DNA from: Prevotella sp.
GTDB lineage: Bacteria > Bacteroidota > Bacteroidia > Bacteroidales > Bacteroidaceae
Direction: 5' to 3'
DNA: 49,803 bases
Assembly: GCA_017478085.1 (NCBI GenBank)
Contig: JAFVEE010000152.1
Span: forward strand, 1-49,803
Part shown: positions 1 through 49,803 of the stretch, piece after piece
Layout of the letters: each line of letters starts with the position of its first letter
Numbering within the stretch: position 1 is the stretch's first letter
Program-made: the position numbers and the translations under genes
Notes under the pieces: generated by a model
Database searches by the model: none
What the model saw: the letters and a program-made list of their open reading frames with translations, nothing else
Told to the model about the DNA's origin: nothing

Positions 1-2174
1 AAATTACCGAAGTGATAGTCGGCCATGGCACTGAATGTGTGCTGTGGAACAAATGGCACGTAGTTGTCTTTGTAAGAAACTAGTGGCACATAGCCTGTAC
101 TATGACTGCTCACGTTCATTGTGTTAGCATTGTACTCATCAAACTTGGCATTGGTAAAGGCATAGGTTACCCCCCAGTCGAGTGCATTGTCAAAGGCCTT
201 GCCACGCAAGGTAGCCTCCACACCACATGAGTGACTCTTACCGGCATTCACCATGATTCTTCCATAGTTGCTGTTGGGCTCCATGATTGACAGCTGCTGG
301 TTACGAATCTGCATGTAGTAGAGCGAGAGGTCGAGGTGTGTGCTACCGCCAAACAGGTTCAGGTGAGTACCTATCTCGTAGTTCCAGCTCTCCTCGGGCT
401 TGTACTGTGTTGTCTCCTCAATTGCATCATAGTCGGCTGCAGTGTGCTCCACATCATAGTCGCCACGCATAGCATCCTGCTGATGCGCATTCAGGTCGGT
501 CTGCAGAATATCGCTGAACATCTGGAAGTTGTATCCGCCTGCACGATAGCCCTTTGAAACCAGAGCGTAGATGTTACCGATGTTCTCATCGAAGGTATAT
601 GTGAGTGCGAACTTAGGCAGCAGCTGGGTGAAACTCTTCGAGCGATTGTCAGCTACGTGCGATGTGAGATGATATGTAGCAGTAGCCGAAGCTGTACCAC
701 CAGTCATGTTCATATATGCCAGGGCATCGTACTCAATCTTTGCCCAGTCGTGAGCCAGACGCAGACCAACGGTAGCCTTGAGGCGGTCGGTAATCAGGAT
801 GTTCGACTCGTGATAAAGACCGAGACTCATCTGTGGAGTGTGATACAGTCCGGGCACAGCCATCTCGGCAGTCATAGTAACACCCATCTTTGCAACAGCA
901 GCTTCGGCAGCGGCCTGAGCCTGCTCTGCTGTCATACCCTGAGCCATATATCTGCCCAGCATACCCTTTATCATCGAGTTCTTCATTGCGTTTGCAATGG
1001 CATTGCCGATAGGTGCAGTGATACCCTCACCAAAGTAAACAGGAGCATCAGTGCGCATCCACTGGTATGAGCCGAACAGTCCTGTTGTATGCTGCCAACG
1101 AGATGTGTCATGGTTACGCAGCACAAACTCCTGAGTCAGCGCGTTCATCTTCTGAGCCTGACTAAGCTGCAGATAGTCGCCAGCCATATAGTCCTGGTCC
1201 ATCAGCATCAGGTCCTCAAGAAACTGGTAGCTGGTAGTCGATGTAAACAGCAGTTTCTCGGTCTGGTAGCTGATGTTCAAACCGGTAGTAAACATATTTC
1301 GCTTGTAACCGTTCATGATGGTGGTTGAAGGATCATCAGGCTTCAGGGTATAAGGCTTTACCGAACTCCATTCAAAAGGTTGGAATTCACCATAGCCAAA
1401 ACCGTTCTGGTTCACATACTGGTAATCAGCAGTCCAGTCAAAGGTGAGCTTCTTGTTGGGAGCATACATCAGACGGAGCTTTCCACCTGCCTCGTTGGTC
1501 AGGTCGTTCTTCTTGTCAAAGTTCTGGTTATCGATAAAGCCCGTCAGTCCGCTGTAGAAACCAGCCACGCTGAAAGCGAGCTTCTCTGATGGACGATGGT
1601 AGTGAGCCACCTCCACATTACTATATAGTCCTGTACCGATACCCAGACGAACATCAGTTCCCTGATAATTCATTGGGTTCTTAGAGTAGATACGCACCAG
1701 TCCGCCCTCGGTGTTCTGTCCGTACAGAGTACCCTGGGGACCACGCAGCACGTCTACACGATCCAGCATATAGAAATGGTTATTGAATGCCGACTTCGAC
1801 ATCAATGGTATGTTATCGTAGTAAACGCCAACAGCGGGGTTGTTGATACGCGAACCAATTCCGCGAACATACATCGATGATGTGAGACGTGAACCATAGC
1901 TTGGCATAACAAACGATGGAACGTACTGTGAAAGCTGACTCAGGTCGCGCACATTCAACTGCTGCAGCTGCTCTGAGCCGAAAACATTGCTGCTCACAGG
2001 CTGCAGACGCAGGCGTACCTGCTCCTTAGGCTGCGATACAACAACTACCTCGTCAAGGTCTACTACTTTACTAGAATCAGTAAGAGCATCGGTATCAAGG
2101 CTCCCGAGAGGGGTGGCCATTGCTGTAAGCTGTCCACCCAGTGCCATAAGCACGAAAACAATCTTTTTATTCAT
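1..2174 (-). CDS. TonB-dependent outer-membrane receptor (partial, 3' end outside window)
   Basis: About 724 residues are visible from the ATG at 2174 and the frame is open to the window edge, so the C-terminal strands of the barrel are missing. A signal peptide (about residues 1-20) is followed by a TonB-box-like DEVVVV near residue 42 and a plug domain with YVRGIGSR and the DVLRGPQGTLYG segment. Long aromatic-rich beta strands follow, typical of a 22-strand barrel. It has no carboxypeptidase-regulatory-like N-terminal domain and no SusD partner in view, so it resembles the siderophore/cobalamin class of receptor more than SusC; the substrate cannot be told. A TAnnTTTG promoter lies 29 bp upstream of the start. 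Base composition is lower in GC than the mannan genes further right. Confidence 0.9.
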   Translation of the reverse strand, partial: MNKKIVFVLMALGGQLTAMATPLGSLDTDALTDSSKVVDLDEVVVVSQPKEQVRLRLQPVSSNVFGSEQLQQLNVRDLSQLSQYVPSFVMPSYGSRLTSSMYVRGIGSRINNPAVGVYYDNIPLMSKSAFNNHFYMLDRVDVLRGPQGTLYGQNTEGGLVRIYSKNPMNYQGTDVRLGIGTGLYSNVEVAHYHRPSEKLAFSVAGFYSGLTGFIDNQNFDKKNDLTNEAGGKLRLMYAPNKKLTFDWTADYQYVNQNGFGYGEFQPFEWSSVKPYTLKPDDPSTTIMNGYKRNMFTTGLNISYQTEKLLFTSTTSYQFLEDLMLMDQDYMAGDYLQLSQAQKMNALTQEFVLRNHDTSRWQHTTGLFGSYQWMRTDAPVYFGEGITAPIGNAIANAMKNSMIKGMLGRYMAQGMTAEQAQAAAEAAVAKMGVTMTAEMAVPGLYHTPQMSLGLYHESNILITDRLKATVGLRLAHDWAKIEYDALAYMNMTGGTASATATYHLTSHVADNRSKSFTQLLPKFALTYTFDENIGNIYALVSKGYRAGGYNFQMFSDILQTDLNAHQQDAMRGDYDVEHTAADYDAIEETTQYKPEESWNYEIGTHLNLFGGSTHLDLSLYYMQIRNQQLSIMEPNSNYGRIMVNAGKSHSCGVEATLRGKAFDNALDWGVTYAFTNAKFDEYNANTMNVSSHSTGYVPLVSYKDNYVPFVPQHTFSAMADYHFGN

Positions 2175-2202
2175 TAAAATCACAACTATTTGTTTGCGAC
2201 TG

Positions 2203-2210
2203 CAAAATTA
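2203..2210 (-). promoter_or_regulatory. Bacteroidetes -7 box for the TonB receptor gene
   Basis: On the minus strand this reads TAATTTTG, matching TAnnTTTG, followed by the common GCA. It is 29 bp from the start codon. No convincing -33 element is visible. Confidence 0.55.
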
Positions 2211-2336
2211 AACAATATTTGCAGACTGTGCAATCCCTATTTATATGGATTTTTTCGTTATTCCATGCCATTTGGTCACAAATCCTGACAAATTGACAGA
2301 ACATTTCCCCAAGGCACAAGCTTTGAATGATATTTT

Positions 2337-2437
2337 GCAACGGACTACAGGACTAACAGGACTGATTATCCTAAAAGAAAAAGTCCTACGCTCGGCTTTG
2401 CCGCTTGGCTCGTCCAAGAAGTCCTTTAGTCCGTTGC
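2337..2437. repeat. Imperfect inverted-repeat element with internal hairpin
   Basis: The arms 2337-2354 and 2420-2437 are inverted copies of an 18-mer beginning GCAACGGACTA, with one mismatch in 18. The left arm continues as a short tandem of AGGACTAAC-like words. The 65-bp middle carries the small hairpin CGGC-TTT-GCCG inside a GC-rich stretch (about 2387-2415). The whole looks like a non-coding dispersed palindromic element, but only one copy is in the window. Confidence 0.5.
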
Positions 2438-2474
2438 TAAAAAAAATTAGAAACATAACAGAAAGGAGCAAAAT

Positions 2475-5024
<2,550 letters not shown>

Positions 5025-5038
5025 ACAGCACACTTACC

Positions 5039-5245
5039 TCACTCGCGATACTCCAGAATGTCGCCGGGCTGGCAACCCAGCACGCGGCAGATGGCCTCGA
5101 GAGTGGTGAAGCGGACGGCCTTGGCCTTGCCCGTCTTCAGGATTGAGAGGTTGGCCAGCGTCAAGCCTACGCGCTCAGCCAGTTCACTGAGCGACATCTT
5201 GCGCTTGGCCATCTCTACATCCAGGTTTACAACGATCTGTCCCAT
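5039..5245 (-). CDS. Small Cro/CI-type HTH transcriptional regulator
   Basis: A 68-residue protein that is almost entirely one helix-turn-helix of the XRE type: LSELAERVGLTLANLSILK followed by TTLEAICRVLGCQPGDILEY, as in YozG-like regulators. It lies 6 bp downstream of the DUF2975 gene on the same strand. This pairing of a DUF2975 membrane protein with a tiny HTH protein is a common two-gene unit in Firmicutes and Bacteroidetes. It probably regulates its own operon; TATCG/CGATA half-sites upstream of the operon are candidate binding sites. The physiological role is unknown. Confidence 0.9.
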   Translation of the reverse strand: MGQIVVNLDVEMAKRKMSLSELAERVGLTLANLSILKTGKAKAVRFTTLEAICRVLGCQPGDILEYRE

Positions 5246-5251
5246 AGTGGC

Positions 5252-5725
5252 TCAAATGGTTAAGTTCTGTTCTTCCTGCAGCTTGATGCCGATGCAGAAG
5301 GCCTCGGCCATAATGAGTGCAAAGATGCCTCCTATCATGCCTTCAATCATATTAGTCCACTCGTCTCCTGCAGAAAAGTTGGCTGCCAGATTCATAAGCA
5401 TGCAGCTCGCCATTGCTACTATCATATCGATGCCAAACCAGCGCAGCAGGCTCACGTTTTTCTGGGTGAACACTTCGTCGCGGTTGACGTTCAGGATGAA
5501 CCTGACGATACAGATGATGGCCGCAATCGCAAAGCCTAAGACCACAGGGGTGAGCAACATAGCAAACACCTCGCCACCCGTAAGCGCAACACCACTCGCT
5601 CCATCCTTCCAGCCGTCGGAAAAGCCCTGAGCCATGTCATTAGCATTTACCACCATTGCCACGATGACGTCTACAACCATGAGCAACATCATTAACACAC
5701 AGAATACATTCAATTTTGTTTTCAT
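5252..5725 (-). CDS. DUF2975 family membrane protein
   Basis: A 157-residue inner-membrane protein with four predicted hydrophobic segments (about residues 6-26, 52-78, 98-118 and 128-148). The charged NVNRDEVFTQKN loop before the third segment is characteristic of DUF2975. It is the first gene of a two-gene unit with the XRE regulator and has its own TAnnTTTG/TTTG promoter. Function is not known; the partnership suggests a membrane component of a small regulatory or stress module. Confidence 0.85.
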   Translation of the reverse strand: MKTKLNVFCVLMMLLMVVDVIVAMVVNANDMAQGFSDGWKDGASGVALTGGEVFAMLLTPVVLGFAIAAIICIVRFILNVNRDEVFTQKNVSLLRWFGIDMIVAMASCMLMNLAANFSAGDEWTNMIEGMIGGIFALIMAEAFCIGIKLQEEQNLTI

Positions 5726-5731
5726 ACCGTT

Positions 5732-5833
5732 TATCGTTTAAATTTAGTTATTTATTGAATTTCGATATGCAAAAGTAGGCATTTTCTGCTTACCCACCAA
5801 ATATTTTCAATAAAAATTTATCGAATAACGATA
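5732..5833. promoter_or_regulatory. Candidate operator half-sites (TATCG/CGATA)
   Basis: TATCG at 5732-5736, CGATA at 5763-5767 and an inverted pair TATCG-N5-CGATA at 5819-5833 surround the minus-strand promoter of the DUF2975-HTH unit. The spacing and position fit binding sites for the HTH protein encoded in the same operon. This is inference from position and symmetry only. Confidence 0.35.
5770..5801 (-). promoter_or_regulatory. Promoter of the DUF2975-HTH operon
   Basis: On the minus strand a TTTG -33 box (5798-5801) is followed after 20 nt by TACTTTTG (5770-5777), matching the Bacteroidetes TTTG...TAnnTTTG pattern. The start codon is 44 bp further on. Confidence 0.6.
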
Positions 5834-5855
5834 TATTTAACGTTCTACAACTTTT

Positions 5856-5987
5856 CAACGCTGGTTCCGCTGAATGCTAACGGAGCCCTCGTTGAGCGTC
5901 AACGGAGTGCCCGTTGAGCATCAACGGAGCCTCCGTTGACGTTCAATGAAGCCTCCATAAAGGCACAATGAAGCCTCCGTTAAGAGG
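5856..5987. repeat. Tandem array A: six contiguous 22-bp palindromic units
   Basis: Six units of exactly 22 bp abut without spacers (starts 5856, 5878, 5900, 5922, 5944, 5966). Unit 4 carries the perfect palindrome AACGGAGCCTCCGTT (7-bp arms around one base); the outer units are decayed versions. The array lies between the histidine kinase stop codon and the DUF2975-HTH promoter, 54 bp upstream of that promoter's -33 box. A related array is at 26499-26608. There are no spacers, so it is not a CRISPR. Confidence 0.85.
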
Positions 5988-5990
5988 GTA

Positions 5991-7232
<1,242 letters not shown>

Positions 7233-7266
7233 AGTTAACGGTGTTGATTAAAATGTTCTCCACCTG

Positions 7267-7274
7267 CAAAAGTA
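7267..7274 (-). promoter_or_regulatory. -7 box for the histidine kinase gene
   Basis: Minus strand TACTTTTG followed by GCA, matching TAnnTTTG, 35 bp before the start codon. No clear -33 box. Confidence 0.5.
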
Positions 7275-7277
7275 CAC

Positions 7278-7389
7278 AAAAGTTAGGAGTTAAGGGTCAC
7301 GAATTAGGAGTTATTGTGCCCGTTTTAATGTTTTTTATGTTTTCTGCGCTAAAAACTCCCGACTCCTAACTCCTAAACTCCTAACTTTT
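7278..7389. repeat. 14-bp inverted repeat merged with heptad repeats
   Basis: AAAAGTTAGGAGTT (7278-7291) is repeated exactly in inverted form at 7376-7389, with 84 bp between. The right arm is part of a tandem of ACTCCTA-like heptads (7355-7389). The structure ends 3 bp before the rlmL promoter. It could act as a terminator/anti-terminator stem or be a mobile-repeat remnant. Confidence 0.55.
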
Positions 7390-7392
7390 TCG

Positions 7393-7400
7393 TAATTTTG
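7393..7400 (+). promoter_or_regulatory. -7 box upstream of the rRNA methyltransferase gene
   Basis: TAATTTTG followed by GCAC, matching TAnnTTTG, 28 bp before the ATG at 7429. It may drive the whole co-directional run from 7429 to 15004. Confidence 0.55.
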
Positions 7401-7428
7401 CACTCGAAAATAGGTATTTCATAAAGAA

Positions 7429-9003
7429 ATGGAACAACAATTTGATTCGAGCAATGCTCACGCCGAGCATGAACTCATCGCCAAAACGTTCATGGGACTG
7501 GAACCTGTGCTGGCGAAAGAACTGACCCGACTGGGGGCCAACAACGTACAAATAGGTAGACGCATGGTGTCGTTTACGGGCGACAAGGAGCTGATGTACC
7601 GCGCCAATTTCTCGCTGCACACAGCCATCAAGATTCTGAAGCCCATCAAGCGCTTCAAGGCCAAGAGTGCCGACGACGTCTACGAGGAAATCAAGAAGAT
7701 AGACTGGAGCGAATATCTGGACAACGACCGTACCTTTGCGGTCGATGCCGTGGTGTTCTCGGAAGAGTTCCGCCACTCCAAGTTCGTGAGTTATAAGGTG
7801 AAGGACGCCATCGTAGATCAGTTCCGCGAGCAGCACGGCACGCGCCCCAACATATCGGTGGCCAACCCCGACCTGCGCCTGCACATACACATAGCCGACG
7901 TGGCCCCGGGCAAGAGCGAGTGCACGCTCTGCTTAGACAGCAGCGGCGAGTCGCTGCACCGCCGTGGCTACCGCCAGGAAAGCGTCGAGGCCCCCATCAA
8001 CGAGGTGCTGGCCGCCGGCATGATCCTGATGACGGGCTGGCAGGGCGATACCGACTTCATCGACCCTATGTGCGGCAGCGGCACGCTGCTCGTCGAGGCA
8101 GCCCTCATAGCCCGCAACATGGCGCCGGGCCTGTTCCGCAAGGAGTATGCCTTCGAGAAGTGGCCCGACTTCGATGCCGAGCTGTTCGACCGCATCTACA
8201 ACGACGACTCGCAGGAGCGCGAGTTCAACCACCACATCTATGGCTACGACGTCGACATGAAGGCCGTAAACACGGCACGCATGAACATCAAGGCCGCCGG
8301 ACTCTCGGCCGACATCACCGTTGAGCAGCAGGACTTCAAGGACTTCCAGCAGCCCAGGGAGAAGAGCATTATTGTGACCAACCCGCCCTACGGCGAGCGC
8401 ATATCGACACCCGACCTGCTGGGCACCTACCGTATGATAGGCGAGCGGCTGAAGCACCAGTTCCAGGGCGGCGACGCCTGGATTCTGAGCTATCGCGAGG
8501 AGTGCTTCGAGCAAATCGGACTGAAGCCCTCCATCAAGATTCCCCTGTACAACGGCTCGCTGGAGTGCGAGTTCCGCAAGTACCAGATGTTCGACGGCAA
8601 GCTGAAGCAGTTCCGCCAGGAGGGCGGCGTGGTGAAGACCGACGAGGAGAAGCGCCAGATGGCCGAGAAGCACCGCTTCAAGAAGGAGCGCGAGTTCAAG
8701 CAGCGCATCAGCGAGCAGGAGGAGAACGAAGACAGCGACATTCGCTCGTTCACCTTCCACCACCACGAGCTGAAGAAGGAGCGCAGAGCGGAAAGAGGCG
8801 AACGCGGTGAGCGCAGGGAGGACAGAGGCCGCCGCTTCGAGAAGCGCGACGACGACCGCCCACGCCGCTTCGAGAAGCGCGGTGGCGACGACGACCGACG
8901 CAACCGTGGCGGCCACGAGCGCTTCAACCGCCAGGGAGGCGGCAGCAAGAAGCCATTCAACAAAGGAAAGAAATTCAACCATCACGACGATGATGAAGAT
9001 TAA
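7429..9003 (+). CDS. rlmL: THUMP-domain 23S rRNA guanine-N2 methyltransferase (RlmL-like)
   Basis: A 524-residue cytosolic SAM-dependent enzyme that should methylate guanine N2 in 23S rRNA (m2G2445 in E. coli RlmL). The N-terminal THUMP RNA-binding domain occupies about 12-165. The Rossmann methyltransferase domain has motif I DPMCGSG (212-218) and catalytic motif IV NPPY (318-321). The last ~110 residues are a charged, probably disordered tail with two RRFEKR repeats and RGG-like clusters, likely an extra RNA-binding extension. It corresponds to the N-terminal half of E. coli RlmKL; the RlmK half is absent. It overlaps the following peptidase gene by 14 nt. Confidence 0.88.
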   Translation: MEQQFDSSNAHAEHELIAKTFMGLEPVLAKELTRLGANNVQIGRRMVSFTGDKELMYRANFSLHTAIKILKPIKRFKAKSADDVYEEIKKIDWSEYLDNDRTFAVDAVVFSEEFRHSKFVSYKVKDAIVDQFREQHGTRPNISVANPDLRLHIHIADVAPGKSECTLCLDSSGESLHRRGYRQESVEAPINEVLAAGMILMTGWQGDTDFIDPMCGSGTLLVEAALIARNMAPGLFRKEYAFEKWPDFDAELFDRIYNDDSQEREFNHHIYGYDVDMKAVNTARMNIKAAGLSADITVEQQDFKDFQQPREKSIIVTNPPYGERISTPDLLGTYRMIGERLKHQFQGGDAWILSYREECFEQIGLKPSIKIPLYNGSLECEFRKYQMFDGKLKQFRQEGGVVKTDEEKRQMAEKHRFKKEREFKQRISEQEENEDSDIRSFTFHHHELKKERRAERGERGERREDRGRRFEKRDDDRPRRFEKRGGDDDRRNRGGHERFNRQGGGSKKPFNKGKKFNHHDDDED

Positions 9004-11206
9004 CACCCACAGCCTGCTGACGCTCCGTGCCGCCGCAGGACTGCTACTATCGCTATTCGTGTCTATCACAATGACAGCACAAGACCAGCTTTTCACCCTT
9101 GAAGACCTGAACTTCGGCGGCAGGAACTTCCACAACCTGCGGGCCAGGAACCTCTTCCTGACGTGGTGGGGCGACCAGCTGATGTACCAGGATGCCGAGG
9201 AGAGCGGAACCATCGATGCCAAGGGCAACCGGCAGGCTGTGGTCACGCTGAAGGACCTGGGCGAAGGATGGCACTCGCTGATGGGGGCCAGCTACCCCTA
9301 CCCCAACGAGCCGCTGGCCCTGGTCAGAAACTCGAAGCAGCGCGTGCTCTACGACTTCAAGAAGAAGCAGGTGGCATGGCGGCAGACCTGCGAGGGCGAG
9401 CAGAACAGCCACTGGAACAAGGCGTCGAGGGCCGTGGCCTATACCCGTGGGAATCAGCTCTTTGTGCGCACTGCCGACAACACCGAGCGGCAGCTCACCA
9501 CCGACGGCTCGCGCGAGATAGTCTATGGCGAGGCCGTTCACCGCAACGAGTGGGGCATCGACGAGGGCCTGTTCTGGAGCCCCGACGGCCAGCGGCTGGC
9601 CTTCTACCGCATGGACCAGTCGATGGTGACCGACTACCCGCAGGTGAACATCGATCCCCGCATTGCCGAGATGGAGCCCGACAAATACCCCATGGCCGGT
9701 ATGACTTCGCACAAGGTGACCGTGGGTGTCTATGACATTGCAACGGAAAAGACTATCTACCTGCAGGCTGGCGACCCCACCGACCGCTACTTCACCAACA
9801 TAGCCTTCTCGCCCGATTCGAAGACCATCTATATGTTCGAACTGAACCGCGACCAGAACGACTGCCGCTTAGTGAGCTACGATGCCACGACGGGCCAGCG
9901 ACTGGCCGAGCTCTATCGCGAAACGAGCGACAAGTATGTGGAGCCCCTGCACCCCATCCAGTTCCTGCCCTGGGACCACTTGCAGTTCATCATGCAGAGC
10001 CAGAAGGACGGCTACAACCACCTATACCTCTTTAATATAAAAGGCGAGGAGCTGAAGCAGCTGACCAAGGGTCCCTGGGTGGTGACCGACGTGCTGGGCT
10101 TCAACCAGAAGCAGCAGGCGGTCGTCATCACCTCGAAAGAGAAGCACGCCCTACAGCGCAATATCTATGCCGTAGACGTGAAGACGGGCAAGCGCACACC
10201 GCTGGACAACGGCGAGGGCGTGCACCGCGCCGTCCTCTCGGCCTCGGGCACCAAGCTCTACGACAAGTGGCAGACGCCCACCGTACCCAACAACGTAGAC
10301 CTCATCTCGATCACCCCGAAGCTGGCTCCCGTCACCGCCCGCCTGCTGACGGCCCCCGATCCCTGGCAGAGCTTCCAGCAGCCCGGCTACCTAAGCGGCA
10401 CCATCAAGGCCGCTGACGGCAAGACCGACTTATACTGGCGCATGGTTGTGCCAAAGGCTCTTTACGACAAGTTGTCCATTGATGAAAACGGTAACCGAAC
10501 GCCCCTCCCTTGGGGAGGGGAAGGGGGTGGGCTCTACCCGACGGTGGTCTACGTCTACGGTGGCCCCCACGCCCACAATGTGGAGGCATCGTGGCACTGG
10601 CAGAGCCGTTCGTGGGAGACGTATATGGCCCAGAAGGGCTACATCGTGTTCATTCTCGACAACCGGGGCTCTGAGAACCGGGGCCGCGACTTCGAGCAGG
10701 CCACCTTCCGACAGCTGGGCCAGATCGAGATGCAAGACCAGATGAAGGGCGTGGACTTCCTGCGCACGCTGCCCTACGTCGACATGAACCGGCTGGGCGT
10801 TCACGGCTGGTCGTTCGGCGGCTATATGACCATCTCGCTCATGACGAACTACCCCGACGTGTTCAAGGTGGGCGTGGCCGGTGGCCCAGTCATCGACTGG
10901 AAGTGGTACGAAGTGATGTACGGCGAGCGCTATATGGACACGCCCGAGCAGAACCCCGAGGGCTATGCCAAGACCAGCCTCGTCAGCAAGGCGGGCCAGC
11001 TGAAGGGCAAGCTGCAAATCATCATCGGCTACAACGACCCCACCGTCGTGCCGCAGCACGCCCTGTCGTTCCTGAAGGCCTGTGCCGAGGCCGGCACGCA
11101 GCCCGACTTCTTTGCCTATCCCGGCGAGGGCCACAACATGATGGGACATAACAGCGTGCATCTGCACGAACGCATCACCCAGTATTTTGAAGACTATTTG
11201 AAATAA
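8990..11206 (+). CDS. S9B prolyl dipeptidyl peptidase (DPP-IV-like), secreted
   Basis: A 738-residue exported serine peptidase that removes X-Pro dipeptides in its family. The ATG at 8990 (or 8993) is chosen because it is followed at once by a signal peptide ending near MTAQDQ; upstream codons in this frame only mirror the methyltransferase tail. A beta-propeller (about 60-430) precedes an alpha/beta-hydrolase domain with nucleophile in GWSFGG (S608), D683 in GYNDP and H715 in GEGHN. Oddity: about a dozen residues ([13 protein letters not shown]) just before VVYVYGG are encoded by a copy of the palindromic repeat found elsewhere in the window (10500-10532). The gene overlaps rlmL by 14 nt and precedes glyA by 19 bp. 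Confidence 0.9.
10500..10532 (-). repeat. Palindromic repeat copy B, in frame in the peptidase gene
   Basis: Read on the minus strand it starts GCCCACCCCC, then two variable bases, then the palindrome CCCCTCCCCAAGGGAGGGG. It matches the copy at 38052 in 29 of the first 31 bases; both differences are at positions 11-12. It is a single copy with no inverted partner nearby. Confidence 0.85.
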
Positions 11207-11225
11207 CCAACCCAATAACACGATT

Positions 11226-12506
11226 ATGAAAAGAGACAACACTGTTTTCGAGTTGATTGAGAAAGAGCATCAGCGCCAGTTGAAGGGCATCGAGCTGATT
11301 GCCAGTGAGAACTTCGTGAGCGACCAGGTGATGGAGGCCATGGGCTCGTTCCTCACGAACAAGTATGCCGAGGGCTATCCCGGCAAGCGCTACTACGGCG
11401 GCTGCCAGGTGGTCGACGAGGTGGAGCGACTGGCCATTGAGCGCGTGTGCAAGCTGTTCGATGCCGAGTATGCCAACGTGCAGCCCCACTCGGGTGCCCA
11501 GGCCAACGCCGCCGTGCTGCTGGCCGTGCTGAAGCCCGGCGACACCTTCATGGGCCTGAACCTGGCTCATGGCGGTCACCTGTCGCACGGTTCGCTGGTC
11601 AACACCTCCGGCATTCTCTACAAGCCCGTGGGCTACAACCTGTCGAAAGAGACGGGCCGCGTGGACTACGACGAGATGGAGCAGCTGGCCCTGGAGCACA
11701 AGCCCAAGCTCATCATTGGCGGTGGCTCGGCCTACAGCCGTGAGTGGGACTACAAGCGCATGCGCGAGATTGCCGACAAGGTGGGCGCTCTGCTCATGAT
11801 TGATATGGCACACCCCGCCGGCCTCATCGCCGCCGGTCTGCTGGAGAACCCCGTGAAGTGGGCCCACATCGTGACCTCGACCACCCACAAGACGCTGCGC
11901 GGTCCGCGCGGCGGCATCATCCTGATGGGCAAGGACTTCGACAACCCCTGGGGCCTGACCACGCCGAAGGGCGAGGTGAAGAAGATGTCGGCCCTGCTCA
12001 ACAGCGCCGTGTTCCCCGGTCAGCAGGGCGGTCCGCTGGAGCACGTCATCGCTGCCAAGGCCGTGGCCTTCGGCGAGGCTCTGCAGCCCGAGTTCAAGGA
12101 GTGGGCCGTGCAGGTGCAGAAGAACGCCAAGGTGCTGGCCGACGAGCTCATCAAGCGCGGCTTCGGCATCGTGAGTGGCGGCACCGACAACCACTCGATG
12201 CTCGTCGACCTGCGCTCGAAGTACCCCGACCTCACCGGTAAGGTGGCCGAGAACGCGCTGGTGGCTGCCGACATCACCGTGAACAAGAATATGGTGCCCT
12301 TCGACAGCCGTTCGGCCTTCCAGACCAGCGGCATTCGCCTCGGCACACCCGCCATTACCACCCGTGGTGCCAAGGAAGACCTCATGGTGCAGATTGCCGC
12401 CTGGATTGAAGAGGTGCTCAACGATCCTGAGAACGAGCAAGTCATCGCCTCGGTGCGCCAGCGCGTCAACGAGAAAATGAAGGATTATCCCCTCTTTGCC
12501 TACTAA
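11226..12506 (+). CDS. glyA: Serine hydroxymethyltransferase
   Basis: A 426-residue cytosolic PLP enzyme interconverting serine + tetrahydrofolate and glycine + 5,10-methylene-THF. The PLP lysine is K222 in [13 protein letters not shown]. The [19 protein letters not shown] and DMAHPAG segments are all present, and the length is usual. It lies 19 bp after the peptidase gene and 5 bp before the GH94 gene, so it is probably cotranscribed with both, a housekeeping/carbohydrate mixture whose functional reason is not apparent. Confidence 0.98.
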
Positions 12507-12511
12507 GAAAT

Positions 12512-15004
12512 ATGGCACAAAAGAACTACGGTCACTTTGATGACGCACACCGAGAGTACGTCATCACCGAGCCTGCAACCCCGTTTCCCTGGATTAACTA
12601 CCTGGGAAACGAGGATTTTTTTGGGCTCATCTCAAATACTGCCGGCGGCTACGACTTCTACAAGGATGCCAAGTTCCGCCGCATCACCCGCTACCGCTAC
12701 AACGGCGTGCCTATGGATGCGGGAGGCCGCTACTTCTACATCAACGACAACGGCACGGTGTGGAATCCCGGATGGAAACCCTGCAAGACGCCGCTCGACC
12801 ACTATGAGTGCCGCCACGGCATGAACTACACCCGCATCACGGGGTGCAAGAACGGCATCGAGGCCTCTGTGCTCTTCTTCGTTCCGCTGAACACCTGGGC
12901 CGAGGTTCAGAAGCTCACACTCAGGAACACCACCCAGGAGAAGAAGGTGCTGAAGGTGTTCAGCCTGGCCGAATGGTGCCTGTGGAATGCTGCCACCGAC
13001 ATGGAGAACTTCCAGCGCAACTGGTCTACGGGCGAGGTTGAGATTGAGGGCTCCACCATCTACCACAAGACGGAGTACAAGGAGCGCCGCAACCACTATG
13101 CCTACTATGCGCTGACCAATGCGCCCATCGATGGCTACGACACCGACCGCGAGTCGTTCATCGGCCTGTACAACGGCTTCGAAGCCCCGCAATGCGTCGT
13201 GGCAGGCAAGCCCGCCAACTCGCTGGCCCACGGCTGGAGCCCCATTGCCTCGCATTATATAGAGGTGGAGCTGATGCCCGGAGAGCAGAAAGACCTCATC
13301 TTCCTGCTGGGCTATGTGGAGAACGAACAAGACAAGAAGTTCTCGGCCGAGGACATCGAGCGCAAGCAGCGGGGCGAGATTATCTCGTCGCAGGCTTCCG
13401 ACGTGACGCTCGTCAACAAGGAGAAGGCCCACCAGACCATTGCCCGCTTTGCTACGGTCGAGGCCGTCGATGCCGCCTTCCAGGAGCTCAGGGCCATGTG
13501 GGACACGCTGCTCAGCAAGTTCACCGTGGAGAGCGGCGACGAACGGCTGGACCGTATGGTCAATATTTGGAACCAGTACCAGTGCATGATTACGTTCTGC
13601 TTCTCGCGCTCGGCCTCGTTCTTCGAGAGCGGCGTGGGCCGTGGCATGGGCTTCCGTGACAGCAACCAGGACCTCGTGGGCTTCGTCCATCAGGTGCCCA
13701 GTCGTGCACGGCAGCGCATCATCGACATTGCCTCGACCCAGTTCCCCGATGGCGGCTGCTACCACCAGTACCAGCCACTCACAAAGCGCGGCAACAACGA
13801 CATTGGCGGCGGTTTCAACGATGACCCCATGTGGCTCATCTTCGGCACCGTGGCCTATATCAAGGAAACGGGCGACTTCGGCATTCTGGACGAGCTGGTG
13901 CCCTGGGACAACGAGCCGGGCACCGAGGTGCCGCTCATGGAGCACCTGCGCATCTCGTTCAACCACGTTGTCAACAACCTGGGCCCGCACGGTCTGCCAC
14001 TGATAGGCCGGGCCGACTGGAACGATTGTCTGAACCTGAACTGCTTCTCGTGGGATCCGAACGAGAGTTTCCAGACCACCGAGAACAAGAGCGAGGGCAG
14101 CAAGGCCGAGAGCCTGATGATTGCCGGATTGTTCGTGTTCTGCGGCAAGCAATACGTGGAGCTGTGCCAGCACTTAGGCAAAGCCGACGAGGCCCTTCGC
14201 GCCCAGCAATGCCTCGATGCCATGACGCAGGCCGTGAAGCAGCATGGCTGGGATGGCGAGTGGTATCTGCGTGCCTACGACTTCTTCGGCAACAAGATTG
14301 GTTCCAAGGAGAACGAGGAGGGCAAGATTTTCATTGAGTCGCAAGGCTTCTGCACAATGGCCGGCATTGGCCAGGAGGAAGGCATGGTCGACAAGGCGCT
14401 CGACTCCTGCAAGCAGTACTTAGACAGCCCGCATGGTATGGTGCTCAACAATCCCGCCTTCACCACCTACCATGTAGAGATGGGCGAGATTTCGTCGTAC
14501 CCTGCCGGCTACAAGGAGAACGCCGGCATCTTCTGCCATAACAACCCCTGGGTGATCATTGGCGAGACCGTGGCCGGACGCGGCAACGATGCCTGGGAGC
14601 ACTACACGAAAATCTGTCCGGCATGGATTCAGGACCAGGAGCTGCACAAGATAGAGCCTTACGTCTACTGCCAGATGGTGGCAGGCAAAGATGCCGCCAA
14701 GCCCGGCGAAGGCAAGAACTCGTGGCTCACGGGCACCGCAGCCTGGAACTGGTACACCATCACGCAGTTCATCCTGGGCATCCGTCCCACCTACGATGGC
14801 ATCGAGATTGCGCCCTGCCTGCCAGAGACGATGAAGGAGTTCACCGTAAGGCGACAGCTGCGCGATGCCGAGTTCACCATCACCGTAAGGAATCCCCAGG
14901 GCAAACAGCAGGGCGTCGCTTCCATCACGGTCGACGGTCAGCCCATCGAAGGAAACGTGGTGAAAGCAACGCCCGGCAAGCACACGGTCGAGGTGCTGAT
15001 GTAG
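12512..15004 (+). CDS. GH94 cellobiose phosphorylase
   Basis: An 830-residue cytosolic enzyme expected to convert cellobiose + phosphate to glucose-1-phosphate + glucose. No signal peptide. The N-terminal beta-sandwich with [19 protein letters not shown] is followed by a helical (alpha/alpha)6 domain with GFRDSNQD (380-387) and RADWNDCLN (500-508), which carries the family's general acid aspartate. Length and the short N-terminus fit cellobiose phosphorylase better than chitobiose phosphorylase or cellodextrin phosphorylase; exact acceptor length is not certain. It starts 5 bp after glyA and ends 5 bp before the convergent cellobiose 2-epimerase gene, so two enzymes for the same disaccharide meet tail to tail. 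Confidence 0.87.
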
Positions 15005-15009
15005 CGCAA

Positions 15010-16197
15010 TCAGAACTGGCGCTCCAGCATCTCTAAGCACATGCGGCTGTTGTGGTAGGGGCACTTCCAGAAGCCAGCCTTGTCGTCATCGAGATTGATG
15101 CTGCCATCGGGCCTGACGCTCCAGTGCCATTCGCCATTCTGGCGGTCAACGAGGTTGTCCTCGATAAACTGATAGCAGGCCAGCGCCCGCTGCAAAGCCC
15201 CTTCATCGGCAAAGTGCTGATACTGGTTCATCTCGCCAATCACACACTCGCACTGCACCCACCAGTGGCGATCGTCATCGACGGTCGCCACGCTTTTTTC
15301 GTGAATCATCGAGCCATCGGGGCACAGGCCCTCTTCGGCAGCGCGGGCTATCTGGTTCACCACAGGCATCACCTGGGCCGTCAGCTGATCATCGCCCAGC
15401 ACCTCGAGGGCCTCGGTCAGCAGCCATGCGGCCTCAATGTCGTGGCCATAGCTCTCAATGTCGCGGCGGCCCTGCCACTCATCGTCGAAGAAAAGATCCA
15501 GATGGTGGGTCTTGGGGTTCAGCAGTTTCTGGGTGAAAATATCGATCAGCACCCGCAGCTGCCGCTCCAAACGGGCATCCTTCCACACACGGTACAGGTT
15601 GGTGTAAGGCTCCAGGATGTGCAGATGGGAGTTCATAGTGCGCGAACCATTCTCGTCCTTGTCAGAGAGTCGCATGTCGGCAATAGGCTGCCAGTCGCAA
15701 GTCAAGGCCTCGATATAGCCCACGTTCACCTCGTCGAAAGCGTGGTTCTCCAGGTCGTGGAAGAGACCGATGGCACACTGCAAGGCCTCTTCATCGCCCG
15801 TAGCACGGGCCAGTTCGGCCATTCCATAGATAGTGAAGCCGATGGCATACGACTGCTTCTTGCGGTCGAGCGGACGTCCCTGATAGTCTACCGACCAGAA
15901 CACGCCGCCCTGCTCCTTGTCGATGAAGTGCTGCAAGATGTACTGCTTGGCACGCAGCGCTGCCTTCAAGTAGGCCGGATTGCCCAAGACCCTGTAGGCC
16001 GATGCAAACGACCACAGAATGCGGGCGTTGAGTACCGCTCCCTTCTCGGCCTCCGGGTGCAGCTGGTCGTGGCCGTCCCTCCGACCATAGAAGCCGCCAT
16101 ACTCATCGTCCTGCATCTTGTTGAGCCAGAAGCTCAGAATGTTGTCTTCAAGAAGCTGCCTACAGCTTTGTTTCAAAAATTCCTTTGTCATAGCCAT
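15010..16197 (-). CDS. Cellobiose 2-epimerase (AGE family)
   Basis: A 395-residue cytosolic isomerase that epimerises the reducing-end sugar at C2: cellobiose to glucosyl-mannose, mannobiose to mannosyl-glucose. Sequence features are EKGAVLNARILWSFA (51-65), HLHILEPY (191-198), GHDIEAAWLL with candidate catalytic H252, and WKCPYHNSRM with H382; these two histidines correspond to the catalytic pair of characterised enzymes. Start may be M1 or M3. It is the last gene of the leftward mannan operon, 3 bp after the GH36 gene. With GH130 it forms the mannobiose - mannosylglucose - mannose-1-phosphate route established in Bacteroides fragilis. Confidence 0.92.
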   Translation of the reverse strand: MAMTKEFLKQSCRQLLEDNILSFWLNKMQDDEYGGFYGRRDGHDQLHPEAEKGAVLNARILWSFASAYRVLGNPAYLKAALRAKQYILQHFIDKEQGGVFWSVDYQGRPLDRKKQSYAIGFTIYGMAELARATGDEEALQCAIGLFHDLENHAFDEVNVGYIEALTCDWQPIADMRLSDKDENGSRTMNSHLHILEPYTNLYRVWKDARLERQLRVLIDIFTQKLLNPKTHHLDLFFDDEWQGRRDIESYGHDIEAAWLLTEALEVLGDDQLTAQVMPVVNQIARAAEEGLCPDGSMIHEKSVATVDDDRHWWVQCECVIGEMNQYQHFADEGALQRALACYQFIEDNLVDRQNGEWHWSVRPDGSINLDDDKAGFWKCPYHNSRMCLEMLERQF

Positions 16198-16200
16198 TTC

Positions 16201-18393
16201 TTATTTCAGTTCAAATACCCGTGATGCATAGTCCTCGCGCAGAGGCACCTCGATGCCAACCTCCATCAGGAAGCGACCCGAGAACTGCTTGCCGCTGAGC
16301 GAGCAGGGCTTCTGCCCCATGCGCACATTGCGCTCTTGCAGCGTATATTGCCTATCGGGCTGCAAGCCTGCCAGACGGATGCGGGGCAAGGGCTGATCGC
16401 AATAGTTGTCGACCTTGTAGATGAAGAGCACGGCCTGCGACTGGGCATCGTTCACATACATCAGACTGGAGAGACCGCCCCTGTTGTAGGGCGAAATAAG
16501 GCGATAGAGGTTGCCCGTCTGAATGGTCTGGCGCAGCTCCTTATAGTCGGTGAAGGCCTGCGTGCACTGCTGGCGCTCCTCGTCATTCATGTGCTTGGGC
16601 TGCAGCTCGATGCCCAGACGTCCGCTCATGGCCACGTCGCAACGGAACTTCACGGGAGTCACGCGGCCACCCGTGTTCCAGTAGGGCACGTGGTTGATGT
16701 GCTGCGCCATGGCATTGGCGGGGAAGAACAGCGAGGTGCCGTACTGAATGTAGACGCGCTGCAGGGCATCGGTATTGTCGCTCACCCAGAACTCGTCGAA
16801 GTAAGGCAACAGCCCGTAGTTGGCACGGCCACCGCCCGACGCGCAGTCCTGAATAATCAGGTCGGGATATTTCTCGCGCACCCGCTTCAGCACCTTCAGC
16901 AGTCCGCGGTGCCAGTCAACGCTCAGGTTGTTCTGCCGGTCCTTCGGCAGGTAGAGCGAGCCGTAGTTCTGTATCGAGGCATTGGCATCCCACTTGATGT
17001 AGTAGATTTCGGGGTACTGCGTCATCAGGTTATCCACCACGCCGAAGACGAAGTCCTGCACCTTGGGGTTGGTCAGGTCGAGCACGATCTGCGTGCCGCC
17101 GCGCCCCAGCCTCAGCTGCCTGCCCTTCGTCTGCAAGGCCCAGTCAGGGTGCTGCTCATACAGCTCGCTGGTAGTGTTGAGCATCTCTGGCTCTATCCAG
17201 ATGCCGAACTTGATGTTGCGCTGCTTGGCGGCATCGGTCAGTGCCTTGATGCCGTTGGGCAGTTTCTGCTTGTCTACCACCCAGTCGCCCAGCGACGAGG
17301 TATCGTCCTTGCGGGGGTACTTATTGCCAAACCAGCCATCGTCCATCACGAAGAGCTCGCCGCCAAACTTGGCAATATCGTCCATCATGCTGATGATGCG
17401 CTCCTCGGTAATGTCGAAGTAGATGCCCTCCCACGAGTTCAGCAGGATTTCGCCGGTCTTCATACCCCGGTGCAGCATTCCCTCGGTGCGGGCCCAACGG
17501 TGGAAGGTGCGGCTCACGCCCCCCATGCCCTCCGTGGAATAGGCCAGTGCCAGGTGAGGCGTCTCGAAAGCCACCTTCGGCTCCAGGACATACTCGCTCG
17601 ACATCGGGTCGATACCGGCATAAAGATGGTGCTGCTGGCGGTCGGTGGTATTGATGCGAATCTCGAAATTGCCACTCCAGCAGAGCACGGCACCAATCGT
17701 CCGGCCCGTCTGTTCCTGTGGCTTGCCGTCGAGCGAGATCATCACTTCCGGGGCATCCAGGTGCGAGTTGCGGGCACCATCGGTATTGCGAATGGTCTTC
17801 ACCCCGGCGGTCAGCCGTTCCTGCGTAGGCTCGGTCTCGGCGGCCCAGTTGCCATGCAGGTGCGTCAGCCACACGTCGCCCTGACGGAAGGACAGATGGC
17901 CCGAGTCAAAGCGTTTCAGCGTGATGGCCTTTTTCTCCTGATGGGAAATCTCCGTCCAGGTCTCGATAACGTCGACATTCTTGTAGGCTTTGTAGTACAG
18001 TTTCACGGTGACGGGCAGCAGTTTGTCCTGCATGGTGACGATGTGGGTCGTAGAGCGTGCGTCGCTCGTCGTCTCGTAGTTCTTCACTTCCATTTCCAGG
18101 TTCAGGTCGCCATCGGCATGCTGCACCTGCAAGGCAGGCAGATGTACGGCATCAACCGTACCAAAGGCTGGCAGGGCAGAGAAGTTCAGGTCGGCCCCGG
18201 CATCGCGCAGCTGCTGTAGCGTGGCCTCCTTTGTGCCGTAGTAGGCCAGTCGCAGGTCGCCGCCCTCGTAGGCGTGCAGCAACAGCTGCGTGTTGGGTGT
18301 CTGCACGGTGATGTCGCCTTGCCAGGCTTTCACCTGCATAGTGCCAAGGAGCATCGTAGCCCCCAGGAGCAGAAGGTTTTGTTTCTTCATCAT
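16201..18393 (-). CDS. GH36 alpha-galactosidase, exported
   Basis: A 730-residue enzyme with a signal peptide (about 1-23), so periplasmic or surface. It has an N-terminal beta-supersandwich (about 25-310) and a TIM barrel with MDDGWFG (350-356), WIEPEM (399-404), nucleophile motif KWD (D469) and SDNTD (538-542), which carries the acid/base aspartate. The usual KWDxNR reads KWDANA here. It should remove alpha-1,6-galactose branches from galactomannan or galactoglucomannan. It lies 6 bp downstream of the GH2 gene and 3 bp upstream of the epimerase gene. Confidence 0.92.
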   Translation of the reverse strand: MMKKQNLLLLGATMLLGTMQVKAWQGDITVQTPNTQLLLHAYEGGDLRLAYYGTKEATLQQLRDAGADLNFSALPAFGTVDAVHLPALQVQHADGDLNLEMEVKNYETTSDARSTTHIVTMQDKLLPVTVKLYYKAYKNVDVIETWTEISHQEKKAITLKRFDSGHLSFRQGDVWLTHLHGNWAAETEPTQERLTAGVKTIRNTDGARNSHLDAPEVMISLDGKPQEQTGRTIGAVLCWSGNFEIRINTTDRQQHHLYAGIDPMSSEYVLEPKVAFETPHLALAYSTEGMGGVSRTFHRWARTEGMLHRGMKTGEILLNSWEGIYFDITEERIISMMDDIAKFGGELFVMDDGWFGNKYPRKDDTSSLGDWVVDKQKLPNGIKALTDAAKQRNIKFGIWIEPEMLNTTSELYEQHPDWALQTKGRQLRLGRGGTQIVLDLTNPKVQDFVFGVVDNLMTQYPEIYYIKWDANASIQNYGSLYLPKDRQNNLSVDWHRGLLKVLKRVREKYPDLIIQDCASGGGRANYGLLPYFDEFWVSDNTDALQRVYIQYGTSLFFPANAMAQHINHVPYWNTGGRVTPVKFRCDVAMSGRLGIELQPKHMNDEERQQCTQAFTDYKELRQTIQTGNLYRLISPYNRGGLSSLMYVNDAQSQAVLFIYKVDNYCDQPLPRIRLAGLQPDRQYTLQERNVRMGQKPCSLSGKQFSGRFLMEVGIEVPLREDYASRVFELK

Positions 18394-18399
18394 AGTTAT

Positions 18400-20928
18400 T
18401 TAATAAGGTGAGATATTGTTCAGTTCTTCCAGCTGCACCTCGCCCACCTGGGTCGTGAAGAGGCTCTTCAGTTGGGCGGCAGTAAGCTGTGTTGTGGGGG
18501 CAAAATCGGCAGAATGCATATAGCGCAGCACGCTGCGGTAGAACTGCCTGCCCTCAGGATAATGGGCGGCTTTCTCCAGGTCGCTCATCACCACGAGCAG
18601 ACGGCCACGCCCCACCTGGAACTCGAAGACGAGCCCCAGCCTATGGTTCCGTTCTATGTTGTCAATGACCTGAACGACAGGGCGATAGTCCGTTTCACGG
18701 GAAAGGCCGTCGAGTATGAAGGGATGACTATGCCTGATGACAGGATACCACTGCCAGTTGGTGTGCTCCTCGGTGGGGAAGTCGCGAAACAGCGCATGGT
18801 CAGGATTGCACAGGATGCCCAGCGTGCCGGGCGATACGGGCTTGTGGTTGTTCTCCGAAATGGTCTTGAACATACGGTAGTTCCAGTAGTCGGTAGTAAA
18901 CAGGCCACCCACGGTGAGTGCCGACGAGTCGGGCATAAGCAGCACCGACGCCCCTTGCTCCAGCTCCTGGCAAAGCTCATCAGACAGCTGCCGGGCAATG
19001 ACGATGCCCTCCTTCTCCAGCAGTTGCTCCTGCGGATAGACCCATATCTGCCAGCTGTTCCTCCACGGTGTACCGACGATGCTTAGCGTCAGCGTGGTGG
19101 CGACGGGCTGCTCCAGTGCCATCTCGTCGAAACAGAACGCCCCCAGGTCCAGCAGTCCCTGCTCGTCGGTGTCGATGCTTCTCGTGTCGTGCCAGCCGAA
19201 AGGACTTCCCATGCTCAGCCGCACCGTCTTTCCCCTGAGCGACTCGCCGCCGTAGTTGGCCACTTGCACGCGACCTTTCAGCGCATCGCCCGCTTGGAAG
19301 CAATACTGGTCGAGCACCACCAAGGGCACCACTGGCGAACAGAACTGCCGCCACTCCTCGGGCGTGATGAGACCCTTCGAGTCAAGGAAGGCATCGAGCA
19401 CCCCCACGTAGGCCGAGCCCTGCCCGGGATAGTCCTGCAGGTCGAGCAACTGAAATCCCGCCATATTGGCAGTGCGCAGGTCCATCTCGATGTCCTGCTT
19501 GTAGAGCAGCATGGCCCAGCGGCCACTGGCCCGGTGGAAGTCGGCGGCCTGATCGGCCATACCGGCCTCTGCCAGCCGTTTGCGAAACACTTCCAGGTTA
19601 TCGGGTCGCAGAACGCCCCGGTACTTGCCTATCTCAGCATAGTCGGGATAAGACTGGAACTGGGCCGTCTCATGGCTGATGACGGGCACTTCCGAGAGCG
19701 AGCATCCCGCTTCGAAGTTGTCCTTGGCATTGGGGCGGTTGTGGTTGATCAGGCCCCCGTCGAAAGCATCGGCAAACGAGAATGATCCACGGGTATGGGT
19801 ATTATAGCTGCCCCAGGCCTCGCCCCCCACCCTACAGGTGGTGAAGTAGTCCATACCCGGCTTCACGCCCTGATAGCCCAGATAGTAGTTCGAGCCAAAG
19901 GTGTAGAGCTTGTCGGGGGCCAGTTGCCGGAAGTGCTCCACGAAGGCCTCCATCTTCCCGATGCTGCCCCACAGCTCGTTGCCCAGGGCGAACATTCGGA
20001 ACGAGGGATGATGGCCGTACCAGCGCAGTATGTTCTCGCCCTCCTTCAGCAGGAAGTCCATCAGCAGCGTGTCCTTCTCATTGAAGTCGCCCCAGAAGGG
20101 CAGCTCGGGCTGCAAGATGATGCCCGCCTCGTCGGCGGCCACGAAGGCAGCCTCTGGTGGACACCACGAGTGGAAGCGCACATGGTTCAGTCCATAGTCG
20201 GCACATACTTTCATATAGTGCCGCCACGACTCCACGTCCATCGCCACATGACCCGTCAGCGGCCACACACAGGCATCGTGCCGCCCGCGTAAGAACACCT
20301 TCTTACCGTTCTGCACAAAGTGGTGGCCTTCTACTTTCAGAGGGGATTGGGGAGAGGTTTGAGGAATAATATGAGGGGCTGTACCAATGGACATTCTGCC
20401 AATGATGCCGTTCCAGTTGGTCTGCGTGTCCTCGGTGTAGGCATGGCTGCTGCCATACACCTGTTCGGGCACGCCGCTGCCGTTGTCGACCATCACCGTC
20501 AGCAGGTGGCTGCCGGGCTTCAGCCGTTCCAGGGTGAACTCCTGTGGGGTAGACACATCGTTGCTGCCTCCCACCAGCCTGCCGTCTACATAGACCTCGG
20601 TGGTCTTGGTGCGCTCTAAGAACAAGTGCAGCGTCTGCCGCCGCCACGTCTTGGGAATGTTGACTTCCCTGCTATACCAGGCTCGTCCCTTATAGGTGTA
20701 TGGCCGGGTGAGATGGGTGGTCTCGGTGCCAGCAGGCTGGTAGTTGCCCCGCCGGTTGGTGTCGGTAGTGCCGGGCAGCATCACCACATCGGTCAGGGCC
20801 GATGCAGCGGTGAGCCTCCTGTCGGGGTCAAGGGCAAACTGCCATGGCCCCGACAGGTCTATCTCGTCGGCAGTACACTGGGGCAGCACAGCCCAGAGCA
20901 GCACAGCTATCAAGCCTGCTATTCGCAT
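18400..20928 (-). CDS. GH2-type glycoside hydrolase with unusual domain layout
   Basis: An 842-residue exported protein: signal peptide (about 1-20), GH2 sugar-binding jelly roll (about 25-185, with GRAWYSREV and NWNGIIGRM), then a TIM barrel beginning at KKVFLRGRHDAC (209-220). Candidate catalytic residues are E318 in GNELWG (acid/base) and E420 in SHETAQF (nucleophile). GH2 proteins normally have a ~100-residue Ig-like domain between jelly roll and barrel; here only about 20 residues separate them, and they include PQTSPQSPLK, encoded by a decayed repeat-like stretch. Substrate is uncertain (beta-mannosidase or beta-galactosidase activity would fit the operon). The gene starts 6 bp after the transporter stop. 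Confidence 0.82.
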   Translation of the reverse strand: MRIAGLIAVLLWAVLPQCTADEIDLSGPWQFALDPDRRLTAASALTDVVMLPGTTDTNRRGNYQPAGTETTHLTRPYTYKGRAWYSREVNIPKTWRRQTLHLFLERTKTTEVYVDGRLVGGSNDVSTPQEFTLERLKPGSHLLTVMVDNGSGVPEQVYGSSHAYTEDTQTNWNGIIGRMSIGTAPHIIPQTSPQSPLKVEGHHFVQNGKKVFLRGRHDACVWPLTGHVAMDVESWRHYMKVCADYGLNHVRFHSWCPPEAAFVAADEAGIILQPELPFWGDFNEKDTLLMDFLLKEGENILRWYGHHPSFRMFALGNELWGSIGKMEAFVEHFRQLAPDKLYTFGSNYYLGYQGVKPGMDYFTTCRVGGEAWGSYNTHTRGSFSFADAFDGGLINHNRPNAKDNFEAGCSLSEVPVISHETAQFQSYPDYAEIGKYRGVLRPDNLEVFRKRLAEAGMADQAADFHRASGRWAMLLYKQDIEMDLRTANMAGFQLLDLQDYPGQGSAYVGVLDAFLDSKGLITPEEWRQFCSPVVPLVVLDQYCFQAGDALKGRVQVANYGGESLRGKTVRLSMGSPFGWHDTRSIDTDEQGLLDLGAFCFDEMALEQPVATTLTLSIVGTPWRNSWQIWVYPQEQLLEKEGIVIARQLSDELCQELEQGASVLLMPDSSALTVGGLFTTDYWNYRMFKTISENNHKPVSPGTLGILCNPDHALFRDFPTEEHTNWQWYPVIRHSHPFILDGLSRETDYRPVVQVIDNIERNHRLGLVFEFQVGRGRLLVVMSDLEKAAHYPEGRQFYRSVLRYMHSADFAPTTQLTAAQLKSLFTTQVGEVQLEELNNISPY
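20334..20364. repeat. Possible decayed palindromic repeat (copy F) in the GH2 gene
   Basis: Minus strand has CTCAAACCTCTCCCCAA, similar to the left half of the palindromic repeat, followed by TCCCCTCTGAAAG, which does not keep the right half. It is weaker than the five clear copies and might be a different repeat family or chance. Confidence 0.3.
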
Positions 20929-20934
20929 ACTCGG

Positions 20935-22344
20935 TTATTTCTTGATAGGATATTTCTTGATGAGCAGCACCATCAGCAGGGCGATGACTGCGGGGAAGAG
21001 GGAGAAGAGCGACCAGATCATCGTGAGCACCGAGTCGGTGATGGAGGCCGGGTCTACGATCGAGTTACCCATCTCGTCGGTGGTCATACTGGCACCGGCA
21101 ATGCCCAGGAACAGGGCCACGAGCGAACCGCTGATGGCCGTGCCGAACTTCTGGGCCATAGTGCCCGACGAGAAGATGAGGCCCGTCGACGAGGTGCCGT
21201 TCTTTTCGGTGGCCCAGTCGGCCACGTCGGCATACATAGACCACAGCAGGGGCGAGTAGAGGCCCACGCCCACCGAGGTGAGCACCACCAGGGCCACCAT
21301 CACCCAGATGTAAGCCGGGTCCATAGGCACGAAGAAGAAGGCCACCGAGAACACGGCACAAATCAGGGCTGCCACCACGAAGGCCTTGCGCTTAGAGCCT
21401 ATCCAGGCCGTGAATTTTGGCGACACGCCGCCGAAGATCATACAGGTGAGCTCGCCGAAAGTCATGAACACGGTGTAGTTGATGATGAGCCCGCTCACGG
21501 TGATTTCGCCACCCAGGCAGTAGGTCAGCATATAGCCAGCCACGGCATAGCGGAAGCCGTTGAAGAAGTTGGTGCAGATGCCTATGAGCGTCAGGTAGAT
21601 CCAGGGCTTGTTACGGAACAAGTCGGCAAACTGCTTCATCGAGAACTTCTCGGCACGGACGGGCTTCAGCCGCTCCTTGGTCAGGAAGCCACAGGCCAGT
21701 GTGCCCAAGGTGGCCAGCAGACCGAAGCCTGCTCCCAGCACGGCATACTGGTGTGCCTCGGTGCCGCCCACCATCTTCTGCAGGTAGGGGAACGACAGCA
21801 GGGTGATGAAGCCCATGGCGTAGGCACCCACCATACGGAAGCTGCTGAACTGGTTCTTCTCGTTGTCATCGTCGGTCATCACGCCCAGCAGCGAGCCGTA
21901 GGGCACGTTCACCGCCGTGTAGGTGGCCATCATAAGCAGGTAGAGGGTGTAGGCATAGATGCGCTTGCCGGTCATGCCCAGGTCGGGGGTGTAGAGCAGC
22001 AGGGCGAAGATGAGGCCCAGGGGCACGGCTCCGAAGATGAGCCAGGGGCGGTAGGTGCCCCAGCGCGACTGGGTGCGGTCGGCCAGGCTGCCCATAAGCG
22101 GGTCGGTCACCACGTCGAACATTCGGGCGATGAGCATCAGTGTGGCCGTGTCGGCAAACGACAGTCCGAACACGTTGGTGAAAAACAAGGGGAAGGCAAT
22201 CGACATAATCTTCCACGTAATGCCACCAGCGGCTGCGTCACCAAGGGCGTAGCCTATTTTTTCGGAAAGGCCCACCCCCGACCCCTCCCCAAGGGAGGGG
22301 GGAGTAGTTACCTTATTCTTCATATTAGTATTTGAATTATTCAT
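20935..22344 (-). CDS. GPH-family sugar:cation symporter (MFS, MelB-like)
   Basis: A 469-residue inner-membrane protein with 12 hydrophobic segments and the MelB-type motif RMFDVVTDPLMGSLADRT near residue 75. It probably imports manno- or gluco-disaccharides for the cytosolic epimerase and phosphorylases. The start at 22344 overlaps the DUF559 stop by 8 nt; M8 at 22323 is an alternative. Residues about 12-25 (VTTPPSLGEGSGVG) are encoded by palindromic repeat copy C and separate a short MKNK from LSEKIGYALGD, where such transporters normally begin. The start codon therefore lies within the DUF559 element. Confidence 0.93.
   Translation of the reverse strand: MNNSNTNMKNKVTTPPSLGEGSGVGLSEKIGYALGDAAAGGITWKIMSIAFPLFFTNVFGLSFADTATLMLIARMFDVVTDPLMGSLADRTQSRWGTYRPWLIFGAVPLGLIFALLLYTPDLGMTGKRIYAYTLYLLMMATYTAVNVPYGSLLGVMTDDDNEKNQFSSFRMVGAYAMGFITLLSFPYLQKMVGGTEAHQYAVLGAGFGLLATLGTLACGFLTKERLKPVRAEKFSMKQFADLFRNKPWIYLTLIGICTNFFNGFRYAVAGYMLTYCLGGEITVSGLIINYTVFMTFGELTCMIFGGVSPKFTAWIGSKRKAFVVAALICAVFSVAFFFVPMDPAYIWVMVALVVLTSVGVGLYSPLLWSMYADVADWATEKNGTSSTGLIFSSGTMAQKFGTAISGSLVALFLGIAGASMTTDEMGNSIVDPASITDSVLTMIWSLFSLFPAVIALLMVLLIKKYPIKK
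22270..22305 (+). repeat. Palindromic repeat copy C (left end of DUF559 element)
   Basis: Plus strand GCCCACCCCC-GA-CCCCTCCCCAAGGGAGGGG, then GGAGT. It matches copy D (22729-22763, opposite strand) in 29 of the first 31 bases. The GCCCACC end faces outward. It is translated in frame as part of the symporter's N-terminus. Confidence 0.9.
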
Positions 22345-22711
22345 TATTTAATTTGTTCATAATTGTTTCTAAGACGTTATCTATATCACCAATTACTTCA
22401 TCATTGGTGAATCGTAATACGCTGAATCCCTGCTTTTCTAATTCCTCTGTTCTTTCCGCATCCCTTTGAGGTTGCTCCCCAACAAGATGGTAACCACCAT
22501 CAATTTCAATGATAAGTTGTTTGGAAAGGCAGACGAAATCAGGAATATAATCCAATACGACATGTTGCTGTCTGAAATGCCATCCTGTTCTTCCTCCCCT
22601 TAAATACTGCCACAATATGCGTTCAGCATCGGTAGGATTATTTCTGTTCTTGACGGCAAACTCGTGCAACAAGTTGAAGTTTGAAACTGCTGTTTGATAT
22701 TTATACCTCAT
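22337..22711 (-). CDS. DUF559 endonuclease-like protein
   Basis: A 124-residue protein from the ATG at 22711. An earlier in-frame ATG (22774) would only add repeat-encoded residues, whereas the usual family start (LLHEFAVKNRNNPTDAERILW) fits 22711. It shows the PD-(D/E)xK-like layout of DUF559/Vsr-related nucleases: E30 in PTDAE, D58 in IPDF, E69-x-D71 in EIDG, H75, and the late FSVLRFTNDEV strand. Codon use is AT-rich, unlike every neighbour, a sign of recent transfer. It is flanked by inverted palindromic repeats, suggesting it acts on them or travels with them. No role in mannan use is expected. Confidence 0.85.
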   Translation of the reverse strand: MRYKYQTAVSNFNLLHEFAVKNRNNPTDAERILWQYLRGGRTGWHFRQQHVVLDYIPDFVCLSKQLIIEIDGGYHLVGEQPQRDAERTEELEKQGFSVLRFTNDEVIGDIDNVLETIMNKLNNE

Positions 22712-22721
22712 TATTGATTGT

Positions 22722-23945
22722 CTATACAGACTCCCCTCCCTTGGGGAGGGGTTGGAGGTGGGCATTTTTTTCAATCAGTTTCTTGATGGTTTCTACCGAG
22801 GCAGACGTGGTCAAGCCGTCTTCGGGGGTATGCAGGCAGTAGTCAATGAGCTTTTCGACGGTCGAGGTGGCAACGTGCATACGCGTATCGGCGGTGGCGT
22901 AGTAGATGAACACCTTACCATCCTCATCGGCTATCCATCCGTTGGCGAAGGCCACGTTCATCACGTCGCCCAAGTACTCGCTGCCCTCGGGCACCAGGAA
23001 GTAGCCGCCAGGCTTGGCGATGACACGGGTGGGGTCTTCGAGCGAAGTCATGTACATGTAGAGCACGTAGCGCAGGCCGTCGGCCGTGGCGCGCACGCCA
23101 TGGGCCAGATGCAGCCATCCCTTCGGAGTCTTGATGGGGTGCGGCCCCTCGCCGTTCTTCACCTCGGTGATGGTGTGGTAGTGGCGGGGATAGATGATTT
23201 TCTCCTCCTTGATCTCGGCGTGGGTGATGTCGTCGACCAAGGCCCAGCCGATGCCCCCACCGCTGCCCGTGTCGATGAAGCCATCCTGCGGACGGGTGTA
23301 GAAGGCATAGCGGCCATCGACGAACTCTGGATGCAGCACCACGTTGCGCTGCTGGCTGCGCGTCTTCAGGTCGGGCAGGCGCTCCCAGTTCACGAGGTCC
23401 TTCGTGCGGGCAATGGCCGCCGTGGCCGTGGCCGCCGAGAGGTTGCCGGGCTGCGAGTCGTCGTGACGCTCAGCGCAGAACACGCCATATATCCAGCCAT
23501 CCTCATGCTGCGTGATGCGCATGTCGTAGATGTTGGTGGCAGGAACCACATCGTCGGGCATGGTGATGGGCTCGGGCCAGAAGCGGAAGTTATCGATGCC
23601 GTTGGGGCTCTCGGCCACGGCAAAGAAGCTCTTGCGGTCGGCACCCTCCACGCGCACCACCAGCACATAGCGGCCCTTCCACTTCAGGGCCCCCGAGTTG
23701 AGCGTGGCGTTGCACATGATGCGCTGCATCAGGTAGGGGTTGTCGTGCTCATTGAAATCATATTTCCACTCCAAGGGCACGTGCTCGGCAGTGATGATGG
23801 GGTACTTGTACTTCTCGTAGATGCCGTTCTCTGCATAGCAGAGCGGCGAAGCCGAGCGGCCCCATTCCAGGGGCTCGTTCTTGCGGCTCAGCAGCTCCTC
23901 GTGGTGGGCGCGCAGGGCTGCTACTCTTTCTTTGAAATCGCTCAT
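22722..23945 (-). CDS. GH130 4-O-beta-D-mannosyl-D-glucose phosphorylase
   Basis: A 407-residue cytosolic enzyme that converts mannosyl-glucose + phosphate to mannose-1-phosphate + glucose. It closely follows the GH130 subfamily 1 pattern: PLEWGRSASPLCYAENGIYEKY start, ATNIYDMR with catalytic D141, PRHYHTITEVKNGEGPHP and the five-bladed propeller repeats. No signal peptide. The natural end is near KKLIEKN; the last dozen residues (HLQPLPKGGESV) are encoded by palindromic repeat copy D and the stop codon (22722-22724) lies just inside the element. The gene starts 4 bp after the GH26 stop. Confidence 0.93.
   Translation of the reverse strand: MSDFKERVAALRAHHEELLSRKNEPLEWGRSASPLCYAENGIYEKYKYPIITAEHVPLEWKYDFNEHDNPYLMQRIMCNATLNSGALKWKGRYVLVVRVEGADRKSFFAVAESPNGIDNFRFWPEPITMPDDVVPATNIYDMRITQHEDGWIYGVFCAERHDDSQPGNLSAATATAAIARTKDLVNWERLPDLKTRSQQRNVVLHPEFVDGRYAFYTRPQDGFIDTGSGGGIGWALVDDITHAEIKEEKIIYPRHYHTITEVKNGEGPHPIKTPKGWLHLAHGVRATADGLRYVLYMYMTSLEDPTRVIAKPGGYFLVPEGSEYLGDVMNVAFANGWIADEDGKVFIYYATADTRMHVATSTVEKLIDYCLHTPEDGLTTSASVETIKKLIEKNAHLQPLPKGGESV
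22729..22763 (-). repeat. Palindromic repeat copy D (right end of DUF559 element)
   Basis: Read on the minus strand it matches the copy at 38052-38086 in 34 of 35 bases. GCCCACC faces outward, into the GH130 gene, and gives that protein its C-terminal tail. Confidence 0.9.
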
Positions 23946-23949
23946 ATCT

Positions 23950-25059
23950 CTATTTTATTTCGTTCAGGAACAAAGTCTTGGGGTCATTGTAGAACTCGAG
24001 GAAGTAGGGAGCATCGGGCTGCGAGGGCGACGGGCCGAACCACTCCTTCTTGTAGTTGCGCCACACCAGCAGATAGCTGATGGGGTACTTGCCGGCCACG
24101 GGCTGCAACGACGATACCCACCACGTGGGGTCGGTCAGGTTCTTCAGCCCGCACTCCGTCAGGGCGGCTATCTTGCCGTGGGCCTCGGCAAAGGAGCACA
24201 GCATCTGCAGGTTCTGGTCCAGCTGCGACATAAAGTCCTCCTTCGACCCCCACTGGTAGCCGTCGATGCCCACCAGCTGCACGCGGTCGTCGCCCGGGTA
24301 GCGCTTCAGGAATTTCTCCTCGGTCAGGTCGGCAGCCATGCCGGGCGAGTAGGCCCAGAGCAGGTTGCTGAAGCCGTCGGCCGTGAGCTTGTCTTGCAGC
24401 ATGTTCCACAGAGCCTTGTACTCCTCAGCGGTGCAGAGCTTCTCGCCCCACCAGAACCAGGAGCCCGTATTCTCGTGCCACGGACGGAAGATGATGGGCA
24501 CGGGCTGTCCGTCGCTGGTCTTCAGCGTGGCCAGGAAGTCGCTCATGCGCTGCATCCACAGCTGGAACCGCTCGTGCTGCTGGCCTCCGGGCAGCACGCT
24601 CTTCACCACGGTGCTGTCGCTCACGTCCCAGGCCGTACCTGCGGGCCATGTGCCGCCCTCTTCGGTGGTGGTCACTGGGTTGCGCGGATGCCAGCTCAGC
24701 GTCACGATGCCGCCGCGCTCATAGTGGCTGACGACCTCCTGCGTGATGCGGCTGAAGGGCACGCTGTCAAGGCTCAGCGAGTCGCCCATCTCTATGCCGC
24801 CCAGTTCAAATCCCATCACGGCGGGATAGTCGCCGCAGGTGTTCTTCACGTCGCTGCTGTCGTTCTGGTAGGCCCAGGTCAGTCCGTACATCGGGTCGTC
24901 CTGGTGTCCGAACATATAGCCCTTCTGCCTCAGGCTGTCCAGTCGCTCAGCCAGCTGCTCAGCCGGAGTCTTCTCTGCTTCGGCGGCCTTCTTCCCGCCG
25001 CCACAGGCCGTCAGCACGATTCCTGCCACGGCCATGCCCATTAATGCTTTCTTCATCAT
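23950..25059 (-). CDS. GH26 beta-mannanase, lipoprotein
   Basis: A 369-residue lipoprotein (lipobox LTAC, C19) that should hydrolyse beta-1,4-mannan, probably releasing mannobiose as the B. fragilis homologue does. The barrel has FRPWHE with acid/base E196 and ALTECG with nucleophile E302, plus WFWWG after the first. The catalytic domain starts soon after the lipobox, with no extra module. It is the second gene of the leftward operon, 26 bp after the CE7 stop, and that gap is filled by heptad repeats. Confidence 0.93.
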   Translation of the reverse strand: MMKKALMGMAVAGIVLTACGGGKKAAEAEKTPAEQLAERLDSLRQKGYMFGHQDDPMYGLTWAYQNDSSDVKNTCGDYPAVMGFELGGIEMGDSLSLDSVPFSRITQEVVSHYERGGIVTLSWHPRNPVTTTEEGGTWPAGTAWDVSDSTVVKSVLPGGQQHERFQLWMQRMSDFLATLKTSDGQPVPIIFRPWHENTGSWFWWGEKLCTAEEYKALWNMLQDKLTADGFSNLLWAYSPGMAADLTEEKFLKRYPGDDRVQLVGIDGYQWGSKEDFMSQLDQNLQMLCSFAEAHGKIAALTECGLKNLTDPTWWVSSLQPVAGKYPISYLLVWRNYKKEWFGPSPSQPDAPYFLEFYNDPKTLFLNEIK

Positions 25060-25108
25060 ATCTCTTAATTCTTAACTCTAAACTCTTAATTCTTAACACC
25101 TAACTCCC
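25060..25108. repeat. Seven heptanucleotide repeats before the GH26 start
   Basis: Plus-strand units with period 7 (AATTCTT, AACTCTA, AACTCTT and similar) run from the base next to the GH26 start codon back through the CE7 stop codon and last codons. On the mRNA this is an A/G-rich leader of TTAAGAA-like words. Confidence 0.7.
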
Positions 25109-26369
25109 TCAGCAGCCAGGCCTCCCACTCGTCCCACTGCTCCTGGAACCAGAAGTGCCAGGTGGCCTGATAGAGCGACAGCTCCTTCGGGCCCGTCACC
25201 ACGTTGTAGGTGGCCCAGGCCGTGGTGGGCGGCACCACGTCGTCGCAATAGCCGAACGAGAACCAGCCGCGCTGCTGGTCGGTGATGAGGCGGGCGAAGT
25301 TCACGCCATCGTAGTAGCGCGACGTCTCGATGGCCGCCTCCATAGCTTTCACCTTGTAGAAATAGTGAGGCCACCCGCAGGCCACGCCCCGCAGCGAGTT
25401 GGTGTGGTCGCACAGGGCGGCATGCACCGGTGCGTAGCACGTCACGCGGCGGTCGAGCCCCGCCGTGGCCAGCGAGAGGAAGCCACCCTGGCTGCTGCCC
25501 GTGACGCCCAGCTGCTGCCCGTTCCAGGGCGTGAACTGCTCTATATAGTCAATGGCGCGTATGCAGCCCAGCACCACGCGCTTGTAGTAGCTGTTGTCGC
25601 GATTGTCCATGCCATAGTTACAGTAGCCCTGCAGCGCCCCGTTGGCCAGATCGTCGTAGACGCCCTGCTCCATGGTCACGGGAATGCCGTGAATGCCTAT
25701 CTCGAGCGTGATGACGCCCTGGCGGGCCGTCCACACGTCGCCCCCGTAGGGTCGCACGCCCGCTCCGGGCACGCGCAGCAGTGCGGGGTAGCGGCCCTCC
25801 TTCACGGGCACGCATAATATACCATAGGTACGCGCGTTCCACTTTATATTCTGGAACGACACCTCATATACGTTCACATCCTCGGTGCAGCGTTCGGGCA
25901 GCAGCCGCCGGGTGGGCTCCAGCGCGGTGTAGCGGGCCTGCTCTATGGCCTGCTGCCAGTACTCCCTGAAGTCGGCGGGCATCACCGTGGAGGGCTGCAG
26001 CCGCTCGGGCGAGAAGGCGGCGGCGCAGGCACCGCGATAGTCCTTGCCGCCCACATGGGCCGTCACGTCGACGCGGTAGAAGCCGGGCTGCGTCATGCGG
26101 CCCGTGAGCCGCAGGGTGCCGTCCTTCAGCGTAGTGCTCTTCTTCACGTCCTGATACATCTCGGGCCCGGCGGCGTAGTCGATGCTCACATCGCTCAGGA
26201 GCGTGCCCGAGCGGCGCACCTCTACGGTGAACGTGGCCGTCTGGCCCACCTGGTAGTTCCAGTCCTGGTGATCGGGCTCTACCGTCACCACGATGTTGTT
26301 GCCCCTGATCTGGGCGTGCAGACACAGGGTGCCCACCAGCAGAAGCAGTAGTAAAAGGGTCTTTTTCAT
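25086..26369 (-). CDS. CE7/AXE1-type acetyl esterase, exported
   Basis: A 427-residue alpha/beta-hydrolase with a signal peptide (about 1-19, ...LCLHAQ), an N-terminal Ig-like beta domain (about 25-125) and an AXE1 domain with nucleophile motif GSSQGG (S293), D377/D378 in GYCDDVVPP and H406 in TWHFW. The family deacetylates xylo-oligosaccharides and cephalosporins; here, as first gene of a mannan operon, it probably deacetylates acetylated gluco- or galactoglucomannan. The start codon lies 55 bp after a TAnnTTTG box. Its 3' end is encoded in heptad repeats. Confidence 0.87.
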   Translation of the reverse strand: MKKTLLLLLLLVGTLCLHAQIRGNNIVVTVEPDHQDWNYQVGQTATFTVEVRRSGTLLSDVSIDYAAGPEMYQDVKKSTTLKDGTLRLTGRMTQPGFYRVDVTAHVGGKDYRGACAAAFSPERLQPSTVMPADFREYWQQAIEQARYTALEPTRRLLPERCTEDVNVYEVSFQNIKWNARTYGILCVPVKEGRYPALLRVPGAGVRPYGGDVWTARQGVITLEIGIHGIPVTMEQGVYDDLANGALQGYCNYGMDNRDNSYYKRVVLGCIRAIDYIEQFTPWNGQQLGVTGSSQGGFLSLATAGLDRRVTCYAPVHAALCDHTNSLRGVACGWPHYFYKVKAMEAAIETSRYYDGVNFARLITDQQRGWFSFGYCDDVVPPTTAWATYNVVTGPKELSLYQATWHFWFQEQWDEWEAWLLRELGVKN

Positions 26370-26424
26370 ACGAATGGCTGTCAGTTTTTTAGTTATTGGT
26401 CTGTCTTCACAGTTTTTTCGTTGG

Positions 26425-26449
26425 CAAAGTTACGATTTTATTTCGAAAC
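26425..26449 (-). promoter_or_regulatory. Promoter of the leftward mannan operon
   Basis: Minus strand GTTTC (26445-26449), then TAACTTTG (26425-26432) beginning 17 nt after the first base of GTTTC. It has the same spacing and -33 word as the two SusC promoters at 26671 and 38794. Confidence 0.6.
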
Positions 26450-26498
26450 GGAGTAACACTTTCTTTATAATATCTGGTACTTTTTTTCCAATCGTTTT

Positions 26499-26608
26499 GC
26501 AACGAAGCCTCCGTTACGTCGCAAGGAAGGCTCCATTACAACGCAACGGAGGCCCCGTTACAACGCAAAAAAGGCCCCGTTACGGGGCAACGGAGGCTCC
26601 GTTTCTAC
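26499..26608. repeat. Tandem array B: five contiguous 22-bp palindromic units
   Basis: Units start at 26499, 26521, 26543, 26565 and 26587, exactly 22 bp each with no spacers. The best unit carries AACGGAGGCTCCGTT, the same palindrome as array A at 5856-5987. The array lies between the two divergent mannan promoters, 49 bp from the -33 word of the leftward one. Confidence 0.85.
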
Positions 26609-26670
26609 AGAGAGAAAAAATGGCACTATTTTAACGAATGTGGCAAGAAATGATAAAAAAAAGTTATTCA

Positions 26671-26695
26671 GTTTCAAAAAAAAGTAGTAGTTTTG
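26671..26695 (+). promoter_or_regulatory. Promoter of the first SusC operon
   Basis: GTTTC (26671-26675) and TAGTTTTG (26688-26695) followed by GCAC; 17 nt from the first base of GTTTC to TA. The start codon is 84 bp downstream. Confidence 0.65.
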
Positions 26696-26779
26696 CACTC
26701 AAATTACCAACATACTGACTGAAAACTTACACAGAACATCATTCATTTATAAACAATACTAACCAATTTAACAAACCGT

Positions 26780-29700
26780 ATGAATTTAAATTGCAGTAAA
26801 AATTCAATGCTCGCGGCCCTCTGCCTTACATCGGCACTGAGCTACTCGCCGCAGATGCTTGCTGCGCCCGGCAGTGGAGCCGCTCCGCTGCCCACGGAAG
26901 TGCAACAGGCCAAGAAGATCACGGGTGTTGTAAGTGACGCTCAAGGCCCAATCATCGGTGCCAGCGTCGTGGTGAAAGGCACGACCAACGGCGTGGCCAC
27001 CGACTTCGATGGTCGGTTCTCGCTCAACGCTCAGCCCGGCCAGACGCTGGTGATTACCTACATTGGCTACCTGACCAAGGAAGTGAAAGTGACCCAGCAG
27101 AACAGCTACGACATCCTGCTGGAAGAAGACAAGAAAATGCTCGACGAAGTGGTGGTCGTGGGTTACGGTACGATGAAGAAGAGCGACCTGGCCGGTGCAT
27201 CGTCGACCCTCGACGACAAGGCGCTGAAGAGCTCGAACATCACCAACATAGACCAGAGCTTCCAGGGCCGCGTGACGGGTGTAACCGCCGTGCAGACCTC
27301 GGGTGCCCCTGGCTCGTCGTCGAGCATCCGCGTGCGCGGACAGGCCACCATCAATGCCAACGCCGAACCGCTCTACGTGATCGACGGCGTGATCTTCCAG
27401 GGCAGCGACCAGAGCGGTGCCGCACTGGGTCTGGGCGACGCACTGGGCAACGGCTCGGTATCGACGGTGTCGCCCCTGTCGACCATCAACCCCGCCGACA
27501 TCGTGTCGATGGAGATTCTGAAGGACGCCTCGGCCACCGCCATCTACGGTGCCCAGGGTGCCAACGGCGTGGTGCTCATCACCACCAAGCGCGGTAAGGC
27601 CGGCGAGGCCAAGTTCACCTACGACGGCTCGGTCACGATGAACCGCCAGAACAAGCGCCTCGACATTCTGAACCTGCGCGAGTTTGCCGAGTTCTATAAC
27701 GATATGGCCCAGCAGGGCGAGATTGCCAAGCCCGACGAGACCTATAGCGACCCCTCGATACTGGGCCGCGGTACCAACTGGCAGGATGCCATCTTCCGCA
27801 CGGCCTGGCAGCACCAGCACCAGCTCAGCGCCCAGGGCGGCACCGACAAGGTGCAGTACTTCGTGAGCGGAGGCTTCATGAACCAGCAGGGTACCATCAT
27901 CGGTTCGAGCTTCGAGCGCTTCTCGGTGCGCAGCAACCTCGACGCACAGCTGAAGAAGTGGCTGAAGCTGGGACTGAACGTGTCGTTCACCAACACCAGC
28001 GACGACCTGAAGCTGGCCGATAGCGACGAGGGCGTCATCAACTATTCGCTCACCACGCCCCCCGACATTCAGATCTACAACATTGACGGCGGCTACAGCC
28101 ACGTGTCGAAGCAGGGCTTCACCAGCCCCAACCCCATTGCCCTGGCCATGATGGACGACATTCTGCTGGACCGCCAGAAGCTCACCGGCAGCGTCTTTGC
28201 CGACATCACCCCGATAGCCCACATCACCTGGCACACCGAGCTGGGCTTCGACTTCAGCTGGAGCAAGGCCGAGACCTACGAGCCTATGGTGAACCTGGGC
28301 ACGTGGAACCGCTCGTCGAATAACAGCCGCGAGCAGAAGAACTCGAGCACCTTCTGGGCGCTGAAGAACTACGTGACCTACAGCAACCAGTTCGGCAAGC
28401 ACTCTATCACCGCCATGCTGGGCCAGGAGGCATGGGAGTCGAAGTACGACTACGTGTCGATATTCAACAACAACCTGCCCAACGACGAGGTGCACTCGCC
28501 CGCACTGGGCACGGGCACGCCCCAGATAGGCTACGGCTTCGGTTCGAGCGCCATGGCTTCGTTCTTCACGCGCGAAACCTATAATTATGATGACCGCTAC
28601 CTGGCCACCTACACCTTCCGCTACGACGGCTCGTCGAACTTCGGTCCCAACAAGCGCTGGGCCGGATTCCACTCGTTCGCAGGCGCCTGGCGCTTCTCTA
28701 ACGAGGAGTTCATCAAGAAGTACACCGAGGGCTGGCTCTCCAACGGCAAGCTGCGCATAGGCTGGGGCCAGACGGGTAACTCGAGCATCGGCGGCTACAA
28801 GTGGGGCTCGTCCATGTCGGTCATGGCAACCGGTCTGGGCACCAGCTACCGCCCGGCCAACCTGAAGAACCTGGACATCAAGTGGGAGACGCAGGAGCAG
28901 TGGAACATCGGTCTGGACCTGGGCTTCCTGAACGGTCGCATCGGTCTGGTGCTCGACTGGTACAAGAAGATGTCGAAAGACATGCTCATGCAGCTCACCC
29001 TGCCCTCGATCATGGGTACCAGCGGCAACGAGTCGTCGAAGCTGCAGGCTCCCTGGGGCAACTATGGCGACATTGAGAACACGGGCTTCGAGATTGCACT
29101 GAACACGCAGCCCATCGCCACCAAGGACTTCTCGTGGAACAGCGACTTCCAGATTTCGTTCAACAAGAACAAGCTGAAGAGCCTCTCCGGCTCGACCGCA
29201 CTGCCCGGCTACGGCCAGTGGACCGACGTGGTGAGCCGCTCCGTGCCTGGCGAGAGCCTCTACAACTTCTACGGCTACGAGGTGGAGGGTGTGTACCAAG
29301 ACTTCGACGACATTCTGAACTCGCCGGTGAACACCCTGCAGCAGAACAACCCCATCGTGACGAATGCCGACGGCACCAAGTCCTGGAGTACCGACCCCAC
29401 GAAGTATAACCCGAAGAACACCACCTACGTGGGCGACCTGAAGTACCGCGACGTGAACGGCGACGGCATCATCGACGAGAACGATAAGACCAACATCGGC
29501 TCGCCCCTGCCCAAGTTCACCTTCGGCTGGAACAACACCTTCGCCTACAAGAACTTCGACCTGAATATCTTTATCAACGGCTCGGTGGGCAACAAGGTGG
29601 GCAACTACATGAAGATGAAGCTCACCCACATGAACTCGCCCTGGAGCAACCAGCTCACCGACATCAAAGACCGCACTCGCCTGCAGCCCGTCGACGGCGT

Positions 29701-30070
29701 TTACAGCGACTACTGGTTCAACAACATTGCCAACGTGCAGACCACGGGCGTGAGCGACATGCCGCGCGCCGCCATCAACGACCCGAACGACAACGACGCC
29801 TGGAGCGACCGCTACATTGAGGACGGCAGCTACGTGCGCCTGAAGGCCGTGACGCTGGGCTACACCTTCGACAAGAGCCTCATTGAGAAGCTGCACCTCA
29901 CCAACCTGCGCCTGTCGCTGAATGCCACCAACCTGCTCACCATCACGGGCTACGACGGCTACGACCCCGAGATTGGTGCCTCTACCGCTTCGAACAACGT
30001 GTTCGGCCTGGACAACGGACGCTATCCCTCGCCCACCAGCTTCACGTTCAACCTGAGCGTATCGTTCTAA
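26780..30070 (+). CDS. SusC-like TonB-dependent glycan transporter (1)
   Basis: A 1096-residue outer-membrane protein. Signal peptide (about 1-29); carboxypeptidase-regulatory-like domain (45-110, from KKITGVVSDAQG); TonB-box-like DEVVVVGYG (122-130); plug with SIRVRGQAT and ATAIYGAQGANGVVLITTKRG; large barrel ending in an aromatic-rich strand (NLSVSF). It imports oligosaccharides together with the SusD protein 37 bp downstream. Context (two GH26, GH36, GH130, ManA) points to beta-manno-oligosaccharides. It is the first gene of the rightward operon. Confidence 0.95.
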   Translation: MNLNCSKNSMLAALCLTSALSYSPQMLAAPGSGAAPLPTEVQQAKKITGVVSDAQGPIIGASVVVKGTTNGVATDFDGRFSLNAQPGQTLVITYIGYLTKEVKVTQQNSYDILLEEDKKMLDEVVVVGYGTMKKSDLAGASSTLDDKALKSSNITNIDQSFQGRVTGVTAVQTSGAPGSSSSIRVRGQATINANAEPLYVIDGVIFQGSDQSGAALGLGDALGNGSVSTVSPLSTINPADIVSMEILKDASATAIYGAQGANGVVLITTKRGKAGEAKFTYDGSVTMNRQNKRLDILNLREFAEFYNDMAQQGEIAKPDETYSDPSILGRGTNWQDAIFRTAWQHQHQLSAQGGTDKVQYFVSGGFMNQQGTIIGSSFERFSVRSNLDAQLKKWLKLGLNVSFTNTSDDLKLADSDEGVINYSLTTPPDIQIYNIDGGYSHVSKQGFTSPNPIALAMMDDILLDRQKLTGSVFADITPIAHITWHTELGFDFSWSKAETYEPMVNLGTWNRSSNNSREQKNSSTFWALKNYVTYSNQFGKHSITAMLGQEAWESKYDYVSIFNNNLPNDEVHSPALGTGTPQIGYGFGSSAMASFFTRETYNYDDRYLATYTFRYDGSSNFGPNKRWAGFHSFAGAWRFSNEEFIKKYTEGWLSNGKLRIGWGQTGNSSIGGYKWGSSMSVMATGLGTSYRPANLKNLDIKWETQEQWNIGLDLGFLNGRIGLVLDWYKKMSKDMLMQLTLPSIMGTSGNESSKLQAPWGNYGDIENTGFEIALNTQPIATKDFSWNSDFQISFNKNKLKSLSGSTALPGYGQWTDVVSRSVPGESLYNFYGYEVEGVYQDFDDILNSPVNTLQQNNPIVTNADGTKSWSTDPTKYNPKNTTYVGDLKYRDVNGDGIIDENDKTNIGSPLPKFTFGWNNTFAYKNFDLNIFINGSVGNKVGNYMKMKLTHMNSPWSNQLTDIKDRTRLQPVDGVYSDYWFNNIANVQTTGVSDMPRAAINDPNDNDAWSDRYIEDGSYVRLKAVTLGYTFDKSLIEKLHLTNLRLSLNATNLLTITGYDGYDPEIGASTASNNVFGLDNGRYPSPTSFTFNLSVSF

Positions 30071-30107
30071 CTATCCAAGGTTAAACCATAAGACAATTAT
30101 CATATAT

Positions 30108-31859
30108 ATGAAACTCAAGAATATAAAATACGTAGCTGGAGCCATGCTCCTGTCTGTGGGTCTGACCTCGTGCGAGGACTTCCTCGACCGTCCCGTGGAG
30201 GACAACTACACCACCGAGAACTACTACTCCGACGACGCTTCGTGTTTGCGTGGCGTGAACTTCCTCTACAACTCGCCCTGGTACGACTTCCAGCGCGGCT
30301 TCATCAAGATTGGCGAGGTAATGTCGGGCAACATGTACTGGGGCTCGTCGCCCTATATGAACTTCTCGGTGAACGGCACCGACCAGGACCTGGTAAACAT
30401 GAGCTACTCGCTGTGGGCCGTCATCTCGAACGCCACTACGCTCTATAACTCGATCAAGGACGCATCGTCGTCAGAGAGTGTGAAGAACCAGTGCATGGGC
30501 GAATGCCTCACGTGGAAGGCTATGGCCTACTTCTTCCTGGTGCGCTCCTTCGGCGACGTGCCCATCATTCACGACTATTCCGAGAACCTGACCGCCGGCA
30601 ACTACAACGAAGTGAGCAAGGTGCAGAAGGCCGATGTGTATGAGTACATCCTGCTGACGCTGGAGAAGGCTATGGAGCTGCTGCCCAAGACCAAGAGCAC
30701 CACGGGCCGCATTGACTACTACTGCGCCGAGGGCCTCTATGCCAAGGTGCTGCTCACAGCAGCCGGTGTGAGCGGCCAGCTGAACAACGACTACCTGCAG
30801 CGGGCCAGCGCCGCCTCGCTCGACGTGATACAGAACAGCGGCCGACTGCTGCTGGAGAACTACGAGGACATCTTCCGTGGTTCGAACAACGTTTCAGACG
30901 AGAGCCTCATTGCCTGGCGCTGGACGGTGGGTGCACAGTGGACCTGCCAGAACACGCAGCAGAGCGACCTGATGCCCGAGGGCTTCGACGAGTTCGGCGA
31001 CTGCTGGGGTGGCTGGGGCGGCCCGTCGGCCGACCTGCAGGATGCCTTCGACTACGACGTGACCGAGAATCCCAACAACCGCCTCGACGTTGACACCCGC
31101 CGCAAGGCCACGATGATGGGCGCCGGCGACACCTACGCCTACTTCTGGCGCGACCACGAGCTGGGCAACGGCAAGAAGGGCTTCGACATCCTGAAGTTCT
31201 ACTTCGACAAGGAGTATAACTCTGCCGCTACAGGCGAGTTCCAGGGCCCCTGCGGCGTGCAGAACGTGAAGCACGCCTATGGCAACAATGCCGACCACGA
31301 GGACGAGTGCGGCATGTCGGCAGCCCGTATGAGCTATGCCGTGGCCACCCACATCCTGCGCCTGGCCGATGTGTACCTGGTGCACGCCGAGGCCGAGGTG
31401 CTGCAGGGCAAGACCACCAGCACGACCGCACTCAGTGCCTTCAACGCCGTGCGCCAGAGGGCCATCCCGTCGGCTGTCACCAAGACCTCGCTCAGCTTCG
31501 ACGATGTGTGGAAGGAGCGCCGCCTGGAGCTGGCTGGCGAGGGCGACCGCTGGTACGACTACGTGCGCCGTGCCTACTACGACGTGAACTCGTGCATCGC
31601 CGAGCTGAAGAGCCAGCGCCGCAACGCCATCTGGAACTGCAGCGGCGTCTACAAGACCTTCTACGAGAGTGGCGGCGTGACCTGGGATCCCACCGAAATT
31701 CAGTACGACGATCCCGACAATGGCGGCACGCCCCGGCCCAACGTCACCGAGAACAGCTTCAACCTGCCCTACCCCACCGAGGACGTAGCACTGAACCCGC
31801 GCCTGGGCAGCAATGCCGAGGCCATACACGTCGACGTGCGCAACACCTATAGCTATTAA
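30108..31859 (+). CDS. SusD/RagB-like glycan-binding lipoprotein (1)
   Basis: A 583-residue surface lipoprotein (lipobox LTSC, C22) of the SusD family, with the usual CEDFLDRP start, TPR-like helices and the conserved WKERRLELAGEGDRWYD segment near the C-terminus. It forms the lid of the SusC channel encoded upstream and binds glycan at the cell surface. Length is usual. Confidence 0.95.
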   Translation: MKLKNIKYVAGAMLLSVGLTSCEDFLDRPVEDNYTTENYYSDDASCLRGVNFLYNSPWYDFQRGFIKIGEVMSGNMYWGSSPYMNFSVNGTDQDLVNMSYSLWAVISNATTLYNSIKDASSSESVKNQCMGECLTWKAMAYFFLVRSFGDVPIIHDYSENLTAGNYNEVSKVQKADVYEYILLTLEKAMELLPKTKSTTGRIDYYCAEGLYAKVLLTAAGVSGQLNNDYLQRASAASLDVIQNSGRLLLENYEDIFRGSNNVSDESLIAWRWTVGAQWTCQNTQQSDLMPEGFDEFGDCWGGWGGPSADLQDAFDYDVTENPNNRLDVDTRRKATMMGAGDTYAYFWRDHELGNGKKGFDILKFYFDKEYNSAATGEFQGPCGVQNVKHAYGNNADHEDECGMSAARMSYAVATHILRLADVYLVHAEAEVLQGKTTSTTALSAFNAVRQRAIPSAVTKTSLSFDDVWKERRLELAGEGDRWYDYVRRAYYDVNSCIAELKSQRRNAIWNCSGVYKTFYESGGVTWDPTEIQYDDPDNGGTPRPNVTENSFNLPYPTEDVALNPRLGSNAEAIHVDVRNTYSY

Positions 31860-31880
31860 CCCTAAAGACATCATAACAAT

Positions 31881-33257
31881 ATGAATAACAACAAGATATT
31901 CAAAGGACTAAGCCTTGCCGCACTGGCCCTCGCCACGATGGCCACCACCTCGTGCAAGGACGAACCCGAAGCCTACGAGATTGAGGACGGCAGCCCCACC
32001 ATCAACTTCGTGCGCCCGGTCAGCGTGAACCAGAAGGACTCGATCATCACTTCGGCCTCCATGAGCTCTACCATCTGCATCGTGGGCGACAACCTGCGCA
32101 GCGTCACCCAGCTGCTCTTCAACGACCAGCCAGCCGTGCTGAACACGAGCTATATGACCGACCACACCCTCATCGTGACGGTGCCCAACGAGATTCCCGA
32201 ACTGGTGACCGACAAGATTTACTTCGTGAACAACAGCAACGACACGGTGAACTACGACTTCCACGTCATCATCCCGGCTCCCACCGTGGCCTCGATGTCG
32301 AACGAATGGGCCGAGGCAGGCGAACAGGTCACCATCATTGGCGACTACTTTCTGGACTACGAGGACTTCCCCCTCACGGTGAACTTCGGCACCGCACAGG
32401 TGCCCCGCTCGGCCATCAAGAGCATCACCAAGAACCGCATCACCTTCACCATGCCGGCCTCTATGCCCCAGGAAAAGGTGAGCGTGACGAGCATCTACGG
32501 CAAGACCGAGGGTGCCTTCAAGTACCGCGACACGCGCGGCATGCTCTTCGACTTCGACACGCCCAACGTGAAGACGGGCGTGGTGCTGGGCAACCACGGC
32601 TGGCACAACCGCGTGATCCAGGCCGACGAGACCTCGCTCTCGGGCAACTACCTCGTGATGGGCGGCGGTGCAGCCATGGGCACGGATGGCGGATGGAACG
32701 ACGGCGACTTCTCGTTTGAGTACTGGGCTGGCAACTGGGCCGATCCCGAGAACTATGCCGAGTACCCGCGCATCAGCGACCTGGCCGACTTCACCGACTT
32801 CGAGAACCTGAGCCTGAAGTTCGAGATGAACATACCCAAGGACTACGCCTGGTCGGCTGCACCCATGCAGGTGTTCTTCGGCAGCGTGCAGATGATCAGC
32901 AACGGCAATGCCGGTGTGAAGGACATCTACGGCAACACGCTGGGCGGCTGCAACAACACCTTCTTCCACGAGCGCAACAAGCTGTCGCGCGGTCTCTACA
33001 TGCCCTGGAAGGACACCGAGGACCTGCTGTACCACACCGACGGAAAGTGGACCACGGTCACCATGCCGCTCTCTGACTTCATCTGGGACTGGGACGGCAA
33101 CAAGATCAGCAGCACGCTGAGCAGCGTGGCCGACTTTGGCAGCTTCAATATGTTCATTGTGCGTGGTGGCTACGACGACAAGAGCGCACTGCCCGAGGGC
33201 GTTGACTGCACCCCGTTCATCAAGATTGACAACATACGCGTGGTGCCCAACAAGTAA
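31881..33257 (+). CDS. IPT/TIG surface glycan-binding lipoprotein (1)
   Basis: A 458-residue lipoprotein (lipobox TTSC, C25) with two IPT/TIG Ig-like domains (about 40-130 and 132-215), followed by a C-terminal beta-sandwich rich in Trp and Tyr (about 215-458: GNHGWHNR, FEYWAGNW, PWKDTEDL). This is the layout of the surface glycan-binding proteins (SGBP-B type) encoded directly after SusC/SusD in PULs. The C-terminal domain is the likely glycan-binding part; mannan is inferred from context. It starts 21 bp after the SusD stop. Confidence 0.85.
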   Translation: MNNNKIFKGLSLAALALATMATTSCKDEPEAYEIEDGSPTINFVRPVSVNQKDSIITSASMSSTICIVGDNLRSVTQLLFNDQPAVLNTSYMTDHTLIVTVPNEIPELVTDKIYFVNNSNDTVNYDFHVIIPAPTVASMSNEWAEAGEQVTIIGDYFLDYEDFPLTVNFGTAQVPRSAIKSITKNRITFTMPASMPQEKVSVTSIYGKTEGAFKYRDTRGMLFDFDTPNVKTGVVLGNHGWHNRVIQADETSLSGNYLVMGGGAAMGTDGGWNDGDFSFEYWAGNWADPENYAEYPRISDLADFTDFENLSLKFEMNIPKDYAWSAAPMQVFFGSVQMISNGNAGVKDIYGNTLGGCNNTFFHERNKLSRGLYMPWKDTEDLLYHTDGKWTTVTMPLSDFIWDWDGNKISSTLSSVADFGSFNMFIVRGGYDDKSALPEGVDCTPFIKIDNIRVVPNK

Positions 33258-33281
33258 GAGATAAACGATACAACGAATTTA

Positions 33282-35156
33282 ATGAATTTAAAGAACGTTA
33301 TGAAGAACTTCAAGAATATATTCACACTGCTGGTGGTGGCCCTCACAGGGCTATCACTGACGGGGTGCAGCGAAGACGACCTGGACACCAACCCGTTCAG
33401 CCAGTCGGGGGTCAACATCGTGGGCTTTGGCCCGTCACCCATCCTGCGCACCAACGAGATTCGCATCACGGGCACCGAACTGGGAAGCGTGACGGCTGTG
33501 GCCTTCCCGGGCAATGCCGTGGTGCAGCGTGACGCCTTCAACAATGCCGACGGCCAGAACATCTACGTGAACGTGCCCGACGAGTCGGTGCCCGGCAAGA
33601 TCCGTTTGCTCGTGGGCAACGACACCGTGGCTACTTCGACCAGCCTGCTCACCTTCGAAGAGCCCATCGAGGTTACTTCGGTCAGCCCCACCAGCGGTCT
33701 GTCGGCTGGCGACGAGATCAGCATCAAGGGCGAGTACGTGTATAACATTGCCGAGGTGGTGTTTACCAATGGCGTAACGGGTGCTCCCGTCATTGCCGAG
33801 GACTTCACCTATACCTCGCGAAAGGAGATTCGCCTGCGAGTGCCCCTGGCTGCCGAGACGGGTACCATCAAGCTGAACGACGGTGCCGAGTGGGAAATGG
33901 AGTACAAAGACACACTCCAGATTCTGCAGGCCACCTACACTGCCGTGAGCACCACGACAGCCGAGTTTGGCCAGCAGATCACCATCAGCGGCACGAACCT
34001 GCACACCGTTGAGACGGTCATGTTCCCCGGCGGCGTGACCAGCGACTTCACCGTGAGCGACGACCACAACACCATTACTACCAACGTGCCCACCGAGACC
34101 AAGAGCGGCGCCATCACCCTGGTGCTCTACAGCGGTGCCTCCATCACGAGCGATGTGGTCAACGTGCCCACGCTGGCCATCACCGCCATCTCGAAGGATG
34201 CTGACCTGCGTGTTGGCGACGAGATTGTGCTCACGGGCGAGAACTTCGACCGCATCACCAGCGTCACGCTGCCTGGTGTGGGTGAGTTCAGCAACTACAA
34301 GGCAACAAGCACTACGCTCACCTTCACCGTGCCCGAAGGCATGACCGACGGCAATATGGTGCTCACGCAGAACAGCTTCATCTCGGTAACCCAGAAGCTC
34401 GTCATGCACAGCGACCTGCCCGAGCAGACCATTTGGGCAGGCGAGTTCACTTGCGAAAGCTGGAGCGGCAATCAGGAACTGGCCTGGGGCGGCTACGACT
34501 GGTCAAGTGTGGCTGCCGGCACCACGCTGAAGTTCTACTACAGGAAGATAAAAGCTGGCGAATGGGCTTGCATCAGCCTGCGACACGGCGACAGCTGGGG
34601 CAATCTGCCCGATCCCATACCCGGACAGTATGACCTGGATGAGGACGAAGGCGTGCTGAGCGTGGCCTTCCCGCAGAACGTGCTCGACGACCTCGTGGCC
34701 AATGGCGGTCTGGTCATCACGGGTGCCAACTTCGTGCTGACGAAGGTCACCGTGCCCCTCGTGTCGGATGAGATAGACGTGGCCTCCTTCTCGTACTGGG
34801 AAGACCAGTCTGCCAACATCTCCTACCCCATACAGATTTCGTGGAGCGAGAACACCGGCAAGATTCGCATCATGCGTACCGGCCTGGCCGACCTCGGCCT
34901 GAAGGTAGGTGTGTCGAAGCTCATCTTCTATAAGGAGGGAACAGGACAGATCCAGCTGAACAATCCCAACTGGGGCAACCCCATCACCGATGCCGAGCTC
35001 TTCGACTGGGAAGGCGAAAAGACGCAGCTGGAGACCGTGTTCACCCAGGAAATGATGGACTGCGTGACCGGGACCACCAGCGACGGCTGGAGTGAGACAG
35101 CCTTTATCATACAGGGCGATGGTCTCACCATCACAAAGATTACCGTGCTGCCATAA
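33282..35156 (+). CDS. Multi-IPT/TIG surface glycan-binding lipoprotein (2)
   Basis: A 624-residue lipoprotein (lipobox LTGC, C29) with about four IPT/TIG domains in series (about 45-380), recognisable by repeated EITIxGE/N...V segments. Two similar C-terminal modules follow (about 383-497 and 505-624). Each opens with W/Y-E residues, and the two end in the matching strands GANFVLTKVTV and GDGLTITKITV, suggesting a duplicated carbohydrate-binding sandwich. No enzymatic motif is seen. The start may be M1 or M7. A strong hairpin follows the stop codon. Confidence 0.8.
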   Translation: MNLKNVMKNFKNIFTLLVVALTGLSLTGCSEDDLDTNPFSQSGVNIVGFGPSPILRTNEIRITGTELGSVTAVAFPGNAVVQRDAFNNADGQNIYVNVPDESVPGKIRLLVGNDTVATSTSLLTFEEPIEVTSVSPTSGLSAGDEISIKGEYVYNIAEVVFTNGVTGAPVIAEDFTYTSRKEIRLRVPLAAETGTIKLNDGAEWEMEYKDTLQILQATYTAVSTTTAEFGQQITISGTNLHTVETVMFPGGVTSDFTVSDDHNTITTNVPTETKSGAITLVLYSGASITSDVVNVPTLAITAISKDADLRVGDEIVLTGENFDRITSVTLPGVGEFSNYKATSTTLTFTVPEGMTDGNMVLTQNSFISVTQKLVMHSDLPEQTIWAGEFTCESWSGNQELAWGGYDWSSVAAGTTLKFYYRKIKAGEWACISLRHGDSWGNLPDPIPGQYDLDEDEGVLSVAFPQNVLDDLVANGGLVITGANFVLTKVTVPLVSDEIDVASFSYWEDQSANISYPIQISWSENTGKIRIMRTGLADLGLKVGVSKLIFYKEGTGQIQLNNPNWGNPITDAELFDWEGEKTQLETVFTQEMMDCVTGTTSDGWSETAFIIQGDGLTITKITVLP

Positions 35157-35165
35157 GGCGAACAA

Positions 35166-35196
35166 GAGGCGCAGCGCCCACCATGCGCTGCGCCTC
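35166..35196 (+). terminator. Strong hairpin between SGBP2 and GH26 genes
   Basis: Perfect 12-bp stem (GAGGCGCAGCGC / GCGCTGCGCCTC) with a 7-nt loop, followed by the weak T-run TATCTTA. It lies 9 bp after the SGBP2 stop and 34 bp before the GH26 start, with no new promoter evident. It probably acts as a partial terminator or an RNA-stabilising 3' end. Confidence 0.65.
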
Positions 35197-35230
35197 TATC
35201 TTATACTTATAACCTATCAACTACAAGGAA

Positions 35231-36664
35231 ATGAGCATTAAACATTTGTTTTCAATGATGGCACTGGCCATTGCCCCGCTATGCCTCACCGCCTGTGGCG
35301 ACGACGGCGACGACGATGACCCTGGCCAGAAGCCGGAACCCACGGTGAGCGTCAAGCTCACATCGCAGTCGATTGCCGAGGGAGAAGAGGTCGATGCTAC
35401 GAGCACCACGCAGCTGGCACTGGGCTACAGCGCCACGGTGAAGGTGGCCACGGGAGCCGCCGTCAGCCTGAACGGCAACAGTCTGACCGCTACCCGCAAC
35501 CCCAACGACGCCAAGGGCATCGTCATTCCGCTCACGCTGGAAGAGGGACAGAGCTACACGCTCACTATGCAGGCCGGTTCTGTCGTTGCCAGCACCGATG
35601 CCACGGCCCAGGCACCCGCTTTCACACTGCACTTCACCACCAAGGCGAAGCCCGAACCCGTGAACCCGGACATCACCGCCACGCTGGTCAGCGGCAATGC
35701 TGCCGCCCAGAAGCTCTACGACTACTTTGTAAGCCAGTACGGGCAGAAGACCATCTCGAGCGTGATGGCCAACGTGAACTGGAACAACGACGAGGCCAAC
35801 CGCATTGGCAGGGCCACGGGCAAATATCCGGCTATGAACTGCTATGACTTCATACACATCTGCTACTCGCCTGCCAACTGGATTGACTACAGCAAGATTA
35901 CCCCAGTGCAGGAGTGGGTCAACGCCGGAGGACTGGTAAGCCTGATGTGGCACTTCAACGTGCCCAAGGCCGAAGGAGCCACCGAGCATACCTGTACCCA
36001 CACCGAGACAACGTTCAAGACGGCCAACGTCTTCAACGACGGCACGTGGGAGAACCGCTGGTTCTACGAACAGATGGACAAGGTGGTGGCCACCCTGCTG
36101 AAGCTGCAGGACGCTGGCATCGCCGCCACCTGGCGACCCTTCCACGAAGCAGCCGGCCATGCCACCTACAAGCAGCAGGCCAACTGGACCAAGTCGTGGT
36201 TCTGGTGGGGCTACGACGGGGCCGACACCTACAAGAGGCTGTGGCGCACTATGTTCGACTACTTCCAGCAGAAGGGCATCAAGAACCTGATCTGGGTGTG
36301 GACTACACAGAACTACAACGGCGATGCCACAAAGTACAACCAGGACACCGACTGGTATCCCGGCGACCAGTATGTAGACATCGTGGCTCGCGACCTTTAC
36401 GGCTACAACACCCAGCAGAACCTGCAGGAGTTCTGCGAGATTCAGGCCGCCTACCCCACCAAGATGGTCATCCTGGGCGAGTGTGGCAAGGACGTGAACA
36501 CCAACACATCGTCGGCCAGCGTGCCCGACTGGTGGGCTGCCGGCGCACACTGGGGCCAGTTTATGGTGTGGTATGGCTCTAATATGGAGGATGACACCTG
36601 GTGGGGGAAGGCCCTCAGCAGCCCCTACGTCATCACCCGCGACCAGCTGCCGTCGTTCAAGTAA
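35231..36664 (+). CDS. GH26 beta-mannanase, lipoprotein with Ig-like domain
   Basis: A 477-residue lipoprotein (lipobox LTAC, C22) with an acidic linker DDGDDDD, an Ig-like N-terminal domain (about 38-137), and a GH26 barrel with WRPFHE (acid/base E306), WFWWGYDG and ILGECGKD (nucleophile E417). The acidic stretch right after the lipid cysteine resembles the surface-export signal of Bacteroidetes lipoproteins, so this is the likely outside endo-mannanase, while the GH26 at 23950 may act in the periplasm. It belongs to the rightward operon behind a hairpin. Confidence 0.93.
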   Translation: MSIKHLFSMMALAIAPLCLTACGDDGDDDDPGQKPEPTVSVKLTSQSIAEGEEVDATSTTQLALGYSATVKVATGAAVSLNGNSLTATRNPNDAKGIVIPLTLEEGQSYTLTMQAGSVVASTDATAQAPAFTLHFTTKAKPEPVNPDITATLVSGNAAAQKLYDYFVSQYGQKTISSVMANVNWNNDEANRIGRATGKYPAMNCYDFIHICYSPANWIDYSKITPVQEWVNAGGLVSLMWHFNVPKAEGATEHTCTHTETTFKTANVFNDGTWENRWFYEQMDKVVATLLKLQDAGIAATWRPFHEAAGHATYKQQANWTKSWFWWGYDGADTYKRLWRTMFDYFQQKGIKNLIWVWTTQNYNGDATKYNQDTDWYPGDQYVDIVARDLYGYNTQQNLQEFCEIQAAYPTKMVILGECGKDVNTNTSSASVPDWWAAGAHWGQFMVWYGSNMEDDTWWGKALSSPYVITRDQLPSFK

Positions 36665-36675
36665 GCGCATATGGT

Positions 36676-37560
36676 ATGGAAACAAAAGTACTGCATGAGA
36701 TTACCCCTCTGGGAGAAAACGAGTTTCTGTATGTAGCCGACCGCCACAAGCCAGAGTTCGACTACCCCATTCATTGCCACGAAGTAATGGAACTGAACTT
36801 TGTGGCCAATGGCGCAGGTGCCCTTCGCACGGTGGGCGACTCCAGCGAGGTCATAGGCGACCTGGACCTGGTGCTCATTACCAGCAGCAACCTGGAGCAC
36901 GTATGGGAGCAGCATGAGTGCAAGAGCAAGGACATTCATGAAATCACCATCCAGTTCTACATTCCCTTCGAGGACACAAGACTGCCGTTTCATACCAATC
37001 CCTACAAGCCCATCCTACGCATGATGCAGAAGGCAAAGCGCGGCCTGGTATTTCCCATCGAGGCCATCCTGTCGGTCTACCACCTGCTGAAGGAGCTGAC
37101 GGCCAACCACGACAGCTTCTATGGCGCGCAGCGTTTCTTCGACATTCTCTACGAGCTGTCGAAGTTCGACGGTGCCCGCGAACTGTCGTCATCGTCGTTT
37201 GCCAAGGTCGATGCAGACACTGAGTCGCGCCGCGTGCTGAAGGTGAAGAACTACATCAACACCCACTACAAGGGCGAGATACGACTCGATGACCTTGCCC
37301 GCCTCGTCGGCATGGCACCCACGGCCTTCAGCCGTTTCTTCCATCTGCGCACGGGCAAATCGCTCAGCGAGTATATCGTCGACGTCAGGCTGGGCAATGC
37401 CGCCCGACGTCTGGTAGACACCACCGACTCGGTGTCCGAGATATGCTATACCTGTGGCTTCAACACGCTCAGCAACTTCAACCGTCTGTTCCGCAAGCGC
37501 AAGGGATGCAACCCCACCGAGTTTCGCGAGAAATACCACAAGACGAAGGTCATTATATAA
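36676..37560 (+). CDS. AraC-family transcriptional regulator
   Basis: A 294-residue regulator. The ATG at 36676 is preferred because an earlier in-frame ATG lies inside the GH26 gene and adds only its antiphase sequence. An N-terminal cupin-like sensor domain (about 15-110, with HCHEVMELNFV) is joined to a C-terminal double HTH (about 190-290: LDDLARLVGM, FSRFFHLRTGKS, ICYTCGFNTLSNFNRLFRKRKG, PTEF). Its position 11 bp after GH26 and before ManA makes it the likely sugar-responsive activator of the mannan operons, perhaps through the shared promoter features. Confidence 0.9.
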   Translation: METKVLHEITPLGENEFLYVADRHKPEFDYPIHCHEVMELNFVANGAGALRTVGDSSEVIGDLDLVLITSSNLEHVWEQHECKSKDIHEITIQFYIPFEDTRLPFHTNPYKPILRMMQKAKRGLVFPIEAILSVYHLLKELTANHDSFYGAQRFFDILYELSKFDGARELSSSSFAKVDADTESRRVLKVKNYINTHYKGEIRLDDLARLVGMAPTAFSRFFHLRTGKSLSEYIVDVRLGNAARRLVDTTDSVSEICYTCGFNTLSNFNRLFRKRKGCNPTEFREKYHKTKVII

Positions 37561-37595
37561 ATAATGTGTAAAGCAGCTATTAGCATCTGGCAGAT

Positions 37596-38642
37596 ATGAA
37601 ACCATACAAGTTCAAACCTTTTCTGAAGACAACCCTTTGGGGGGGCTACCAGATAGCCCCCTTCAAAGGCATCTCAACGGCCCAGCCCAACATTGGCGAA
37701 AGCTGGGAGATAAGCGGAGTGCCCGGCCATGAGAGCCTGGCCATAGACCGCGGACTGATAGACGATGTAGACGTGGGCCTGACGCTCACGGAGCTCATCG
37801 ACAAGTACAAGGGACTGCTCGTAGGGCAGAAGGTGTACAAGCGCTTTGGCAACCAGTTCCCGCTGCTGGTGAAGTTCATCGACTCGCGCCAGGACCTCAG
37901 CGTGCAGGTGCATCCTAACGACGAACTGGCCATGCAGCGCCACGGCTGTGCCGGCAAGACAGAGATGTGGTACATCATCAAGAGTGATGTGGGCTCGAAG
38001 ATCTATGCAGGTCTGAAGAAGAGCATCACACCCGATGAGTATGAAAAGATAGCCCACCCCCAACCCCTCCCCAAGGGAGGGGAGTCAGAAGGTCGGACTC
38101 AATCGAAAGAACTATCATTAACGCCCCCCCTTCCTTGGGGAGGGGCCGGGGGTGGGCTTCAGGATGTCATTGCCACCCACGAGGCCCATGAGGGCGACCT
38201 CTACTTCCTGCCCGCAGGCCGTCTGCACGCCATCGGCGCAGGCAACTTCCTGGCCGAAATCCAGGAGACCAGCGACATCACCTATCGTGTGTACGACTTT
38301 GGCCGCAAGGATGCCCACGGCAATCCGCGCGAACTGCACATAGAGCAGGCTAAGGATGCCATCGATTATCAGGTGTGGCCCGAGTACCGAACGTCGTACG
38401 ACTCGACGAAGCCGGTCTCGCAGCTCATCAACTGCCCGCACTTTGTGGTGCACCGGGTGGTGGTGCAGGTGGCCCAGCAGGTCGATTTCCACTGCGACTC
38501 GTTCGTGGTGGTGATGTGCCTATGGGGCGAGGCCAACATCAACGGCATACACATTCGGCAGGGCGAGACCATCCTGGTGCCTGCCTGCGAGAATATTCTC
38601 TACATCTTTGGCAACGCCACCTTCATGACTGCAACGATTTAG
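37596..38642 (+). CDS. manA: Mannose-6-phosphate isomerase, class I
   Basis: A 348-residue cytosolic Zn enzyme converting mannose-6-phosphate to fructose-6-phosphate, the step that takes mannose into glycolysis. Candidate metal ligands are Q104 and H106 (QVHPND), E123 (TEMW) and H211 (PAGRLHAIGAG). Residues A153 to L188, between EYEKI and QDVIATHE, come from an in-frame palindromic repeat insertion (38052-38157) and have no counterpart in the family; they should form a loop before the metal-binding strand carrying H211. The frame is intact, so the enzyme is probably made. Confidence 0.93.
   Translation: MKPYKFKPFLKTTLWGGYQIAPFKGISTAQPNIGESWEISGVPGHESLAIDRGLIDDVDVGLTLTELIDKYKGLLVGQKVYKRFGNQFPLLVKFIDSRQDLSVQVHPNDELAMQRHGCAGKTEMWYIIKSDVGSKIYAGLKKSITPDEYEKIAHPQPLPKGGESEGRTQSKELSLTPPLPWGGAGGGLQDVIATHEAHEGDLYFLPAGRLHAIGAGNFLAEIQETSDITYRVYDFGRKDAHGNPRELHIEQAKDAIDYQVWPEYRTSYDSTKPVSQLINCPHFVVHRVVVQVAQQVDFHCDSFVVVMCLWGEANINGIHIRQGETILVPACENILYIFGNATFMTATI
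38052..38157. mobile_element. 106-bp in-frame element: two inverted palindromic repeats inside manA
   Basis: The left copy (38052-38086, plus) and right copy (38122-38157, minus) face outward like the ends of the DUF559 element and enclose only 35 bp. They match each other in 28 of the first 31 bases. The left copy matches copy D of the DUF559 element in 34 of 35. With two flanking bases the net insertion is 36 codons, so manA stays open. It looks like a cargo-less relative of the 22270-22763 element. Confidence 0.75.
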
Positions 38643-38716
38643 CCTCTCTTTGATAAGAGGCAGAACAGCACGCCACGCGTAGCACAAAAGTGCCTGTGGC
38701 TCCATATATTTTAACG

Positions 38717-38765
38717 AAGATGATATTACCTGCGGTGCACGCGCTGCGGGCAATATCATCTTTTT
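38717..38765 (+). terminator. Rho-independent terminator after manA
   Basis: A 17-bp stem (arms 38717-38733 and 38746-38762, one A-C mismatch and one wobble) with a 12-nt loop, running into TTTTTATT. It should end the first rightward operon and insulate the second. Confidence 0.85.
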
Positions 38766-38793
38766 ATTAAAAAAAGGCAATTAATGTTATGTC

Positions 38794-38818
38794 GTTTCAA
38801 AAAAAAATTGTAGCTTTG
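38794..38818 (+). promoter_or_regulatory. Promoter of the second SusC operon
   Basis: GTTTC (38794-38798), an A-run, then TAGCTTTG (38811-38818) followed by CAC; 17 nt from the first base of GTTTC to TA, as in the other two mannan-locus promoters. Confidence 0.65.
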
Positions 38819-38895
38819 CACACAGATTGCCTAACCAGCGACTAAAAGCAGCGAAAACCACTAACAAAACAATACTAACCAATTAACAAAAACGT

Positions 38896-38979
38896 ATGAA
38901 TCTAAGCAACACGAAAAGCCAATCCAGGGCTGCCCCCAGGAGCGTATCTCACACCAGATACCATTCTAACACATTCTAA
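38896..38979 (+). CDS. 27-codon leader frame upstream of the second SusC
   Basis: ATG at 38896 to TAA at 38977-38979. The ~30 bases before it (AACAATACTAACCAATT, AACAAA, CGTATGAAT) are nearly the same as those just before and at the start codon of the first SusC gene. The peptide (start MNLSNTKS, compare MNLNCSKN of SusC 1) then diverges and stops 36 bp before the real SusC start. It may be a leader peptide or the remnant of an older SusC 5' end. Whether it is translated is unknown. Confidence 0.35.
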   Translation: MNLSNTKSQSRAAPRSVSHTRYHSNTF

Positions 38980-39015
38980 TATCGTAAACAACCTAAAAAC
39001 AAACCTGTTTTTTAT

Positions 39016-42000
39016 ATGGAAATTAAATGTAAATCTTATCTCTTGGGGCTGCTGGCATTGCTATGTCTGCTGCCCAGTGTGGCTTTCGCCCAAAGCATCA
39101 GGGTGGAAGGCCAGGTGAAAGATGAGACAGGCGAACCCATGATCGGTGTCTCCGTGATGGTGGTAGGCAGCGGTACTGGCGTTACGACCGATCTCGACGG
39201 TAAGTTCGCGTTGCCCTCTGTCTCGCAGAAAGCTACGCTCGAGTTCTCTTATATTGGCTACGTGACCCAGCGACTGGCTGCCAGCAAGAAGATGACCGTA
39301 AGCATGCACCCCGACCTGCAGAGTCTGGAGGAAGTGGTGGTCATTGCCTATGGACAGCAGAAGAAGGTGACCATCACCGGTGCCGTGGCTGCCGTGGGCG
39401 GTGACGAACTGCTGAAGGCGCCTGTGGCCAGCGTGGCCAACGCCCTGCAAGGCAAGCTGCCCGGCATGTCGGTGGTGCAGCCCTCGGGTATGCCCGGTGC
39501 CGATGAGCCCGTGATTCGCGTGCGTGGTACTGGTTCGCTGAACAGCGCCGAGCCCCTGGTGCTCGTCGACGGTGTGGAGCGCCCCTTCGGACAGCTCGAC
39601 CCCAACGAGATTGCCGACATCTCGATACTGAAGGACGCCTCGGCCACAGCTGTGTTCGGTGTGCGTGGTGCCAACGGTGTCATCCTGGTGACCACCAAGC
39701 GCGGTGCGCCGGGCAAGGCCTCGGTGACCGTGTCGGCCAGTGCTGCCGTACAGCAGATCTCGAAATTCGTGGAGTTTGCCGACTCGTACACCTACGGCAA
39801 GATGTGGAACTACACGGCCATCACCGACGCCCTGCCCATGAGCCAGTGGCCCGGCACGGCCAACATTACCGACTACTCGCCCTACACCGACACTGGCATA
39901 CGCTTCAGCCAGGCCGTGATGGAGCACTTCCGTACTGGCGATATGCCCGTGACGTTCCCCAACACCGACTGGATAGACTATATGATGAAGGACGCCGCAT
40001 GGCAGGAGCAGGTCAACGTGAACGTGACCGGCGGCACCGAGAAGATGAGATACTTCGTGTCGGCAGGCTTCCTGAACCAGAACTCGCTCTTCGAGACCTT
40101 CTCGAACAACGACGATGAGACCTTCAAGTACAAGCGCTTCAACTATCGTGCCAATCTGGACATCGACGTGTCGAAGTACAGCCAGCTGTCGCTCACGCTG
40201 GGTGGCCGCGTGCAGAACCGCACCACGATGGGTGGCGGCGAGGGTTTCATCTTCCGCTATCTGCAGGGGGCAACGCCCTACGCCGGTATTGGCGTGGACG
40301 ACCAGGGTCGCCACATCATTGCCGACAACAACATCGTGGGACCCTACGACCGCGACGCCCTGTCGAACTACTACGACCTGGGCTATGTGAACGAGAGCAC
40401 CAACGTGCTGAACCTGGACTTGCAGTACAAGCTGGACATGAGCTTCCTGACACCGGGTCTCGACTTCAAGATCAAGGGTTCGTACAACACCGACTATACG
40501 GCACAGAAGAACCGCCAGAACGGATTTGGCACGGGCGTGACCTACGTGGCAACGCTCGTCGACGGGCAGGAGGTGCTGCGCAAGGAGAACATTACATGGC
40601 CTATTCCCTACGGCGAGAGCAAATGGGGCAACCGCAACTGGTATGCCGAGGCCAGCTTCAACTACGCCCGCAAGTTCGGCAAGCACAACGTGGGCGCACT
40701 GCTGCTCTACAACCAGAGCAAGACTTACTATCCCTGGGACTCGGACAACAGCCTGTACATCTCGATTCCCAAGGGCTATGTAGGACTGGTGGGCCGCGTA
40801 ACCTACGACTACGACACGCGCTATATGCTCGACTTCAACATTGGCTACAACGGTTCTGAGAACTTTGCCGAGGGCAAGCGCTACGGCACCTTCCCCTCGT
40901 TCTCGGTGGGCTGGATTCCCTCGAACGAGAAGTTCTGGGAGCCCATCAAGGACTACGTGGGCTACCTGAAGCTGCGCGGATCGTGGGGTAAGGTGGGTAA
41001 CGACAACACCAACGGTGCACGCTTCCTCTACCTGCCCGGTGCATGGCAGTTCTACACTGGCTCTATGACTGGCAACCCGCAGGACCGTGGTGCCAACTTC
41101 GGCACGAGCGGCAACTGGCTGCAGGCCGTGAAGGAGCTGACCGCCGGCAACCCGAACGTGACATGGGAAACGGCCTCGAAGATCAACGTGGGTCTGGATG
41201 CCGCCTTCCTGAAAGACCGCCTCACGGTGAATGTAGACCTGTTCTGGGAAGACCGCAAGGACATTCTCGTGTCGAACGCATCGCTGCTGCCTGCCGTGAC
41301 CAGCCTGCCCGCCAGCTACGTGAACGAGGGCCGGGTGAAGAATCACGGCTACGAGCTCACCTTGAAGTGGGCCGACAAGATTGGCGACCTGCGCTACAGC
41401 ATCAGCCCCAGCATTGCCTTTGCCCGCAACGAGGTGAAGGAGATGCTCGAGGTGCCGCCTATGTATGACTATCTGAGGCACACCGGCCTGTCCGTGGGAC
41501 AGCGCTTCGGCTACGACCTCTTCGAGTTCTATCAGGAAGGAACCGAGCAGCGCTATCAGGAGCAGTTCGGCGTGCCCATGCCCGACCAGGTGGTCGAGCT
41601 GAAGTATGGCGACGCCGTCTACGTCGACCTGAATGGCGATGGCATCATCGACCAGAACGACCAGAAGCCCCTGGGCTATACCGACAACCCCGAGATTACA
41701 TGGTCTATCAACGCCAGCCTGAACTGGAAGGGGCTGGACTTCTCGATGCTCTGGGTGGGTGCCGACAACACCAGCCGCGCACTGAACGGATACTTCCGCG
41801 ACCAGTTCGGCTCGACCAACACCTCGGCACTGGCACAATGGGTGGCCGACAACTCCTGGACCGAGGACAACCCCGGAGCCATTCTGCCCCGTATCTCGTT
41901 CACCAACCGCGTTCACAACAACCGCGACTCGCGGGCCTGGGTCATCGACTCCAAGTATGTACGCCTGAAGAACCTGGAGATTGGCTACACCTTCAACAAG

Positions 42001-42174
42001 CCCAAGTTCCTGCCGCTGCTGAACTACGTGCGCTTCTATGCTTCTGGCCAGAACCTGCTGACGTTTGCCGACTTCAAGGGCAACGACCCCGAGGCTCCCG
42101 GCACAGGTCTTGACTACGGCGTGCGCTACCCTATGACGCGTGTGTATAACTTTGGTCTGCAAGTAAACTTCTGA
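39016..42174 (+). CDS. SusC-like TonB-dependent glycan transporter (2)
   Basis: A 1052-residue outer-membrane protein: signal peptide ending near VAFAQ, carboxypeptidase-regulatory-like domain (about 29-100, IRVEGQVKDETGEPMIGVSV), TonB-box-like EEVVVIAYG, plug with VIRVRGTGSLNSAEPLVLVDG and FGVRGANGVILVTTKRG, then a full barrel ending LQVNF. It is paired with the SusD at 42234. The substrate is not identified; adjacency suggests another mannan or hemicellulose fragment, perhaps of different size or decoration. Confidence 0.95.
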   Translation: MEIKCKSYLLGLLALLCLLPSVAFAQSIRVEGQVKDETGEPMIGVSVMVVGSGTGVTTDLDGKFALPSVSQKATLEFSYIGYVTQRLAASKKMTVSMHPDLQSLEEVVVIAYGQQKKVTITGAVAAVGGDELLKAPVASVANALQGKLPGMSVVQPSGMPGADEPVIRVRGTGSLNSAEPLVLVDGVERPFGQLDPNEIADISILKDASATAVFGVRGANGVILVTTKRGAPGKASVTVSASAAVQQISKFVEFADSYTYGKMWNYTAITDALPMSQWPGTANITDYSPYTDTGIRFSQAVMEHFRTGDMPVTFPNTDWIDYMMKDAAWQEQVNVNVTGGTEKMRYFVSAGFLNQNSLFETFSNNDDETFKYKRFNYRANLDIDVSKYSQLSLTLGGRVQNRTTMGGGEGFIFRYLQGATPYAGIGVDDQGRHIIADNNIVGPYDRDALSNYYDLGYVNESTNVLNLDLQYKLDMSFLTPGLDFKIKGSYNTDYTAQKNRQNGFGTGVTYVATLVDGQEVLRKENITWPIPYGESKWGNRNWYAEASFNYARKFGKHNVGALLLYNQSKTYYPWDSDNSLYISIPKGYVGLVGRVTYDYDTRYMLDFNIGYNGSENFAEGKRYGTFPSFSVGWIPSNEKFWEPIKDYVGYLKLRGSWGKVGNDNTNGARFLYLPGAWQFYTGSMTGNPQDRGANFGTSGNWLQAVKELTAGNPNVTWETASKINVGLDAAFLKDRLTVNVDLFWEDRKDILVSNASLLPAVTSLPASYVNEGRVKNHGYELTLKWADKIGDLRYSISPSIAFARNEVKEMLEVPPMYDYLRHTGLSVGQRFGYDLFEFYQEGTEQRYQEQFGVPMPDQVVELKYGDAVYVDLNGDGIIDQNDQKPLGYTDNPEITWSINASLNWKGLDFSMLWVGADNTSRALNGYFRDQFGSTNTSALAQWVADNSWTEDNPGAILPRISFTNRVHNNRDSRAWVIDSKYVRLKNLEIGYTFNKPKFLPLLNYVRFYASGQNLLTFADFKGNDPEAPGTGLDYGVRYPMTRVYNFGLQVNF

Positions 42175-42176
42175 TC

Positions 42177-42204
42177 AAGGGAAAAGGGAAAAGTGAATAG
42201 TGAA
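42177..42204. repeat. Four heptad repeats before the second SusD gene
   Basis: AAGGGAA, AAGGGAA, AAGTGAA, TAGTGAA: period 7, starting two bases after the SusC stop codon and ending 29 bp before the SusD start. Confidence 0.6.
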
Positions 42205-42233
42205 CAATTTGCTACCGCTATAAATTGAAGATT

Positions 42234-44264
42234 ATGAAAAAGTTATTAAATTACATACTGGCTTTGGGGATGTCGACAGGCATCTTCACGGCATGTGTCG
42301 ACGATTTCAATGTGGGTAATGCCTTCCTTGAGAAAGCGCCTGGTGTCGACGTGAATATCGACACGGTGTTCTCCAAGGCCGAATATACCCGCAACTTCCT
42401 GTGGAGTGCCTACGGACAGCTGTACTGCACCTACACCTCGGGAAACATGATGAACGGAGCGCCCATTGACGTGCTTTCAGACTCCTATCACTGTTACGTA
42501 GGCTGGGGCGGCCCCAAGCAGAGCTACTACCCTGGCGGCCTGACCGAGGATGCCCAGGACACGGAGAACGGTAACTATCAAGGCAAGTTCTCCTACTCTA
42601 CGATAACGGGTGGCCTGACCAGCGATGCCGGTGGCCGCGTGTCAATCTATGAAACCGTGCGCAAGTGCTGGCAGATTATCGAGAACATTGACCGCGTGCC
42701 CGATATGGACGATGCAGAGAAGAGCCGTCTGCGTGGCGAGGCCTACACCATCATGGCCAGCCGCTACTACGATGCCTTCCGCAACTTCGGTGGCCTGTGC
42801 CTCGTAAAGAAGGCATACCCCGTGGGCGAAGACTTCACCGATGGCCGCTCTACTGCCTGGCAGACCGTCGAGTTCATCGACTCGCTCATCCAGTGCGCCA
42901 TCGACGAGCCCGGCTACATCTGGAATGTGCCCAACGCCGACATTGGCCAGTGGTCTGGCCGACTGACCCGTGCCTCGGCCCGCGCCCTGCGCGCCAAGGT
43001 GTGGATGTTTGCCGCCTCGCCGCTCTTCAACAACGATGCGCCTTACCTGACCTACGACAAGAGGCCCACTGGCCTGGAGAACGAGGAGCATATCTGGTTC
43101 GGCAAGAAAGACCCCTCGCTATGGAACCGCTGCCTGCAGTATTGCAACGACTTCTTCGATGACAATGCCGCCAATGGCGACTACTACCAGCTGGTGCAGC
43201 CCGAGACCCAGGACGAGGGCGGCTACCGTATGGCCTACCGCCGTGCCTACCGCTATCGCAACAACGAGTCGCGCCACGAGAAGATATTCGATGTTCACCC
43301 CACGCAGTACCTGAGCGACGAGGTGGTGAATGGCTCGCGAGTGAACCACTGGGGCTGGGGCTGGGCAGGCTTCGCCATCGACTGCTATCGTCAGGGCGGT
43401 GCCACTCCCACCAACGAGCTAATGGAGTGCTTCGGCATGCAGGACGGCCGCAACTTCCCCTATGCCAACATCTACGGTGCAGGCAATAACCCCACGGGCA
43501 TCGACATGTTTGCCGACCGCGACCCCCGTCTGTACGAGACGATGGTGGTGCCCCGCTCGTCGTTCCCCTCGGCTGTAGTGGGCGACTATGCCGGCTTCAC
43601 CTACATTGACACCTGGTATCACGGTGCCATGACCACAGCCGCCGACCAGTTCGGCAGCGAGGGCAACGACGATGTGGCATCGGGCTACAGAAAGTTCAAG
43701 TGGATGCTCGACTACACAAACGACAAGATGAACGATGAGTACATAGGCTGTGCCTACATTCGCCTGGCCGAGATGTACCTCATCCGTGCCGAGGCCAAGG
43801 CCGAGACAGGCGACCTGACGGGTGCCCTGAACGACCTGCACGTGGTGCGCAGCCGAGTGGGCCTGGGCCGCATCGAGGCGATGAACCCCGAACTGAACCT
43901 GACCACCAACAAGGACAACCTGATCAACGAGATTCTGCGTGAGCGCAACTGCGAGATTGGTGCCGAGTGTGGCGACCGCCTCTACGACATGGTGCGCCGC
44001 ATGCGCCAGGATCTCTTCACCAAGCCGCTTCATGAGATCGTGATTTACCGTCTGGACGATGCAGGCAACCGTATGACCGGCGACAAGACCAACTGGGATC
44101 CCAGCACGCCCTGGCCCAAGTTCGAGTACGAGAAGCCCCAGATTGTGAACGGTGCCCGCCGCTGGTGGGATCCCGGCTACTGGACCAACAAGTGGTATCT
44201 TGACCCCGTCTCTCGCATCGAGATTCAGAAGGGCTACGGACTTACACAGAATCCTGGATGGTAA
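42234..44264 (+). CDS. SusD/RagB-like lipoprotein (2)
   Basis: A 676-residue lipoprotein (lipobox FTAC, C21) starting at the ATG at 42234; a TTG 9 bp upstream in frame is less likely. It has the SusD features: RIYETV-like helices, FAASPLFN, the AEMYLIRAEAKAETGD TPR-type helix and a C-terminal NPGW. It is longer than the other two SusD proteins here. It partners SusC 2. Confidence 0.93.
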   Translation: MKKLLNYILALGMSTGIFTACVDDFNVGNAFLEKAPGVDVNIDTVFSKAEYTRNFLWSAYGQLYCTYTSGNMMNGAPIDVLSDSYHCYVGWGGPKQSYYPGGLTEDAQDTENGNYQGKFSYSTITGGLTSDAGGRVSIYETVRKCWQIIENIDRVPDMDDAEKSRLRGEAYTIMASRYYDAFRNFGGLCLVKKAYPVGEDFTDGRSTAWQTVEFIDSLIQCAIDEPGYIWNVPNADIGQWSGRLTRASARALRAKVWMFAASPLFNNDAPYLTYDKRPTGLENEEHIWFGKKDPSLWNRCLQYCNDFFDDNAANGDYYQLVQPETQDEGGYRMAYRRAYRYRNNESRHEKIFDVHPTQYLSDEVVNGSRVNHWGWGWAGFAIDCYRQGGATPTNELMECFGMQDGRNFPYANIYGAGNNPTGIDMFADRDPRLYETMVVPRSSFPSAVVGDYAGFTYIDTWYHGAMTTAADQFGSEGNDDVASGYRKFKWMLDYTNDKMNDEYIGCAYIRLAEMYLIRAEAKAETGDLTGALNDLHVVRSRVGLGRIEAMNPELNLTTNKDNLINEILRERNCEIGAECGDRLYDMVRRMRQDLFTKPLHEIVIYRLDDAGNRMTGDKTNWDPSTPWPKFEYEKPQIVNGARRWWDPGYWTNKWYLDPVSRIEIQKGYGLTQNPGW

Positions 44265-44273
44265 TTCATTGCA

Positions 44274-44301
44274 CATTGAATATTGAACATTGAATATTGA
44301 A
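44274..44301. repeat. Two perfect 14-bp repeats (four heptads) before the third SusC gene
   Basis: CATTGAATATTGAA occurs twice in direct succession (44274-44287, 44288-44301), which is four YATTGAA heptads. It ends 4 bp before the ATG at 44306. Confidence 0.75.
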
Positions 44302-44305
44302 GATT

Positions 44306-47089
44306 ATGAAAATAAGAAACTTATTTATATATTCCCTGGTGGGACTCTGCGGTGCGCCAATGGCGGTTAGTGCCCAGGTGACGCTGAGCGACAAGGCGTC
44401 GCAGAAGGTAGACTTAGGCTATGGTGTTGAACAGTCAGAATTTCTCACTACAGCGGCAGCAACAACCATCACTGCCGAGGAGCTTCGCCGCACCTCGGCC
44501 ATCAGCCTGGCCGATGCTCTCTATGGCAAGCTGCTGGGCCTGAACGCCTTCCAGAACACTGGCTTCAAGGGCGAGGAAGGCCGTGGCGCATCGTTTAACA
44601 TTCGTGGCGTGCAGACCACTGGCGAGAAAGACATCCTGATTCTTGTAGACGGTGTGGAGCGCCCCATCGACCGCCTCTCTGTCGAGGAGGTAGAGAGCGT
44701 CACCGTGCTGAAGGATGCCGCCGCCGTGGCCCTCTACGGCCATGAGGCCGTGAACGGCGTACTGCTGGTGAAGACCAAGCACGGCACGAAGGACGAGAAG
44801 TTCCACTTCAAGGTGGGAGCCTCCCACAAGTTCCAGTTCGACCCTGAGACGGCCGACATGGTGAGCGCCTACGACTATGCCAACGCGCTGAACCGTGCCC
44901 GCCTGAACGACGGTGCCACCCCCGCCTATACCGATGCCGAACTGCAGAAGTTCCTGGATGGCAGCGACCCGCTGGTTTATCCCAACGTGAACTGGAAGGA
45001 CGAGGTGTTCAAGAAGACCGCCCACGAGTCGAACGCCTATCTCTCGTTCTTCGGCGGCAGCGACAAGGTGCAGTACTACGCACAGCTCGACTATACCGAT
45101 GCACGCGGACTCTACAAGAACCCCGACCAGGGCGACTGGAACTCGCAGCTCAAGTATTCGAAGGCCAACATTCGTGCCAACGTAGACTTCGAGGTGAGCA
45201 AGACCACCCGGGTGAGCGCCAACATCCTGGGCATTCTGATGGAGACCAACGGCGTGCCCAACGTGAACTCGAACGATGCCTGGTGGCATCTGTACAAGGT
45301 GCCTGCACTGGCCTTCCCCGTGAGGACGGCTGGAGGCGTGTGGGGCGGCAGCCAGACCTACGGCGACTTCAACCTCCTGGCCAAGTCGCAGGGCACGGGC
45401 TTCATGAAGACCCACCAGCGCCAGATATGGGCCAACATGACCCTGGAACAAGACCTCGACGTCATCGCTGAGGGTCTGAAGTTCTACGTGGGTGCCTCCT
45501 ACGACAACTCGTCGAACACCATCGAGACCCGCTCCAAGGGCTACCAGTACGGCTGGAACTACTACGATGCCACCGGTGCCCTGCAGGAAACGGTGATGGG
45601 TACCGTTGAGGACAAGCTGATATTCAACGACTGGGTCGACACGCAGTGGCGCATCGCCACCTTCAATGCCGGATTCAAGTACGGCGTGCAGCTGAACAAT
45701 GGCGACAACCTGGCCGCCAATGCCAACTACAACATGAAGAGCGAGATTCGCGACGGCCAGAGCAACACCTGGTACCGCGCCAACTGGCAGCTGGCCCTGC
45801 ACTACGACCACGCCAACCGCCTGATGGCCGACGTGGTGCTGGCAGCCAACGGCTCGAACCGCAGCTATCCCGCCAAGTGGGCCTTCTCGCCCACCGTGGG
45901 CCTGGGCTACATCTATGCCAACAACCCCGACGGCATCCTCAACTATGGCAAGGTGCGCCTTTCGGGCGGCATCCAGCACACCGACTACGTGCCGCAGGCC
46001 GGCCTCTGGCTGGCAGCCTGGAACGCCTCTCACGGCCAGTTCTGGTATGGCAACAACTTCCAGAGCACGTGGGGTGCCTTCCTCACTCAGTTCCCCACCG
46101 ATGACTTTGCCCAGGAGACCGCCTACAAGGCCAACTTGGGTACCGACCTGCGCATAGCCAACCAGCTCGACGTCACGCTCGACCTGTTCTATCAGCAGCG
46201 CCGCAACATTCTGGTCAGCGCCGCCTCGCTCAACTCCTCGGTGGTGGGCATCCAGTCATCCTACGACGATAAGGGCCGCGTGGCCAGCTACGGCCTGGAG
46301 CTGGGCCTGCGCTATGCCCGCACCTTCCAGAATGGGCTCAACCTGAATGCCGGTGCCTCGTTCTCCACGGTGAAGAGCGAGATCCTGGAGTGGATCGAGG
46401 CTCCCGCCTACCCCAACCTCTCGGTGGTCGACGGCCCTGCCGATGCCGAGCGTGGCCTCATAGCACTGGGCTTCTTCCAGGATCAGGCCGACATCGACAA
46501 CAGCCCCGTACAGCAGTTCGGCCAGGTGAAGGTAGGCGACATCAAGTATAAGGATGTCAACGGCGACAACGTCATCAACGAGAACGACTACGTGACCCAG
46601 GACTATGGCAACGCCTTCCCCGCCCTGAACTACGCCTTCAGCCTCGGTGCCGAGTACAAGGGCTTCGGCATCAACGCCACCTTCCAGGGCGCCAGCCACC
46701 AGGTGAAGAACCTGCGCTACGTCGACGGTGTGTGGGGAGCCCTCTCCGACAACCGCAACCTCTCTCAGGAATACTACGACAACTGCTTCGACGTGGCCGG
46801 AGCCGCAGCCACCTATCCCCGCCTGTCTACCGAGAACGTGGCCAACAACGCCCAGAACTCCACGACGTGGTACCGCAACATCAGCTGGCTGAAGCTGCGC
46901 GACTGCGAGCTCTACTACAAGCTGCCCGCCAAAGTCATCGAGCCTCTCAAGGTGTCGGGTGCCAGGGTGTTCGTCCAGGGCCAGAACCTTCTCAGCTTCG
47001 ACAATGTCGACACCATGGATGCCGAGAATCTCAACACCGGCTACCCCGTGTTGAAGAGTGTGAATATTGGTCTTTCTGTAGAATTCTAA
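44306..47089 (+). CDS. SusC-like TonB-dependent transporter (3), short form
   Basis: A 927-residue protein starting at the ATG at 44306. Signal peptide ends near AVSAQ. Unlike SusC 1 and 2 it lacks the carboxypeptidase-regulatory-like domain and goes almost directly into the plug (TTITAEELRRTSAISLADALYGKLLGL, FNIRGVQTTGEKDILILVDG, ALYGHEAVNGVLLVKTKHG); the usual YGARGANG is YGHEAVNG. No clear TonB box is seen. The barrel is complete, ending GLSVEF. It is paired with the SusD at 47106, so it is a second transporter in the same operon. Confidence 0.92.
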   Translation: MKIRNLFIYSLVGLCGAPMAVSAQVTLSDKASQKVDLGYGVEQSEFLTTAAATTITAEELRRTSAISLADALYGKLLGLNAFQNTGFKGEEGRGASFNIRGVQTTGEKDILILVDGVERPIDRLSVEEVESVTVLKDAAAVALYGHEAVNGVLLVKTKHGTKDEKFHFKVGASHKFQFDPETADMVSAYDYANALNRARLNDGATPAYTDAELQKFLDGSDPLVYPNVNWKDEVFKKTAHESNAYLSFFGGSDKVQYYAQLDYTDARGLYKNPDQGDWNSQLKYSKANIRANVDFEVSKTTRVSANILGILMETNGVPNVNSNDAWWHLYKVPALAFPVRTAGGVWGGSQTYGDFNLLAKSQGTGFMKTHQRQIWANMTLEQDLDVIAEGLKFYVGASYDNSSNTIETRSKGYQYGWNYYDATGALQETVMGTVEDKLIFNDWVDTQWRIATFNAGFKYGVQLNNGDNLAANANYNMKSEIRDGQSNTWYRANWQLALHYDHANRLMADVVLAANGSNRSYPAKWAFSPTVGLGYIYANNPDGILNYGKVRLSGGIQHTDYVPQAGLWLAAWNASHGQFWYGNNFQSTWGAFLTQFPTDDFAQETAYKANLGTDLRIANQLDVTLDLFYQQRRNILVSAASLNSSVVGIQSSYDDKGRVASYGLELGLRYARTFQNGLNLNAGASFSTVKSEILEWIEAPAYPNLSVVDGPADAERGLIALGFFQDQADIDNSPVQQFGQVKVGDIKYKDVNGDNVINENDYVTQDYGNAFPALNYAFSLGAEYKGFGINATFQGASHQVKNLRYVDGVWGALSDNRNLSQEYYDNCFDVAGAAATYPRLSTENVANNAQNSTTWYRNISWLKLRDCELYYKLPAKVIEPLKVSGARVFVQGQNLLSFDNVDTMDAENLNTGYPVLKSVNIGLSVEF

Positions 47090-47105
47090 ACAACGCATAA
47101 CAAGT

Positions 47106-48812
47106 ATGATGAGTACAAACATATTCCATAAGGTTGCGGTGAGACTCTGCTCTTGCCTTCTGCCCCTCACCACTTGCCTCTTTGTGGCCTGTGCCGACCT
47201 TGACTACACCGAAGAGTCAACCCGCGACGAGGAGTGGACCTACAACTATTTTGCCAACGGCATCAAGAACCTGGTGTTCGATGTCTATGCACAGGTGTAC
47301 AACGGCGAGTTCGACTCCAACAGCCCCTACTTCCTGGCCGGAGCCACCGACGAGGCCCAGTATGCCCTCGAGACGGGAGCCGTCAACAACTACGTGAACG
47401 GCGGCTGGAGCCCTGCCAACCCCTACTCCAACACCTGGACAAAGGCCTATACGGCCATTGCCGACGTGAACATGTACCTGGAGAAGATCGACCAGACCGA
47501 CATCTCCGACTGGCAGTACAACAGCGACTACAAGAACTGGGTGGCCCAGATGGAGCTCTTCCCCTACGAGCTGCGCTTCCTGCGTGCCTACTTCTACTTC
47601 GAGCTGTTCAAGACCTACGGCGACGTGCCCCTGGTCACGACTACGCTCACCAATAGCCAGGCCAACAACATCGAGCGCACCCCGGCCGACCAGATCGTGA
47701 AGTTCATCGTCGACGAGTGCGACGCCATTGCCCCCTACCTGCCCGTCAGCTACGGCACCGAGGTGGGTGCCGAGGTGGGCCGCGCCACGCGCATCGCCGT
47801 GTTTGCCCTCAAGGCCCGCACGCTGCTCTATGCCGCCTCGCCGCTCCACAACCCCACTGGCGACAAGGCCCGGTGGGCCCAGGCTGCCGAGGCCTGCAAG
47901 TACATACTCGACAATGCCGCCCTCTGGGGCCTGAAACTCAGCGAGTATGGCAAGCTGTGGGGCCACGATGCCTTCTTCAACACCGAGCTCATCTTCGGCC
48001 TGGGCCGTGGCGAGAGCAACTCCTTCGAGATGGCCAACTACCCCATCGGCGTAGAGAACGGCTCGTCGGGCAACTGCCCCAGCCAGAGCCTCATCGACCA
48101 GTATGAGTACCAGGCTGACGGCCAGACCTTCGGCCAGCGCCACCCCGGCGACGTAGACCTGAGCCTCGCCGACCCCTACGAGGGGCTCGACCCGCGCTTT
48201 GCCCTCACCGTGGTGAAGAACGGCGACGAGTGGCCCAGCAACGGTGCCCAGAAGAAGACCATCGAGACCTTTGCCGGTGGCTTCAACGCCGCCCCCAAGT
48301 ACGGTGCCACCCCCACGGGCTACTACCTCAGGAAGTATGTCGACGGCTCCTGCGTCACCACGGCCGACAACCAGACCACTCGCCGCCACACGTGGATCCT
48401 GTTCCGCCTGGGCGAATTCTATCTTGACTATGCCGAGGCCGTGTTCAATGCCACCGGCAGTGCCAACGATGCCACCTACGGCATGACTGCCAACGAGGCC
48501 GTCAACGTGCTGCGTGGTCGTGCCGACATACAGATGCCGCCCTTCACCGAGGATGGCGCCGACTGGGTGGCACGCTACGAGCGCGAGCGCCTGGTAGAGC
48601 TGGCCTTCGAGAACCACCGCTTCTGGGACGTGCGCCGCTGGAAGAAGGGAGCCCAGTACTTCCGCACCATCCAGGTGGCCACCATCAGCCCCAGCCTCGT
48701 GCTCACCCGCTCTACCGTTACCCGCCAGTGGGACGAGAAGTTCAACCTCTACCCCATTCCGCAGTCAGAGCTGCAGCAGAACCCCAACCTCACCCAGAAC
48801 CCCGGATGGTAA
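47106..48812 (+). CDS. SusD/RagB-like lipoprotein (3)
   Basis: A 568-residue lipoprotein (lipobox FVAC, C29) with SusD features: ELRFLRAYFYFELFKTYGDVPLV (about 157-179), ALKARTLLYAASPLHNP, RLGEFYLDYAEAV, the ERERLVELAFENHRFWDVRRWK segment and terminal NPGW. It partners SusC 3, 16 bp upstream. Confidence 0.94.
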   Translation: MMSTNIFHKVAVRLCSCLLPLTTCLFVACADLDYTEESTRDEEWTYNYFANGIKNLVFDVYAQVYNGEFDSNSPYFLAGATDEAQYALETGAVNNYVNGGWSPANPYSNTWTKAYTAIADVNMYLEKIDQTDISDWQYNSDYKNWVAQMELFPYELRFLRAYFYFELFKTYGDVPLVTTTLTNSQANNIERTPADQIVKFIVDECDAIAPYLPVSYGTEVGAEVGRATRIAVFALKARTLLYAASPLHNPTGDKARWAQAAEACKYILDNAALWGLKLSEYGKLWGHDAFFNTELIFGLGRGESNSFEMANYPIGVENGSSGNCPSQSLIDQYEYQADGQTFGQRHPGDVDLSLADPYEGLDPRFALTVVKNGDEWPSNGAQKKTIETFAGGFNAAPKYGATPTGYYLRKYVDGSCVTTADNQTTRRHTWILFRLGEFYLDYAEAVFNATGSANDATYGMTANEAVNVLRGRADIQMPPFTEDGADWVARYERERLVELAFENHRFWDVRRWKKGAQYFRTIQVATISPSLVLTRSTVTRQWDEKFNLYPIPQSELQQNPNLTQNPGW

Positions 48813-48820
48813 GGCTGAGT

Positions 48821-48862
48821 CAAGAATCAAGAGTTAAGAATTAATAGTTAAGAATTAAGAAC
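48821..48862. repeat. Six heptad repeats before the third IPT/TIG gene
   Basis: CAAGAAT, CAAGAGT, TAAGAAT, TAATAGT, TAAGAAT, TAAGAAC: exact period 7, ending one base before the ATG at 48864. Confidence 0.75.
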
Positions 48863-48863
48863 T

Positions 48864-49803
48864 ATGAAGCAAAAAATCAATTATCTGGGCGTGCTGCTGG
48901 CCATGTTCTTCATGGGCATCTTCTGCACAGCCTGCCATATTGAAGACACCGACGCGGCTGGCGGCGGTCTGGCCATCAAGGCATTCTTCCCCACAAAGGT
49001 AGTAGCCCATCAGCCCATGACCATCAACGGCTCTGGCTTCAGCGATGTCTATCAGATAGAATTTCCCGGTGGAGCCATCGTCACCGACTTCGAGACCGTG
49101 AACGACAATATGATCAGGCTGAACGCCCCCACTGGCATCGCTACCGAGGGTGGCAAGATTGCCGTGCGCACCCTCGACAAGGTGGCCGAGTCGCGCCAGC
49201 CGCTCACCCTTGGCCACACCCAGGTGTCGGGCTTCTCGCTGCAGCCCGGCGAGAGCGTCACCGGTGGCGACCTCATCACCGTGTTCGGCTCCGACCTCGA
49301 GTTCATCAACGCCGTCGAGCTGCTCGATGCCGACGGCCAGCCCCAGCTGGTCGACCACAAGGACTTCTATCGCAAGGGCACCAGCAGCCTCATCTTCCGC
49401 GTGCCCGTGAAGAACATCTTCGAAGGCACCTGGGTGGGCTATCTGCGCACCTACGACGGCCAGAAGATCGCCCTGCCTGAGCTGGCCTACCAGCCCGCTG
49501 CCGACGAGGGCCACTACGAGACCGTGAAGACCACCATCTGGAAGAACGACGGCTCGCTGGGCGAGATCAGCTGGAGCGGCGACTACCGCTTCGCCCCCGA
49601 GAGCAACTCTACCGGCGAGGAGTGCTACACCGTGCCGCAGGATGTGTGGGAGAAGATGAAGGCCGAGACCTTCTACGTCACCGTGAAGGGCGAGAACCCG
49701 CAGATACGCGTCACCTCTGGCTGGTGGAGCACCACCTGGACGGGCAACGACATTCAGCCCGGCAACGAGCTGCTGGCCGACAACGGCGACGGCACCTGGA
49801 CGC
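48864..49803 (+). CDS. IPT/TIG surface glycan-binding lipoprotein (3), partial
   Basis: The first 313 residues of a lipoprotein (lipobox CTAC, C24); the gene runs off the window. Two IPT/TIG domains (about 36-118 and 120-212) precede a module starting near KTTIWKNDGSLGEISWSG that resembles the C-terminal modules of SGBP2 (polar/aromatic, IWAGEF-like opening, WWSTTW later). It follows SusD 3 in the typical SGBP position. Confidence 0.85.
   Translation, partial: MKQKINYLGVLLAMFFMGIFCTACHIEDTDAAGGGLAIKAFFPTKVVAHQPMTINGSGFSDVYQIEFPGGAIVTDFETVNDNMIRLNAPTGIATEGGKIAVRTLDKVAESRQPLTLGHTQVSGFSLQPGESVTGGDLITVFGSDLEFINAVELLDADGQPQLVDHKDFYRKGTSSLIFRVPVKNIFEGTWVGYLRTYDGQKIALPELAYQPAADEGHYETVKTTIWKNDGSLGEISWSGDYRFAPESNSTGEECYTVPQDVWEKMKAETFYVTVKGENPQIRVTSGWWSTTWTGNDIQPGNELLADNGDGTWT

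Follow-up and report, generated by a model that had tools for sequence, protein, structure and literature searches.

The locus described here is probably a mobile element whose nuclease moves its own palindromes by way of host repair, gene-less doublets of the palindrome being its non-autonomous form. There is good support for the gene and its palindromes being mobile as one unit; the driving role of DUF559, in which nicking or cutting would be followed by host repair, we infer. The element lies in the window, by which we mean the whole stretch of 49,803 nucleotides of Prevotella sp. DNA that was analysed, and its features are collected in Table 1.

Table 1. Positions of the DUF559 element, its neighbours and the gene-less copies in the window
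Feature	Position	Strand	Details
Whole element	22270..22763	-	494 bp
DUF559 nuclease gene	22337..22711	-	124 aa from likeliest ATG; PF04480
End unit	22270..22300	+	GCCCACCCCC tag plus palindrome CCCCTCCCCAAGGGAGGGG
Inverted end unit	22733..22763	-	29/31 identical to other end unit
GH130 gene, upstream of element	22722..23945	-	PF04041
MFS sugar transporter gene, downstream of element	20935..22344	-	PF13347
Gene-less inward doublet	38052..38157	+	Units 38052-38082 and 38127-38157; in frame within mannose-6-phosphate-isomerase-like gene (manA)
Mannose-6-phosphate-isomerase-like gene	37596-38642		Pfam PMI_typeI_cat
Single gene-less unit	10499..10532	-	In frame within S9 peptidase gene
S9 peptidase gene	8807-11206		Pfam Peptidase_S9

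The gene scores 111 bits against PF04480 (Pfam cut-off 20.6), DUF559 and MTES_1575 being its only matches; its start, the ATG at 22711, was picked by eye in an open frame that extends back to 22774. D56, E67 and D69 are among the conserved residues of the protein. The inverted repeat copies that the preliminary description saw around it are real, the identity given in Table 1 holding after inversion, and the extended arms (35 nt) are 91% complementary. Real too is the AT-rich gene in GC-rich surroundings: GC content is 36% inside the element, whereas the genes on either side have 61% and 60%. The repeats had also been called outward-facing, which is true of the asymmetric GCCCACC tag; the gene-less copies, however, are mostly inward doublets, laid out like the gene-bearing unit. 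Both neighbouring genes run into the element: it supplies the last 13 codons and the stop of the GH130 gene, and holds the start and first 25 codons of the transporter gene. Copies of the same repeat without the gene, reported near 10500, 38052 and 38122, were found at the positions in Table 1, and host codons are absent next to both the manA and the S9 insert. The manA doublet was not in any of six close orthologues compared, nor the S9 unit in any of 28 relatives, in a text search of orthologues that overlooked L160 (manA) and L212 (S9).

Within the genome that carries the window (a 3.13-Mb assembly, 76.6% complete) the pattern CCCCTCCCNNNGGGAGGGG, with up to two mismatches, occurs at 96 places, and the reversed control pattern at none; the palindrome is therefore abundant far beyond chance. 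Units were scanned in stretches of this genome rather than the whole, and in these stretches 31 of 33 neighbouring pairs no more than 700 bp apart face inward, as in REPINs. All but two of the 31 inward doublets are gene-less, dispersed over many unrelated sites. Their spacers are mostly unalike, the exceptions being neighbouring pairs on C78 and on C152 and the copies in C162 and G043. No target duplication was detected for the 31 doublets (mean match 1.19; 1.11 after shuffling the partners, a value as high as the real one arising in 141 of 500 shuffles). A G-quadruplex motif is present in 57 of 69 units from this genome (33 of 1380 shuffles) but among the arms of other elements, which the detection shortened, the count is just 30 of 98; we therefore rejected it as a common feature.

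The association between gene and repeat holds across genomes. Among 100 genomes 109 DUF559 matches were listed, of which 24 were unused (23 partial or weak, and G072:C6 with an in-frame stop); one of the remaining 85 lay too near a contig end, leaving 84, with L257 kept despite its in-frame stop. The preliminary description asked whether inverted repeats flank such genes above chance, and they do: with a strong flanking repeat defined by a score of 16 or more, 50 of the 84 genes have one, whereas none was found in 340 intervals or at 84 control genes. The same excess is seen in close relatives (57/80 versus 2/240 controls), in a phylum-wide set (9/30 versus 0/120) and at plasmid loci of other phyla (9/15 versus 0/90, the 15 drawn from 38 plasmid records with a DUF559 match). 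Counting against the preferred reading, a strong flanking repeat is lacking at 34 of the 84 genes in the 100 genomes and at 21 of the 30 genes of the phylum-wide set; in one class of element (C29/L003), moreover, the palindromes lie outside and the tags inside. Palindrome number agrees with the association. Among 60 genomes (the window's own and 59 congeners) all 14 with at least eight copies have DUF559, and abundance of the repeat where DUF559 is lacking, which the preliminary description had named as evidence against it, was not seen: none of 23 DUF559-free genomes reaches eight copies, the largest number being five. In G016 and G023 the listed palindromes have no exact match to the ends of the resident DUF559 elements.

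That DUF559 is instead a fixed gene, such as a Vsr-like repair enzyme, amid palindromes that are ordinary terminators or hot spots, is highly improbable. There is a weak similarity to the vsr family model (19.9 bits, below the membership cut-off of 97.85), and one account links Caulobacter VsrA, which contains DUF559, to cytosine methylation (PMC12907096). Against this stand the absence of the repeats from control genes and intervals, the occurrence of units in frame within coding sequence and the ending of homology at the element ends. No Rfam family matched in the window at gathering score, and a known RNA element was rejected accordingly.

The ends themselves are sharply defined. When the window element was compared with 22 DUF559 loci, DNA homology broke off no further than 25 bp beyond its ends, and it reached at least one end at 15 loci and both at six; the genes beside related elements differ from locus to locus while the ends are common. 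Comparison of relatives for filled and empty sites turned up both kinds, with some species having a filled site where others have an empty one. Derivatives were also found: a full element lies 750 bp from an internally deleted copy, and a doublet has been copied inside one leuS gene (96% over 159 bp). MAFFT matched up the right ends of the C162 element and its derivative but failed to do so for the left ends, whose likeness was judged by eye. Because of the flanking excess, the presence of DUF559 in palindrome-rich genomes, the filled and empty sites, and the common ends beside differing genes, both a minimal mobile element and a repeat family tied to this nuclease, as first proposed, are strongly supported as genomics.

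Elements and gene-less doublets occur in frame within conserved enzymes (LeuRS, MetH, MnmG, MiaB and Mfd) and, judging from the reading frames, elements are often translated with their host proteins. In LeuRS, filled, gene-less and empty states were found at two positions; in each of five genomes the LeuRS carrying the insert is the only strong LeuRS match. In inteins, too, conserved enzymes carry an in-frame nuclease domain; here, in contrast, Pfam scans of 20 frames (E up to 1e-5) revealed no intein splicing domain, and the host protein appears to keep the insert. Palindromic repeats translated in frame inside genes are also known in the form of the Rickettsia palindromic elements, from which the present family differs in having a nuclease-bearing form with matching ends.

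Such locations invite comparison with homing. DUF559 has a profile match (E 5e-8) to 3r3p, a ‘mobile intron protein’ that we take to be I-Bth0305I, and different species use the same insertion positions in LeuRS, MetH and a helicase. DUF559 might then act in site-specific homing, cutting conserved genes at alleles that are empty, with the palindromes as linkers or repair arms and dispersal to new sites rare. Of 36 genes at shared loci, 11 are more similar to one from a different locus, as homing would allow, but the neighbour grouping is rough (L001 was omitted from its korAB group despite a 2-kb DNA match to L020 and L024) and the identity differences at shared loci are small. For the other 25 the closest partner is at the same locus, and much inheritance is therefore vertical. 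We consider homing quite unlikely: the doublets scanned in one genome, nearly all gene-less and at many unrelated sites, are not the product of a site-specific process. Elements of the kind described here differ from Vsr-like homing endonucleases, which they resemble in nuclease sequence, conserved host genes and common positions across species, in that no intron or intein was found around the gene, the palindromic ends are cognate and gene-less copies are dispersed.

The likeness to RAYTs (TnpA-REP) and REPINs is close: one small nuclease gene between cognate palindromes, many gene-less inverted doublets and several families per genome; in-frame REP insertions, too, are recorded for tnpA-REP genes of subclass 2.4 (PMC6006769). 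A RAYT (Y1/HUH) or some other transposase could accordingly be moving the palindromes as REPs, with DUF559 as cargo between two of them. According to PMC6006769, Bacteroidetes TnpA-REP genes of subclass 2.6 have atypical structures on their flanks, further copies of which occur at other places in the genome. The window's genome has one Y1_Tnp match. However, that gene has other inverted palindromes of its own. Each of the genome's three DUF559 genes lies between copies of a palindrome variant of its own. Palindrome number is not associated with the presence of Y1_Tnp (p 0.21), G019 having 85 palindromes and no Y1_Tnp match, and we therefore set a RAYT/Y1 driver aside. Across genomes the palindrome type goes with the DUF559 lineage. 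Repeat similarity is 0.757 for close DUF559 proteins at different loci of different genomes, versus 0.356 within and 0.366 between genomes for unlike proteins (one of the 50 strong-repeat genes, with arms of 80 nt or longer, was omitted). The repeats thus track the nuclease rather than the host genome, and distinct DUF559 lineages have distinct palindromes, a wider picture than that of the preliminary description. Overall, the cargo reading is unlikely.

Our preferred reading, movement by the nuclease itself, would run as follows. Each end is an inverted unit of ∼31–42 bp in which an asymmetric C-rich tag lies beside a hairpin-forming palindrome, and the sole gene encodes a small Vsr-like DUF559 nuclease of PD-(D/E)XK type. 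The match of this nuclease to 3r3p speaks for the reading, as does the purifying selection on it (dN/dS 0.05–0.22 in the eight pairs with unsaturated dS). The nuclease may recognise its own palindrome, as hairpin or duplex, and nick or cut both palindrome and target; host repair would then place a copy of the element or doublet at a new position, often close by, gene-less doublets being putative non-autonomous derivatives. The G/C-rich ends are open to translation in several frames and often supply a stop and a new start codon, so that insertions within genes and operons would be tolerated.

This family also differs from RAYTs and REPINs. The enzyme is DUF559 (PD-(D/E)XK type), not Y1/HUH; housekeeping genes carry doublets and elements within their reading frames; and the GT[AG]G foot, the REP palindrome consensus according to PMC6006769, is not in the own-genome units examined, which have no GTAG or GTGG and start GCCCACC. 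Insertion sequences with MITE derivatives share terminal inverted repeats, internally deleted derivatives and empty sites; here, by contrast, no known transposase type matched inside the element ends, there is no target duplication, and a hairpin lies within each end. In the open-access literature ‘DUF559’ occurs in 14 papers and ‘PF04480’ in one, and among the titles and abstract openings seen none ties the family to palindromic repeats.

The chances seem to us evenly balanced that DUF559 elements form a widespread, undescribed class of mobile DNA in which a Vsr-like PD-(D/E)XK nuclease, the sole enzyme, copies itself and its doublets, often to nearby sites, by hairpin-end cutting and host repair, the translatable ends turning the insert into an extra domain or linker of housekeeping enzymes with splicing unneeded. 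If so, a non-HUH nuclease tied to REP-like palindromes would explain RAYT-free repeat families and be a candidate driver of the palindromes that lie within coding genes, and a housekeeping enzyme such as LeuRS would be seen to harbour mobile DNA as one of its domains. Small size and cognate ends make the element directly testable. DUF559 is common, being present in 51 of 100 relatives and 138 of 247 genomes of the phylum, yet is still a ‘protein of unknown function’ in Pfam. Similar nuclease-plus-palindrome units were observed in several bacterial phyla.

The inverted units that the preliminary description placed around the DUF559 gene are present where claimed, with 29 of 31 bases identical, and the 124-aa gene that they bracket indeed lies in AT-rich DNA inside GC-rich surroundings (36% GC versus 61% for the GH130 gene and 60% for the MFS transporter gene). 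Each unit comprises an asymmetric C-rich tag (GCCCACC) and a hairpin-forming palindrome; two inward-facing units make a doublet. The further copies without the gene, in an S9 peptidase gene and a mannose-6-phosphate-isomerase-like gene (manA), were likewise recovered, and single-stranded DNA of the manA doublet folds into one long hairpin (z −5.7). The DUF559 gene and its two cognate ends act as one unit with shared boundaries.

Features, by position in the window unless a fetched locus (L), contig (C) or related genome (G) is named
Feature	Location	Remarks
Window element	22270..22763 (−)	494 bp
DUF559 gene	22337..22711 (−)	between two inverted units
S9 peptidase gene insert	10499–10532	single unit
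manA insert	38052–38157	doublet
LeuRS position 1	DUF559-filled in G078, G061, G152, G202	gene-less in G043; empty in G000
LeuRS position 2	DUF559-filled in G043	gene-less in G000; empty in G078, G061, G152, G202
Reversed-order class	L003 (own genome, C29), L029, L252, L276, L278, L026	palindrome outside, G-rich tag inside
Y1_Tnp gene, own genome	L048 1422–2058; C148:11954–12298 and flanks	own, different inverted palindromes
Direct repeat	26660–26724 / 38783–38847	65 nt, 74% identical; upstream of two long open frames
Inverted repeat	25048–25106 / 48817–48875	59 nt, AT-rich, 76% complementary; copies 23.7 kb apart

Across the window's own assembly the palindrome occurs at 96 places (at most two mismatches), against none for a control pattern. 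Directed units (at most six mismatches to tag plus palindrome), counted in the fetched stretches of this genome, number 69: 62 make up 31 inward pairs, and two further neighbouring pairs show another order. Gene-less pairs predominate (29 of 31, spacers 18–167 bp); the other two enclose DUF559, with spacers of 432 and 467 bp. TAG lies within 16 nt at 34 of the 62 inner ends. A four-run G-quadruplex motif is found on the G-rich strand of 57 of the 69 units, versus 33 of 1380 shuffles.

The expectation that DUF559 genes are flanked by such repeats more often than chance was borne out. Flanks were scored by the strongest ungapped inverted repeat formed between the 250-bp stretches on either side of the gene, a score of at least 16 being strong. 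This score is reached by 57 of 80 close relatives of the window protein versus 2 of 240 control intervals, and by 50 of 84 genes from 100 genomes versus 0 of 340 intervals; none of 84 control genes (GH130, manA and S9 loci) reaches it. Among the 34 DUF559 genes below 16, 11 score 12–15 and the remainder lower. All three DUF559 matches in the window's own genome are bracketed by inverted palindromes, each a different variant. Thirty loci returned over the phylum gave 9 strong cases (0 of 120 controls), or 18 at score 12 (1 of 120), and plasmid records 9 of 15 (0 of 90): cyanobacterial 2/4, Deinococcus 3/3 and alphaproteobacterial 4/8. A second class of DUF559 element has its parts in the reverse of the window's order (Table). 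On plasmids of two Deinococcus species (L323 and L326) DUF559 sits within a shared set of 4-hydroxyphenylacetate genes (hpaB, VOC protein, hpaE), but in somewhat different surroundings.

Were the palindromes a property of the host, dissimilar DUF559 genes within a genome would share them. They do not: among 49 elements, unlike proteins have a repeat similarity of 0.356 when they share a genome (16 pairs) and 0.366 when they come from different ones (686 pairs), but close proteins encoded at separate loci of different genomes reach 0.757 (33 pairs). A Mantel test across 35 locus representatives gave rho 0.35, matched in 2 of 2000 permutations. Abundance was compared across the window's own genome and those of 59 congeners (60 in all), fragmentary DUF559 matches included. 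At least eight palindromes are present in 14 of 37 genomes with a DUF559 match versus 0 of 23 without (p 3.5e-4); the palindrome does not abound in DUF559-free genomes, the largest count being 5. Two observations count against a simple model: four of these 23 genomes hold 1–5 copies, and in G016 and G023 the listed palindrome variants are not exactly those ending the resident DUF559 elements. For Y1_Tnp, the transposase family of RAYT/REPIN systems, the corresponding figures are 10 of 35 genomes with a match and 4 of 25 without (p 0.21); genome G019 holds 85 palindromes with a single DUF559 match and none to Y1_Tnp. The one Y1_Tnp gene of the window's own genome is flanked by inverted palindromes of 20 bp (100%) and 24 bp (96%) and by tandem repeats of 30 and 74 nt; it is an ordinary RAYT-like locus with another repeat family, beside the DUF559-linked one.

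A profile of 44 relatives matches the endonuclease-like protein 3hrl (E 1e-29) and the mobile intron protein 3r3p (E 5e-8). Invariant residues include E28, Q47, H48, D56, E67, D69 and H73, which we take to be a Vsr-like active site; dN/dS is 0.05–0.22 (eight pairs with unsaturated dS).

DNA similarity to the window element extends over at least 200 bp in 22 of 80 named loci; in 19 it runs no more than 12 bp beyond the element ends and in three it overshoots by 21–25 bp, and it reaches at least one end in 15 and both in six. Upstream neighbours, named by Pfam on L050, L051, L059, L052, L054, L049 and L057, differ (SRP54 GTPase, arginine decarboxylase, topoisomerase I, TatC, transketolase); the L050 upstream gene is common to L053, L055 and L058 (BLAST). 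Empty sites exist: the GH130–MFS junction lacks DUF559 in all nine relatives with both genes recognised (gaps 8–153 bp). At L139 (genome G030) a short C/G-rich palindrome lies in this gap, where the window carries its element. The manA doublet was not found in the 6 close orthologues printed, nor the S9 unit in the 28 relatives printed. Contig C162 of the window's genome carries a full element between two genes, presumably korA and korB, and 750 bp further a 229-bp copy with ends of the same kind and most of the gene missing; at this second place G059 has a unit, and a pattern search found none in G034. In G043 one leuS gene contains two copies of a 159-bp doublet (96% identity); one copy stands by itself and the other forms the left part of a DUF559 element. 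Gene-less doublets are common, some are deleted copies, and occupied sites differ between species. Grouped by their neighbours, the 85 DUF559 genes make up roughly 60 groups; at shared loci the closest relative is at the same locus for 25 of 36 genes, and not for 11. Shared ends, empty sites, nearby copies and these counts together indicate that movement is real but not fast, that much inheritance is vertical and that copies are often close together.

Elements often lie in frame inside host genes. By Pfam, a single open frame holds DUF559 with host domains on both sides in predicted fusions with MetH (2), LeuRS, HsdR (2), a UvrD helicase, a DegT aminotransferase, an ABC protein and a type ISP enzyme. 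Two AAA helicases have a GTGKT motif, read in the sequence, ahead of DUF559. In an epimerase and a GATase the domain is at or close to the end, and in other frames it comes before guanylate kinase, amino-acid kinase or RNase H. Linker sequences encoded by the palindromes include SPSPxGEG. LeuRS has two insertion positions (Table); four filled frames were scanned by Pfam and the fifth, G061, comes from alignment. Each of the five genomes has a single strong match to the LeuRS editing domain, and it sits in the DUF559-containing frame; four have a further weak match. In the window's genome the frame is open right through, 60 codons on both sides, in 12 of 31 doublets; hosts include mnmG, leuS, miaB and mfd (above the NCBIfam cut-off) and N-acetylornithine carbamoyltransferase and manA (below it). 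An element that lies between genes can provide both a stop codon and a new start codon (the window, C162).

We propose that the nuclease would act both on its cognate palindrome and on targets, and that host repair would then copy the element, often to nearby places. Three observations fit such break-and-repair better than a classical transposase: no target duplication was found at the 31 doublets, no known transposase lies inside the ends, and host codons are missing at the manA and S9 inserts. The element works like RAYT/REPIN systems but without that family's defining enzyme, and it differs from insertion sequences in having neither a known transposase nor a target duplication. No splicing domain was seen in it (Pfam, 20 frames scanned). 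Homing may play some part. No description of DUF559 palindrome elements was found in open-access papers, and novelty is claimed relative to that literature only.

The window also holds two other repeat pairs (Table). The direct repeat is perhaps a shared promoter or leader, the open frames downstream resembling SusC; the other pair is inverted.
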